This document shows positions 1 to 64,000 of a stretch of DNA of 64,000 nt, in pieces. The DNA is from Cryphonectria parasitica EP155 (Eukaryota; Ascomycota; Sordariomycetes; Diaporthales; Cryphonectriaceae). Below the pieces are notes generated by a model. The model worked only from the letters and a program-made list of their open reading frames with translations, was not told the DNA's origin and did not search any database. The stretch covers positions 1,516,068 to 1,580,067 of the forward strand of contig NW_024468910.1 in assembly GCF_011745365.1 (NCBI RefSeq), written 5' to 3'. The position numbers and the translations under genes were made by a program. Every line of letters starts with the position of its first letter. The first letter of the stretch is position 1.

Positions 1-73
1 TATGGCCACTGCTACATGAAAACAGTATTGCAAATGCTTCAGAATGCGAAACTTCTTATGAAATCTACGAAAA

Positions 74-518
74 TGTAATGAGCACTGCAGCAATCCGAAG
101 ATTCCCAAGTACACGAAGGGTTTATGCTAACAAGAGCGATGTCAAAGTGTCAAGTTCTTGAATACGGAACCGTACAAGTCTTAATAAGCGATGCAAGTAT
201 TCACTGCCTTTGGAGCTATCAGAGTAAGAGAGTAATCTGATACTTAGATTAACAACTGAAGAGCTATATACTGAATCTATCCGATGGTAATGATTGCATG
301 GTTATATATCCGGCTCTTCAGTATAGCTTATCTTGGCTCATTACTAATCCAGATGATCCAGGCTCACTGGATTATCTAATGATCCAGTAATCCATTCCTG
401 CTGTAATTCTAATTCTGGATTATATAATCAATGCTTTATTAGAACATTGGATTCTTGATATCTGGTTCTTATTACTCGTAATCTGTTTCATAACCTGTAT
501 ATTAAATGAGTTATAATA
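74..518 (-). repeat. 3' LTR of element A (LTR family 1)
   Basis: Starts tgtaatgagcactgcag on the plus strand and ends ttataata (consensus ttataaca). Left flank is gaaaa. It contains the inverted half-sites TACGG-AA-CCGTA at 163-174. Confidence 0.9.
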
Positions 519-610
519 TTATCTCCTTTCTATTAGTTGTTATTCTCAACGATCTTCTGTAAGTATTCTGGCAAGTCTTCTATATATATGATCTTGCCTT
601 CCTAATTAAG

Positions 611-1225
611 ATATTGAACAGAATCAACAAATCTTGCACTTCCAAGTCTCATTCTCGAAAAACTAAGGAATGTAAAAGTTTTCTTTCCGCTATTCTTCAA
701 AATTCCTTTTCCATGCCTTCCTATTCATTTTGTAAGGATCGGAATATTTCTTTCTGCCAGATCTTTTCTCTCGATTCTTCTCGTTGCGCTGAATACGTTC
801 AACTTAATCGTTCCCGATGCAATGTACAGAGCGTTAGTCCCTCGGAGTTGCGCAAGATTGCTATTCAGCACCAAGAGCTGGAGGATGAGTTGCAAGCTGC
901 TGAGGAAAAGATTCTTCAGCTGTGCAAGCAGAAAAGAATGTAGTTCGAAAAGATGATATATGCTGTTCGCTGCGGCATTGACAATGTGAAGGAGTTGGAT
1001 CGCATTGAGGCTGAGAAGGCTGAAGAGAAGTGTTGCTGTGCTGCTTCTGCTGTGCAGGAAGCTGTATTTGAGGAATCAGCTGTGATTGCTGGAGATTCCT
1101 TTTTTGAAGGGTTTGATTGGAATTCTGTAAATATAGGGAATTCTGTAGTGAACTGGTTGGGTTTTCTGGAAAGTAAGATTCCTAAAGCTTCTGGATCTCG
1201 GTTCAGAGCGGAGCAATCATCCTAG
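611..1225 (+). pseudogene. Antisense zinc-cluster-like ORF of element A
   Basis: Frame of 205 codons running away from the 3' LTR and opposite to pol. The start is ATA where B and G have ATG. One in-frame TAG (941-943) separates an N-terminal part with the cysteine array from a C-terminal coiled-coil and acidic part. The array CX2CX7CX9CX2CX7C has Tyr for two Cys. The tail shows the FDWNSV...W..FLES signature. A perfect GTAAGT lies at 559 and an AACAG acceptor at 621, giving a possible 63-bp leader intron. Confidence 0.7.
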
Positions 1226-4200
1226 ATACTGGTTTCCTTCCTTCTTCAATACTCAGCTATCTTTTCCTAAGCATTCTTGATATTTTTCTATGATTCCTAT
1301 AAATTTTCGCTTGCTGAGTAATCTTTTCATTTGATGAGATATTCTCTTATATTATCTATGCTTCTATGCTTGAGAATCTTCTCTATCTTATACTCTGATT
1401 CATTATTTTCTACTTCTGCTGTATTATCTGCTAATATTTTCTGAGCTGCTGATTTCAGCAATAAGATATGAAAAACTGAATATATTCTTATTTCATAAGA
1501 TAATGCTAACTTGTAATTAACTGGGGAAATCTGTTGCAAGATTTTGAATAATTCTAACTTCTTATAATCAAGTTTATTGCTGAGTCTGATTGTTTTGATA
1601 TTTTTTCGAAATAGATAAATCTTATCTCTCTTCTGTAGAATTAGTCTTTCAATTCTTTTGGAATTTGCATACTGCATTATTTGCTTTTGAACGAATTATA
1701 ATTCTGATTAGAGTTTCTTCTGAATCTTCTTAATCTTTTTAACTCTTTTATTCGCAGCTTCTGCATCTGCTTCTAGCAATGCTTTATAGTAAGCTGTTGG
1801 ATTGTATCTGTAGAATACGAAGAATAGTAACTTCTTTATTGTACTTATATCTGCGCTATTATAAGCGAACTATACAAGGAGCAATAGATTAATTCAATTA
1901 TTCTGTTTCTAATTAATATAGTACTGAAGATATTATTCAATAATCTGATTTATTCTTTCCATTTATTTATTTGTTTGTAAATAAAATGCTGTAGATATTC
2001 TGTAGTATATTTCAAGCTGTTTTATAAGCGAAGTTTAAAATTTTGAATTGAATTTTCTATTTCTATTAGAAATTACTGTTGTGGTGGCCAGGGTGGTAGT
2101 CCGTGGAACGTGGAGTACAGTGGGTCAAGGGTCCTCATACATATAAAGGATACCACCCACTTTTCAAATTCTTTAGCTATAAGCAACAATGAAGCATTCT
2201 TTCTCTTCTTTTCAATTTTGAACCCTTTGGATAGGTCTAAGACAGGTTTTTCACCCTGTTCTTGTGCCCGTGCGGCCTTAGTCTGCTGTCCCCATCTGTA
2301 CAAGCACGCTTGGGTTGCACAAGCTCTTGCTCATTGCTTCAGCAGCTGTTTATCCCTTTTTCTTTCGAGAGCGACGGCGCCCTAGTTCTGGTTCATTACT
2401 TCTTTTAGTATATTATAGTTAGCAATGATTATTCTAAGGAATGCATATGCGAGTTCTTCTGCTATACTGCTTTTCTTATAGAGAAGAAAGTAAGTATACT
2501 TGCTTAGTTTACAAACTACTACTAAAATGCTATTATATTGCACTTTAGTTAAGAGTTCTTATAAGAGAAGTAGCTTAGTAATAAAGTTTAGATTAATGGA
2601 TTGCTAAATAATCGTAGGTATTAGTAAGAAGTGCAATAGTTTATAAAGCTTATATCTTTCTGCTTTATTCTTTTTGCAGCTATTGTATTGTTATAAGATA
2701 TTCTCAATCCTTTTTCTGAAGCCTGATAAGCTCCAGTATCTTTTAATGTATTTATAGATTACTCTAATTCTCTAGTATTTATGTGCTAATGCGCTGTATA
2801 TATTCCTGATATAGTTATTTTATTCATCTAAAGTTATTAATTCTGAATCCTTTTTCGAAAATCCGATTCTAAAAGCAGCGTTCAGCTTTCTATATGCATT
2901 AATAAGATTTCTTAACTTGTTTTGAGCAAAGATGTTTTGTATATCCAAGGAATCTGCATTTCGATGATCTAATTTCCTGCTAAGAGCGTCTGCTTATTCA
3001 TTTTCTAAGCTTTTGTAATGCATAATTCTGAAATCAAACTGTAAGAGGAACTCTGTTTATTTAATTTATTATTTATTCAAGACTTTAGTTATTATGAATG
3101 TAATTAGATTCTTGTAATTCGAGCAAACTATAATTAGATGCTATGCGCTAATAAGATAGTATTGCTACTCCTCAAAGGCTTTTACTATCGCTATAAATTC
3201 CTGATTAGGAATTTCGTAATTGACTTCTGAACTATTTAGCTTCTTCGAAAAGTTGCTTATAATTCTTAGATATTCTTGATTATTTCGCTAATCAAGTTGT
3301 TCTCCGAATATATATTCTAATGCATCAGTTTCAACTTTAAAGAATTTGTAGAGATCTGCTTTATACAGAACTAGTTCTGAAGTAATATGCCTAATGATTT
3401 CATCAAAAGCTTCTTGCACCTTGGAAGTTCATTCGAAAAGCTGCTTCTTTTTAGTAAGATTTGTAAGAAAATATGCAATTTAGCTATAGTTTTTAATGAA
3501 CTGCTTATAGAAGTTAATATATTCGAGAAAAGACTTAATATCTCTAATATTCCTAGAAATTAGCTAATTTCTAATAGCTTCTACCTTATCTTTCTATAGC
3601 TTAATGCATTCTGATTCAATTATGAATTCGAAATAGTCGATCTTTTGTATATAAAAGTAATTCTTTGCAGATTTTACAAGGAGTTTTGCATTCTAAAGCG
3701 TTTGCAATACTATTTCTATATATTCCTTATACTTCTTCAGTATTCAAGAATAAATAAGAATATTATTAAGATATGCAATGATGAACTGATTCAGATATTC
3801 ATATAGAATATAATTGATTATTTCTTGAAATGAAGCTAAAGCATTCATTAATCCGAAAAGTATAATCAAATATTCATAGTATCTATAGTATATTCTGAAA
3901 GCAGTTTTCCATTCTTCTTCTTTCTTCATTCTAATCAGATTGTAAGCTCCTTTTAAGTCTAGAGCTATAAATTACTATACTCCTTGCAATCTATCTTATA
4001 GTTTCTTAATAAGTAGTAACGAATATCAGTTCTTGATTGTAATATTATTAAGTTATTTATAATCAATATATAGCTTAAGCTTGCTATTTTTCTTAAGTAT
4101 AAACAAGATGGAATATCCTGCTAGTAATTGCAATAATTATATATATCCCTTCTTGAGATTCTCATTAAGATACTCCTTAAGCATCTTTAGTTATGCCTTA

Positions 4201-5200
4201 TCTAGTTCATAGATGAGGAAGAACTTGGGCTGTTTTCCTTCTTGTAGCAGGATCTTGTGATTGTATGAGCTGTATTCTAGCAATTCTGTATCCAGTTCTT
4301 CCTGGAATAATTTTTTAAACTTGTAATATTCTCGTAGTATGCTTGCAAGTGTTGGTTCTAGCTCATGTGCTGTTTCTGCTATCTGGAGAAACAGTAGATA
4401 CTGTTAAGCGTGCTTCTTTTCTGGTAACGCTTTTGAGAGCCTTAAGCGTTCGCTCCGAGCCGGACCGAGCGCTCGAGGGCCTGGTTTCGAGGTTTTTCCT
4501 GTATGAATCCACAATTCACATTCTGAAGCTTCTCTTTGTCGCTCCGGAGCGGACCGACCTGCTAAGGGTTTCGCTTCCGTTGTTTTGCTAATCTGTTAGC
4601 ACCCTAGCACTATTTGAATTCGCCTGTTACTAGATTCGTCTCCTTGAACTGCCAGCCCTGCAGGTTTGGAAGTATATATGAAGTCGTTTGAAGCTTCTTT
4701 TCCCGAGTATTCTTCAATAACTAGCTTCGATCCTGCATCATTAATTGCAACTATTTCTCTGAATACAGCTTGTTCTCATGAGATCTAGCCAATAGTTCAA
4801 TCGATTCAAGGATTGTACTCTTTAAGCTATAAAAGCTCTATAATCAGCCCATGCTATGCTATATCCGTAATATTAAAAGAAACTCTAATTATGTATTCTT
4901 GGATTAAGATAAGTAGATAATCAGTCTTCTTATTAATTATTCCTTAGTTGTATACAACAGATTGTTCTTTCATAATGCTAAGAATGTATAGCTGCTTCTT
5001 TCATTTCCATTATAGTTATGCTTGATTAATAATATATAGGAATATAAAGTTTCCCTGAGCGCTGCTATTCAATAATGCGCTGTACTTGTATCCTTGAATG
5101 TATATATTGAGCTTGATGTAAGCATAATCTGCTTTGAAAGCTCTACATAGGAACTGTTTCAGTCTGATTATCTATAGTTTCTTTACAAGCAATCCTATTC
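1222..5200 (-). pseudogene. Element A pol remnant
   Basis: Same order as the G pol. The open stretch 1327-1677 covers the integrase C-terminus and chromodomain start (ENNESEYKIEKIL). The stretch 3744-3929 is the RT core, where the catalytic YLDD is YLNN. A protease region lies near 5040-5100. It is interrupted by the solo LTR at 2077-2395 and by numerous stops. Not functional. Confidence 0.75.
2077..2395 (+). repeat. Solo LTR, family 2, inside element A
   Basis: 319-bp copy of the LTR of the E family (TGTTGTGG...CTGGTTCA). The 4-bp target duplication is ttac (2073-2076 and 2396-2399). The uninterrupted target can be read in element B at about 9140-9165, which confirms the insertion. Confidence 0.88.
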
Positions 5201-6164
5201 TTTTGAAATTATTGAAAGCTGCTTATTCTTCCTCTAAGCTTGCTTTGCTGCTTCTTAAGTAAGCTTCTTAGCTTGCTTTTAATCATATCATTATTATTCC
5301 TAGTTTTTTCTCTATTAATACTAGTTGCAAACTTTGTTATTAATATGAATTGTACAAAGCATTATTCTGCATTACTATCATTCTATTTTCTTATCTACAT
5401 ATTGCTTGAAGCAATTGTTTAGTAGTTCGATATATGCATTATTATACTGCTTATTAAGAACTTCCCTAAAGCGGAATTCCTGTTTCTCAACAGCCTGAAG
5501 AATTTGTTCTGATTCTCTGATAAGAAACTATTTATATTGCATCTTCTCCGAGAAATGCATTCTGCAGCTATGATAGATGCAGGAGATTTATGCTAGTTTG
5601 TAGTATAGGCTGTAAAGTAAGCTGATTTGAGAATCCTTGTCTTATTATGCTTTAATGTTCTGCAAGAGGATGCAGATAAAGAGCTTCTCTAGCTCTATCT
5701 TATAGATAAGATATTTAATTCATATTGTTTCCTTATTTCATTCAATGCTAAAGGGAAATCTTCTTCTAAGTTTGTTGGGTTTGTTGTTTACAGGAAACTC
5801 TAGTGAATCACTGAATTGTCTGTCTTAGCCGAATTCTTCTGTTGCTTGAGAAGCGCTCCCGGTATCGTTCAGGTATTTGTATCAATAGCTAAGAAGATAC
5901 CATCCCTTATTCATATCCCTAGTTATAATACTTAGTATAGCTAATGAGGAATAATGAAGAGTATTATTGCTAAGTCCTTTCTCTAATGCTTGAATGCTTT
6001 ATCTAGTAATGCTAAAGCAATCCGAATCATTGCTGCTTATGATTGTACTGAGCATATATCCTCGCTCTGCTGTTACTATCTGCTTGTAGCGCCTAGATTT
6101 CTAGAAGAACTATTCTGAATCTTCCTTACTCGAGAAATGTATTAAGCAGTTATTATTATAGTAG

Positions 6165-6486
6165 TGAACCAGAACTAGGGCGCCGTCGCCCTCGAAAGAA
6201 AAAAAGGGACAACCAGCTGCCGAAGCAATGGGCAAGGGCTCGTGCAACCCAAGCGTGCCTGTACAGATAAGGACAGCAAACTAAGGCCACACGGGCACAA
6301 GAACAGGGTGAAAAACCTGTCTTAGACCTGTCCAAAGGGTTCAAAATTGAAAAGAAGAGAAAGGATTGCTTGATTGTTGCTTATAGCTAAAGAATTTGAA
6401 AAGTGGGTGGTGTCCTTTATATGTATGAGGACCCTTAACCCACTGTACTCCACGTCCCACGGACTACCACCCTGGCCACCACAACA
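6165..6486 (-). repeat. Solo LTR, family 2, inside element A
   Basis: 322-bp copy in reverse orientation. The target duplication is gtag (6161-6164 and 6487-6490). The empty site is preserved in element B near 12920. Confidence 0.88.
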
Positions 6487-7153
6487 GTAGAATATCCAGC
6501 TAAGACTTCCGTAATCAATAGAATCCGATATTTGCTTCAAGAGAATGTTTTTACTCAGTTGATTAAATTTCTATCGCTGAACAATATTTATCTAACATTC
6601 TTTCTAAACTAATTGCTATTTATTCTTTCGAAATTAATAGTAATTGCATGCTATATATCTCTATTTATTATAGTTATAGCAAGTAGCGCTGTTTCTCTTG
6701 CTATACTGCTTATTAGCTGTATCGAGTTTCATGAAACTAGCGTATATAGTGCTACTCTGAGCTATACTGCTATATCAACTGCTATTTTTGTTTTAAAGTT
6801 TCTTGCTTATATTAGCTAGAAATCTTTAAGTCTAGCTTTCTTCTTTCTTAAACTTCTCTACTTATTATTCATATAGATAATTATTGATGCAGATTGCTTA
6901 GTTGGAGAATATTGCAAAGTTCTCTAGCTAATTCTGCTTAAAGATTTTATTCTTAATATTATCCTTAAATCCCTTATAATAATACTTTATAAGATTCTTA
7001 TCTTCCTATAAGAGTCTTGCTAAAAGCTGCCTGAATCTGATTATATAAGCAGAAGCTAACTTAGTTTATTTGAGATTTATAAGCTGCTAAGCTATAATAT
7101 ATTCTTTATTAAAATTATGAAAGATTTTCTTAAAAGCTTTTTCAAAGCTTTCA
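6487..7153 (-). pseudogene. Element A gag, 3' part
   Basis: Collinear with the gag of G (46936-47760). The reading frame is split by element B; the 5' part of gag continues at 14555-15073. Frames are broken by stops throughout. Confidence 0.65.
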
Positions 7154-7592
7154 TGTAATGAGCACTGCAGCAATCCGAAGATTCCTAAGTACACGAAGGG
7201 TTTATGCTAACAAGAGCGGTGTCGGAGTGTCAAGTCCTTGAATACGGAACCGTACAAGTCTTAATAAGCGATGCAAGTGTTCACTGCCTTTGGGGCTATC
7301 AGAGTGGGGGAGTAATCTGATACTTAGATTGACAACTGAAGAGCTATCTGCTGAATCTATCTAATGGTAATGAACATTTCCTTATATATCCAGCTCTTCA
7401 GTATAGCTCACCTTGGCTCACTACTGATCCAGATGATTCAGGCTCACTGGATCATCTAATAATCCAATGATTCATCCCTGTTGTAATTCTAATCTTGAGT
7501 TGTATTGCTTAGTCAGAACGTTGGGTTCTTAATATCTGGTTCTTGTTACTCGTAACCTGTTTTGTAATCTGCATGTTGAATAGGTTATAATA
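7154..7592 (-). repeat. 3' LTR of element B (family 1)
   Basis: 439 bp, TSD tttca immediately to its left. Contains TACGG-AA-CCGTA intact. Confidence 0.9.
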
Positions 7593-7684
7593 TCATCTTC
7601 TTCCTATCAGTTGTTGTTCTCAACGATCTTTTGTAAGTATTCCGGCAAGTCTTCCGTATGCATGATCTTGCCTTCCTAATTGAG

Positions 7685-8299
7685 ATGTTGAACAGAATCA
7701 ACAAATCTTGTACTTCCAAGCCTCGTTCTCGAAAAACTAAGGAATGTAAAAGTCTCCTTTCCGCTATTCTTCAAAATCCCTTTATCATGCCTTCTTATTC
7801 TTTTTGTAAGAGTCGGAGTATTCCTTTCTGTTAAGTTTCTCCTCTCGATTCTTCTCATTACGCTGAATGCGTTCGGCTCAATCGTTCCCAATGCGACATT
7901 CAGAGTATCAGTTCTTCGGAGCTGCGCAAGATCGCTACCCAGCATTAAGAGCTGGAGAATGAGTTACAGGCTGCCAAGGAGAAGGTTCTTCAGCTGTGCA
8001 AGCAGAAGAGAATGTGATTTGAAAAGATGATATGCGCTGTTTGTTGCAGCATCAACAATGTGGAGGAGTTGGATCGTATTGAGGCTGAGAAGGCTGAGGC
8101 TGAGAGGGTGCGTGTGGCTGCTGAGGTGCGGGCTGTGATGGCTGAGGAATCTGCTGTTGTAGCCGGAGATCCTTTCTTTGAGGGTTTTGACTGGAATTCC
8201 GTGGACTTGGGGAATTCTGTGGTGGATTGGTCGGGCTTCCTGGAGAGTGAGATTCCTGAAGCTTCTGAATCTCGGTCCGGGGCGGAGCAATCATCCTAG
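7685..8299 (+). pseudogene. Antisense zinc-cluster-like ORF of element B
   Basis: 205-codon frame starting at an ATG (7685), opposite to pol. Three stops interrupt it: two TAA, and a TGA that corresponds to a Trp in G. The segment 8027-8299 is fully open and encodes the coiled-coil and acidic tail (LDRIEAEKAEAERVR..., then GFDWNSVDLGNSVVDW). The cysteine array has the same spacing as in the other copies, with two Cys changed to Tyr. The stop TAG (8297-8299) shares the palindrome CTAG with the pol stop (8296-8298). A possible leader intron GTAAGT...AACAG spans 7633-7695 (63 bp, as in A). Confidence 0.75.
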
Positions 8300-11200
8300 G
8301 CGCTGGATTCCTTCTTTTTCCAATATTCAGCTACTTTTCCTGAAGCGTTTTTGATATTTTTCTGTGATTCCCATGAATTTTCGCTTGCTGGATAACTTTT
8401 CCACTTAATGAGATATTCTCTTGTATTATTTGTGCCTCTGTATTTGAGAATCTTTTCTATCTTATACTCTGATTCGTTATTTTCCACTTCCGCTGTATTA
8501 TTTATTAATATTTCCTATGCTGCTGATTCCAGTAATGAGATGTGGAAAACCGAGTATATCCGCATTCTATGAGATAATGCTAATTCGTAGTTAACTGGGA
8601 AAATCTGTTATAAGATTTTGAATGGTTCTAACTTCTTGTGGTTGAGTTTGTTGCTGGATCTGGTTGTTTTGATGTTTTTTTGAAGTAGGTAAGCTTTATC
8701 TTCCTTTTGTAGGATTAGTTTCTCAATCCTTTTGGAGTTTGCATACTGCATTATTCGTTCTTGAACGAATTATAATTCTAATCGGAGTTTCTTTTGAACT
8801 TTCTTAATCTTCTTAATCCTTTTATCTGCAGCTTCTGCATCTGCTTCTAGCAGTACTTCGTAGTAAGCTATTGAGTTGTATTTATAAAGTGCAAAGAATG
8901 GTGATTTCTTCGTTATGCTTGTATTTATGCTATTATAAGCGAACTATGCAAGAGATAATAGATTAATCTAGTTATTCTGTTTCTAGTTGATATAGTATTG
9001 AAAATACTGTTTAATAATCTAATTCATTCTTTTTATCTATTTATCTGTTTGCAGATGAAATGCTATAGATATTCTGTAGTATATTCTAAGCTGTTTCATA
9101 AGCGAAGTTCAAAACTTTGAGTTGAACTTTCTATCTCTATTAGAGATTACTTCTTCCGGTATGCTGTAGTTAGCGATAATCGTTCTGAGAAACGTATATG
9201 CGAGTTCTTCTGCTGTACTGCTTTCCTTATAAGAAAGAAAATAAGCATACTTGCTTAGTTTGTAAATCACTACTAGGATGCTATTGTATTGCATCTTAGT
9301 TAAGAGTTCTTGTAAGAGAAGTAGCTTGGTAATGAAGTTTAGACTAATGGATTGCTAAATAGTTGTAAGTATTGATAAGGGGTGCAGTAGTCTGTAAGGC
9401 TTGTATTTCTCTGCTTTATTCTTCTTGTAGCTGTTGCATTATTATAAGATGTTCTCAATCCTTTTCCTAAGATCTGGTGAATTCTAGTATTTCTTAATGC
9501 ATTCATAGATTGCTCTGATTTCCTGATATCTGTATGCTAGCATACTATATACATCCTTAATATAGTTGTTTTATTCGTTTGGAGTTATCGATTCTGAATT
9601 CTTCTTCGAGAGTCCGATTCTAAAAGCAGCATTCAGCTCTCTGTATATATTGATGAGATTTCCTGATTCATCTTGGATGAAGATATTCTGTATGTTCGAG
9701 GAATCTGCATCTTGATGATTTAATTGTTTGCTAAAAGCGTTTGCTTGTTCATTTTCTGAGCTTTTGCAGTATACAATTTTGAAGTTGAATTGTAAGAGGA
9801 ATTTTGTTTATCTAACTTATCGCTTATTCAAGACTTTGGTTATTATGAACATAGTTAGATTCTTATAATTCGAGTGAACTATAATTGGATGCTATATGCT
9901 AATAAGATAGTATTGCTACTTCTCAAAAGCTTTGACTATTGCTATGAGTTTCTGATCAGGGATTCTATAATTAACTTCTGAGCTGTTTAATTTCTTTGAG
10001 AAGTTGCTTATAATCTTTAGATATTCTTAATCATTTCATTAATTAAGTTGTTCTCTGAGTATATATTCCAATGCATTGGTTTCAACTTTGAAAGGCTTAT
10101 AAAGGTTTGCTTTATACAAAATTAGCTCTGAGATGATATGCTTAATAATCTTATTGAAGGCTTCTTGTGCTTTGAGAGTTTATTTAAAGAGTTGATTCTT
10201 TTTGATAAAACTCATAAGAAGATATATAATTCAGCTATAGTTTTTAATAAACTGCTTGTAGAAGTTAACATATCCGAGAAAAGATCTAATATCTCTGATA
10301 TTCTTGGAGATTAGCTAATTTCTAATAGCTTTTATCTTATCTTTTTGTAGCTTGATGCATTCTAGCTTAATTGTAAATTCGAGATAGTTAACTTTCTGTT
10401 CGTAAAAGTAGCTCTTTGCAGATTTCACAAGGAGTTTCGCATTCTGAAGCATCTGTAACACTATTTCCATATATTTCTTATATTCTTCCAGCATTCAAGA
10501 GTAAATAAGAATATTGTTGAAATATGCAATAATAAACTAATCCAAGTATTTGTATAGAATGTAATTGATTATTTCCTGGAATAAAGCTGGAACGTTTGTT
10601 AAACTGAAGAGTATAATCAAATATTTGTAGTATTTGTAGCGTATTCTGAAGGCAGTTTTCCATTTCTCTTCTTTCTTTACTCTGATTAGATTATAAGCTT
10701 CTTTTAGATTTAGAATTATAAACTACTGTACTTCTTGCAGCCTATCTCGTAATTTCTTGATGAGTAGCAATAAATATCAGTTCTTGATTGTAATATCGTT
10801 GAGTTGCTTATAATCAATATATAGTCTAAGCTTGCTATTCTTTTTGGATACAAATAGGATGGAATATTCTGCTAGTAATTGCAATAATTGTATATATTCT
10901 TTTTTGAGATTCTTGTTGAAATACTTTCTGAGTATCTTTAGTTGTGCTTCATCTAGCCTATAAATAGGGAAGAATTTGAGCTGTTTTTCTTCTTGTAGTG
11001 GGATCTTGTGGTTATATGAGCTATGTTCTGATAGTTCTGTATTCAATTCTTTCTGGAATAGTTTCCTGAACTTGTAGTATTCGCGTGGTATGCTTGCGAG
11101 TGTTGGTTCTGGTTCGTGTGCTGTTTCTGCTATCTGGAGGAATAGTAGGTACTGTTGAGCGTGCTTCTTTTCTGATGGCGTTTCTGGTAACGTTTTTGGG

Positions 11201-11900
11201 AGCTTTGAGCGTTCGCTTCGGGCTGAACTGAGCGCTCGAGGGCCTGGTTTCGAGGTTTTTTCTGTGTGGATCTACAATTTACTTTCTGAAGCTTTTCCTT
11301 GTTGCTTTGGAGCGGATCGACTTGCTGAGAGCCTTGCTTCTGTTGTTTTGTTAACCTGTTGGCGCTCTGATACTGTTTGAGTTCACCTGTTACTAGGTTC
11401 TTCTCCTTGAACTGCCAGCTCTGCTGACTTGAAAGTATATATGAAGTTGTGTGAAGCTTCTTTTCCTGAGTATTCTTCAATTGCTAGCTTCGATCCTTCG
11501 TTGTTGATTGCGATTATCTCTCTGAGTACAGCTTGTTCTTATAAGATCTGGCTAGTAGTCTAATTGATTCGAGGATTGTGCTTCTTGAGCTATGAAAGTT
11601 TCATAATCAGCTTATGTTGTGCTATATCCGTGATATTAAAAGAAATCTTGATCATATATCCTTGAATCAAGATAGATAGATGATTAGTCTTCTTATTGAT
11701 TACTTCTTAGTTATAAGCAACAGATTGTTCTTTTATGATGCTGAGGGTATATGAGCATCTCTTTCATTTCTATTGTAGTTATGCCTGATTAATGATATGT
11801 GAGGATATGAAATTTCTCTAAGCGCTGCTATTCAATAATGCGCTGTATCTGCATTCTTGAATGTATATATTAAACTTGATATAAATATAGTTCGCTTTGA
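8296..11900 (-). pseudogene. Element B pol (protease, RT, RNase H, integrase, chromodomain)
   Basis: 8296-8487 encodes the chromodomain, the module chromoviruses use to target chromatin. 9109-9294 is the integrase core, where the conserved SDRD is SNRD. 10478-10663 and 10777-11046 are RT pieces with an RLYIDYKQLNDITIKN-type motif. 11130-11480 lies between protease and RT. Numerous stops remain, all of the CAA/CAG/TGG-derived type, so the copy cannot move by itself. Confidence 0.8.
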
Positions 11901-12949
11901 AAGCTTTATATAAGAACTGTTCTGGTCTGATCATCTGCAGTTCCTTTATAAGCAATTCTGTTCTTTTGAGTTTGTTAAGAGCTGCTTGTTTTCTCTCTGA
12001 GCTTGCTTCGCTGCTTCTTGAGTGAGCTTCTTAGCTTGTTTTTGTTCATATCGTCGTTATTCCTGATCTTTCTTCTGTTAATGCTAGTTGCAAACTTTAT
12101 CATTAATATGAATTATGCAGAGTATTGTTTTGTACTGCTATCATTCTATTTTCTTGGTTATGCATTGTATAGAGCAGTTGTCTAGTAGCCCGATATATGC
12201 ATTATAGTGCTATCTATTAAGAACTTCTCTAAAGCAGAGTTTCTGTTTCTTAATAGCTTGAAGAATTTGTTCTGATTCTCTGATAAGAAACTATTTGTAT
12301 TATATCTTCTCTGAGAAATGCATTCTGCAGCTATAATAGATGCAGGAGATCTATACTAGTTTATAGTATAGGTTGTGAAATGAGCTGATCCGAGGATTCT
12401 TGTCTTATTGTATCTCAATGTTCTGCAGAGGGATGCAGGTGAAGAGCTTCTCTAGCCTTATTCCATAGATGAGATACTCCATTCATGTTGTTTTCTTGTT
12501 CCAACTAATGCTGAAGGGAAATCTTTCTGTAGGCTTCTTGGGTTTATTGTTCATGGGAGACTCTGGTGAATCGTTGGATTATTCGTTCTGATTTGGTTCT
12601 TCTGCTGCTTGAGAAGCATTTTCAGTATTATTCAGATATTCATATCAATAGCTAAGAAGGTATCATTCTTTATTCATATCTCTGGTTATAGTGCTTGGCA
12701 TAGATGATAAAGAATATTAAAGGGTATTACTGCTAAGCCCTTTCTCCAACGCTTGAATGCTATGTTCAGTAACATCGGAGCAGTTCGAGTTATCACTGCT
12801 CATAATTGTGCTGAGCATATACACTTGCCCTGCTGTTGCTATCTGCCTGCAGCGTCTAGGTTTCTGAGGAAACCATTCTGAACCTTCCTTATTCGAGAGA
12901 TGTATTAAGCAGTTGTTATTATAGCAGAATATTCAGCTGAGACTTCTGT

Positions 12950-14075
12950 AATCAATAGAGTCTGATACTTGCTCCAAGAGAATGTTTTTGATTAGTTGAT
13001 TAGGTTTCTGTTGCTGAGCAATATTTATCTGGCATTCTTTCTGAACTGGTTGCTACTTGTTCTTCCGGGATTGATGGCAATTGCGTGTAATATATTCCTG
13101 CTTGTTGCAGTTATAGCAAGTGATACTGCTTCTCTTGCTATACTGCTTGTTAGTTGTATCGAGCTTCATGAAACTAGCGTGCGTAGTGCTGCTCTGGGCT
13201 GTACTGCTTTATTAACTGCTATTTTTGTATTGGAGTTTCTTGCTTATATTAGCTGGAAATCTCCAAGTCTAGCTTTCTTTCTTTTTAAACTTTTCTATCC
13301 ATTGTTCATATAGATAATTATTGATGCAGATTGCTTGATTGGAGAATATTACGAAGTTCTCTAGCTAATTCTGCTTAGAGATCTTATTCTTAATATTATT
13401 CTTGAATCCCTTGTAATAGTATTCTATGAGATTCTTATCTTCTTACAGAAGTTTTGCTGAAAGCTGTTTAAATCTAACTGTATAAGCAGAAGCTGATTTG
13501 GTCTGCTTAAGGTTCATGAGCTGCTGAGCTATAATGCATTCTTTATTAGAATTACTAAAAGTTTCTTTGAGAGCTTTTTTAAAGCTTTCAAAGGAATTGA
13601 ATATATTCTTGGTATTCTGAGTATGCATATCGGGATTGTTCTGATGCTCCAAATAGTTGCATAGAGAAGGTTTATATTAGATAAGAGCATTCTTTTCGAA
13701 GCGAGTTTCTGCAAGAATAATTTTCTCAGATTTCATAGTAAACTGAGTTGCATGATGCAAAAAGTATACTCTGCAGTAAATAAGGAATTCATGCAGCATC
13801 TTCTGATTGCTATTATACATAGCAGGCTTGTCTATTTTATATGCTTTCTTAGCACCACTGGTAACTGCAGAGGTGAACTGCGTTTGCTAAGCTTGCTGAG
13901 CTAGCTGAGTTTGCTGGTTGGCGATAGTAGCGCTCTGAGCCTGCTGTTGTTCGCGCAGGTTCTGGATACGCTGGGTGAGCTAATATACCTGGTTGATCAG
14001 TTCTTTCTGAGTAGGAGCGTGCGAGGATGAAGGGGTTTCTGGAGGAGCTATTGTGTTCCGTATTGCTCAAGGGAT
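12950..14075 (-). pseudogene. Element B gag
   Basis: Gag with a Gln-rich N-terminal coiled region and a capsid-like core. The best open part, 13443-13652, has the conserved NIFNSFESFKKALKETFSN stretch also seen in G. A zinc-knuckle region follows. Frame broken by stops. Confidence 0.7.
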
Positions 14076-14110
14076 AATACTAAACCGTTCTTGAACAAGA
14101 GTTGTTAAAA

Positions 14111-14549
14111 TATAATGAGCACTGCAGCAATCCGAAGATTTCTAAGTATACGAAGAGTTTATGCTAACAAGAGCGGTATTGGAATGTTAAGTTCTTGAAT
14201 ACAGAACCGTACAAGTCTTAATAAGCAATGCAAGTATTCACTGCCTTTGGAGCTATCAGAGTGAGAGAGTAATCTAATACTTAGATTGACAACTGAAGAG
14301 CTATCTGCTGAATCTATCTAATGGTAATGAACGTTTCCTTATATATTCAGCTCTTCAGTATAGCTTACCTTGGCTCACTACTGATTCAGATGATCCAGGC
14401 TCACTGGATCATCTAATGATTCAATGATTCATCCCTGTTGTAATCCTAACCTTGAGTTGTATTGCTTAGTCAGAACGTTGGGTTCTTAACACCTGATCCT
14501 TGTTACTCGTGACCTGTTTTGTGACCTGCATGTTGGATGAGTTATAACA
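14111..14549 (-). repeat. 5' LTR of element B (family 1)
   Basis: 439 bp, same length as 7154-7592. TSD tttca follows at 14550-14554. The region just downstream in element sense reads ttttaacaactcttgttc, the usual post-LTR sequence of this family; no TGG-type primer-binding site is present. Confidence 0.9.
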
Positions 14550-14554
14550 TTTCA

Positions 14555-15073
14555 AAAGAATTGAATATATTCTTAATACTCTGAATATGCATATCGGAAT
14601 TGTTCTAATGCTTCAAATGGTTGCACAGAGAAGGCTTGTATTAGATAAGAGCATTCTTTTCGAAACAAGTCTCTGCAAGAATAACTTTCTCAGATTTCAT
14701 AGTAAACTGAGTTGCATAATATAAAAAGTATGCTCTGCAGTAAGTAAGGAACTTATATAGTATCTTTTAGTTACTATTGTATATAGCAGGCTTATTCATC
14801 TTGTATGCTTTTCCAGCACTACTAGTGATTGCAGAAGTGAACTGCGCCTGCTGAGCCTGTTGGGCTAGCTGAGCTTATTAGTTAGCAATAGTAGCGCTTT
14901 GAGCCTGCTATTGATTGCGCAGGTCCTGGATATGCTAGATAAGCTGATATACCTGGTTAACTAGTTCTTCCTGAGTAGGGGCGCGCGAGGACGAAGGAGT
15001 TCCTTGAGAAGCTATTGTATTCCGTATTGCTCAAGGGTAATACTGAACTGTTCTTGAACAAGAGTTATCAAAA
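14555..15073 (-). pseudogene. Element A gag, 5' part
   Basis: Continues the gag split by element B; the join across tttca restores collinearity with G. It includes the Gln-rich N-terminal region near 14830-14990. Confidence 0.65.
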
Positions 15074-15518
15074 TGTAATAAGCACTGCAGCAATTCGAAG
15101 ATTCCCAAGTATACGAAGAGTTTATGCTAATAAGAGCAATATCAAAGTATCAAGTTCTTGAATACGGAACCATACAAGTCTTAATAAGCGATGCAAGTGT
15201 TCACTGCCTTTGGAGCTATCAGAGTAAGAGAGTAATCTAATACTTAGATTAACAACTGAAGAGCTATATACTGAATCTATCCGATGGTAACGATTGCGTG
15301 ATTATATATCCGGCTCTTCAGTATGGCTCACCTTGGCTCACTACTGATCCAGGTGATTCAGGCTCACTGGATCATCTAATGATCCAGTGATCCATCCCTG
15401 CTGTAACCCTAACCCTGGGTTATGTAATCAATGCTTTGTTAGAACGTTGGATTCTTGACACCTGGTTCTTGTTACTCGTGATCTGTTTCGTGACCTGCAT
15501 GTTGGATGGGTTATAACA
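15074..15518 (-). repeat. 5' LTR of element A (family 1)
   Basis: 445 bp, matching 74-518. Followed by the TSD gaaaa (15519-15523). Contains the string taaccctaaccctgggtta, which is LTR sequence and not telomeric repeat. Confidence 0.9.
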
Positions 15519-17637
15519 GAAAAGTTATTTTTATATACAAAAAGTTGATTATCTCGGATTCATAATCGAGCTAGAATATATTAAGCTACAGAAAAATAAG
15601 ATAAAAGCTATTAGAAATTAATTAATTCCTAAGAATATTAGAGATATTAGATCTTTCTTTGAATATATTAACTTTTACAAGCAGTTTATTAAGAACTATA
15701 GCTAAATCGCATATTCTCTTACAAATCTTATTAAAAAGAAGCAGCTTTTTAAATAAATCTCTAAAATATAGAAAGCTTTTAATGAAATTATTAAATATAT
15801 TATCTTAGAGCTAATTCTATATAAAGCAGACTTTTATAAATCATTTGAAATTGAAACTGATATATTAGAATATATACTTGGAGAATAACTTAGTTAATAA
15901 AATAACTAAAAATATCTAAGAATTATAAGCAATTTTTTGAGAAAGTTGAATAGCTTAGAAGTTAATTATAGAATTCCAGATTAGAAACTTATAGCAATAA
16001 TAAAAGCTTTCAAAGAATAGCAATATTATCTTATTAATATATAATATTTGATTATAGTTTATTTAGATTATAAGAATCTGATTATATTTATAATAATTAA
16101 GATTTTGAATAAGCAATAAATCAGATAAGCAGAATTTCTCTTATAATTCGATTTCAGAATTGTATACTACAAAAGCTTAGAAAATAAATAAGCAGATACT
16201 TTCAGCAGAAGATCAGATTATTAAGATGCAAATTCCTTAGATATATAAAATATCTTTATTCAAAATAAATTAGAAAATCTTATTAATGTATATAAGAAGC
16301 TGAATGCTATCTTCAGAATTGAATTTTCAGAAAAGAATCTAGAATTAATAATTTCAAATGAATAAGATAGCTATATTAGAAATATATATAGTATATTAGT
16401 ATATGAATATTAAGAAGTTAGAGCAACTTATAAATATATTAAAAGATATTGAAATCTGCTAGATTTTAAGAAAAGAATTGAAAATCTTTTATAATAATAT
16501 AATAGCTGCAAGAAAAATAAAGTAGAAAGATATAAGCTTTATAAATTATTATATTTCTTACTAATACTTATAATTATATAGCAATTTATCAATTTAAATT
16601 TTATTATTAAACTATTTTTCTTATAAGAATTTTTAATTAAAATATAATATAATAGCATTCTAATAATAGTTTGCAAACTGAGTAAGTATGCTTACTTTCT
16701 TTCTTATAAGAAAAGCAATATAGCAGAAGAACTTATATATATATTTCTTAGAATAATTATTGCTAATTATAGCATGCTAAAAGAAATAATCTCTAATAGA
16801 AATAGAAAGTTTAATTCAAAATTCTAAACTTTACTTATAAAACAGCTTGAAATATATTATAGAATATTTATAGCATTTCATCTGCAAATAGATAAATAAA
16901 TAGAAAGAATAAATCAGATTATTAAATAATATCTTTAATATTATATTAATCAGAAATAGAATAATTGAATTAACTTATTATTTCTTGCATAATTCGCTTA
17001 TAATAGCGCAGATATAAGTATAATAAAGAAATCATTATTCTTTATACTCTATAAATATAATTCAATAGCTTATTATAAAGCATTATTAAAAGCAGATATA
17101 GACTCTATAAACAAAAAAGTTAAAAAGATTAAGAAAATTTAGAAAAAACTTTAATTAGAACTATAATTTATTTAGAAATAAATAATATAATATACAAACT
17201 CCAAAAGAATTAAGAAATTAATTCTATAGAAAAGAGATAAAGCTTATTTACTTCAGAAAAATATTAAAATAATTAAGCTTAATAACAAACTTGATTATAA
17301 GAAATTAGAAATATTCAAAATCTTGCAATAAATTTTCTTAATAAATTATAAATTAATACTATCTTATAGAATAAGAATATATCCAATATTTTATATCTTA
17401 TTGCTAGAATTAGCAGTATAGAAGATATTAATAAATAATATAGTAAAAATGGAAAATAATAAATTAGAATATAAGATTGAAAAGATTCTCAAGCATAGAA
17501 GTATAAATAATATATAAGAATATTTTATTAAATGGAAAGATTATTTAGCAAGCAAGAATTTATAAGAATTATAGAAAAATATTGAAAATGCTTAGAAAAA
17601 GATAGCTGAATATTGAAAGAAGAAAATCAGTATCTAA
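15519..17637 (+). pseudogene. Element C pol remnant (RT end, RNase H, integrase, chromodomain)
   Basis: Collinear with the pol of element G from the last third of RT to the chromodomain. The integrase stretch around 16630-16830 and the chromodomain-like stretch around 17450-17550 are recognisable only by alignment with G. Dozens of in-frame TAA/TAG codons stand where G or B has CAA/CAG, so no protein can be made. The final stop (17635-17637) overlaps the stop of the antisense ORF. Confidence 0.7.
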
Positions 17638-18251
17638 AATAATTGCTCTGCTTCAAACTAAGATTTAGAAGCTTCAGAAGCTTTACTCTTTAGAAAATCA
17701 GACTAATTTACTATATTATTTCTCATATTTACAGAATTTCAATTAAATCCTTCAAAAGAAGAATTCTTAGCTGCTACAGCTAACTTCTCAGATATAGCTT
17801 CTCATATAATAAGAGCAGCATAGCGCTGCTTCTTCTTAATCTTCTTATACTCTAGCTTCTTTATGCTAGAAAAGCTTCAGTAAATAGCTCTTATTATCTT
17901 CTCATATTATATCTACTTCTGTTATCAAAGGCGGAGAAGCTTAGCATTTAAAACAATAGCTTTCTTCTCAATAGCTTTCATTTCAGCTTTCAGATATTGA
18001 TATTGAATGCTTATCCAATGATGTTCTGCTATATTCAGCCTCTGAATATTGCATTAGAAGCAGCTCAGGCAAATATACTTAGTATAACAGAAGAAATTCT
18101 TAATAGAAACTTAACAAGACTGAATACTATAACTCTTACAGAAAGAATAGGAAAATATAATAATAGCATTTTTAAGAATTAAGAAAAGAAGAGAATTCTT
18201 TTGTTTAGTTTTCTTAGTACGAGAACAAGATTTGTTAATTCTATTCAATAT
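17634..18251 (-). pseudogene. Antisense zinc-cluster-like ORF of element C (degraded copy)
   Basis: Reading frame of 206 codons on the strand opposite to pol, from an ATA (equivalent of the ATG in B and G) near the 3' LTR to a stop overlapping the pol stop. It has many in-frame stops, but the six positions of the array CX2CX7CX9CX2CX7C are still Cys or Tyr. The copy is dead; its value is in showing conserved length and spacing. See the G copy for the full description. Confidence 0.65.
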
Positions 18252-18342
18252 CTCAATTAGGAAAGCAAAATCATATACAGAAGAGCTTGCTAGAATACTT
18301 ATAAAAGATTATTAGAAATAATAATTAATAGAAGGAAGATAA

Positions 18343-18784
18343 TATTATAATCTATCTAATATATAGATTATAAGCAAATAAGAATCAGATATTAAGAACT
18401 CAACTGCATTAACTAAGCACTGATTATATAATTCAGAATTAGAATTAAAAATATAACTAATCAGAATAAATAGCTTTGAATATATGCTATTCAGAGCTAG
18501 CAGAATAACTTGAATATATTGCTATTCAATATATCTCTACTAAAGAGTAGAATATATAAGAATATATTCATTACTACTAGATAGATTATCAGAATATAGC
18601 TCTTCAGTTATCAATCTAAGTATTCATTTATTATATACTTGAATAGCTCTAAAGACGAATGATCAGCACTTGTACGGATTACAGTTATATTCCATATTCA
18701 GTGAATTCTACTTTAATACCGCTCTTGTTAGCATAAACCCTTTGTATACTTCAGATCTTCGGATATTGCAGTGCATTCATTACA
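18343..18784 (+). repeat. 3' LTR of element C (LTR family 1)
   Basis: 442 bp. In pol sense, family-1 LTRs start TGTTATRACCC and end CTGCAGTGCTCATTACA; here the start is mutated to tattataatc. Base composition changes abruptly at 18785, where the GC-richer island begins. Confidence 0.8.
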
Positions 18785-19106
18785 CTCAGTCCCTAGGATG
18801 TGCCTTCAGGGGCGTCCTGCGGCTCCAGCTGCTAATTATTGTTTAAACAGGGAAGCTCAGCTCCTACTCCACTACACTACTACTATTAGTAGCAGACTGA
18901 AGCCCTGCTATATCTAAATATAGATTTGCAAGCGCACAATCCCTTTACACATTCTGGCTTCAAGCTTTCGAAAGCTTGAAAAGACCAATTATATAAGTCA
19001 TACTCCCCCCCGCGAACCAGACTCGGCCTTAGCCTTCAGGTTCTACCCCATATTAGTCCTTCAGCAATTACTCTCAACTCTCAGTACTTATTCTCCAATA
19101 CAGAAA
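18785..19106. other. Unassigned stretch at island edge
   Basis: First non-transposon sequence after element C. GC content rises at once. I see no ORF, RNA gene or repeat here. ctcag directly after the LTR would be the right-hand target duplication of element C, but its partner is outside the window. Confidence 0.4.
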
Positions 19107-19541
19107 ATGCATTTTTGTCATAATATACGCAACAAACGCGATCTTGAGATCTTGGGAAAAGCGCAGCTTTTGGCTGCCAGATATCAAGGTCCTGCCGACG
19201 TAATAGTTGCGAGACCCCAAAAGAACACTCCAACAGAGTCAAATAGTTTCTTGATAATCAGAATCGAAAACAAACGCAACCCATGTAATCTCGATACCAT
19301 GGACAGAGGCTTAGGCTCACCAAGTGGAATTAATGCGATATCTCCAGCCGATACAACTGAGTTATGCTCATTTGGACATGGTTGGGCTCAGGTATCAGTT
19401 AAGGATTATACTGGGACTACAGCTTGTGAGGCAGGAGTAGCAGATCGCTCTAGAGAGTCAGGTTTTCAGCCACTTAACGCAAAAACTCTGGAAAGTCTGC
19501 TTCAGGACATAGAGCAGAGTGGGTCTCGGGTCCTCACGTAA
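19107..19541 (+). CDS. Hypothetical ORF, 3' end replaced by LTR remnant
   Basis: 144 codons from an ATG. I do not recognise the product and see no signal peptide or membrane segment. The last ten codons lie inside the family-2 LTR fragment that begins at about 19512, so the original C-terminus has been lost and the present stop is supplied by the LTR. Likely a truncated or dead gene; it could also be a chance ORF. Confidence 0.35.
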   Translation: MHFCHNIRNKRDLEILGKAQLLAARYQGPADVIVARPQKNTPTESNSFLIIRIENKRNPCNLDTMDRGLGSPSGINAISPADTTELCSFGHGWAQVSVKDYTGTTACEAGVADRSRESGFQPLNAKTLESLLQDIEQSGSRVLT

Positions 19542-19792
19542 CCGTAAGGATACCACCCCCTTTCGATTTTTTTTTCTTTTCGGACAGATAGCAACAATAG
19601 GACATCCTTCCCTTCTTTTCTCAATTTTGAGCCACCTGGACAGGTCTAAGGCAGATCTTTCACCCTGCTCTTGTGCCCGTGTGGCCTTTGTTTCCTGTCG
19701 TTGTTTATCCAGGCACGCTTGGGTTGCACGAGCCTTGGCTCATTGCTTGGTCGTTCGTTCTTTCTGTGCGACGGCGCGCTAGTTCTGGTTTA
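19512..19792 (+). repeat. 5'-truncated family-2 LTR
   Basis: Matches the E-family LTR from about 35 bp inside its 5' end (gtgggtctcgggtcctca...) to the terminal ctagttctggttta. It is less AT-shifted than the copies in the retrotransposon blocks. It is followed by a-TGGCTTGCC, the position where E-family elements carry a TGG primer-binding site. No target duplication is visible because the left end is missing. Confidence 0.75.
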
Positions 19793-19844
19793 ATGGCTTG
19801 CCTAGAGGGGTGCCTGAATTAGGCAACTTTCAACATGGTGGTTT

Positions 19845-20546
19845 TCAGAATGGCCAGCAAGGCCTAGCTGAGTGGCTGGGGCGGCCTGAATAGCACAAGG
19901 TCGCTGTTACAAGGCTAGGTAAAAATTGGAAGTAAAAGCGCTGGAAACCTACAGTCTTGGGCGCCTCAGAAGGGAGCGAAGGGCCGACCTCATCATCCAA
20001 GTCGTCATCATCGATAAACGGGCTTGAAAACCCCCTAGAACCAGCACCAGAGCGCTGGGAAGAGCCAATACCGACTGAATCGGCAGCACCATCAACCAAG
20101 GGGCGAAAGACCAGAGCATCAGCACAAGCAGCAGACGAGTCGACCGGAGCTCGAGGACTTGAAGTAGGAAAGCCAGACCGCCGTCACTAAAAGCCAAAAC
20201 AATTAGATCAGCCCAAATCACTCCCCAGGACAGCTCCTTCCATGCTTACATCAGGAAGGGGGTGCCGGCCAGCGGCTTGAACTGAGACAGGCTGAACAGG
20301 GCTCGTGTTCTCTTCTACGGCCACCGAGGGACCACCATGCGACTCACACACGCTGTCTGGCGCGCTGGGCTTTACACCCAAGGGAGTCTCGTCACTCTCC
20401 ACATCAGGGAGAGGTTCAGGAAAGGCCACATTGATCTCGCCCTCGGCGGGGCTGTTGCCATCGAAATCGGCCATGCTGAGCTCGCTGGGAGGGGAGGAAA
20501 GTTCAGACTCCGCTGATGAGACATCTGGAGCGACTGGAACAGCCAT
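19845..20546 (-). pseudogene. Decayed Ser/acid-rich gene of unknown function, probable two exons
   Basis: An ORF starting at 20546 encodes a Ser/Pro/Glu-rich, probably disordered N-terminus. A good donor GTAAGC near 20248 and a TTTTAG acceptor near 20187 define a 63-bp intron with a CTAAT branch-like site. The downstream frame continues the same composition (a run FIDDDDLDDEVG). With that splice the first codon of exon 2 is TGA, which could be a mutated CGA, so I call it a pseudogene; another splice pattern cannot be excluded. Family not recognised. Confidence 0.35.
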
Positions 20547-20856
20547 ATTGACGCGCGGAGGCTACTAAAGAGCCGTGAAGCCGATGAAAAAAGAGCTGGT
20601 TGTAAAGGAAAGGAACTCGAAAGAGGCAAGGCAGCTGAAAAGCGCGCCGATGCAAGCTTAAACGCGACTGTGGGGACCCCGCAAAAGACCCACTTTTCCT
20701 TGCACATCTGACTAATCAGATGGGGGGTGTGTGAAAAATGGGGCATTTCTAACCCTAACCCTCTCTTTTGGTTCATTTATAAACCGTCTGAGAGCGTGGT
20801 ATGGTCACTTAGAAGATCTTCCTTTTGTTTAGATAGATTCAATCTCAACGCTCTTT
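20547..20856. promoter_or_regulatory. Intergenic region between divergent ORFs
   Basis: 310 bp between the starts of the minus-strand ORF (20546) and the plus-strand gene (20857). It contains a TATA-like tttataaa at 20776-20783, 74 bp upstream of the plus-strand ATG, and a short taaccctaaccct string at 20751-20763. No further structure seen. Confidence 0.35.
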
Positions 20857-21627
20857 ATGCCACTTCCACGTGCTCAGTCCGCCAGTTTCTCATTAGTTTG
20901 TAACATTAACAACGCTCACACCGAGGCTGACGTGATACTTGCAAGCCAATCTCTGCTGAAGAAAGATTATCCGCAAGGTTATAAATATGCATGTAATCGG
21001 CGATTCACAGGCTATCCATCGGATCTTGGGTTCAACAATGGCCTGTCTGCGCCGCAGCCTGATTATGTCCAGGGTCTTACACAAGGTGCATTCAGTCCAT
21101 TCCCGGTTGATAAGCAGCTGAGCGGAGGTATTCTCTACAAGAACGAGTATAACCCTATAGCCCTACCACATCTAGCTGGCGAGTGGAAAGGCCCTCTCAG
21201 ATCAAAAGGAGCCACGCTGCAGAGCGCCTATGATGGAGCCTCTCTTGTCTATGCGAGGAACCAGGCCCTCTTATATCTCGGAACGCCTGATCCCTCTGGG
21301 CACGCTCAAGTTACAACATTTACTACGGACAGCACAGTCCTCAACCAGTTTGCACACTACGCTAGGCCATCCTCCATAGATAGCACGCCTAAGTACCACC
21401 AGTACCCCATCAAGTCGACACTCCTTACAGACTCTTACCAGGGCTTCAAGGATGGCTAAAAGGGGCTCCGGAATGCACAGGATTACGCCAGGGAGCAGTC
21501 TTACCAGCTGAGAGACCAGCTGAGGGATCACTGGAGGGAGCAGCAGCGCCGGCCGGCCGCCGAGGCCGAGGGAGAAGACGAAGCTGAGGGAGAAGACGAG
21601 GCTGAGGGTGGAGACGAGACTGTGTGA
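20857..21627 (+). pseudogene. PD-(D/E)XK-like accessory gene with internal stop
   Basis: The frame reads 200 codons to a TAA at 21457-21459, then continues open in the same frame for 55 more codons to TGA at 21625, ending in a charged tail with an AEGEDE-type tandem repeat. Composition and frame are continuous, so the TAA is probably a nonsense mutation (CAA to TAA is the RIP-type change). The sequence resembles the C-terminal half of a large, mostly uncharacterised family of fungal proteins (recalled, not searched). E109-W-K111 and Q136-A-L-L-Y140 fit the ExK and QxxxY motifs of PD-(D/E)XK nucleases; a matching upstream Asp is not obvious. The N-terminal half usual for the family is absent; an in-frame stop lies just upstream. 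Confidence 0.6.
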
Positions 21628-22159
21628 CGGTCACGAGGCTGAGAACAGAGGCGATAATACCCAGTGCCGGTCCCGGGGCTGTGGGGACTGCTGCTGCTGC
21701 TGCATGAGTCAGGTGGTGGCTGTTGGGGAATTTCCTTTGTAGGGTCCGGCGCATATAGAATGTACATGTACTGCTTTTTTCTTTGTATTGTCAGATGCAT
21801 ATAGAATATACATCAACTACCCCGCTGAACAGAACAGATGCCCCTGCGCCGGAGAGGTGAGAGAGGTGAGAGAGGTGAGAGAAGCCGGCCGCGAGGGAAG
21901 ATGGAATCTGTGAGGGAGGACGAGGCTGAACTGGGCAAGGAGTCGGCGTGATGGCGACGAGATCAGGCCGGGCCGGCATCATAGTCGTCTCCAGCTGCAG
22001 TCCGAAAGAGACGCCGGCCTCCCACGCCGCCTCTCGGCACGCCGGCACGTCTTGGTCTCGCCGCGGCGGGTGGGCGAGAGGTCGAGAGCAGCTCCAACGA
22101 GCGCCTGAAAACGTGAAGGCCGAGATCATACTTGCTGATAACGCTTGGAACGGGTTGCT
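21628..22159. repeat. Non-coding stretch with short repeats
   Basis: Contains two copies of gcatatagaatRtacat (about 21750 and 21797), a triple gagaggtga (about 21854-21885) and a CTG triplet run near 21691. The part at 21900-21960 echoes the charged tail coding sequence of the preceding gene. No convincing gene. Confidence 0.4.
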
Positions 22160-22668
22160 CAAGTCCATACATGATCCTGTCGCATCGCCGCATCCCCTCA
22201 AGACGGTATCGCAGCTAACATTGACAAAGGATACTTCGACGAATCTCTCAGCTCCAAAGACATGCGCAGATCTCCTCGCCTTTATTCACGAAGAATAATG
22301 AAGGCACTACCCAAGGTGAGCTGATCATTATCTAATACTGCATGTATTGTAGGAACAAGCTGACCTTGGTATAGATAGCCAGACTGCGCAAGATCTGGAG
22401 TTGAAGTAATATATAAAGCTCATTGAGGCCCAAAGGACTAGGAGAAGTTATGCGTACAGATCATTCTCGTCAGAATATCAAGGCCTGAAACGCAGAGATA
22501 CGCATGGGCCGATGGAGTATAAGAATTTGCTTTATGGCCTAAGACAAAAAGGTCGTGATTTCGGCCAGAAGTCATGAGATGGACCTTGTTGCCATGAAGT
22601 GCCAGATCATCCTCAAGTCCGAGGAGCATAAGATGATCGTCCAAGCGGCAGAAGCTCAGATCAATTGA
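22160..22668 (+). pseudogene. Degenerate hypothetical gene
   Basis: A chain of reading frames with coding-like composition: an open stretch ending ALPK at 22315, a short putative intron (GTGAGC 22316 to TGTAG 22352, 37 bp), then a Gln/Lys/Arg-rich helical stretch. It is broken by a TAA at about 22407 and a frame change near 22575, after which the frame is open to TGA at 22668. I do not recognise the family. The combination of stop and frameshift suggests a relic. Confidence 0.35.
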
Positions 22669-22817
22669 ACTACAACATGCCTGCTTGCGTCCGAACCAGC
22701 TTCCTGTTGATCTGGATTGCTTCCATGTGACGGAAAGCTGCTACGCTGAAGAGAACCTCAGGCTTCGGCCTTGCCAGACGGCGCCGATACACCCAGCCCT
22801 TCCGGGATGATGACCAT

Positions 22818-23335
22818 CCTGCTAAAACCCCACGGAGCACATCAACCAGACTGCGCCGCTGCACCCAGCCCTGCCAGAATAACGACCATGCCTGCTGAAC
22901 CCCCACAGAGCACATCAACCAGACTACGCCGCTGCACCCAGCCCTGCCAGGATAACGACCATGCCTGCTGAACCCCCACAGAGCACATCAACCAGACTGC
23001 GCCGCTGCACCCAGCCCTGCCAGAATAACGACCATGCCTGCTGAACCCCCACAGAGCACATCAACCAGACTACGCCGCTGCACCCAGCCCTGCCAGGATA
23101 ACGACCATGCCTGCTGAACCCCCACAGAGCACATCAACCAGACTGCGCCGCTGCACCCAGCCCTGCCAGAATAACGACCATGCCTGCTGAACCCCCACAG
23201 AGCACATCAACCAGACTACGCCGCTGCACCCAGCCCTGCCAGGATAACGACCATGCCTGCTTGTCAAAACCCCACAGAGCACATCAACCAGACTGCGCCG
23301 CTGCACCCAGCCCTGCCAGGATAACGACCATGCCT
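22818..23335. repeat. 73-bp minisatellite with 146-bp dimeric order
   Basis: Seven units. The marker cctgctgaa recurs at 22891, 22964, 23037, 23110 and 23183, exactly 73 bp apart. Units alternate between type A (gactgcgcc, agaataacg) and type B (gactacgcc, aggataacg), giving ABABAB and then a hybrid last unit. A degenerate extra unit precedes the array from about 22773. 73 is not a multiple of 3, so any ORF through it shifts frame each unit; protein coding is unlikely. Confidence 0.93.
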
Positions 23336-23403
23336 GAAAGAATGCTCGGGGCTGTGGTGATGATGCTCTAGGACTGCCCACTAGCAGGAGATACTTACCC
23401 TCT

Positions 23404-23407
<4 letters not shown>

Positions 23408-23434
<27 letters not shown>
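23408..23434. repeat. (CT)n microsatellite
   Basis: About thirteen CT units, 79 bp past the 3' end of the 467-aa gene. Confidence 0.9.
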
Positions 23435-23512
23435 CACATGTCCACAAGTCCTGGGTCGCTGCTGGGTGTTCTCCAGGCTCCGCCCTTGTCAGGCTGCCCG
23501 CTGGCGCGCTCT

Positions 23513-24916
23513 TCACCTGTCCCTAGCACCGAGACCTGCAGCTGCTCTGCTCTGCGCCTTCTCCTCCAGCCGTCGGCTCCTGCGTACAGATGCTGTCGAC
23601 AGGGCGTTCGGGGGAGGGACAGGAGGCTTCAGGCCAGACGGCGCTTGTTGGGCGGCAGAGAGCAGCCGGGCGGAAGCTTCGGGTCCCCGGGGCCCACGCT
23701 TCCGACGAGCCTTGGCTATCTTGGCTCCACGAACTCCATCAAGTGCTGTGCATGCTGGTTGTGGAGGCTGCCCAGCTCTGTGACGAAACCCCCTCTTCGG
23801 CTGCTGCTGCTGCTGCTGCTTGTGCTGTAGGGCTGAGGGGGAAGGGGGTGATGGAGAAAGCTCCCCATCCCCATCCCCCGGACGGACGGGCGGTCGGCTT
23901 TCTATCCGCTCGTTACCCCCCAGCCCTTGGAGCATCTTGTCAAGGGCTTGCTCATGCCTTGTCTGTTGCGGGCTGCCGCTGGCAGCAGGTCGGGCACGGT
24001 CGGGGTCTCTGGCCGGGTTCTGCTTCTTTTTCTTCCTCGGCTTCTTCTGCACACGGCCTGGCGACGGGCGGGATGCTGCTGTCCTCGCCTTCTTCTTGCC
24101 TGCCACAGGAATATCAGCCCTCTCCCAGCTCTTCTCTCCCCCATCCCGAGCCTGCCTCGCAGGGGGATATAGCATATCTATCGGCGCAGGCGAGCTGGTC
24201 CGGTATTCGGGTGGTGTCGCATATCTAGAAGGGGGCGATTCGCTTCGAGGGGGCGATCCGCTTTGTTCTGAGCCTCCTTCGTCTCTCGGATGCCATTCCT
24301 CATCTGTTGACTCGTACGGTGGCCAGGCTTCCTGGCTTGCCGGGTCCCCTCCTTCAGAGCTCGAGTGTGCCGAAGGGGGTGATCTTGCTCCTTGTTCGTG
24401 GGATCTGGCGGCGGCGCCAGCTGCCGTCGGGCGCGATGTAGCAGGTTGGCGGAAGACACTAATATCCTTTGATCGTAGCATAAGAGATGCAAAGTATGCA
24501 ACATATGAATCAAAGGACTTCTGACTCTGGATCTTACCGATATCACAATAAGACTGCCAATCCTTATCGATGCGGAATTTCTTAAACGTTCTGGAGAAGT
24601 CCAGCGCTTCCTTCCAGAGCTCGTGCAGCTCTTTCAGCCTCTCCTCCCGCCGCTCCCCGAGCCGGCGGAAAAAGTCAGCTCCGTCCTCAGACATCCGGCC
24701 GACATCGATTACATCGAAAAAGAAAGCCTCCTCGTCCTGCAGTGGTATCGTAATAGTATTGAATTGTCTGGGGAGGGTAGTAAAAATGGTATCAGGGTCT
24801 ACGCCGCTCGGGGTGAACTTGTGGAGCGCGTCTAAACGCTCAGGAAATTGATCGAAATAATAGTCAGGATTGACAGGAGGGAAGATAATCGAATCCCAAT
24901 CTAGGGGCTCGTCCAT
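23513..24916 (-). CDS. 467-aa uncharacterised protein, structured N-terminus and long basic disordered tail
   Basis: Single-exon ORF with ATG at 24916. Residues 1-150 are mixed alpha/beta in composition and start MDEPLDWDSIIFPPVNPDYY; I recall similar uncharacterised proteins in other filamentous ascomycetes but cannot assign a function. Residues about 165-467 are low-complexity: Ser/Pro-rich, then Lys/Arg clusters (KKPRKKKK, possible NLS), a polyglutamine run encoded by CAG repeats and a C-terminal RRSRRLEEK basic patch. No membrane segment or signal peptide. It is head-to-head with the kinase gene at 25357 across 440 bp, so the two may share control. Confidence 0.75.
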   Translation of the reverse strand: MDEPLDWDSIIFPPVNPDYYFDQFPERLDALHKFTPSGVDPDTIFTTLPRQFNTITIPLQDEEAFFFDVIDVGRMSEDGADFFRRLGERREERLKELHELWKEALDFSRTFKKFRIDKDWQSYCDIGKIQSQKSFDSYVAYFASLMLRSKDISVFRQPATSRPTAAGAAARSHEQGARSPPSAHSSSEGGDPASQEAWPPYESTDEEWHPRDEGGSEQSGSPPRSESPPSRYATPPEYRTSSPAPIDMLYPPARQARDGGEKSWERADIPVAGKKKARTAASRPSPGRVQKKPRKKKKQNPARDPDRARPAASGSPQQTRHEQALDKMLQGLGGNERIESRPPVRPGDGDGELSPSPPSPSALQHKQQQQQQPKRGFRHRAGQPPQPACTALDGVRGAKIAKARRKRGPRGPEASARLLSAAQQAPSGLKPPVPPPNALSTASVRRSRRLEEKAQSRAAAGLGARDR

Positions 24917-25356
24917 GATGATGAATGATTAGGGCGTTATAAGTAGGACGAGAGGGCTTTGCGAAGACAGGGCTTCGTGGAGACAGGATGCGAAAGAGCG
25001 CTGGCGATGAAGACGTTGGGGGTGGGAAAAGAGAGGAACAGCGGGTACGGCGAAGCGTTGAGGGGGCGTGTGTGGCCCGTGCTTCACTATGGGGAAGGGG
25101 TCTGTTCCGCTGCGATTTAGCGGCAGACAAGCCGAGGCAGTAAATTAGGTTTGGTTTGCTGCACTGACAACACAGCACGGCAAGGTTCCGAGACCAGCCC
25201 ATTATTTATTGCCAGGCTACAGGAGTTGTCCGCTTCTCTTCTCGTCTTCGAGATGTATCGAGTACTTGAACAAAGACTTTGCTGCAAATCCAATCCTCCT
25301 CCTCAAATTCACTTTTCAGGACACGCATGGCTTCTCGCCTCGCCAGATAAGCCGTC
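24917..25356. promoter_or_regulatory. Shared divergent promoter region
   Basis: 440 bp between the start codons of the 467-aa gene (-) and the kinase gene (+). No individual element can be assigned with confidence. Confidence 0.4.
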
Positions 25357-26627
25357 ATGACAACCTCGAACCCGGAGAGCCTGGAGAGCACGCAGCCATT
25401 CTCTTCCAGCTCCCACGCAGCCAGGCTCGCCGAGTACACGGGCGGACCAGATGCGGGACAGAACTGGGAGAGCACACAACCCTTCTCTTCCAGCTCCCAC
25501 GCAGCCAGAATCGCCAAGTACACAAGCAGACAACCACCTATCCAGCCCGAGGCGGACCATCTGGAGGACAAGGACAGCACACAGCCGGCGCAGACCTCCG
25601 TCTCAGAGCAACAAGATTTCTTCACAGCCCCGGAAGAGTTCCACTCCGATCCTGTCGAGGGTGCCGATGGCCCTGTGCACGGCAGAGCCCATGGGGCCCA
25701 GCAGGGCGGCGAGCACCAGCCTGCGGAAGTTTCCCTGGACCAGCTGGCCCTGCGCTGGGATCCGCGAATCAGGGTTGTCTTCAGACAGCCCCGGGATCTG
25801 GCCATCCAGATTGACCAAGCCGGACAGCAGGAGGTTACAATGCTCTCGAGGCCTGGATCTGAGGAGCAGCCGCTCTGGCTCAATCTCTTGGGCTGCATAC
25901 AAAGCAGGAGCGAGCCCATGTTCTCCTTGACAGCCGGCAGCATCCAGTGCAAGTTCTTCTATATCCCAAACTGTGACGACATAGTCCTGCTCAATGGTCC
26001 AGTCCCTGTTGAGATACAGTGCGTATCAGATTCAGATTTCTCATCAAAGCTCTTAGAAAAAAGATCTACAACTCTCGGGCCAGGTACTTGGAAGATCTGG
26101 ACAGCTCAGCACAGCTTGGAATTTCAGCTATGGCCTCGCCAGTACTCAGTCGAAATCCAGGAGGGGAGGATACTGGGGAAGAGAAGCTCTGGGGAGATCA
26201 TGCCGCCGGCTACCAAGAGAAGGCGCGCGCCTGGGCCGCGTCTCTTGTTGATGCCTCCTGTGACACCATCGTCATTGCCAGAAGGAGAGGTAGCCTGTGT
26301 AGCATATTCTCTGGATGACGAGGCTTGGTTTGCGTATAAGCCCAGTGAGGGTCAAACGCTTATGGTGCGAGATGAGGATGCAGATGAGGCGGGATATCGT
26401 CTTGCCTATCTGTATTCTAGATGGGAGCGCCGATCGCACTGCGCCTATACCTTCAAAGCCATTCTGAACAGCGACCTGACCAGCACAAAGGCTGTTGTGG
26501 TCAAGATCATCATACGACCACAAGGGATACATGCTGATAAACGCGGAGAAGCGGGGATATGCAGTGCTGCTCAGAGGTGGTATGCTGAGTTCAAACAGCA
26601 TCGTCATCTCGACCATGTAAGCCAGCC

Positions 26628-26662
<35 letters not shown>

Positions 26663-27399
26663 CCTTAACACAGGTAGCCAGTTGCTAGCCAGTTGCTAAT
26701 AAGAGATAGCCCCGGATCGCCCGTCTCCTGGGCTATGACGCGCGATTACATACCCTGTATATTGAGTTCAAAGACCTACCGGACCTCAGCAGCCCCGCCT
26801 GGTGTACCGAGACAGGATCATTCAAGGGGAACTATGCCGATGCATGTCGCGTTCTCGCAGACATCTCGAGCGCTCTGCTCTACCTGGAGGACAAGAACAT
26901 TCTCCATAACGATATCAAGCCAGGCAACATCCTCTACGGCAGAGACACTGCGATGTGCAGAAGGGGCGCAATCCTTATCGACTTTGGTCTAGCCCAGAAG
27001 CCCGGACCTATAGTCGAAGGGGGTACGCCTTGGTATGTTCCCCCAGAATATCGAATTAGACGCAGAGGATATCCGGCAGATATTTGGGCACTCGGCATTT
27101 CTATGCTCTACCTGATAAAGTACATAATGCTGCCAGAGAAGCAGCCCCAATTCCCGGCGTGGCAACTAGCCCAATATCATACCGACTCTCGGGCAAAGAA
27201 ACAGATGAATCAGTGGCTTGAAGAGGTTGAACGACTGCGGTACAATCTGCAGGCTAGGTCTTCGCAAAAATACAGAGAAGGAGTCGAGCTTGAAGAATAT
27301 ATCAGCAAGATGTTGGAGCTGAGTGAGAGCCAACGGATCACCAGGAGAGAACTTGCGCAGCAGACACGGCGATGGACATCGGATATATGCGACAGCTAA
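25357..27399 (+). CDS. 649-aa protein kinase-like protein, two exons
   Basis: Exon 1 is 25357-26616 (420 codons), exon 2 is 26710-27399. The 93-bp intron begins GTAAGC and ends GATAG, phase 0, and contains a (CT)n run. Skipping it joins HLDH to PRIARLLGYD, as expected in a kinase. Catalytic features: K383 in VVVK, H486-N-D488-I-K490 with N493, D511-F-G513, P531-P-E533 and D544-I-W, so it should be an active kinase although the glycine loop is poorly conserved. The first 300 residues are not a known domain to me. They start with a duplicated segment (ESTQPFSSSSHAARLAEYT, residues 10-28 and 38-56) and include a KRRR patch near 288. Substrate unknown. Confidence 0.82.
26617..26709 (+). other. 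Intron of the kinase gene with CT microsatellite
   Basis: GTAAGC donor directly after codon 420 and a TAG acceptor before CCC CGG. The run at about 26630-26659 is (CT)n. An alternative acceptor (ACACAG near 26673) would bring in a stop. Confidence 0.75.
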
Positions 27400-27506
27400 A
27401 AGGAGTGACCACTCCCAGCTGACTGGAAATGATAGTGGTCTATATAGCTGCGTAGAACAGTCGGACTCACACAGAATATGGCTGCTGCGAAGTAATAGTA
27501 ACGTAT

Positions 27507-27816
27507 TGTTGTGATGGCCAGTGTGGTGGTCCTCGGGACGTAAGAGTGAAGTGGGTCGCGGGTCCTCATGCAATATAAGGATACTACCCCCTTTGAAATT
27601 TTTCGGACAGATAGTAACAATGGACATCCTTCTCTTCTCTTTTTCGATTTTGAACCCTCTGGACAGGTCTAAGGCAGGTTTTTCACCCTGCTCTTGTGCC
27701 CGTGTGGCCTTTGTTTGCTGTCCCCTTTTTGTACACGCACGCTTGGGTTGCACGAGCCCTTGCCCATTGCTGGGACGTCCGTTCTTTTGGTGCGACGGCG
27801 CCCTAGTTCTGGTTCA
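27507..27816 (+). repeat. Family-2 LTR (solo or remnant)
   Basis: 310 bp, TGTTGTGATGG...CTGGTTCA, same family as 2077-2395 but with indels. Flanks gtat and atgg do not match, so no target duplication. Followed by a-TGGGGA, reminiscent of the primer-binding position of E elements, and then at once by a family-1 LTR. Confidence 0.8.
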
Positions 27817-27823
27817 ATGGGGA

Positions 27824-28291
27824 TGTAATGAGCACTGCAGTAATCCGAAGATTCCTTAAGTACACAAAGGGGTTTATGCTAACAAGAGCGGTGTCAAAGT
27901 ATAAGTCTTGAATACGGAAATATAACTGAGTAATCTGTGCAAGTGTTCACTGCCTTTGGGGCTATCAGATTGTAGGGTAATCCAATACTTAGATTGACGA
28001 CTGAAGAGCTATATACAAGATCTATCTAGATGGTAGGAAGCGTGCCCTTATATATCTAGCTCTTCAGACCTATTTTGCCTAGTGATCACTTTTGATCACT
28101 CTTGATCACTCCTGATCACTGACTTCTGGTGATCACCGTCCTTTCTGATTGGTCGGCCTATAACCCTAACCCTTGGTTACGTAAGCATGGTGTCATCCTT
28201 CGTGGTCCCGAGGATGTTGGATCCTCTTTAGCTTCCGGCCAGTTGTTCCGGGCCTTTCCTTTGTGACTTCCATGTTAGATGGGTCATAACA
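27824..28291 (-). repeat. Family-1 LTR, divergent subfamily, solo
   Basis: 468 bp from tgtaatgagcactgcag to gggtcataaca. Both ends match the family, but the central part is replaced by a 10-bp-period array of tgatcact (28080-28130). Flanks gggga and accag do not match, so it may be the product of recombination. Confidence 0.8.
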
Positions 28292-28440
28292 ACCAGCCTG
28301 TATCTACCTAAGATAGTGGCTGTCTGTAGCAATAAGGCCCTGCCTGCCCAACGCCTTCTTCCCGCCTGCTAGCTACCGTGACAAATATATTACGAAGGAT
28401 GTGTTATGACCCGTGGTTCAGGCATAAGCTGCCAACGAGA

Positions 28441-28878
28441 TCAAGCCTGTTGATGATCCAATGGTTGCTTTTGGATTGACTTGAGTAGCAGAATCAGGGC
28501 CATTCTCCATGTCTCAATATCCATGTTTGTGAGCAGACGCTTTCTGCAACCAAGAGATTCTGCAGTAATATCGATAGCAGTGCCGAGCAAAGCAGCGCTA
28601 TTGTCAATGCTGTCAGAGTATTGACTGATATCTTCGAGGCTGTATGCATGCCTCACATTCCCAAGTAGCTTTTTCAGCTCCTCTATAGCCTTTGTCCTGG
28701 ATATATTCGGCACTGAATTGTATATCCGTCCACAGTTTTCCTTGAGCACAGCTAGAAGCCAGTGACTTTTAGGAGCAGGCTGCTTTAAAAAGAGCATCAG
28801 GAGCTTGAGCAAATCAGCTGGGACAGCTAGATGAAGTCCATCTAATCTGCATGCACTATACTCCCATATCTCCTTTTA
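28441..28878 (-). pseudogene. Hypothetical gene fragment
   Basis: An open frame of about 145 codons ends at a TGA at 28441. It encodes a helical, Leu-rich sequence with no motif I recognise. Extending upstream meets an in-frame TAA at about 28879, so either a 5' exon is missing or the gene is truncated. It lies between two family-1 LTR remnants. Confidence 0.35.
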
Positions 28879-29224
28879 ACAGCTTCAGTAGCACAGCAGT
28901 TTAGGTATATTTCTTGCGAGAGCTTTTCGCTGATGACAGCAATAATTTAGCAGTGATCTAGCAGCTATAATCTTAGTTGTTTGTCAGGAGTGGCGCTCCC
29001 GCCAAGGCGCCTTCGGAGCGCTAGCAGATCACGTGCCACTCTCTCTTACATAGCCAGCGTGTCGCCTTCTCAATTCTGTTCCTGCACTCAGCAAGAATTA
29101 GTCTTGATACAATCAGAAACCTACCAGCCACCTCTTCAAGCCTGTCTTCTGCTTATGTTATTGTGATTTCGCCTAGCTTCCGTACCAGGTGTTCTGATAC
29201 CTGGTGAGCTGTGCTCCTGATGAT

Positions 29225-29354
29225 TCACCCTTGTAACCCTAACCCTTGATTACCTAATCTTCCCTTAGGTGCATCCGTGCTTTGGGTTGTATTCCCTGTC
29301 TTCCTTGTTGGCAGGGCTTGTTCTGTGATCTGCATGCTAGATGAGTTATAACAA
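29225..29354 (-). repeat. Fragment of a family-1 LTR
   Basis: The end ...gcatgctagatgagttataaca and the internal cttgtaaccctaacccttg match the 5' portion (pol sense) of family-1 LTRs. The other half is not recognisable. Confidence 0.65.
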
Positions 29355-30097
29355 AGTGGTTCAAGTGGTGAAGCATTGCAAGACAAGCAAGCAGCCAAAA
29401 TTGCTAGCAAGTCAAGTGGCAGGCTACCGCTTAACTTAACTTAACTTGCATGGAACGCTGCACCCAACAACCTGCGCTACATCTTCAGCAGCTTCCAGGA
29501 TCTCAGCGAGAAGAACCGTAAGCTCTGGCGGGAGTAATGTCCCGGCGGGATGATAGAAGCCTACGCTGCTCGTTGGCTGGTTTGTATTTGCGCTGTGCGA
29601 ATCATCATTCAGCTATACTCTTCCCCCCCTCTCAAAAAAAAAAAAAAAAAAGACCAGATACGGAAGAGAGGAGGTAATGCAGTTATATGATTGTCTACAG
29701 CGAGAGAGAAAGAAAGAGAGCATCAAGAAAGCATCTCAGCTTCTCGATACCTGCTACTGTTAGATCTTTTTAGTAGTGCAATTTTTTATTTTTATTTTTG
29801 TATCAATGCATCATCTGCTGCTAGAATAGCTGCTGTGAAGAGGCGAGTTGTTTATGCATGCAAGGTTCTATCAAATTAGTAAAGCTACTTTGGATTTTAC
29901 AAGGCACAAATTTTAGAAAGGGAGCATAGTTTTGCATAGAGAGAGAGAGAGTATTCAATGCTGATCAATCTGAGAGGGGTTTAGTGAATTTCGGCAAAAA
30001 GAAAGTCTTATTATTAGCTCTCAAACTTCCAAGTCTTGCAATGGCTTCCTCTCGAATAACCCCTTCTCGAATAACCCCTTCTTGCCTGCCTACCTAT
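29355..30097. other. Intergenic stretch with simple repeats
   Basis: Holds three cttaa units (about 29430-29445), an A18 run (29636-29653), a GA run near 29940 and a duplicated tctcgaataacccctt just before 30098. No convincing gene. Confidence 0.5.
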
Positions 30098-32401
30098 CTA
30101 CCCTGTAACTGCATGCCCGGGTAAGGACGCAGCCCAGCATGAAACCCTCGCCACAGCATATTCCAGCTCTCTCGCAAAGTCGTCCCTCGCCTGTTTCTGC
30201 GATAGCCCGCGCCTCGTCCTCTTCCGGTTCGGGCTGTTAGCGCCTATGGGGCCCAGGGGCGGGCGGCTGCCGCGGAACTCTGCGCGCTCAAAGTCGATAA
30301 TCATGAGGCCGCCGCTGTCTGGGTCGAGCAGGAGGTTGCGCAGCTCCGCGTCGCGGTGGAGGATGTGCAGGCTGTGCACCGCCCTGAGGATGGTGGCGAC
30401 GGCCTCGGCGGCGGCGGCGGCGGCAGCTCTGTCGACTTTGTCACCGCAGCGGAGCAGCGGCTGTCCAGCCCAGCTCAGGAACATAAAGTGCTCGTAGACG
30501 CCACTGTTGTAGTAGTAGGGCAGGACCAGGTCGATGCTGCCGAGACACACGGGGATGTGTTTCCCCTGGATGGGCTGGAGCCGGTCGTATATGTCGTTCT
30601 CGTGCTGCAGACAGGCGCGGTCGAGACCCTCCATGCCCTTGGCGACGAGGGTGTAGCCGTAGGCTGACAGCCGCACCTTGAAGAGGGAGCCGCGCGCCCC
30701 AGAGAGATAGAGCGGCACGCAGTCGGCGTCGCGGCCGCGGTCCGTGGCAAGCTGGTGTCGGACGAGGCGGAGGAACTCGGGCCGGCTGATGTGCTCCTGC
30801 CCGTGGTCGTCCGCGTTGGGGCAGTTCTTGTCCATGGACCCGCCGCCAGATGCTAATCCCAGGAGGCATTGCTGTGTGCAGAACGGCCGGCCCTGGATGT
30901 CTGGCTTTGCTGCTTGGCCCTGGCTCTGCTGCTCGCCTGAGCGCTGTTGTTCTCGCTCCCCACCGCCCCCCGCCGAGCCTGTGCCCGTTGTCGCTACCTT
31001 CCCACCGGTGCGAGATTGTTTCGGAGAAGGGGAAGGGGGATCTTGGTGGTGGTGGTCGTCGTTGTCGTCATCATCGTCGTGGTCGTCGTCGTCTGGACGT
31101 CTAACCTCAGCGTCGAGTTGCTGGCAGCGGGAGCGGGTCCGGATTGGCGATCGCTTAAAGCCCTTCCAGCGCTGAGGCTTATAAGGAGAGGCGCGGGGCT
31201 CCTTGGGTTTGCGCTCCGTCTCAGGGATGTTTCTCAGGATATCGTCGTACTCGACGGCCCAGATCCCAAGCTTCGCGGCCTCATCATGCCATGACTCGGG
31301 CGGTGGACTCGCGCGGACGGCCTGGAGGATAAAGGCAAAGACCTGCGCAACGGCTGTGCGGTGGAGCCTCGTCTCGTCGTCGTCCATGACGTCCAGGTTC
31401 GGCACGCACACCGAGAAGTAGACCGTGGCGGGGTCGTCCGGGATGTGGAGGAAGATGAAAGCCTGTCCCGTGCACACGTAGCCATACTGGATGCCCTTGC
31501 CGATCATGTACGAGAAGAGCTGGGTGACGACGGCTGCGGCGAGTGCCCTGGCCGTGAAGGCGAAGCCCTGGCCGTCCTTGTTAATCACATCGCGTTCGGG
31601 CTGAATTTCCGACCCAAGGCCCGTAACAACCTCGTCGACGCTTAGCTTGTGCGGCGCCTTGTATTCGATAGCAAGCACCGGTATATCCGTGGCGTCCAAA
31701 GTCCTGTATATACAGAACTGGTCGGCAAGATTACCCTTGCCCCTCGCCCTGCGGCGGGCCTTGGGAGCCGCCGGTGGCTTCGGGGCAGAGGCAGAAGCAC
31801 CGGCACGGCCCGTGCCAAGAGACATCTGCCCCATGGGCTCGGAGATGGGATCGTCGTCAGGTGTACCGAGATTCGTATGGCTCTCGAACGTCACGGTTCC
31901 CTGGAGGCCGAGGCTGCTCTGCAGCAGTGGATCCATGTGTGCCCTGTCGACCAGCCTGTGCACCGCGTTCTCGACAGCATCACGCGCAAAGTCCCGGAGC
32001 CCAAGCTCACTGCTGATAGGCTTACAAAATGACTTGACATAGTCTAGCTGATGCTGCGAGGGAAAGGCGGGCAGGGAGGAGAATGAGTCGCCGGCCGAGA
32101 GACGGTCCCAGATCTCCTCTTGTCTCGCCGCGAAGTCGTCCCAGGGGACGATCCGCCGAGGGAAGATCCGGCCGGTCGGATCGGTCGTGTAGCCTTGCGT
32201 GGTCAGAGATGGCTTAGTTATTACCCGGATTGCAACATTGAGCGAGTGGCAGGCCTCGAGATATTGTTGAAGGGTCTGTGGCTGCGACTTTGCTTCGGCC
32301 TCTTCGTGTCGACGTTGCTCCTCTTTGCGTAGACGTTGCTCCTCTTTGCGTAGACTTCGCTCTTCTCGTAACAACCGCCGGAGCTCTTCCGCATCCTCCA
32401 T
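30098..32401 (-). CDS. 767-aa protein: coiled coil, PD-(D/E)XK-like module, kinase-like domain
   Basis: Single long ORF with ATG at 32401. Residues 5-38 form a charged coiled coil (LRKEEQRLRKEEQ repeats; 15-bp repeats at DNA level). Residues about 225-365 contain D236/D239, E246-Y-K248 and Q294-L-F-S-Y298, which fit the D...ExK...QxxxY pattern of PD-(D/E)XK nucleases. Residues about 430-505 are Asp/His- and Ser-rich linker. Residues 555-767 are kinase-like: G568-A-R-G571 loop, K588, E601, H682-R-D684 with N689, and D703-F-E705 (DFE instead of DFG). Fungal crinkler-type effectors are known to combine such nuclease and kinase modules; assignment here is by motif only. No signal peptide or membrane segment. 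Confidence 0.75.
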   Translation of the reverse strand: MEDAEELRRLLREERSLRKEEQRLRKEEQRRHEEAEAKSQPQTLQQYLEACHSLNVAIRVITKPSLTTQGYTTDPTGRIFPRRIVPWDDFAARQEEIWDRLSAGDSFSSLPAFPSQHQLDYVKSFCKPISSELGLRDFARDAVENAVHRLVDRAHMDPLLQSSLGLQGTVTFESHTNLGTPDDDPISEPMGQMSLGTGRAGASASAPKPPAAPKARRRARGKGNLADQFCIYRTLDATDIPVLAIEYKAPHKLSVDEVVTGLGSEIQPERDVINKDGQGFAFTARALAAAVVTQLFSYMIGKGIQYGYVCTGQAFIFLHIPDDPATVYFSVCVPNLDVMDDDETRLHRTAVAQVFAFILQAVRASPPPESWHDEAAKLGIWAVEYDDILRNIPETERKPKEPRASPYKPQRWKGFKRSPIRTRSRCQQLDAEVRRPDDDDHDDDDDNDDHHHQDPPSPSPKQSRTGGKVATTGTGSAGGGGEREQQRSGEQQSQGQAAKPDIQGRPFCTQQCLLGLASGGGSMDKNCPNADDHGQEHISRPEFLRLVRHQLATDRGRDADCVPLYLSGARGSLFKVRLSAYGYTLVAKGMEGLDRACLQHENDIYDRLQPIQGKHIPVCLGSIDLVLPYYYNSGVYEHFMFLSWAGQPLLRCGDKVDRAAAAAAAEAVATILRAVHSLHILHRDAELRNLLLDPDSGGLMIIDFERAEFRGSRPPLGPIGANSPNRKRTRRGLSQKQARDDFARELEYAVARVSCWAASLPGHAVTG

Positions 32402-33150
32402 TATAATTGTAGCAGCACAAGCAGATTAGTTTGTTTACTCCTGCAACAGGAAAGCAAAGCTCGTTGGTGGAGATGGAGGCTTAGGATGTTCAGATGCTAA
32501 TAGAAAAGGGACCAGGCAGGAGGGCAATTTGACAAGACCTGATGGACAAGGCTGACAAGCAAGCGCATATAGGGGATCAGGAATGATATGAGGCTATGAT
32601 TTCCAGATGGGAGAAGTCAGGATTGCGAGATGCAAACTTCCGGGGGGTGCACGAGAATACAGAAAGTTCTGTGCTATATAATGTTATTTGTGATTGCCAC
32701 TAGTGTCGGGCCTATCAAAGGCACCTGATAAGAAAACCCTCGGAAATTATTGCATCACCCGGACAACCAGCTCCAACTCTGGGTTTCATTGACTATTAAC
32801 CCCAACCACTTACCCAACAAACTTCACTTCAATGTGGTTGGTGAATGCCATGACATGCCTTTATGCTTTGAAGTCTGGCAATGTCTCTTTAATATGGCAC
32901 TGCTTAGATTCATTCAAGTCAGTAGCTACAATTTCACATGCACATACCAGCCCTGACAAAAGATTTGTTGAAATTGAAAAATTCAATGCCTAGGAACTAC
33001 CCGTGGGCCTAATGTCAGGACCAATTGTGCCAGCAAGGCTCAGAGCCAGCCAGGCCAGCTGGGTTACAGATGACTAAGCGATATGCAGCTAAGTATAAAG
33101 CAGCACTGCTGGGCAGAACTTAGTTCCTTAGGCTTCAATGTCATTTCTGG
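32402..33150. other. Intergenic stretch upstream of the 767-aa gene
   Basis: Includes the promoter of the minus-strand gene starting at 32401. A 68-codon ORF at 32750 has no recognisable feature and is probably chance. No repeat or RNA gene seen. Confidence 0.45.
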
Positions 33151-33558
33151 TTGTATGCTCTTGAAAGAGAGAAAAGACCTCGCCACATTGCCTTTGCAAC
33201 CTTTCCACCTAACAGTTTGAAGCTTAGCTCTTTTAAAGGAAGCAATCCAGCAAGGCTTTTTATCTTTTTTTTTCCTAGGAGCAGCGCTAATACTAAGCAG
33301 GAGCAGAGCAAACGATCAGACTACTATCCTTTTCGAACTTTCGAGCTTTTAACCTTCGAGCCTTTGATCTTCGAGCCTTTGACCTTCGAGCCTTTAACCT
33401 TCGAGCCTTTGATCTTCAAGCCTTTAACCTTCGAGCCTTTGACCTTCAAGCCTTCAATTTTCGAACTTTCAAGCTTTGAAGATAGCAAGCAAGCAGTGTG
33501 CAAGCAGCATGCAAGAAGCATTCAGAAGAGATTCAGAGCATTCGAGTTGCTAGGCTAG
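33151..33558 (+). other. ORF spanning a 15-bp repeat (FEPLT-type pentapeptides)
   Basis: A 135-codon ORF whose middle is about nine pentapeptides of the kind FEPLT/FEPLI, encoded by the array at 33340-33470, and whose end runs into the 82-bp repeats. The open frame probably follows from the 15-bp period rather than from a real gene. Confidence 0.3.
33340..33470. repeat. 15-bp tandem repeat (ttcgagcctttgacc)
   Basis: About nine units with single-base variation (gacc, gatc, aacc endings; cgag or caag). Confidence 0.9.
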
Positions 33559-33735
33559 AGCAAACAGCGAGCAAGCAATATGCAAGCAGCATGCAAGAAG
33601 CATTCAGAAGAAATTCAGAGCATTCGAGTTGCTAAGCTAGAGCAAACAGCAAGCAAGCAGTATGCAAGCAGCATGCAAGAAGCATTCAGAAGAGATTCAG
33701 AGCATTCGAGTTGCTAAGCTAGAGCAAACAGCAAG
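33485..33735. repeat. 82-bp tandem repeat, three units
   Basis: The marker gcattcagaag recurs at 33518, 33600 and 33682. Units contain shorter gcaagcag repeats. The array ends where the Fot1/pogo element begins. Confidence 0.9.
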
Positions 33736-33744
33736 CAAGCAGTA

Positions 33745-34761
33745 AGTCGAAGCACCCCCTTGTGAACACCCCCCCCTTGTGGACACCCCTGGCTAGCCAC
33801 ATCGCATATATATATATACATTGATTTATATACATTTCTCTTCCTAATCAGCTACCACGATACAGTCCTCCTCATCAGTAGGTAATTCGGCATCGCTCTC
33901 TTCATTTAGATTATCGTCATTCCTGTTGACTGCATTTTGAGCCTTCTGTATAGCTTCAATATCTGCAAACCTCGAATTTGAGCTTGTATCTACCTTCCTT
34001 CTTTTAGTTAGCCTTCTAGCCTCAGCCTGCTTTTCCAGTACCTCATTCTTTTCCAGAGCTCTAGCTAGTTCAACATCCCTCTTACTGAATGCTTTGCATA
34101 TCTTCCTGAAAAGTATATATTGTACTGGCAAAGATGAAAGCTGGTGCTGATTCTGCTGTAATTGATGATATATATCTCGAGCTTCGCGAGGCGTTGAAAA
34201 GATAACTGCCTGGCCTGAGGAGGCTTTCAGGGTATTCTGAGCTGCTTTTGATGCTGTTAACTTTGAATTTGCCTGAGTCTGGATGAACTGAGAGGTGTTC
34301 TCAAGGAGAAGAGGGCTGAGGAGTAGCTTGGAAGGTCTAACAGGCTATAAGCCTGAAGCATTCCATCCAGACTTGATATTCTGGCTCGAAAGGCCTTCCA
34401 AGCGAGCCTGACGATAGGTCTCGAGGAATATTCGCTTGCCAAAGACTGTTGAATCCCCCCACTGGCTTATAGAACTGACTTTTCGCCTGTACGCTCTCTT
34501 GAGAGACGAGAAGACTTCTAGATCAAGGGGCTGAAGTATGTGAGAGGTATGAGGAGGCAAGTAAATCAACAGGATATTGTTTTGATAGCATTGCTACATA
34601 AACTCGTCAGTTGTATAGCTGCTGTGGCTATCCAGGACTAATAGTCGAGCCTCTGAGGGGTCTGCTGGCTTGCTGCCTGGAATGAAGATCTTTTTCAGCC
34701 ATTCGAGAGCTACAGCATTATCAGTCCATCCATTGCTCGTAGCTATGAACTGCTAGCCCTC
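33745..34761 (-). mobile_element. Fot1/pogo-type DNA transposon, 5' part removed by element F
   Basis: The low-coordinate end shows a TA target dinucleotide (33743-33744) followed by agtcgaagcaccccctt, a Fot1-like terminal inverted repeat. The transposase runs on the minus strand and is cut at 34761 by the LTR of element F. The other end is not in the window. Confidence 0.75.
33844..34761 (-). pseudogene. Fot1/pogo (Tc1/mariner superfamily) transposase, C-terminal half
   Basis: The DDE core is visible: LVLDSHSSY carries the second catalytic Asp and YLPPHTSHILQPLD the third, 35 residues apart (DD35D, as known for the pogo/Fot1 group). A KSGWNASGL motif and a long Lys/Glu-rich C-terminal tail follow, ending at 33844 in an acidic stretch. 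In-frame stops (about 34597 and after KSGWNASGL) and loss of the N-terminal DNA-binding part make it inactive. Confidence 0.8.
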
Positions 34762-35196
34762 TGTTATGACCCATCCAACATGCAGGTCACAAACAGGTCA
34801 CGAGTAACAAGAACCAGGTGTCAAGAACCCAACGTTCTGACTAAGCATTGATTACATAACCCAGGATTAGATATAACAGGGATGGATCACTGAATCATTA
34901 GATGATCCAGTAAGCCCAGATCACCTGGATTAGTAGTAAGCCAAGATAAGCCATACTAAAGAGCTGGATATATAAAGATACATTCATTACCATTAGATAG
35001 ATTCAATACATAGCTCTTCAATTATCAATCTAAGTATCAGATTACTCTCTTACTCTGATAGCCCTAAAGACAGTGAATACTTGCAAAGTTATCTCGATTG
35101 TATTTCCGTATTCAAGGCTTATACTTAGCACTGCTCTTGTTAGCATAAACTCTTTGTATACTTTGGAATCTTCAGATTACTGCAGTGCTCATTATA
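34762..35196 (+). repeat. 5' LTR of element F (family 1)
   Basis: 435 bp, starts tgttatgaccc and ends cattata. The post-LTR sequence ttttgataactcttgttc is conserved with A and G. The central module is of the gatccagg type. Confidence 0.88.
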
Positions 35197-35277
35197 TTTT
35201 GATAACTCTTGTTCAAGAATAATTTAGTATTACTCTCTTGAGCAATACGGAATACAATAGCTTTTCAAGAATTCTCT

Positions 35278-37600
35278 TCATCTATGCATGCTCCTACTTA
35301 GGAAGAACTGATTAATCAGATGTATCAGCTTATCCAGCATATTCAGAACCTGCGCAACCAACAGCAGGCTCAGAGCACCACCATTGCTAATCAGCAGGCT
35401 CAATTGAAGCAGCAGGCTTAACAAGCTCAACAGATACAGCTCACCTCTACAGTTACCAACAATGCTAGAAAAGCATATAAGATAAACAAGCCTGCTATAT
35501 ATAATAGCAATCAGAAGATGCTGTATAGATTCCTTACTCACTGCAGAGCATACTTTTTATACTATACAATTCAGTTTACTAAAGAAGCTAGAAAGATTAT
35601 CCTTGCAGAGACTTATCTTAAGAAAGATGCTCTTATCTAATATAAGCCTTCTCTGTGCAATTATTTAGAATATTAGAACAATCCCAGCATATATACTCAG
35701 AATACTAGAGATATATTCGATTCCTTTACAGATTTCGAAAAAGCTCTTAAGAAAACTTTTAGCAATTCTAATAAGAAATGCATTACAGCTTAGCAACTTA
35801 TAAATCTTAAGCAGACCAAATCAGCTTCTGCTTATACAGTTAGATTCAAATAGCTCTCAGCATAGCTTTCATAAAAAGATAAGAATCTTATGAAATACTA
35901 CTATAAGAAACTCAAGAATGATATTAAGAACGAAATCTTCAAACAAGATTAGTTAGAAAACTTTGCAATATTTTCAAATCAGATAATCTGTATCGATAAT
36001 CATCTGTACAAACAATGAATAAAGAAGTTTAAGAAAAGAGAAAGCTAGATTTGGAAATTTCTAGCTAATATAAGCAAGAAACTCTAATATAAAAACAGCA
36101 ATCAATATAGCAGCATAGCTTAAAGCAGCACTATATATGCTGAATCCATAGAGCTCAATACTGCTAACAAGCAATACAGCAAGAAGAACAGTATTACTTG
36201 CTACAATTGCAACAAACAGAGATATATCTTATATAACTGCTATTAATTCCGAAAGAATAAATAGCAACTAGTTCAGAAAGAATGCTAAGTAAGTATTGCT
36301 CAGCAATAGAAGCTCAATCAACTGAGTAAAAATATTCTCTTGAAGCAAGTATTGAACTCTATTAATTACAGAAATCTTAGCTGAACATTCTGCTACAATA
36401 ATAACTGCTTAATACATCTCTCGAGTAAGAAAAGCTCAGAATAGTTTCCCCAAAGATCTAGATACTACAAACAGATAGCAGTAGAAGAATGAGAATATAC
36501 ACTCAGCACAACTATAAGCAGCAACAACTCAAGCTGCTCCAACATTATTGAACAAAGCATTCAAACGCTGGAAACAGAACTTAGCAACAGCACCCTTCAT
36601 CACTTCCCATCATTCGTACCAAATGCTATAGCTAGGGATATGAACAAGAGATAGTATCCTCTTAGCTACTGATACAAATATCTAAACAATGCCGAAAGTA
36701 TCTTTCAAGCAATAGAGGAATTAAGCTAGAACAAACAGCTTAGCAATCTATCTGAGTCTTTCGTAAATAACAGACCCGATAGCTCTACGGAAGTTCGGAA
36801 AGGAAGGTTTCTCTTCAGCATTAGATGAAATACGAAATCAATATGGATTAAATATCTCATCTATGGGATAGGGCTAGAAGAGCTCTTTACCTGCATTCTC
36901 TTGCAGAATATCAAAGCATAGCAGAACGAGAATCCTCGAATCAGCTCACTTTACAATCTATACTACGAACTAGCATGAATCTTCTGCGCTTACTACAGCT
37001 GCTAAGCACATTTTTCAGAGAAGATGCAGTATAAATGATTTCCTATCAGAGAACTAGAACAGATCCTTCAGGCTATTAAAGCAGAGAAGCTTCATTTCAG
37101 AAAGATTCTCAACAAACAGCATAATAATACATATATTAAGCTACTGAATGACTGCTCTAAGCAATGCATAAACAAGAAAGTGAAATGATAGCAATGCAAA
37201 ACAATACTTTATACAATTCATATTAATAATAAGATTTGCAATTAGCATTAGCAGAAAGATAATCAGAAGCAACAACAATATAAGCAAAAACAAGCTAAAA
37301 AGCTCGCTTGAGAAGCAGCTATGCAAGCTCAGAAGAAGGATAAGCAGTTTTCAGAAATCTCAAAAGATCAGAATCGCTTATAAGAAAACTGCAGATGATC
37401 AGACTGGAACAGTTTTTATATAAAGCTTCCAAAGCAGATTATGCTTATATCAAGCTCAATATATACATTTGTAGATACAAGTACAGCGCACTATTGAATA
37501 GTAGCGCTTAGAGAAACTTTATATCTCTATACATTATTAATCAAGCATAACTACAATGGAAATAAAAGAAATAGCTATATACTCTCAGCACTATAGAAGA
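35278..37600 (+). pseudogene. Element F gag and protease remnant
   Basis: Collinear with G: Gln-rich N-terminus (35330-35450), capsid-like core (35490-35850), zinc knuckle of CX2CX4HX4C type near 36198-36240 with substitutions, and a protease-like stretch near 37480-37530. Many stops. Confidence 0.65.
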
Positions 37601-38306
37601 ACAATCTATTGCATACAACTAAGGCATAATCAATACAGAGACTAATCATCTACTTATCTTAATCCAAGAATATATGATCAGAGTTTCCTTTGATATTACA
37701 GATATAGCACAGCATGAGCTGATTATAGAGCTTTCATAGCTTAAGAAGCATAATCCTCAAATCGATTGAACTACTAGCTAGATCTCATAAGAACAAGCTG
37801 TACTTAGAGAGATAGTTGCAATTAACAGCGCAGAACGGAATTCAGTTGCTGAAGAATACTCGAGGAAAGAAGCTTCAAACGAATTCATATATATCTTCAG
37901 GCCAGCAGAGCTAGCAGCACAAGAAGAGAAGCTTAGTAATAAGCGGACTCAAGCAATGCTAGAGCGCCAACAGATCAATATAACAACAGAAGCAAGGCTT
38001 TCAGCAGATCGGTTCGCTCCGGAGCAATAAGGGAAGGCTTCAGAAAGTGGATTATAGATTCACAGGAAAAGCTCGAAACCAGGCTCTCAAGCAATCAGTC
38101 CGCCCCGAAGCAACTGCTCAAGGCCTTCAAAAACGCTACTAAAGATAACTAGCGAAAAGAAGCACACTCAACAGTACCTACTATTCCTCTAAGTAGCAAA
38201 AACAGAATAGGAATCAGAACCAACACTCGCAAGCATACTACAGGAATACTACAAATTTGAGAAATTGTTCCAGGAAGAATTGGATACAGAACTACCAGAA
38301 TACAGC

Positions 38307-38759
38307 TGTAATGAGCACTGCAGCAATCCGAAGATTCCAAAGTATACAAAGGAGTTTATGCTAACAAGAGCGGTATCAAAGTATCAAGCTCTTAAATACG
38401 GAACTGTACAAGTCCTGATGAGCGTTGCAAGTGTTCACTGCCTTTGGAGCTATTCAGTATATGAGACTGAATACTTAGATTAACAACTGAAGAGCTATGT
38501 ACTGAGTCTATCTAACGGTAGTAAATATATTCTTATATATCCAGCTCTTCAGTGTGGATATGTTGGATAGCAACATATTCAAGTTATCCTGCTAGCTCTG
38601 GATAGCACATATCCAAAGCTATCCTTCTTGATTAGCTATACTTGTAATCCTAACTCTGAATTATGTAATCAATGCTTTGTTAGAATGTTGAGTTCTTAAT
38701 ATCTAGTTCTTGTTGCTCGTAATCTGTTTCGTAATCTGCATATTGAATAGATCATAACA
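38307..38759 (-). repeat. 3' LTR of element H (family 1, variant centre)
   Basis: 453 bp. Ends conserved; the centre (38555-38630) consists of ggatag/tatcc inverted motifs not shared with the A/B/C LTRs. Confidence 0.88.
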
Positions 38760-38851
38760 TCATCTTTCTTCTATCAGTTATTATTCCTCACGATCTTTTG
38801 TAAGTATTCTAGCAAGTTTTCTATATATATGATCTTGCTTTTCTAATCGAG

Positions 38852-39469
38852 ATATTAAATAGAATTAACAAATCTTGTTCTTGCGCTGAGAAGACTAAAT
38901 AAAAGAATTCCCTTCTTTTCTTAATCCTTACAAATGCTATTACTATATCTTTCTATTCTTTCTGTAAGAGTTGTAGTATTCAGTTTTGTTAAGTTTCCGC
39001 TAAGAATTCCTCCTGTTGCGCTGAATATATTTGTCTGAGCTGCTCTCAGTATGATGTTCAAGAGCTAAGCGCTGCGGAAATTTGTTGGATAGGTGTCTAA
39101 TACTAACGCCTGGAGAACCAACTCGAGAGTGCTGAGGGGCGGCTGCACGACGCTGCTGCGGAGGTGAAACGTTTGTGGAAGCAGAAACGTCTGTAGTTTG
39201 AGAGGATGATGAAAGCCGTTTGCCGAGGCCTTTTCAGCGTGAAGGAGCTAGAGCATGAGGAGGCTAAGGAGGAGCGAGCTTGTATTGCTGCTGGGATTCG
39301 TTCTGTGATTGCAGAGGAGTCTGCTGCTGTTGCCAGGGATTCTTCCTTTGAGGGTTTCGACTGGAATTCCGTGGATGTAGAGAATTCAGTGATAGATTAG
39401 TTGGATTTTCTGGAGAGTGAGGTTTCTGAAGCCCCTGGGTTTCGGTTTGGGGCGGAGCGATTATCCTAG
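38852..39469 (+). pseudogene. Antisense zinc-cluster-like ORF of element H
   Basis: 206-codon frame opposite to pol, starting at ATA where B has ATG. The segment 39206-39400 is open and ends in the SFEGFDWNSVD signature. The cysteine array keeps its spacing, with three Cys replaced by Tyr. Six or seven stops of the CAG/CAA/TGG-derived type. This copy is from a diverged subfamily, which makes the shared length and motifs informative. Confidence 0.7.
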
Positions 39470-40106
39470 ATGCTGGTTTCCTTCCTTTTCCAATATTTAG
39501 CTACTTTTTTCTGAGTATTCTTAATGTTTTTCTATGATTCCCATGAATTTTCACTTGCTAAGTAATCTTTTCACTTGATGAAGTACTCTTTTGTGCTATC
39601 TATGCTTCTATGCTTGAAGATTTTCTCTATCTCATACTCTAGTTTATTGTTTTCTACTTCTGCTATATTATCCGCTGATATTTCCTATGCTGCTAATTCC
39701 AATAGTAAGATATGGAAAACCGAGTATATTCTCATTCTATGAGATAATACTAACTCATAATTAACTAGGGAAATCTATTACAAGATTTTGAATAGCTCTA
39801 GCTTTTTGTAATCAAATTTGTTGCTAGATCTAGTTATTTTAATGTTTTTTCGAAATAGATAAACCTTATCTTTCTTCTGTAGGATTAGTTTCTCAATTCT
39901 TTTGAAGTTTGCATATTGCATTATTCGTTCCTGAATAAATTGTAATTCTAACTAAAGTTTCTTCTGAACTTTCTTAATCTTCTTAACTCTTTTTTCTGCA
40001 GCTTCTACATCTGCTTCTAGCAGTACTTTGTAATAAGCTATTGAATTATATCTGTAGAATATAAAGAATAGTAACTTCTTTATTATACTTATATCTGCAT
40101 TATTAT
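39466..40106 (-). pseudogene. Element H integrase C-terminus and chromodomain
   Basis: Collinear with 51850-52502 of G. Frame broken. The pol stop again overlaps the antisense ORF stop in a CTAG palindrome. Confidence 0.65.
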
Positions 40107-40222
40107 AAGCGCATCTTAGCTGTAGCACGCTCTAGCTTCTCCTTTGCATCATTAAGAGCAGCCTTAGCAGCGAAATGCTGAGCTACAATCTTCTCCACCT
40201 GCAATAGCAACAAACCATGCAT
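40107..40222 (-). other. Orphan coding-like fragment
   Basis: 116 bp between truncated element H and element E2. On the minus strand it is open throughout and encodes a helical stretch (KAALNDAKEKLERATAKM). It matches nothing else in the window; possibly a relic of the sequence into which E2 inserted. Confidence 0.4.
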
Positions 40223-40541
40223 TGTTGTAGTGGCCAGGGTGGTAGTCCGTAGGACGTGGAGTACAGTGAGTCAAGGGTCCTCATACATATAAAGGATACC
40301 ATTCACTTTTCAAATTCTTTAGCTATAAGCAACAAGGAAGCATCCTTTCTCTTCTTTTCAATTTTGAACCCTTTGGACAGATCTAAGACAGATTTTTCAC
40401 CCTGTTCTTGCGCCCGTGTAGCCTTAGTTTGCTGTTCTCATCTGTACAGGCATGCTTGGATTGTACAAGCTCTTGCTTATTGCTTCAGCAGCTGTTTATC
40501 CCTTTTTCTTTCGAGGGCAACAGCGCTCTAGTTCTGATTCA
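40223..40541 (+). repeat. 5' LTR of element E2 (family 2)
   Basis: 319 bp, TGTTGTAGTGG...CTGATTCA. Left flank gcat. Confidence 0.88.
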
Positions 40542-40542
40542 A

Positions 40543-40560
40543 TGGTGCAGTATATACGGA
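40543..40560 (+). other. Primer-binding site of E2
   Basis: One base after the LTR the sequence reads TGGTGCAGTATATACGG; E1 has TGATGCGGTAAGT. The inferred ancestor TGGTGCGGTAAG would pair with a tRNA ending CTTACCGCACCA. I cannot say which tRNA. Confidence 0.6.
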
Positions 40561-41099
40561 TTTAGCTATTCAGGCTGGTAGCTCAGGGCTGTTTGCATTA
40601 CAGTTTGTAAGAATCAGTAAGAGCAGCAAGTTTATCCTATGAACAGATGCACTCTTTTTCTCTGCTGAGCTCTTTTATTTCCTTTATCTATCATGCTTAT
40701 ATAATAGGCTGTATATTATATCTAGATTCTGGATTATGCTTGAGATCTCTTGTAAAGGGGAGATGAGTGGATAGAGGAGAAGTAATATGAGTTCTGATTA
40801 TAAGCTGGTAAATGATGCATTGAGCTTGCAAGCTAATATTATGAAGAAACGAATTCCTTTTTCCAATATTTCTTATATTAATTAATGATTCTATATAGAA
40901 GCTAATATAGCTTAGATTTGTATAAGCTGCAGCAGAAAGTTTAATTATGTTGGATATAGATTTATAGTTAAATTATAGAGTGAAATGCTTTTGATGAATA
41001 ATATTCTGCAGAGAAAAGTAATATGATTAATAAGATCTATGCTTCTTACAATAATCTAATTAGCATGCTTTATCTGAATATATTTAGCTATATTAATCT

Positions 41100-42917
41100 T
41101 TTGAATCAAAAGCTTGCTAGTTATATTATTTCAAAAGCAAAGAATACAGAAAAATAAAAATAAAAAACTATTAATATATATAAGAAATAAAAATCAAGAA
41201 TTATAATAATATTATCCAATATCGAATTTTAATTAATATCTTATATCTAGTTAGAAATATCTCTATTAATTAGCAGAATTATTAATAAAGAAAATTCTAA
41301 TGCAATATAGAACAGCTAATTCAATCTCTTATTATTTATTACAAGACAGATCTTATATACGCTCTACTTACAAACTGAATCTTTCTTAAATATCTGAATT
41401 CCTTTAATTTCTATAGTATTGTTTTCTGCAGAATACGGAAAGCATTCTAGCTATAGCGCTCTCAACTCAAGAATCTCGAATCAGAAAAGCAAAGAAATAT
41501 CGGAGGAAGCAATAATCAAGAGAGAAGATAGCTTCTATATCTGAGAGCTCTTCCAATCAGATACTCAGTTCAGCCAACTACTTAGCTAATAATCACTATA
41601 ATCAGAACTTCAGATTCTTCTTTTATAGTAAGCTTGCTGATAGTGGATTAATATTGTTTGCTTATATGAAAATCTTCTTATAGCTAAAGCAATTCAACTA
41701 ATGATATTAGATCAAAGGGATTGATAATACTCAAGTATTCAACTTTATAAAAAGCTTTTGTATAGATATAATCATTACTGAAGAAGTAGAGAGATTTATT
41801 ACAAGCGCTAAAACTTGGAATGAATAGAAGAAGCAATTATTAGTTGCTTATTGCTCTTAAGACTATCTTCAAGTATATATTCCTGAATAGAAGCGCCTGA
41901 ATATTATTAATAATTATTTCATTATTAATACTGCTAGCTTCTGATTATTTATTATGAATTATAATAATGCTCTTACTTATCTTAAGATTAGAGATAGTTA
42001 ATCTGTAGCAGAAGTATAAATGAAGCTCTCTTCAATCTGAATTAAGCGCTTTTAAGCTAACTATAGTATTACTGCTAAAAGCGTTAGTAATAAGAAGTAG
42101 CCTTATCTTATGAAAAAGCTGTTGAAAGTTTATCATAAAGCATTCTAGAAGAAGATTCAAGATTAACTTGCTTCCAGTGCTACTAATCTTTAACTTTATT
42201 AACAGGCTTAATTTCAAGATTCTTCTATGCTTTTACCTCAGCTGATTCTTAATCAGACTTAGCTTATTCCTGTTTCATATTCAATATATAATACTCTCAA
42301 TCAACTGATAAATTCATTGAAATAAGCAATAGAGCTATTATATTATTAACTATCTTAATAATTAACTTATAATTAGCAAGCTTAGCTTGAACTAACTAAG
42401 CAGATCTTAAAAGCTGAATCTGCTTAGAAGAGCAACTAAGAATACAACTAGTTAGCTTCAATAATAAAGCAACTCTGTATTAATTAAATTGCAATAGCAA
42501 AATTCTTAAAGCTGCAGATTAATATTCTCAGATAAATACAGAATATCTCATATAATCAAACTAAAGCTCTACAGAAGATCTTACAACTAATCAGGCATTT
42601 CCAAACTATTTCTGCAAGAAACTCTTCTTAGGAAAATGCAAATTCCTTGCAGATGAGTATTACTTATACAAGTTCGGAGAATGAGAATAAGCAGTATTCT
42701 GAAGCATAGCAAGCGAAGATCAATGAAATCCTGAAGAAGAATAGAACTCTGTACAGATGCTATAGCTATAGATTGAAGTTTCATAAAGCTTATGAATATA
42801 TAGAACTCCGTATTATTATGAATTATAGCATTTGCTATGCTTCAGCATTAGCAAAGCTAAAGTAATATCTTAGCAATTACTTGGAGTTTCTGAATTCTAA
42901 ATCAAAACTAGTATTAT
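41100..42917 (+). pseudogene. Element E2 gag remnant
   Basis: Coding-like frames with many stops. Near 42758-42799 is a nucleocapsid zinc knuckle CX2CX4HX4C in which two Cys have become Tyr. Interrupted by E1. Confidence 0.6.
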
Positions 42918-43240
42918 TGAATCAGAACTAGGGCGCCGTCGTCCTCGAAAGAAAAAGGAACAAACAGCTGCCGAAGCAATGGGCAAGAGCTCGTGCAACC
43001 CAAGCGTGCCTGTACAGATGAGAACAGCAAACTAAGGCCACACGGGCGCAAGAACAGGGTGAAAAACCTGTCTTAGACCTGTCCAAAGGGTTCAAAATTT
43101 GAAAAGAAGAGAAAGGATGCTTTTTTTTTGTTGCTTATAGCTAAAGAATTTGAAAAGTGAGTGGTATCCTTTATATGTATGAGAACCCTTGACCCACTGT
43201 ACTCCACATCCCACGGACTACCACCCTGGCCACTATAACA
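42918..43240 (-). repeat. 3' LTR of element E1 (family 2)
   Basis: 323 bp; TSD ttat at 42914-42917. Just outside it in element sense is a polypurine tract (43253 to 43241, gctgggggagggc). Confidence 0.9.
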
Positions 43241-43253
43241 GCCCTCCCCCAGC
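43241..43253 (-). other. Polypurine tract of E1
   Basis: GGGGGAGGG in element sense directly before the 3' LTR, the usual plus-strand priming site. Confidence 0.7.
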
Positions 43254-43773
43254 AACTTTCTTCCAAAGTTGCAACAAGTCCAATGGTATGCTAGGTCTGA
43301 TCAGAGAGAGATGAAGTAAAGAAATAAAGAATTCATTGCAAACTGCTAAAGGAAATACTGCAAACCAAACCATCCCCTCCCATTCAACCCTCATGCTTTT
43401 CCCTATTGCTTGAGCTATTATTCAAATCAATACAGGAGTATTAGTATCTATCTTCAGTTCATTTGTAATATAAGTACGATCTGGATAGATTCTAATGCTG
43501 ATCTCTTCTCTGTTCTCATCTGCTCTCAAACTCTGCTTGAGCAGCAGCAGCAGCAGCAGTTCTCTCCTGATTCTGCATTCTCACTCAACGGATTCTTTCG
43601 CAGTCCGCTTCATATATATTCATCTTAATAGCATGATCGAATCCTGTTCAGTTCGGAAAACCTACTAAAAGCTTAATAGGATTAAGGCTATGAAGCTCAT
43701 TCCATAGAGGCATACAAGGCTCCTGAGGTTTATTAGGAAAACTAGGAAGCATAATATTGCTGCTTCTCAGTTT

Positions 43774-45415
43774 CTAATGCAATGAAGCTTCAGTAGTATA
43801 TCCAAGCCTAGCTATTTGCTGCATTAATAGATTGATTATTGGTTCTGAACTAATAAGCGTTTCTCGAGATGAAGAGGAGTAAGGATTAGTAGGAGTTCCG
43901 AATAGAAGTTGACTTAATTCTGAGCTGATATTATATCCTCTTAATGAATGCAAGATCGAGCTAGCTGGAGCTGTGCTCTTTCGGGATTGTTGTCTTAATG
44001 AAACTAAGCTGAATGCTCTACTCGCTCTGAAATTCTTCAGAGCAAAGGCTGATATATTCTTTCTTATTCTATTGAGATCGCTTTTAATAAATAGTTCAAG
44101 CAAGTCTGCAACTTCTTTTATAAAGAAGGTAATATTCAGCTTGTAGATTATATTCAGTATTCTACTAGCTTTTACTTGTATAGCTTTGTATTCTTGAAGT
44201 AAAGTATTCCTTCTTAATAGCTGATTAGGATATTGCATATAGTTGCTGTATTCCAGCTTATAGAAGAAAGCTTAGCAGTATAGGCTTGTTATAGCTATCT
44301 CTGTATCTTATTTTTCTATATTTTGTACAATCTCTTTATAATTAAGATAAAGAGCTTGCTTTCAATCTAAATAGCTACTAGATGATTAGTAAAAATCAGT
44401 AGATTTCAGAATTTGAAAGCAAAATAGTTTAATTGCATAGAGCAGAGCTGCATTCGAATTATTATCCAACAGTATAGTTGGAATATTCTTGAAATCCTAA
44501 TCCTGAATAGCTTTAGCACTTCTGAGCTGATTGTTCAGATAGTGCTTGCTTGCATAAGCTAGTAGAATATTGCTGAATTTGTATATAATAATGTAAAATC
44601 CTTTTTCAGTCTTTATATTAAGCTAAAACAGAGTATAAGCTAAAGTTGCTGTATTAACTGAGAGGAGAACTCATAGATGCTTCTGTCTAGCTTCATATCT
44701 GAGCAGATTCTGCTTATTGAGAATATCAGAAGAGCTAGATAAATAAGCTATTAATGGAATACAAAAACATTCTATCAAGAATACATCTTGTTGATTATAT
44801 TAAGCATAATAATAAAAAGCAGCTATAATATACTGCAGACTAATATCTTGAGAAACTCTTATATCTAAGAATCCAACTAGATTATAAATATTAAGAAGAT
44901 ATCTGGAAGAATTAGCGCTAAAGATTGTAAGCAAGTATAACTTGCAAAGAGATAATCCTGGGAAGTACTTCTCAATAAGTTCTGCTGCTAGATAATTTTC
45001 TTCATTTCTTAGACTGAAGTAGAGCGGATAATTCTTGATTATTTCAGTTGGATACAGCGCTCTGAGAAAGATAGTCCGAAAGCAGTAGGCTTTGATTATT
45101 CAGTCTTCTCAGTTATATTGAATAGATAGGAATAGAGAGTACTTGAATTCGGCTATTGCTGCTGAGTTGAAAGAAAAGTAAAAAAGGAAGAACAGCTTTG
45201 TTGGAAGATGAGCAATTGAGAGAAGGGTTTGTAAAGATATAAAGTTAAGAAACTGAGAGAGTATTAACTAAGGAAGAAAGATAGAGAAGAATGCAGCTTC
45301 AGCTAGAGAATCTATTAAGAAAGATAATATTATATAAGCAGAGCAGTTGATAATTTGCTTTAATATTGGTATACAGATCTGGAGTAGCATTGATGAGAAA
45401 GAAAAAGAATGTATG
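43774..45415 (-). pseudogene. Extra ORF 3' of pol in element E1, unknown function
   Basis: Translating the minus strand from 45415 to 43774 stays in one frame for about 545 codons, broken by about a dozen isolated TAA/TAG/TGA codons that fit CAA/CAG/TGG ancestry. The last 154 codons (44238-43774) are fully open. The product is not Gag, protease, RT, RNase H or integrase. It is rich in Leu/Ile/Tyr/Ser, with no transmembrane segment clear enough to call an envelope. Ser-rich near the C-terminus. Not recognised. Confidence 0.6.
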
Positions 45416-46239
45416 TATGCTTGAGAAAGATAGTTGTGAAGAGATTGAAGAAGAAAGAAGAATAGCTAGCTGTAAGTATGAATAGAATAGCTAATTTATC
45501 TTGTTTAGCAACTATTCAAGTAATTTACTGCTTTTCATTTGTTACAAAGCAAATAACTTTATTCTTAGCTAGATAGGAGTTATTCAGCAATAGACTGAAT
45601 AGAAAGCATAATAACTCAGTTGAATATATTTATTATTCATTGCTATCTTATCAATCTTCAGCAAACTGTTTAACAATCTCTTTCTCAGTTCATCTTGCTT
45701 TTCAATTCATTCTTCACATAATAACTTCTTCTTCTATCAATCTTCTCTTGCCTAGCTCTGCAATATTCTTAACATATTTCGAATTATTATTAATGTTGTT
45801 TTCTCTTTGCAGATAAATACTGCTTCTTAAGAGATTAATAAGATTTGAATCTGATTTTCTTCTTTAGTTTCTTTTTCTTAGAGCAGCAATTACTACTAGC
45901 TCAAGGATATTCATATTAACTTTCTTAATATTATAAACTTCAATACTATTAAGAGAGATCTTAGCTTGATATATGCTTCTTGGAATATCCAAAGCGATAT
46001 TATGTTTTGGAATAACTTATTGCTAAGCTCTAGCTTTGCTGCTTATTTCGCAAAGCTGAATAATAAGAATTCTATTAAACTGAATTCTATTATGGTATAT
46101 AAAGCTGGTTGGAAGCTCTTTAGCGAGTATCTTACTTGCATTTTCTTCCGATCTAAGCGAGTAAATTCCCTTCTTGTTCAATCCTATAGTTAGCATAACC
46201 TAGTTCCTTGCAATTGCTGCTCTCATCAGTATGCTACTG
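45416..46239 (-). pseudogene. Element E1, segment between pol and the extra ORF
   Basis: Joined to 53674 and onward before G inserted. AT-rich, no motif recognised. A 75-codon open frame on the plus strand (45966-46193) is probably a shadow. Confidence 0.35.
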
Positions 46240-46692
46240 TGTTATGACCCATCCAACATGCAGGTCACGAAACAGGTCACGAGTAACAAGGACCAGGTGT
46301 CAAGAATCCAACGTTCTGACAAAGCATTGATTACATAACCCAGGGTTAGGGTTGTAAAGGAGGGAGGATCGTTGGGCTCGCCAGCGATCCCAACGAGCTT
46401 CACACCTTGGATCGCTAGACTCGCCAGCGATCCCAACGAGCTACACTGAAGAGCTGGATATATAACCACACGTTCATTACCATTAGACAGATCATCGTAC
46501 ATAGCTCTTCAGTTATCAATTTAAGTATTCAGTTTTATACACTGAGTAGCCCCAAAAGCAGTGAACACTTGCATCGCTTATTAGGACTTGTACGGTTCTG
46601 TATTCAAGAACTTGACACTTTGATACCGCTCTTGTTAGCATAAACCTCTTCGTATACTTAGGAATCTTCGGATTGCTGCAGTGCTCATTATA
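46240..46692 (+). repeat. 5' LTR of element G (family 1, variant centre)
   Basis: 453 bp. The central module (46372-46445) contains cgccagcgatcccaacgagc twice, unlike the A/B/C LTRs. Confidence 0.92.
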
Positions 46693-46744
46693 TTTTGATA
46701 ACTCTTGTTCAAGAATGGTTCAATATTATCCCCTTGAGCAATAC

Positions 46745-47790
46745 GGAATACGATAGCTCCTCCAGGAACCCCTTCGTTCTCGCGCGCTTCTACTCAGGAG
46801 GAACTGGTCAACCAGGTGTACTAGCTTACCCAGCGTATCCAGGATCTGCGCAAACAACAGCAGGCCCAGAGCGCCACCATCGCTAACCAGCAGGCTCAGC
46901 TAGCTCAACAGGCTCAGCAGGCGCAGTCTACCTCTGTGACCACCAGTGGCGCTGGAAAAGCGTATAAGATGGACAAGCCTGCTATATACGATGGCAACCA
47001 GAAAACGCTATATAGATTCCTCACCCACTGCAGAGCGTATTTCCTGCACTACGAGATCCAGTTCACCAAGGAATCTGAGAAAGTTATCCTTGCAGAGACT
47101 CGTTTCGAAAAGAATGCTCTTATCTGGTATAAATCTTCTCTGCACAATCACTTGGAGCATCAGAACAATCCCAACGCACATATCCAGAGTACTAAGAATA
47201 TATTCGATTCCTTTGAAAGCTTTAAGAAAGCTCTCAAAGAGATCTTTAGCAACCCCAACAAAGAACGCATTACAGCTCAGCAGCTTATAAATCTCAAGCA
47301 GACTAAATCAGCTTCTACTTATACAGTTAAGTTCAAGCAACTCTCAGCATAACTTCCGTAGGAAGATAAGAATCTTATGAAGCATTATTACAAGGAACTC
47401 AAGAACGACATTAAAGATAAAATCTCCAAGCAGAATTAGCTGGAGAACTTTACAATGTTCTCCAATCAAGCTATCCGTATCAACAACTGTCTGTATGAAC
47501 GATGAATAGAGAAATTCAAGAAAGAAGAAAGCTAGACTTGAAGATTTCCAGCTAATACAGGCAAGAAACTCCAAAACAAGAATAGCGGTTGATATAGCAG
47601 TACAGCTCAGAGCAGCACTATGCATGCTGATCCCATAAAGCTCAACGCTGCCAATAGGCAGTATAGCAAGAGGAACAGCATTACTTGCTACAACTGCAAC
47701 AAACAAGAATACATTGCATGCAACTGCTATTAATCCTGGAAGAACAAATAGCAATCAGTTCAGAAAGAACGCTAGATGAATATCGCTTGG
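46745..47790 (+). pseudogene. Element G gag
   Basis: Gln-rich coiled N-terminus (46800-46930), capsid-like core open from 46936 to 47352 (ends FKQLSA, then TAA), and a zinc knuckle near 47690-47735 reading CYNCNKQEYIACNC, where the knuckle His is Tyr. Stops at about 46830 and 47350 are CAG/CAA-derived. The gag frame shows another open stretch at 48250-48453. Confidence 0.8.
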
Positions 47791-48839
47791 CAACAGAAAC
47801 CCAATCAACTGAACAAAAACACTCTCTCGGAGCAAGTGTTGGACTCTATCAATCACAGAAGTCTCAGCTGAACATTCTGCTATAATAATAACTGCTTAAT
47901 ATACCTTTCGAGTAAGGAAGATTCAGAATAATTCCCTCAGAAATCTAGGCGCTGCAGACAAATAGCAACAGCAGGGCGAGGGTATACGCTCAGCACAACT
48001 ACAAGCAGTAACAACTCGAACTGCTCCGATATCACGGAACAAAGCATCCAGGCGTTAGAAGAAGAACTTAGCAACGATATCCTTCAACATTCTTCATCAC
48101 CTACGCCAAGCACTATAACCAGGGATATGGATAAAGAATAATACCCTCTTGATTACTGATATGAATACCTAAACAATACCGAAAACGCCTCTCAGATAAC
48201 GGAAAGATTAAGCTAGAACGAACGATCTAACGATTCACCGAAGTCTTCCGTGAACAATAAACCCAAGAAACCTATAGGAAGGTTTCCCTTCGGCATTGGA
48301 TGGAATAAGGAAACAACATGGATTGAATATCTCGTTTATGAAATAGAACTGAAAGAGCTCTTCGCCTGCATTCCCTTGCAGAACATCGAAGCACGAGAAG
48401 ATGAGGACTTTTGGATCAGTTTACTTTACAATCTATACTACGAACTAGCTTAGATCTTCTGCATCTATTATAGCTGCAGAACGCATTTCTCAGATAAGGT
48501 GCAATACGAATGGTTCCCCGTTAGAGAACCAGAATAAATCCTTCAAGCTATTGAAGAAAAGAAACTCCGCTTCAGAGAAATTCTTAACAGATAGCACTAT
48601 AATGCATACATCGGGCTACCGAACAATTATTCTATACAATGTATAAACAAGAAAATAAAATAGTAGCAGTACAAAACAATACTCTGCACAATTCATATCA
48701 ATAACAAGATTTGCAACTAGCATTAATAGAAGAAAGATCAGAAACAATAACAATACAAGCAAAAACAAGCTAAGAAGCTCGCTCGAGAAGCAGCGAAGCA
48801 GGCTTAGAAGGATAAACAGTTCTCAATAAACCCAAAAGA

Positions 48840-51800
48840 ATAGGATTGCTTGTAAAGAGACTGCAGATGATCAGACTAGAACAGTCCCTATGTGAAGCTT
48901 CTAGGATAGATTACGCTTACATCAAGTTCGATATATACATTCAAGGATACAAATACAGCATACTATTGAATAGTAGCGCTCAGGGAAACTTCATATTCCC
49001 ATACATCATCAATCAGGCACAACTACAATGGAAATGAAAGAGATATCCATACACTCTTAGCATTGTAGAAGGATAATCTGTTGCATATAATCAAGGAGTA
49101 ATTGATAAGAAGACTGATTATCTACCTGTTTTGATTCAAGGATGTGTAATCAGAGCTTCTTTTGATATTACGGATATGGTATAATATGAGCTGATTATGG
49201 GGCTTCTATGGCTCAAAGAGCATAATTCTCGAATCGATTGGACTACTGGCCAGATCTCATGGAAACAAGCTGTATCCAGAGAGATAATCACAATCAACAG
49301 CGCAGGATCGAAGCTAGTGGTTGAAGAATACTCAGGAAAAGGAGCTTTATACGACTTCATACATATTTCCAAACCAGCAGGGCTGGCAGTTCAAGGAGAA
49401 GAACCTAGTAACAAGCGAATCCAAACAGTGCTAGGGCGCTAACAGGTTAGCAAAACAACGGAAGCGAGACTCTCAGCAAGTCGGTCCGCCCTGGAGCGAT
49501 AAGAAGAAGCTTTAGAATGTGGATTGTGGATCCATACGGGAAAAACCTCGAAACCAGGCCCTTGAACGCTCGGTCCAGCTCGGAGCGAACGCTCAAAGCT
49601 CTCAAAAACGTTACCAAAAACAACGAACGAAAAGAAGCATGCTCAGCAGTACTTACTGTTCCTCCAGATAGCAGAAACAGCACAAGAACCAGAACCAATA
49701 CTCGCGAATATACCACAAGAATATCATAAGTTCAAGAAACTATTCCAGGAAGAATTGGATACGGGATTGCCAGAATACAGCCCATACAATCACGAGATCC
49801 CGCTATAAGAAGGGAAACAGCTCAAATTCTTCTCTATTTACAGACTAGATAAGGCATAGCTAGAAGCACTTAGGGAATACCTCGACGAGAACCTTAAGAA
49901 AGAATACATACAACCATTGCAATCATCAGCAGAATACCCCATTCTGTTTGTATCCAAGAAAAATAGCAAGCTCAAGCTATGCATTGATTACAAGCAACTC
50001 AACAATATTACAATCAAGAACCGATACTCGTTACTACTCATCAAGGAACTACGAGATAGGTTGCAAGGAGCTCAGTGGTTTACAGTTCTAGATCTAAAAG
50101 AAGCTTACAATCTAATCAGAGTAAAGAAAGGAGAAGAATGGAAAACTGCTTTCAGAATACACTACGAATACTACGAATATTTGATTATGCTCTTTAGTTT
50201 AACGAATATCCCAGCTTCATTCCAGGAAATAATCAATCACGTTCTATGCGAGTATCTGAATCAGTTCATTATTGCTTATCTCGATAATATTCTTATCTAC
50301 TCTCGAATACTGGAAGAGTACAAGAAACATGTGAAGATAGTGTTGCAAATGCTCCAGAATGCGAAACTCCTTGTAAAACCTGCAAAGAGCTACTTTTACA
50401 TACAAAAAGTTGACTATCTCGGATTCACAATCAAGCTAGAATGCATCAAGCTATAGAAAAATAAGGTGGAAGCTGTTAGAAACTAGCCAATTCCCAGGAA
50501 TATCAGGAATGTTAGGTCTTTCCTCGGATATATCAACTTCTACAGGCAGTTCATTAGAAACTACAGCTGGATTGTATACTCTCTTACAAATCTCACCAAA
50601 AAGGAATAGCCTTTCGAATGGATCTCCAAGGCACAAGAAGCCTTCGATGAGATCATCAGGCATATTATCTCAGAACCAATTCTGTATGAAGCAGATCTCC
50701 ACAAACCCTTTGAAGTTGAGACTAATGCATCAGAATATGCACTCAGAGAACAACTTAGTTAGCAAAACAACCAAGAACATCTAAGAATTGTAAGCAACTT
50801 CTCAAAGAAGTTGAATAGCTCGGAAATCAACTACAGAATCCCTAATTAGGAACTCATAGCAATAGTAAAAGCCTTTGAAAAGTAGCAATACTATCTTATT
50901 AGCACATAACACCCGATTATAGTTTACTCAGATCACAAGAATCTGATTATATTCATAACAATCAAGGTTTTGAATAAGCAACAAGTTAGATAAGCAGAAT
51001 TCCTCTTACAATTCAACTTTAAGATTATATACTGCAAAGGCTTGGAGAACGGATAAGCAGACGCTCTCAGCAGAAGATCAGACTATTGAGATGCAGATTC
51101 TTCGGATATATAGAACATCTTCGCCCAAGATGAGTTAGAAAACCTCATTAATGCATACAGGGAACTGAATGCAGCTCTCAGGATCGGATCCTCGGAAAGA
51201 GATCCAGAATCAATGACTCCGAACGAACAAAACAACTACATCAAGGATATATACAGTGCACCAGCATATGGGCATCAGAGAGTTAGAGCAACCTATGAAT
51301 ACATCAAAAGATACTGGAACTTATTAGATCTTAGGAAAAGGATTGAGAACATTCTATAATAATGCAATAGCTGCAAAAAGAATAAAGCAGAAAGATACAA
51401 GCCTTACAGACTACTGCATCCCTTACTAATACTTACAACTATTTAGCAATCTATCAGTCTAAACTTCATTACTAAGCTATCTCTCTTACGAGAACCCTTA
51501 ACTAAGATGTAATACAATAGCATTCTAGTAGTAGTTTGCAGACTGAGCAAGTATGCTTATTTTCTCTCCTATAAGGAAAGCAGTATAGCAGAAGAACTCG
51601 CATATGCATTCCTCAGAACAATTATTGCTAACTACAGTATATCAGAAGAAATGATCTCCGATAGAGATAGAAAGTTCAACTTGAAGTTTTGAACTTCGCT
51701 TATAAAACAGCTCGGAATATACTACAGAATATCCATAGCATTTCATTCATAAACAGATGAATAGATAGAAAGAATAAATCAGGTTGTTGAACAGTATCTT

Positions 51801-52502
51801 CAATACTATATTAACCAGAAACAGAATAACTGAGTTGATCTGTTGCCTCTTGTACAGTTCGCTTATAACAGTGCAGATATAAGCATGATAAAGAAATCAT
51901 TATTCTTCATACTCTATAGATATAATCCAACAGCTTATTATGAAGCACTGCAAGAAGCAGATGCAGAAGCTGCGGATAAAAGGGTTAAAAAGATCAAGAA
52001 AGTTCAGGAGGAACTCCGATTAGAATTACAATTCGTTCAGAAACGAATAGTACGATATGCAAACTCTAAGAGGATTGAGAAACTAATCCTACAGGAGGGA
52101 GATAAGGCTTATCTACTTCGAAAAAACATCAAAATAATCAGATCCAGCGACAAACTTGACTATAAAAAGTTGGAACTATTCAAAATTCTACGAAAAATCT
52201 CCCCAGTCAACTACGAACTTGCACTACCTCATAGAATGAGAATACACCCAGTTTTCCACATCTCACTGCTGGAATCAGCAGCACAGGAAATACTAACAGA
52301 TAATACAGCAGAAGTAGAAAACAATGAATCAGAGTATGAGATGGAAAAGATTCTTAAGCACAGAAGCACAGACAATACGAGGGAATATCTTATCAAATGG
52401 AAAGATTACTCAGCAAGCGAAAATTCTTGAGAATCACAGAAAAACATTAAAAATGCTTAGGGAAAAGTAGCTGAATATTGGAAAAGGAAAGCTAGCACCT
52501 AA
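48840..52502 (+). pseudogene. Element G pol: protease, RT, RNase H, integrase, chromodomain
   Basis: Protease near 48970: active site NSSAQGNF, from DSGAQGNF. RT 49800-50456: LDLKEAY carries the first catalytic Asp; the YLDD box is YLDN, so RT is dead. RNase H 50640-51100 has YSDHKNL. Integrase 51230-51990: zinc-finger remnant, N for the first catalytic Asp (SLNFITKL), SDRDRKF intact, ERINQ present. The 51843-52430 stretch is open and includes the integrase tail and the chromodomain (EYEMEKILKHR...EYLIKWKDY). The stop (52500-52502) overlaps the antisense ORF stop. Confidence 0.85.
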
Positions 52503-53125
52503 GACAACCGCTCCGCCCCGAAGCGAGATCCAGAAGCTTCAGAGATCTCGCTCTCCAGGAAACTCGACCAATCTACTACTGCATTCCCCAGATCCACAGA
52601 ATTCCAGTCAAAACTCTCAAAAGAAGAATCTCCAGCCACAATAGCAGATTCCTCAGCTACTACAGCCTGCACTTCAGCAGCAACACGCACCCTCTCAGCC
52701 TCAGCTTCCTCAGCCTCCTCTTTCTCAAGCTCTTCGAAGTTCTTGAGACCTCGACGAATAGCTCGAGATATCCTCTTATGCCACATCTTCTTTTGTTAAT
52801 GCAGTTGAAGCAACTTCAACTCCAACTCTTCTATCTCATCCTCCAGCTTTCGATGCTGAGTAGAGATAAGGAGGAGTTCGGCAGCGTTCGTCGGCTCCAG
52901 AACATCGCACTTAGCGCGATTCTGGGAAACGCACTCCGAGCAACGGGATGAATCATGAGGAGAAACGATATACGATTGCAGGCCTCAACTGTTGCAATAA
53001 GAACAGGGATGCATATCGAAACCGTTTGAAAGAATGGACTGAAGAAGGAGATTTTTCTGCTTCTTTTTATTGGAGCGAGGATTCGAGGATTTCGGTTTTG
53101 CAATTTTGTTGATTCTGTTCGGCAT
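52499..53125 (-). pseudogene. Antisense zinc-cluster, coiled-coil ORF of element G (best copy)
   Basis: 209 codons from ATG 53125 to TAG 52499, opposite to pol and reading away from the 3' LTR. The basic N-terminus (about residues 8-25) precedes a six-position array C41-X2-C44-X7-Y52-X9-C62-X2-C65-X7-C73. Y52 is TAT where other copies have Cys, so the ancestor is CX2CX7CX9CX2CX7C, close to the fungal Zn2Cys6 binuclear cluster (consensus CX2CX6CX5-12CX2CX6-8C). Residues about 85-150 form a Glu/Leu/Lys coiled coil, as often follows that domain. The tail is acidic with FDWNSVDLG...VDW..FLE. Two stops (TGA for a probable CGA; a TAA near residue 109) break it. I recall related uncharacterised fungal proteins. 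It could bind DNA; not shown. Confidence 0.75.
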
Positions 53126-53200
53126 CTTGATTAGGAAGGCAAGATCATGGATACGGAGACTTGCCAGGATACTTATAGAAGATTGTTGGGGATAATGATT

Positions 53201-53216
53201 GATAGGAGGGAGATGA
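53201..53216 (+). other. Polypurine tract of element G
   Basis: gataggagggagatga directly before the 3' LTR. Confidence 0.65.
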
Positions 53217-53669
53217 TATTATAATCCATCCAATATACAGGTTATGAAACAGGTCACGAGTAACAAGGATCAGGTATCAAGAATCCAACGTTCTGATAAA
53301 GCATTGATTACATAATCCAGGGTTAGAGTTGTAAAGGAGGGAGGATCGTTGGGCTCGCCAGCGATTCCAACGAGCTTCATACCTTGGATCGCTAGACTTG
53401 CCAGCAATCCCAACGAGCCACACTGAAGAGCTGGATATATAACCATACGTTCATTACCATTAGACAGATCATTGTACATAGCTCTTCAGTTATCAATCTA
53501 AGTATTCAGTTTCATATACTGAGTAGCCCCAAAGGCAGTGAATACTTGCATTGCTTATTAGAACTTGTACGGTTCCGTATTCAAGGACTTGACACTTTGA
53601 CACCGCTCTTGTTAGCATAAACCCCTTCGTGTACTTAGGAATCTTCGGATTGCTGCAGTGCTCATTACA
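53217..53669 (+). repeat. 3' LTR of element G (family 1)
   Basis: 453 bp, the same length as the 5' LTR, followed by TSD tactg. It carries the half-sites TACGG-TT-CCGTA near 53566-53580. Confidence 0.92.
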
Positions 53670-53674
53670 TACTG

Positions 53675-56469
53675 CTTGCATGCCTGTTCAGAAGCAATAG
53701 ATTAATATTAACTAGCTTTTTCTAAAATATATCTCAATGGAGAGCTTCTTTAATAGGAAGTACAGTAACTGCATTTATTATACAGAATCTGAGTATAACT
53801 ATACTAAAGACTTTCCTTGTATTAAAAAGCGCAATGTACGAATAAGATTCCTATTCTGATATTCTTGATCAGATTTGAGTATATACTAATCATTATTCTT
53901 CTTATAGCATTAGCATTTGTTTTACTAACTCAGCTTTCAATGTATAATTGAAGTAGATTCTTAAATCAACTCTAATACCAATATTAAGCATATTATCAAA
54001 GCTCAATATAAGCTTATGCGGAATAAAGGTATTGTGCATAATTAGATTAAATGGATTCCTCTTATGCTAAGGAAATAGTATTTATAGAATATTATAAGTT
54101 TTATAATCGATTATGATTGCAATGCTTAAGGAAATTATTGCTAACTTTATCTGCATAGATTAGCAAGAAGAATACTGCTTCTTCTGCTTCCAAAAAGAGA
54201 ATATCTGGATCTGAGCAGGCAGCTTCACAATCTGTATCTTGCAGCAAGGATAAAGGCAAGAGCAAGGCTGTAGTAGGATCTTGTATTGAGAAACGAGCTA
54301 AGTTCGTTTAGTTTCAAGATTCTTTCTCTATTTTTAATAATAATTCTTTAGCAGATAATACAAATAATATAGATCTGAATAGAATAAAAAGAGAGCTATC
54401 GGATGATATTTATAGATATTCTGATAATAAGAATGATATATAAAAGTAAGGAGTTTCTATAGATTGCAGTATTTCTTCAGCGCTCTGCATTTTTCATGCA
54501 TTGCATTCCAATATACTACAATTTTTGAATAACGAAAATAGCTTCAGAGCTAGTTAACATGCTCTGTGCTGGGTGCTTTGAAATTTTTAGATGAGTTTAT
54601 GGTATTCTGTAGTAAGTAATAATAAATAATACTTTATTCCTTCTTCTTCAGCAAAATATATGAGATGGAATAGGAAAGATAAAAAGAAAATGTATTTTGC
54701 GAATAAAAAGGAAATATGAATAGAAAGAAATCAATCTTCTCTATGAGCTAGGAATGCTGATTTAGTTGGAATTGATATAAATATCTTACTTCTATCTGCT
54801 TTCTCCTATTCTTGCCTTTTCTTCTCTGCTGCCTGTATAAAATGTTCACTATTACCATTACCAACTCCATTTCCATTCTCAGCATCATTATCCGCTTTAG
54901 TTGCTAAATTAATAGTTTCTGAATCAGGATTAGTTTGGCTAGATGTGGGATTGTATTTGATGATATTTGGAATTCAGAATGTAGCGTTGTTGCTTGAATC
55001 TGCTTTCTGAATTTCGAGAATATTATTATCTGATTCTTCTTGCTAAGAAGCTTTCATTAAATCCAGCTTTTCTGCTAATAATTGGCTAGATTGAAGCTTA
55101 ATATCTTCTTTTCAGAATATAAGCATCTTGGATTCTCAAATGCTATCTATATTCTATATGAACTTTTTGAAATTAGTAGCTGAATATATGCTTTTTAGCA
55201 GAACTCTGTTTATAGTTTTAAGCTTATAAGCATGTTTGTTTAGAATCTGAGCAATTAGATATAGATTCTTCTACTTATAAGAGATCTTAGCATTATATAA
55301 ATAGCTTATTTTCCGAATATAATTATAGATAAGCATAAGATCTCTAATACTCAGTTAAGATTTTTGTATTAGATTCTGCATTTGATTTTTGGCTATAATC
55401 TTTTGATAGTATGCTTAGATAGCTTTAATTGCTTTCTATACATTATCTTTCTTAGCTGCAATTATTCTTAATTGCATTTCAAATACTTTCTAAGGAAATT
55501 AGTTTTTGGTTTATATAAGAACTTTCTATATTGGGATTTTAGTTTCAATTGGAATAAGCAGCTCTTAATCGAAAATCAAATAGAAGGAGCTGTATTTATG
55601 TAACTAGCGGATTATAGTTCTTTCAGCAAAGAGTGCAAATCTCAAGTACTGCTTTCATTTCCAGAATTAAGCATTAGCTAGCTTAGCAAGAGTACTTGCT
55701 AAGAAAAGATAATTAGCTTCTATTTATTCTTAAGCATAGAGATTATAACTGAAGATTTGAATAAGCAGAATTCTAAAAGCTCTAATAATCTTAGCTATTT
55801 TAGCTTTGTTTTCTAGTTCTTTATTAATAGTAATTTTGAAAGAGCATTCGAATATAAGAATGATTTCTTTCAAAATAAACTTCTTTATTTCCGCAGCTAT
55901 AGCTTTCTTAAGAGGTTTTGCAAGCATATAGCTGATTAGATTATAGCAAGCTTCTGCAAGATATCTGTAATTGCTATTCTCAGCTATATATTAAATGTTA
56001 ATACTAATTCTTATAAAGAATTAACTTGAAAGGATCGGAATTACTTCTTTCTTTTATATCTTTGAATCGAATTTTGTATACTTTTTGCAATTTGAGATAG
56101 TATTAGCTATATCTGTTCAGAGATCTCTCCAGTAGTAGAGTTGCTTAATATAAGCTACTATAGAGTCTCAATCTCGATATTCAAACTTGGTATAATATTC
56201 TCTGATGATTCAGTAATGAAAATCAGAATTATTTACTACTCGTTAGCATAGGAGTTTCGCATTAGCACAGCGCTACAGAGCTTGGTTAAGTATTTGATGC
56301 TTTAATACCTCTATTATAAAGTTCTTGCAATTCCTTTTGAAAAGTTTTGATAGAATAATCCTGTAGCATAAGAACTCTATATACTATTTCAACTATTTCG
56401 TTTACTGAAGAATTGGATTTAGCAGTAATACTAGATCAGCTCTATCTAAGTTTATGCTATTAAGCTGAG
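53675..56469 (-). pseudogene. Element E1 integrase region
   Basis: By position this is where integrase must be. I cannot point to the HHCC or DDE residues with confidence because stops are dense. The element continues on the far side of G at 46239. A short open stretch at 55730-55927 is Lys/Ile-rich and unassigned. Confidence 0.4.
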
Positions 56470-57637
56470 CATTATATTAGTTCTTAATATTGCTATCTTT
56501 GTTTTCCTTAGATAGCATTGAGTATAGAAGTTAAGAAAGAGTATTAACTATAGAATTCTTTAATCTGGAAATATATTTAATAATAAAGTTAAATATCTTA
56601 ATCATTGCTATTTATCTATTCAGAAGAATATTGAATATATTATTCATTTCTTCATTGAATTGGTTTATTAGAATGCAAGCATTAGTTTCCAGAATGAAAT
56701 AGCAATTATAGAAATGCTGCTAAAGAGATTATAAAGTATAGAGAATAGTGCGATACTCCTTCTTAGTAGCATTGTACTTCTGTGCTGCAACTATTCAGAT
56801 TTCGCTAACAAAATATGCTAGCTTTTGTTTATTCTCTACTATCTATATTAATATAGCATTCCAGTCTAATAAGCTTGCATTCATTATAAGAATAATCTCT
56901 TTAGCATTAGTGCTGTAATCAATTGAAATAATAATTGAATAAGATGTAAGTATTTGGATAAGTATAGCAATAGCTTCTTTCTGTTCCTTCTCTCATTTCC
57001 ATACAGCATCTTTCTTAAGAAGATTATAGAGTAATTAAGCAATAATTGCAAAGTTTCAAATCCAAGCTGCATAATAAATAATCAATTTAATGAAAGAGCA
57101 GATGTTTTTGATATTCTTGCATTCTATTCAAGCTAAAAGCTTTTTTATTTTTCTGTTCTAAGGTTGTTGTTCGCTAGAACTAATAATATAATCAATTATA
57201 TTAACTTTTATTCAGCATTATTCTAACTTAAATGCTGAGATTATAGCTTTAGCTAGCTCTGTATTTATAAGAATCTTATTGAGATTTCTGATATACTTAG
57301 TAATATATCTATATACTTCGGAAAAGCTCGGAATCTCTTCATCTCTATAAATTGTTATAAGATTATAAACAGGAATATTATTGAGAAAAGGCTGATATAT
57401 ATAAGAAATAAGATCATACAAAAGTTTAACTATTATTCTTATAAACTGAGCAACAGAGTTGGTAGCACTCTGGAGTAGAATATATATTCTGAATAAGCTT
57501 AAGAGCATTAAAAAGATTATTATATTCCTGCTATTAGAATGCAGTTGTACTTGATTATATTCGGAAAAGAAGTTGAGCAGTGAAAGAATCTTATATATAG
57601 CGAATTCTTCCGAGAATTTATCTGAGGCAGGCAGCAT
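56470..57637 (-). pseudogene. Element E1 RT and RNase H
   Basis: 57637-57218 is an open RT segment with FSEYNQVQLHSNSRN, the LQSATNSVAQF motif and FLNNI, where the catalytic FLDD was. Minus-strand translation near 56694-56480 shows LETNACILINQF, typical of the RNase H of one fungal Ty3/gypsy group (LETD ancestor). Stops and Asp-to-Asn changes make it inactive. Confidence 0.75.
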
Positions 57638-58596
57638 GAAAGCATTCTTGAAGCTGTGCTTGTTATATTTTTGAGCATTATTAATCAGATGTAAGCTATT
57701 ATTCTTTTTGATAATAAGAAACTAGTTATTTCTATATAATATATAGCTTTTCTTAATAATCTTCTGCTTGATATATTGTTTCAGAAGCTTTATTAACTTT
57801 GGCTTGAGAGTATTAGGAATTGGAATATGCTTTGCTTGAAAGATCTTATAAGATATGATTCTGATTTCTTGTAAGAGAGCTACTTCCTTAATAATCTTTC
57901 CAATTTCAGTAAAGTTCTATATAAGAGCTTTGATTCTGTTTCTCAATATGTATTTGAATATTTTCTTCTCAGTTTCAGAAAATCCTTTACAGTTTTTCTC
58001 TTGCATAGCAGCTTACTAATCAGGTTTTAGATGCTGATCAGAATCCAGATTGCTGAACTTGGGTTTAATCTACTTATCATATTTAGTAAGCTTTGTAGAT
58101 TGCTGAGCTCATTTCATTTCCTTAATCTTAGCAAGCTTTCATTCGATTATTCCTTTCAATACTGAACTATCAAGCTGGGAATTATTAATTAGCTTGATCT
58201 TCTTATCTTTAAGCTTGTAAAAAGTATTAACTAAGCTTAAGATATCTTTTCTTTCCTTCCTTATACAATGTAGCTAGCATGAATAGCGCTAGCTGCTGTG
58301 CATTTCATACAAGCAAGACTCTTGAATCGCTCCTTCCTCATTCACTATGAAGCAATCCTTCTTCAACTTTCTTCCTATCAGTTCTACTATTAACTCGTTT
58401 ACAATAGCTACAATATCTCGTTTAGATATGAACATTACAGCTATATCTCTCTTCTTCAACAATACTTACTCTGGAATGACTTTTCTGCTGATAGCTCTGC
58501 ATTTTTCAGAGTAGCTGCTAGCATTTAGTTTTTTGGTATAATTCTGTATAAATTCTCTTCTTTAAAGAGTTTCTAATTGCTGATTATAGTGATTAG

Positions 58597-59103
58597 TTAT
58601 ACTCTTCCAAAGGCGAAGCTTGCATAGAGAAATCCGGAGATAAAGTGATTAAAGGAAAGCTTAGTCTGCATTATAAATAGTATTTCTAATAGTATAGAAT
58701 GATTTAATAATATTAATCTATTGTTAATAATATAGAATATTATTTGTTTAGAAAAGCTGCTATAGAAAATATTAGTTTCAAGAATTCTAATAAGCATTAT
58801 ATCTGATTTATTATATATACATAAGATAATATTCGATGTTAGTATATAAGATAAGCATATGCTTGAATATAAAGAGAGAGCTATTAAGCTTATTTTAGCA
58901 TCTATATTTAGCATTGCTTGTATAGATTCATTCTTTTTATCTTTCAGCTGCAGAGGAATATATGCTACTGAAGCGATGCTTCTATCTCGAATGCTGCTAA
59001 GAGCAGTTATGAAAGCTATTATAGAAGGAAATAAGGATTTGTTGAAAGCTTGAATCATATTAATAGTAAGCTTAATATAGCTAGATTCAGTAATAAGAAA
59101 CAA
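58597..59103 (-). pseudogene. Element E1 protease
   Basis: 168-codon open stretch. The aspartic protease motif reads NIDAK (codons at 58908-58894), a transition product of DTGAE, followed by the hydrophobic ISLIALS expected after the active site. The E2 copy of the same site reads NTNTE. Confidence 0.65.
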
Positions 59104-62100
59104 AGCTTGAACTGCGGATGGTTAAGCTAGTCTTAAAAGATACTCAGTAATATTCCAAGTATTGATAATCTAACTATTAATAAGCTTTTTAAGTTGGGAA
59201 AGCATCGAGATTCCGGATTTATGCTGCAATAAATTAGCTAATCCAGTAGTATCTGCTTTATACAGATTCGAGCTAGTTTGATTATTGAGATTAACAATTT
59301 TTCAAGCTCCAGAGCTAACTTCTTGAAAACTGTAAATCAGATGAGCTCTTTATTCTGATAATATAACTATCATCTTCTAGCTTGAAACTTTTAACAGGTA
59401 ATCTAGGAACTGATTCAGAAGCTTGTTATTAATAGCCTGAACTATTAGCTCTCTATTTAGATTATTGAATTGCTTGTTAGATTTCTTCAGTTTAATATTC
59501 TCGAAATATATAGAGATCTCAATAGTTCTTATACTTGCATCTCTTCCAATCTCACTATCATCATATTCAGCCTTCCTAATACAGCGCTTCTTTACTTCAT
59601 TCGCATTTACCTGAGCTTGAACAGGCTTAATACTTACAGCATTAATACTGGAAAGCTTTAGTAAATATAGTTCAGCTTAAGCTAAAGTAAGATATAACTT
59701 CTTCACTTAAATCTTATTAGCATTGCTAAGAATCTCAATATTATTAATTCTATACTAATTATTGCATCTGAGAATAGGATTAATCTCTTTCTACAATATC
59801 TTATTCTTAGCTATCTTAGAATCTCTATGCTATTTCTCGTTCTCTTGAATCAGGCTGATATATCAAGAGATCCAAGAATTCTTAATACTCTTCAGCTGCT
59901 AATTCTTATAGAAATCGAGAATCAGATGAATCATACTGCCTTTGGGATTATCTCGAGCGTACATGATCTAGCTATATAATACTGGTTTTGATCTAGAATT
60001 CAGAAATTCCGAGTGATTGCTAAGATGCTACTCTAGCTTCGCTAATGCTAGAGTATAGCAAATGCTATAGTTTATAATAGTACGGAGTTTTATGCACTTA
60101 TGAGCTCTATGGAACTTCGATCTATAGCTATAGCATCTGTACAGAGTTTCATCCTTCTTTAGGATTTCATTGATCTTCGCTTGCTATGCTTCAGAGTACT
60201 GCTTATCCTTATTCTCCGAACTTGTATAGATAATACTTATCTGCAAGGAATTTGCATTCCTCTGAGAAGAGTTTCTTGCAGAAATAGTTTGAAAATGCTT
60301 GATTAGTTGTAAGATCTTCTGTAGAGCTTTGGTTTAATTATATAAGATATCCTATATCTGTTTAAGAGTATTAGTTTGCAGCTTTAAGGATTTTGCTATT
60401 GCAATTTAGTTAATATAGAGTTGCTTTATTATTAAAGCTAACTAGTTATATTCTTAGTTACTCTTCTAAGCAGATTTAGCTTTCAAGATCTGCTTAGTTA
60501 GTTCAAGCTAAGCTTGCTAATTATAAGTTAATTATTAAGATAATTAATAGTATAATAGCTCTACTGCTTGTTCTAACAGATTCATTAGTTAACTGGGAGT
60601 ACTATGCATCAGATATAGAACAGAAACAAGCTGTATCTGATTAAGAACTAGTTAAGATAGAAGCATAGAAGAACTTTGGAATTAAGCCTATTGATGAAGT
60701 TGAAGGTTGGTAGCATTGAAAGCAAGTTAGTCTTGAGTCTCCTTCTGAAGCGCTTCATGATGAACCTTCAATAGCTTTTTCATAAGGTAAGGCTACTTCT
60801 TATTGCTAATGCTTTTAGCAGTAATATTATAGTTAGCTTAGAAGCGCTTGATTCAGATTGAAGGAAGCTTCATCTATGCTTCTGCTACAGATTAACTATT
60901 TCTGATCTTAAGACGAGTAAGAGCGTTATTATAGTTCATAATAAATAACTAAAAGCTAGCAGTATTAATAATGAAATAGTTATTAATGATATTCAAGCGC
61001 TTCTGCTCGAAGGTATATATCTGGAAATGATTTCAAGAGCAATAAGCAACTAATAATTGCTCTTTCTATTTATTCTAAGTTTTAGCGCTTATAGTGAATC
61101 TCTTTATTTCTTTAGCAATAATTATATCTGCATAGAAGCCTTTCATAAAGTTGAGTACTTGAATATTATTAATCCCTTTAATCTGATGCCACTAGTTGAA
61201 TCGCTTTAGCTATAAGGAGATTTCCATATAAGCAAACAATATTAACCTACTACTAGCAAGCTCACTGTAGAAGGGAAATCTGAAATTCTGATTATAGTGA
61301 TTATTAGCTAAGTAGTTAGCTGAACTGGATATCTGATTGGAAAAGCTCTCAGATGTAAAAGCTATCTTCCCTCTTGATTATCGCTTCCTCTGATGTTTCT
61401 TTGCCTTTCTGGTTCAAGATTCTTGAGTTGAGAACGCTATAGCTAGAATGCCTTCCATATCCTACAGAAAACAATACTATAAAGATTAAGAGGATTCAGA
61501 TACTTAAGAAAGATTCAGTCTGTAAGTAGAGCATACATAAGATCTGTCTTATAATGAATAACAAGAGATTAAGTTAGCTATTCTATACTATACTAAGATT
61601 TTCTTTATTAATAATTCTGCTAATTAATAGAAATATTTCTAATTAGATATAAGGCATTGATTAAAGTTTAATATTAGATAATATTATTATAATTCTTAAT
61701 CTTTATTTCTTGTATATACTAATAGTTCTTTATTTTTATCTTTCTATATTTTTCGCTTTTGGGATAATGCAATTAGCAAGCTTTTGATTCAAAGAATTAA
61801 TATAGCTAGATGTATTCAAATAGAGCATGCTAATTAAACTATTGCAAGAAGCATAGATCTTGTTAATCATACTACTTTTCTCTGCAGAGTATCATCTATT
61901 AAAAGCATCTCATTCTATAATTTAATCATAAACTCACATTCAATATAGTTAAACTTTTCGCTGCAGCCTGTATAGATCTAAGCTGTATCAGCTTCTATAT
62001 AGAATCATTAATTGATATAGGAAAAAGGAATTCATTTCTTTGTAATATTAGCTTGCAAGCTCAATGCATCATTTATCAGCTTACAATCAGAACTTATACC

Positions 62101-62341
62101 ACTCCTTCTCTGTTTATCCATCTTCTCTTTACAAGAGATCTCAGGTATGATTCAGAGTTCAGATATGATGTATAGCCTATTGTATAAGTATGATAGATAA
62201 AGGAAATAAAAGAGCTCAGCAGGGAAAAAGAGTGTATCCATTCATAGGATAAACTTGCTGCTCTTACTGATCCTTACGAACTGTGATGCAAACAGCTCTG
62301 AGCTACTAGCCTGAACAGCTAAGTTCATACTTACCGCATCA
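59104..62341 (-). pseudogene. Element E1 gag and leader
   Basis: Collinear with E2 40542-42917 and 62666 onward. A zinc knuckle CX2CX4HX4C lies near 60094-60136 with one Cys changed to Tyr. The first kilobase after the LTR (62341 to about 61400) has no clear coding frame and is probably leader. Frames carry many stops. Confidence 0.55.
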
Positions 62342-62342
62342 T

Positions 62343-62665
62343 TGAACTAGAACTAGGGCGCTGTTGTTCTCGAAAGAAAAAGGGACAAACAGCTGCCGAA
62401 GCAATGGGCAAGGGCTCGTGCAACCCAAGCGTGCCTGTACAGATGAGGACAGCAAACTAAGGCCACACGGGCGCAAGAACAGGGTGAAAAACCTGTCTTA
62501 GACCTGTTCAAAGGGTTTAAAATTTGAAAAGAAGAGAAAGGATGCTTTTTTTTTGTTGCTTATAGCTAAAGAATTTGAAAAGTGGGTGGTATCCTTTATA
62601 TGTATGAGGACCCTTGACCCACTGTACTCCACGTCCCACGGACTACCACCCTGGCCACCACAACA
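62343..62665 (-). repeat. 5' LTR of element E1 (family 2)
   Basis: 323 bp with TSD ttat at 62666-62669. The PBS follows in element sense from 62341 down. Confidence 0.9.
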
Positions 62666-64000
62666 TTATATAGCTAGATTATATCTGCTCAAAATAATTC
62701 CAAAAGCAGTATAATTCATCTAATTCTCAGTTTCTATAAGAATTAGCAGCTGAAGAGTATTGAGAATTCTTAGATCTTTCAATATATTAATCTGATTTAA
62801 GAGAATAAGAAATAGTATAAAAACTCTAAGATAGCTAAGAATAAAATACTATAAGAAGAAACTAATTCTGTTTTTAGATACAATAATTAGTATAGAACTA
62901 ATAATATTGAAATTCTTAGCAATGCTAGTAAGATTTAAGTAAAGAAGTTATATCTTACTTCAGCTCAAGCTGAACTATATCTATCAAAGCTTTTCAGTAT
63001 TAATGCTATAAATATTAAGCTTGTTTAAGCTCAGATAAATGCTAGTAAAGCAAAGAAGCGCTGTATTAGAAAGGCTGGATATGATAATAGTAAGGTTAAA
63101 GAAGATGCAAGTATAAGAATTATTGAGATTTCTATATATTTCAGGAATATTAGATCAGAGAAATTCAATAAGCAATTCAATAGTTTGAACAGAGAGCTAA
63201 CAGTTCAAGCTATTAGTAATAAGCTTCTGAATCAGTTTCTAAACTACTTATTAAAAGTTTTAAGCTAGAAGATGATAATTATATTATCAGAATGGAAAGC
63301 TTGTCTGATTTACAATCTTCAAGAAGTTAGCTCTAAAGCTCGAAAAGTTGTTAATCTCGATAATCAAACCAGCTCGAATTTGTACAAAGCAGATACTGCT
63401 GAATCAGCTAATTTATTGCAATATAAACTCGGAATCTTGATACTTTTTCAATCTGAAAAGCTTATTAATAGTTAGATTATTAATACTCGGAATATTACTG
63501 AGTATCTTTCAAGACTAGCTCAACTATCTGCAGTTTAAGCTTTATTTCTTATTACTGAATCTGGCTATATTAAGCTTACTATTAATATAATTCGAGTTTT
63601 TAACAAATCCTCATTTCCTTTTATAATAGCTTTCATAACTGCTCTTAGCAGCATTCGAGATAGAAGCATTGCTCTGATAGCATATATTTCTCTGCAGCTG
63701 AGAGATAAAGAGAATGAATCTGTATAAGCAATGCTGAATACAAATACTGAAATAAGCTTAATAGCTCTCTCTCTATATTCGAGCATATGCTTATTTTATA
63801 TATTAACATTAAATATTATCTTATATATATATAATAGATTAGATATAGCGCTTATTGAAATTCTTGAAACTAATATTTTCTATAGTAGCTTCTCTAAATA
63901 GATAATATTCTATATTATTAATAATAGATTAATATTACTAAATCATTCTATATTATTAAAAATGCTATTTATAATATAAATCAAGCTTTCCTTTAATCAT
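62666..64000 (+). pseudogene. Element E2, gag end and protease (continuation)
   Basis: Aligns with E1 from about 59980 down to 58597 in reverse orientation. At 63737 the protease active site reads NTNTE, and in E1 NIDAK; both derive by transitions from DTGAE, the retroviral-type aspartic protease motif. The element continues past the window end. Confidence 0.65.

What the first reader, a model, noticed from the sequence alone, without database searches (positions are those of the whole stretch)
52499..53125. Antisense zinc-cluster gene conserved in every chromovirus copy of the window
A frame of 205-209 codons lies between chromodomain and 3' LTR, opposite to pol, in all five copies that include this region: A 611-1225, B 7685-8299, C 17634-18251, G 52499-53125, H 38852-39469. 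All keep the six-position array CX2CX7CX9CX2CX7C, a coiled coil and an acidic FDWNSV tail. Where a cysteine is lost it is Tyr, a single G-to-A step, so the ancestral array was complete. This matches the layout of fungal Zn2Cys6 regulators (cluster, linker/coiled coil, acidic region). Antisense ORFs are known downstream of pol in some plant LTR elements and in HTLV, but I know of no described fungal Ty3/gypsy element carrying a regulator-like gene there.
Basis: partly seen in the sequence, partly recalled or inferred. Interest (0 to 1): 0.92.

Follow-up and report, generated by a model that had tools for sequence, protein, structure and literature searches.

The report
Antisense zinc-cluster gene of fungal retrotransposons
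Retrotransposons of the chestnut blight fungus carry, written backwards near one end, a gene for a small protein that resembles fungal gene-control proteins; the gene was already known in grey mould as brtn, but its likely zinc-cluster nature makes its unknown job testable.

Summary
The window lies in the Cryphonectria parasitica EP155 genome. In 5 of 5 named copies an antisense frame of about 205 codons lies between pol/chromodomain and the LTR. No window copy is open (1-11 internal stops) and none keeps all six cysteines; 4 of 63 copies analysed have no in-frame stop. The frame is a selected gene: transversions, which RIP does not make, concentrate at codon position 3, and dN/dS is 0.12-0.42 against 0.37-1.25 in the opposite register. 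The protein is a homologue of BRTN, the antisense gene of Boty-like retrotransposons of Botrytis (Zhao et al. 2011), with relatives in nine named ascomycete genera. The zinc-cluster reading holds as a divergent Zn2Cys6-like domain: 36 of 72 relatives match Pfam Zn_clus at E<=1, two pass its cut-off, and structure matches, all weak, point to Gal4, Hap1, Leu3 and Put3. Helices and an acidic, aromatic tail follow. The cysteine halves look swapped relative to host Zn2Cys6 domains. Best explanation: a dimeric nuclear DNA-binding regulator made from an antisense transcript. Expression, zinc and DNA binding are inferred, not shown.

The parts
52499..53125 (-). Copy G of the antisense (brtn-like) frame, 209 codons with stop; 2 internal stops, one of six cysteines lost
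   Evidence: is locus L009 in the comparisons
46242..46690 (+). 5' LTR of element G (limits approximate)
   Evidence: direct repeat of 449 nt, 93.3% identical to 53219-53667
53219..53667 (+). 3' LTR of element G (limits approximate), about 90 nt from the antisense ATG
46825..47352 (+). gag piece of element G
   Evidence: Pfam Retrotrans_gag, E 7e-8
49860..50456 (+). reverse transcriptase piece of element G
   Evidence: Pfam RVT_1, E 9e-26
51834..52430 (+). integrase C-terminus (SH3) and start of the chromodomain of element G, convergent with the antisense frame
   Evidence: Pfam SH3_Tf2-1 E 2e-16, Chromo E 4e-8
611..1225 (+). Copy A of the antisense frame, 1 internal stop, four of six cysteines kept
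7685..8299 (+). Copy B of the antisense frame, 3 internal stops, four of six cysteines kept
17634..18251 (-). Copy C of the antisense frame, 11 internal stops, three of six cysteines kept
38852..39469 (+). Copy H of the antisense frame, 6 internal stops, three of six cysteines kept

Best explanation
The frame is a RIP-damaged copy of the brtn gene of Boty-like Ty3/gypsy chromoviruses, kept by selection while the elements were active. Shown here: antisense position between chromodomain and LTR; purifying selection on this frame; homology to BRTN; a six-cysteine array that resembles Zn2Cys6 beyond its cysteines; a basic N-terminus, predicted long helices, and an acidic tail with aromatic residues. 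Inferred: a separate antisense mRNA starts on the 3' LTR side, about 90 nt from the ATG; the protein enters the nucleus, pairs through the helices, binds DNA through the cluster, and its tail acts on transcription, most likely of the element's own LTRs, working like (not being a member of the family of) HTLV-1 HBZ.
For: Position: 5 of 5 window copies, 29 of 30 genome copies. Selection: transversions per site and pair 0.0023, 0.0038, 0.0128 at codon positions 1-3 in 40 close copies, flat on the LTR side (0.160, 0.157, 0.167); NG86 dN/dS lower in the antisense frame than in the sense register in 21 of 21 pairs of 7 sequences. Homology: 43% identity over 116 residues with P0019, named Putative BRTN. 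Cluster: 68 of 72 relatives hold the six-cysteine array; Zn_clus matches 36 of 72 at E<=1, P0034 and P0041 at 22.3 and 22.7 bits over the cut-off of 21; 8 of 8 Foldseek matches of the P0001 model are Gal4, Hap1 or Leu3, though at E 0.5-5.8; host Zn2Cys6 HMM gives 11.9 bits on average against 5.4 for cysteine-preserving shuffles; hhalign E 1.7e-4, probability 49%. Charges: N-terminus positive in 58 of 68, last 50 residues negative in 67 of 68, Trp or Phe there in 67 of 68.
Confidence: 0.55

Rival explanations
1. The protein is an accessory factor of retrotransposition, for example nuclear import of the cDNA complex or choice of integration site, and not a transcription regulator; the cluster binds nucleic acid or a partner.
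For: Selection on the protein fits any role in the element's cycle; the review PMC7264820 proposes such accessory roles for antisense ORFs (section read); the N-terminus is basic in 58 of 68.
Against: Cluster, helices and an acidic aromatic tail in this order fit a regulator better, but this is a resemblance only.
Confidence: 0.25
2. The antisense RNA matters, not the protein: it pairs with the sense RNA and feeds small RNAs or silencing.
For: Convergent layout would give double-stranded RNA; small RNAs from BcGypsy1 and BcGypsy3 are described in Botrytis (PMC8365987, passages).
Against: Codon-position-specific constraint and dN/dS of 0.12-0.42 show that the protein sequence was kept.
Confidence: 0.1
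3. The six-cysteine domain is not a Zn2Cys6 domain by descent but an independent zinc-binding fold with convergent spacing.
For: Weak similarity; seven residues between cysteines 2 and 3 in the window's subfamily; Asp after cysteine 6 and not 3; halves fit host domains better in swapped order.
Against: Two relatives pass Pfam's cut-off; residues other than cysteine score above shuffles; 4 of 17 tabulated Zn_clus matches run through both halves in normal order.
Confidence: 0.3
4. Chance open frame: a by-product of sequence composition or of a sense-strand gene.
For: The in-register sense frame is also fairly open, with 0-3 stops in the four stop-free copies.
Against: Fast position is antisense position 3; dN/dS lower in the antisense frame in 21 of 21 pairs; conserved protein family across fungi.
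Confidence: 0.02

Closest known systems
brtn of Boty-like retrotransposons, Botrytis cinerea (Zhao et al. 2011, Virology 417:248; paper not held, known from citations and passages)
   Same: Antisense gene at the 3' end of a gag-pol element with chromodomain; homologous protein (P0019, 43% over 116 residues)
   Different: Another host; 43% identity only; window copies are mutated. Whether the 2011 paper noted the cysteines is not known to me.
Fungal Zn2Cys6 (Zn_clus, PF00172) regulators such as Gal4, Hap1, Leu3, Put3
   Same: Six-cysteine array, then helices, then an acidic region
   Different: Weak similarity, no middle homology domain in a 200-residue protein, basic and Asp signature in the other half, carried by a retrotransposon
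Antisense aORFs of plant elements (Grande, RIRE2, Retand, PvRetro13; PMC7264820, passages and one section)
   Different: Homology to these was not tested here; none is described there as a zinc-cluster protein
HTLV-1 HBZ (recalled, no call)
   Same: Antisense gene at the 3' end of an LTR element, coding for a regulator with a dimerising helix
   Different: bZIP and not a zinc cluster; retrovirus; no homology claimed

Membership tests
BRTN (antisense gene of Boty-like elements) | Lies antisense between pol and 3' LTR | tested here: met
   5 of 5 window copies; 29 of 30 genome copies with pol on the opposite strand, 30 of 30 with LTR
BRTN (antisense gene of Boty-like elements) | Protein homologous to BRTN | tested here: met
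   P0019 in the profile search, E 6e-37; BLASTP 43% over 116 residues, E 2e-24 for one comparison
BRTN (antisense gene of Boty-like elements) | Carrier is an LTR element with gag, RT, integrase and chromodomain | tested here: met
   Element G: LTR pair; gag, RVT_1, SH3, Chromo over their cut-offs, integrase zinc domain below its cut-off. Relation of its pol to Boty pol was not tested
BRTN (antisense gene of Boty-like elements) | Transcribed in antisense | not testable with these tools
   No RNA data held; a Monilinia transcript resembling Pol and BRTN is reported without strand (PMC5987419, passage)
Zn2Cys6 (PF00172) | Spacing CX2CX6CX5-12CX2CX6-8C (recalled) | tested here: inconclusive
   54 of 68 arrays in relatives fit; the window's own subfamily has CX2CX7CX9CX2CX7C
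Zn2Cys6 (PF00172) | Scores over Pfam's gathering cut-off (21 bits) | tested here: inconclusive
   2 of 50 relatives tabulated singly pass; P0001 gives no match
Zn2Cys6 (PF00172) | Fold of the binuclear cluster | tested here: inconclusive
Zn2Cys6 (PF00172) | Basic segment and Asp in the first cysteine half | tested here: not met
   Asp follows cysteine 6 in 59 of 68; host Asp follows cysteine 3 in 12 of 15; mean charge of halves 1.2 and 1.6, host 3.9 and 0.4. So it is called Zn2Cys6-like, not a member
Zn2Cys6 (PF00172) | Binds two zinc ions and DNA | not testable with these tools
   Needs biochemistry

The most novel reading that the evidence does not exclude
The BRTN family is a widespread, retrotransposon-borne lineage of transcription regulators built on a Zn2Cys6-type cluster whose two halves stand in swapped order, made from an antisense transcript of the 3' LTR to control the element and perhaps host genes: a fungal counterpart, in logic, of HBZ.
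Probability: 0.25. Interest if true: 0.78.

Novelty: new member of a known kind. Interest (0 to 1): 0.5.

Why it matters
What antisense ORFs of LTR retrotransposons do is an open question; the review PMC7264820 (section read) states that no clear similarity to other proteins had been described for any of them. A zinc-cluster reading of the BRTN family gives a direct, testable role (zinc, DNA and LTR binding), and the analysis shows that the protein was under selection. The family reaches well beyond Botrytis and Sclerotinia as proteins, although that the relatives in other fungi also sit in retrotransposons was not checked here.

Tried and rejected
LTR target site. A CGGAACCG palindrome lies about 450 nt upstream of the antisense ATG in 15 of 27 flanks, near-duplicates included, but it ranks only 181 of 603 8-base windows by conservation in 23 flanks (4 of 27 dropped: three close copies of L017, and L093), is whole in 23 of 40 close copies, and is damaged in the stop-free copies L079 and L080. 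Rejected as evidence. CGG/CCG triplets are below the shuffle mean in 4 of 4 LTRs examined.

Selection tests. IQ-TREE codon runs gave no omega in what I printed; their likelihoods are not used. Pairwise NG86 on 7 chosen sequences was used; dS is saturated in some pairs (up to 4.8). The LTR-side control reaches past the LTR into host sequence, so only its flatness in phase counts. The chromodomain-side flank also rises at one phase (0.018, 0.020, 0.031), as expected near coding pol.

Structure. P0001 against PDB sequences: one non-significant hit. The profile against PDB sequences: 21 weak matches, best E 0.039 to an unrelated coiled coil; 7 of 21 are GAL4, PUT3, LAC9 or Cep3 (that Cep3 is a Zn2Cys6 protein is recalled). 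The BRTN model by Foldseek: two unrelated hits.

Swapped halves. In one search both orders score below zero on average (-8.0 and -1.1 bits, cysteines left out), and the relatives are not independent. One search stopped with an error after printing the charge figures; its HMM part was rerun.

Papers. Searches for such a gene or a zinc-cluster reading: (listings). Searches found the brtn papers; the others listed none with a zinc-cluster reading, but only openly licensed papers are held and Zhao et al. 2011 is not, so it may describe the cysteines.

Full report
Source. The window is G000:C2:1516068-1580067 of a 43.8 Mb genome in 17 contigs. Homologues named Cryphonectria parasitica EP155 lie on contigs of the same lengths as C2 and C6 (5,527,719 and 3,950,794), so this is the chestnut blight fungus.

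Element G. LTRs at 46242-46690 and 53219-53667 are 93.3% identical. Between them lie gag, reverse transcriptase and an integrase C-terminus with SH3 and chromodomain. The antisense frame 53125-52499 fills the gap between the chromodomain and the 3' LTR and converges on pol. The same layout holds in 5 of 5 named window copies; 29 of 30 genome copies have the pol C-terminus on the opposite strand and 30 of 30 have LTR sequence.

State of the copies. The DNA search scored 40 of 282 candidates and the protein search 150 of 378, so counts are lower bounds; 4 of those 150 have no stop inside. Of 63 copies analysed (40 close copies, copy G among them; 19 more distant; 4 further window copies), the same 4 have no in-frame stop: L017, L022, L079, L080. 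Of 256 in-frame stops, 203 sit at columns whose commonest residue is Arg, Trp or Gln and 41 at Lys columns. All 59 changed cysteines are Tyr. TA/AT indices run from 0.37 to 0.89 in the 40 close copies. This fits RIP, a transition bias known in such fungi (described for Botrytis in PMC8365987, passages).

Is it a gene? RIP makes transitions, so transversions were counted. In 40 close copies they fall at 0.0023, 0.0038 and 0.0128 per site and pair at codon positions 1, 2 and 3, and are flat in phase on the LTR side. Between L017 and 23 other copies the figures are 0.147, 0.108 and 0.205. NG86 dN/dS over 21 pairs of 7 sequences is 0.12-0.42 in the antisense frame and 0.37-1.25 in the sense register, and lower in the antisense frame in 21 of 21. 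The signal is weaker in the distant set (position 2 to fourfold ratio 0.62, against 0.19). The protein is what selection kept before the copies were mutated.

What family? P0001, the natural product of L017, found 15 relatives; a profile of these with P0001 found 95 proteins at E<=0.001, only the 7991 candidates sharing most words being scored. Among them are P0019, named Putative BRTN (Botryotinia), and proteins of Botrytis, Monilinia, Sclerotinia, Verticillium, Fusarium, Ilyonectria, Cytospora, Pyricularia, Parathielavia and a Xylariaceae species. P0001 and P0019 share 43% identity over 116 residues. BRTN was described in 2011 as the additional antisense gene of Boty-like retrotransposons (title seen in reference lists). 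A Monilinia transcript resembles truncated Pol and BRTN (PMC5987419, passage), a hint of transcription without strand. No DNA of the other fungi was held, so the element context of their relatives was not checked.

Swapped halves. In host domains Asp follows cysteine 3 (12 of 15); here it follows cysteine 6 (59 of 68). Of 17 tabulated Zn_clus matches, 13 lay the family's first half on the later part of the Pfam profile and 4 run through both halves in normal order. Half-profiles prefer the swapped order in 38 of 44 relatives and 0 of 11 host domains; a host HMM in 61 of 68 and 0 of 15. The relatives are not independent, and the scores are low in either order, so this is a lead.

Mechanism. Shown: place, selection, homology, cysteines, predicted helices, charges (N-terminus positive in 58 of 68; last 50 residues negative in 67 of 68 and with Trp or Phe in 67 of 68). 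Inferred: antisense mRNA from the 3' LTR, nuclear entry, pairing, DNA binding, control of the LTR. The LTR site that I looked for is not supported.

Novelty. The gene and its place are known as brtn. The additions here are its selection-tested presence in Cryphonectria, the wider spread of the protein family, and the Zn2Cys6-like reading, which the searches did not list and which the 2020 review did not know. I file it as a new member of a known kind with a useful functional lead.

Noticed in passing
whole window (G000:C2:1516068-1580067): The window lies inside C2:179,501-2,084,312, the stretch of scaffold 2 tied to the mating-type locus and rich in transposable elements (PMC7935491, passages). 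By my count, 65 of 150 antisense-frame places lie in that stretch, about 4% of the genome.
   Followed up: partly
53570-53577, 165-172, 7245-7252: A CGGAACCG palindrome lies at about the same distance from the antisense ATG in elements G, A and B; it is not specially conserved.
   Followed up: yes
L080 (G000:C2:1073120-1073760): Both the antisense frame and the in-register sense frame are free of stops over 200 codons.
   Followed up: partly
proteins P0014 and P0016 on contig C2: Distant relatives (34% identity) with a longer helical middle, annotated as C. parasitica hypothetical proteins: a second subfamily in the same genome.
   Followed up: no
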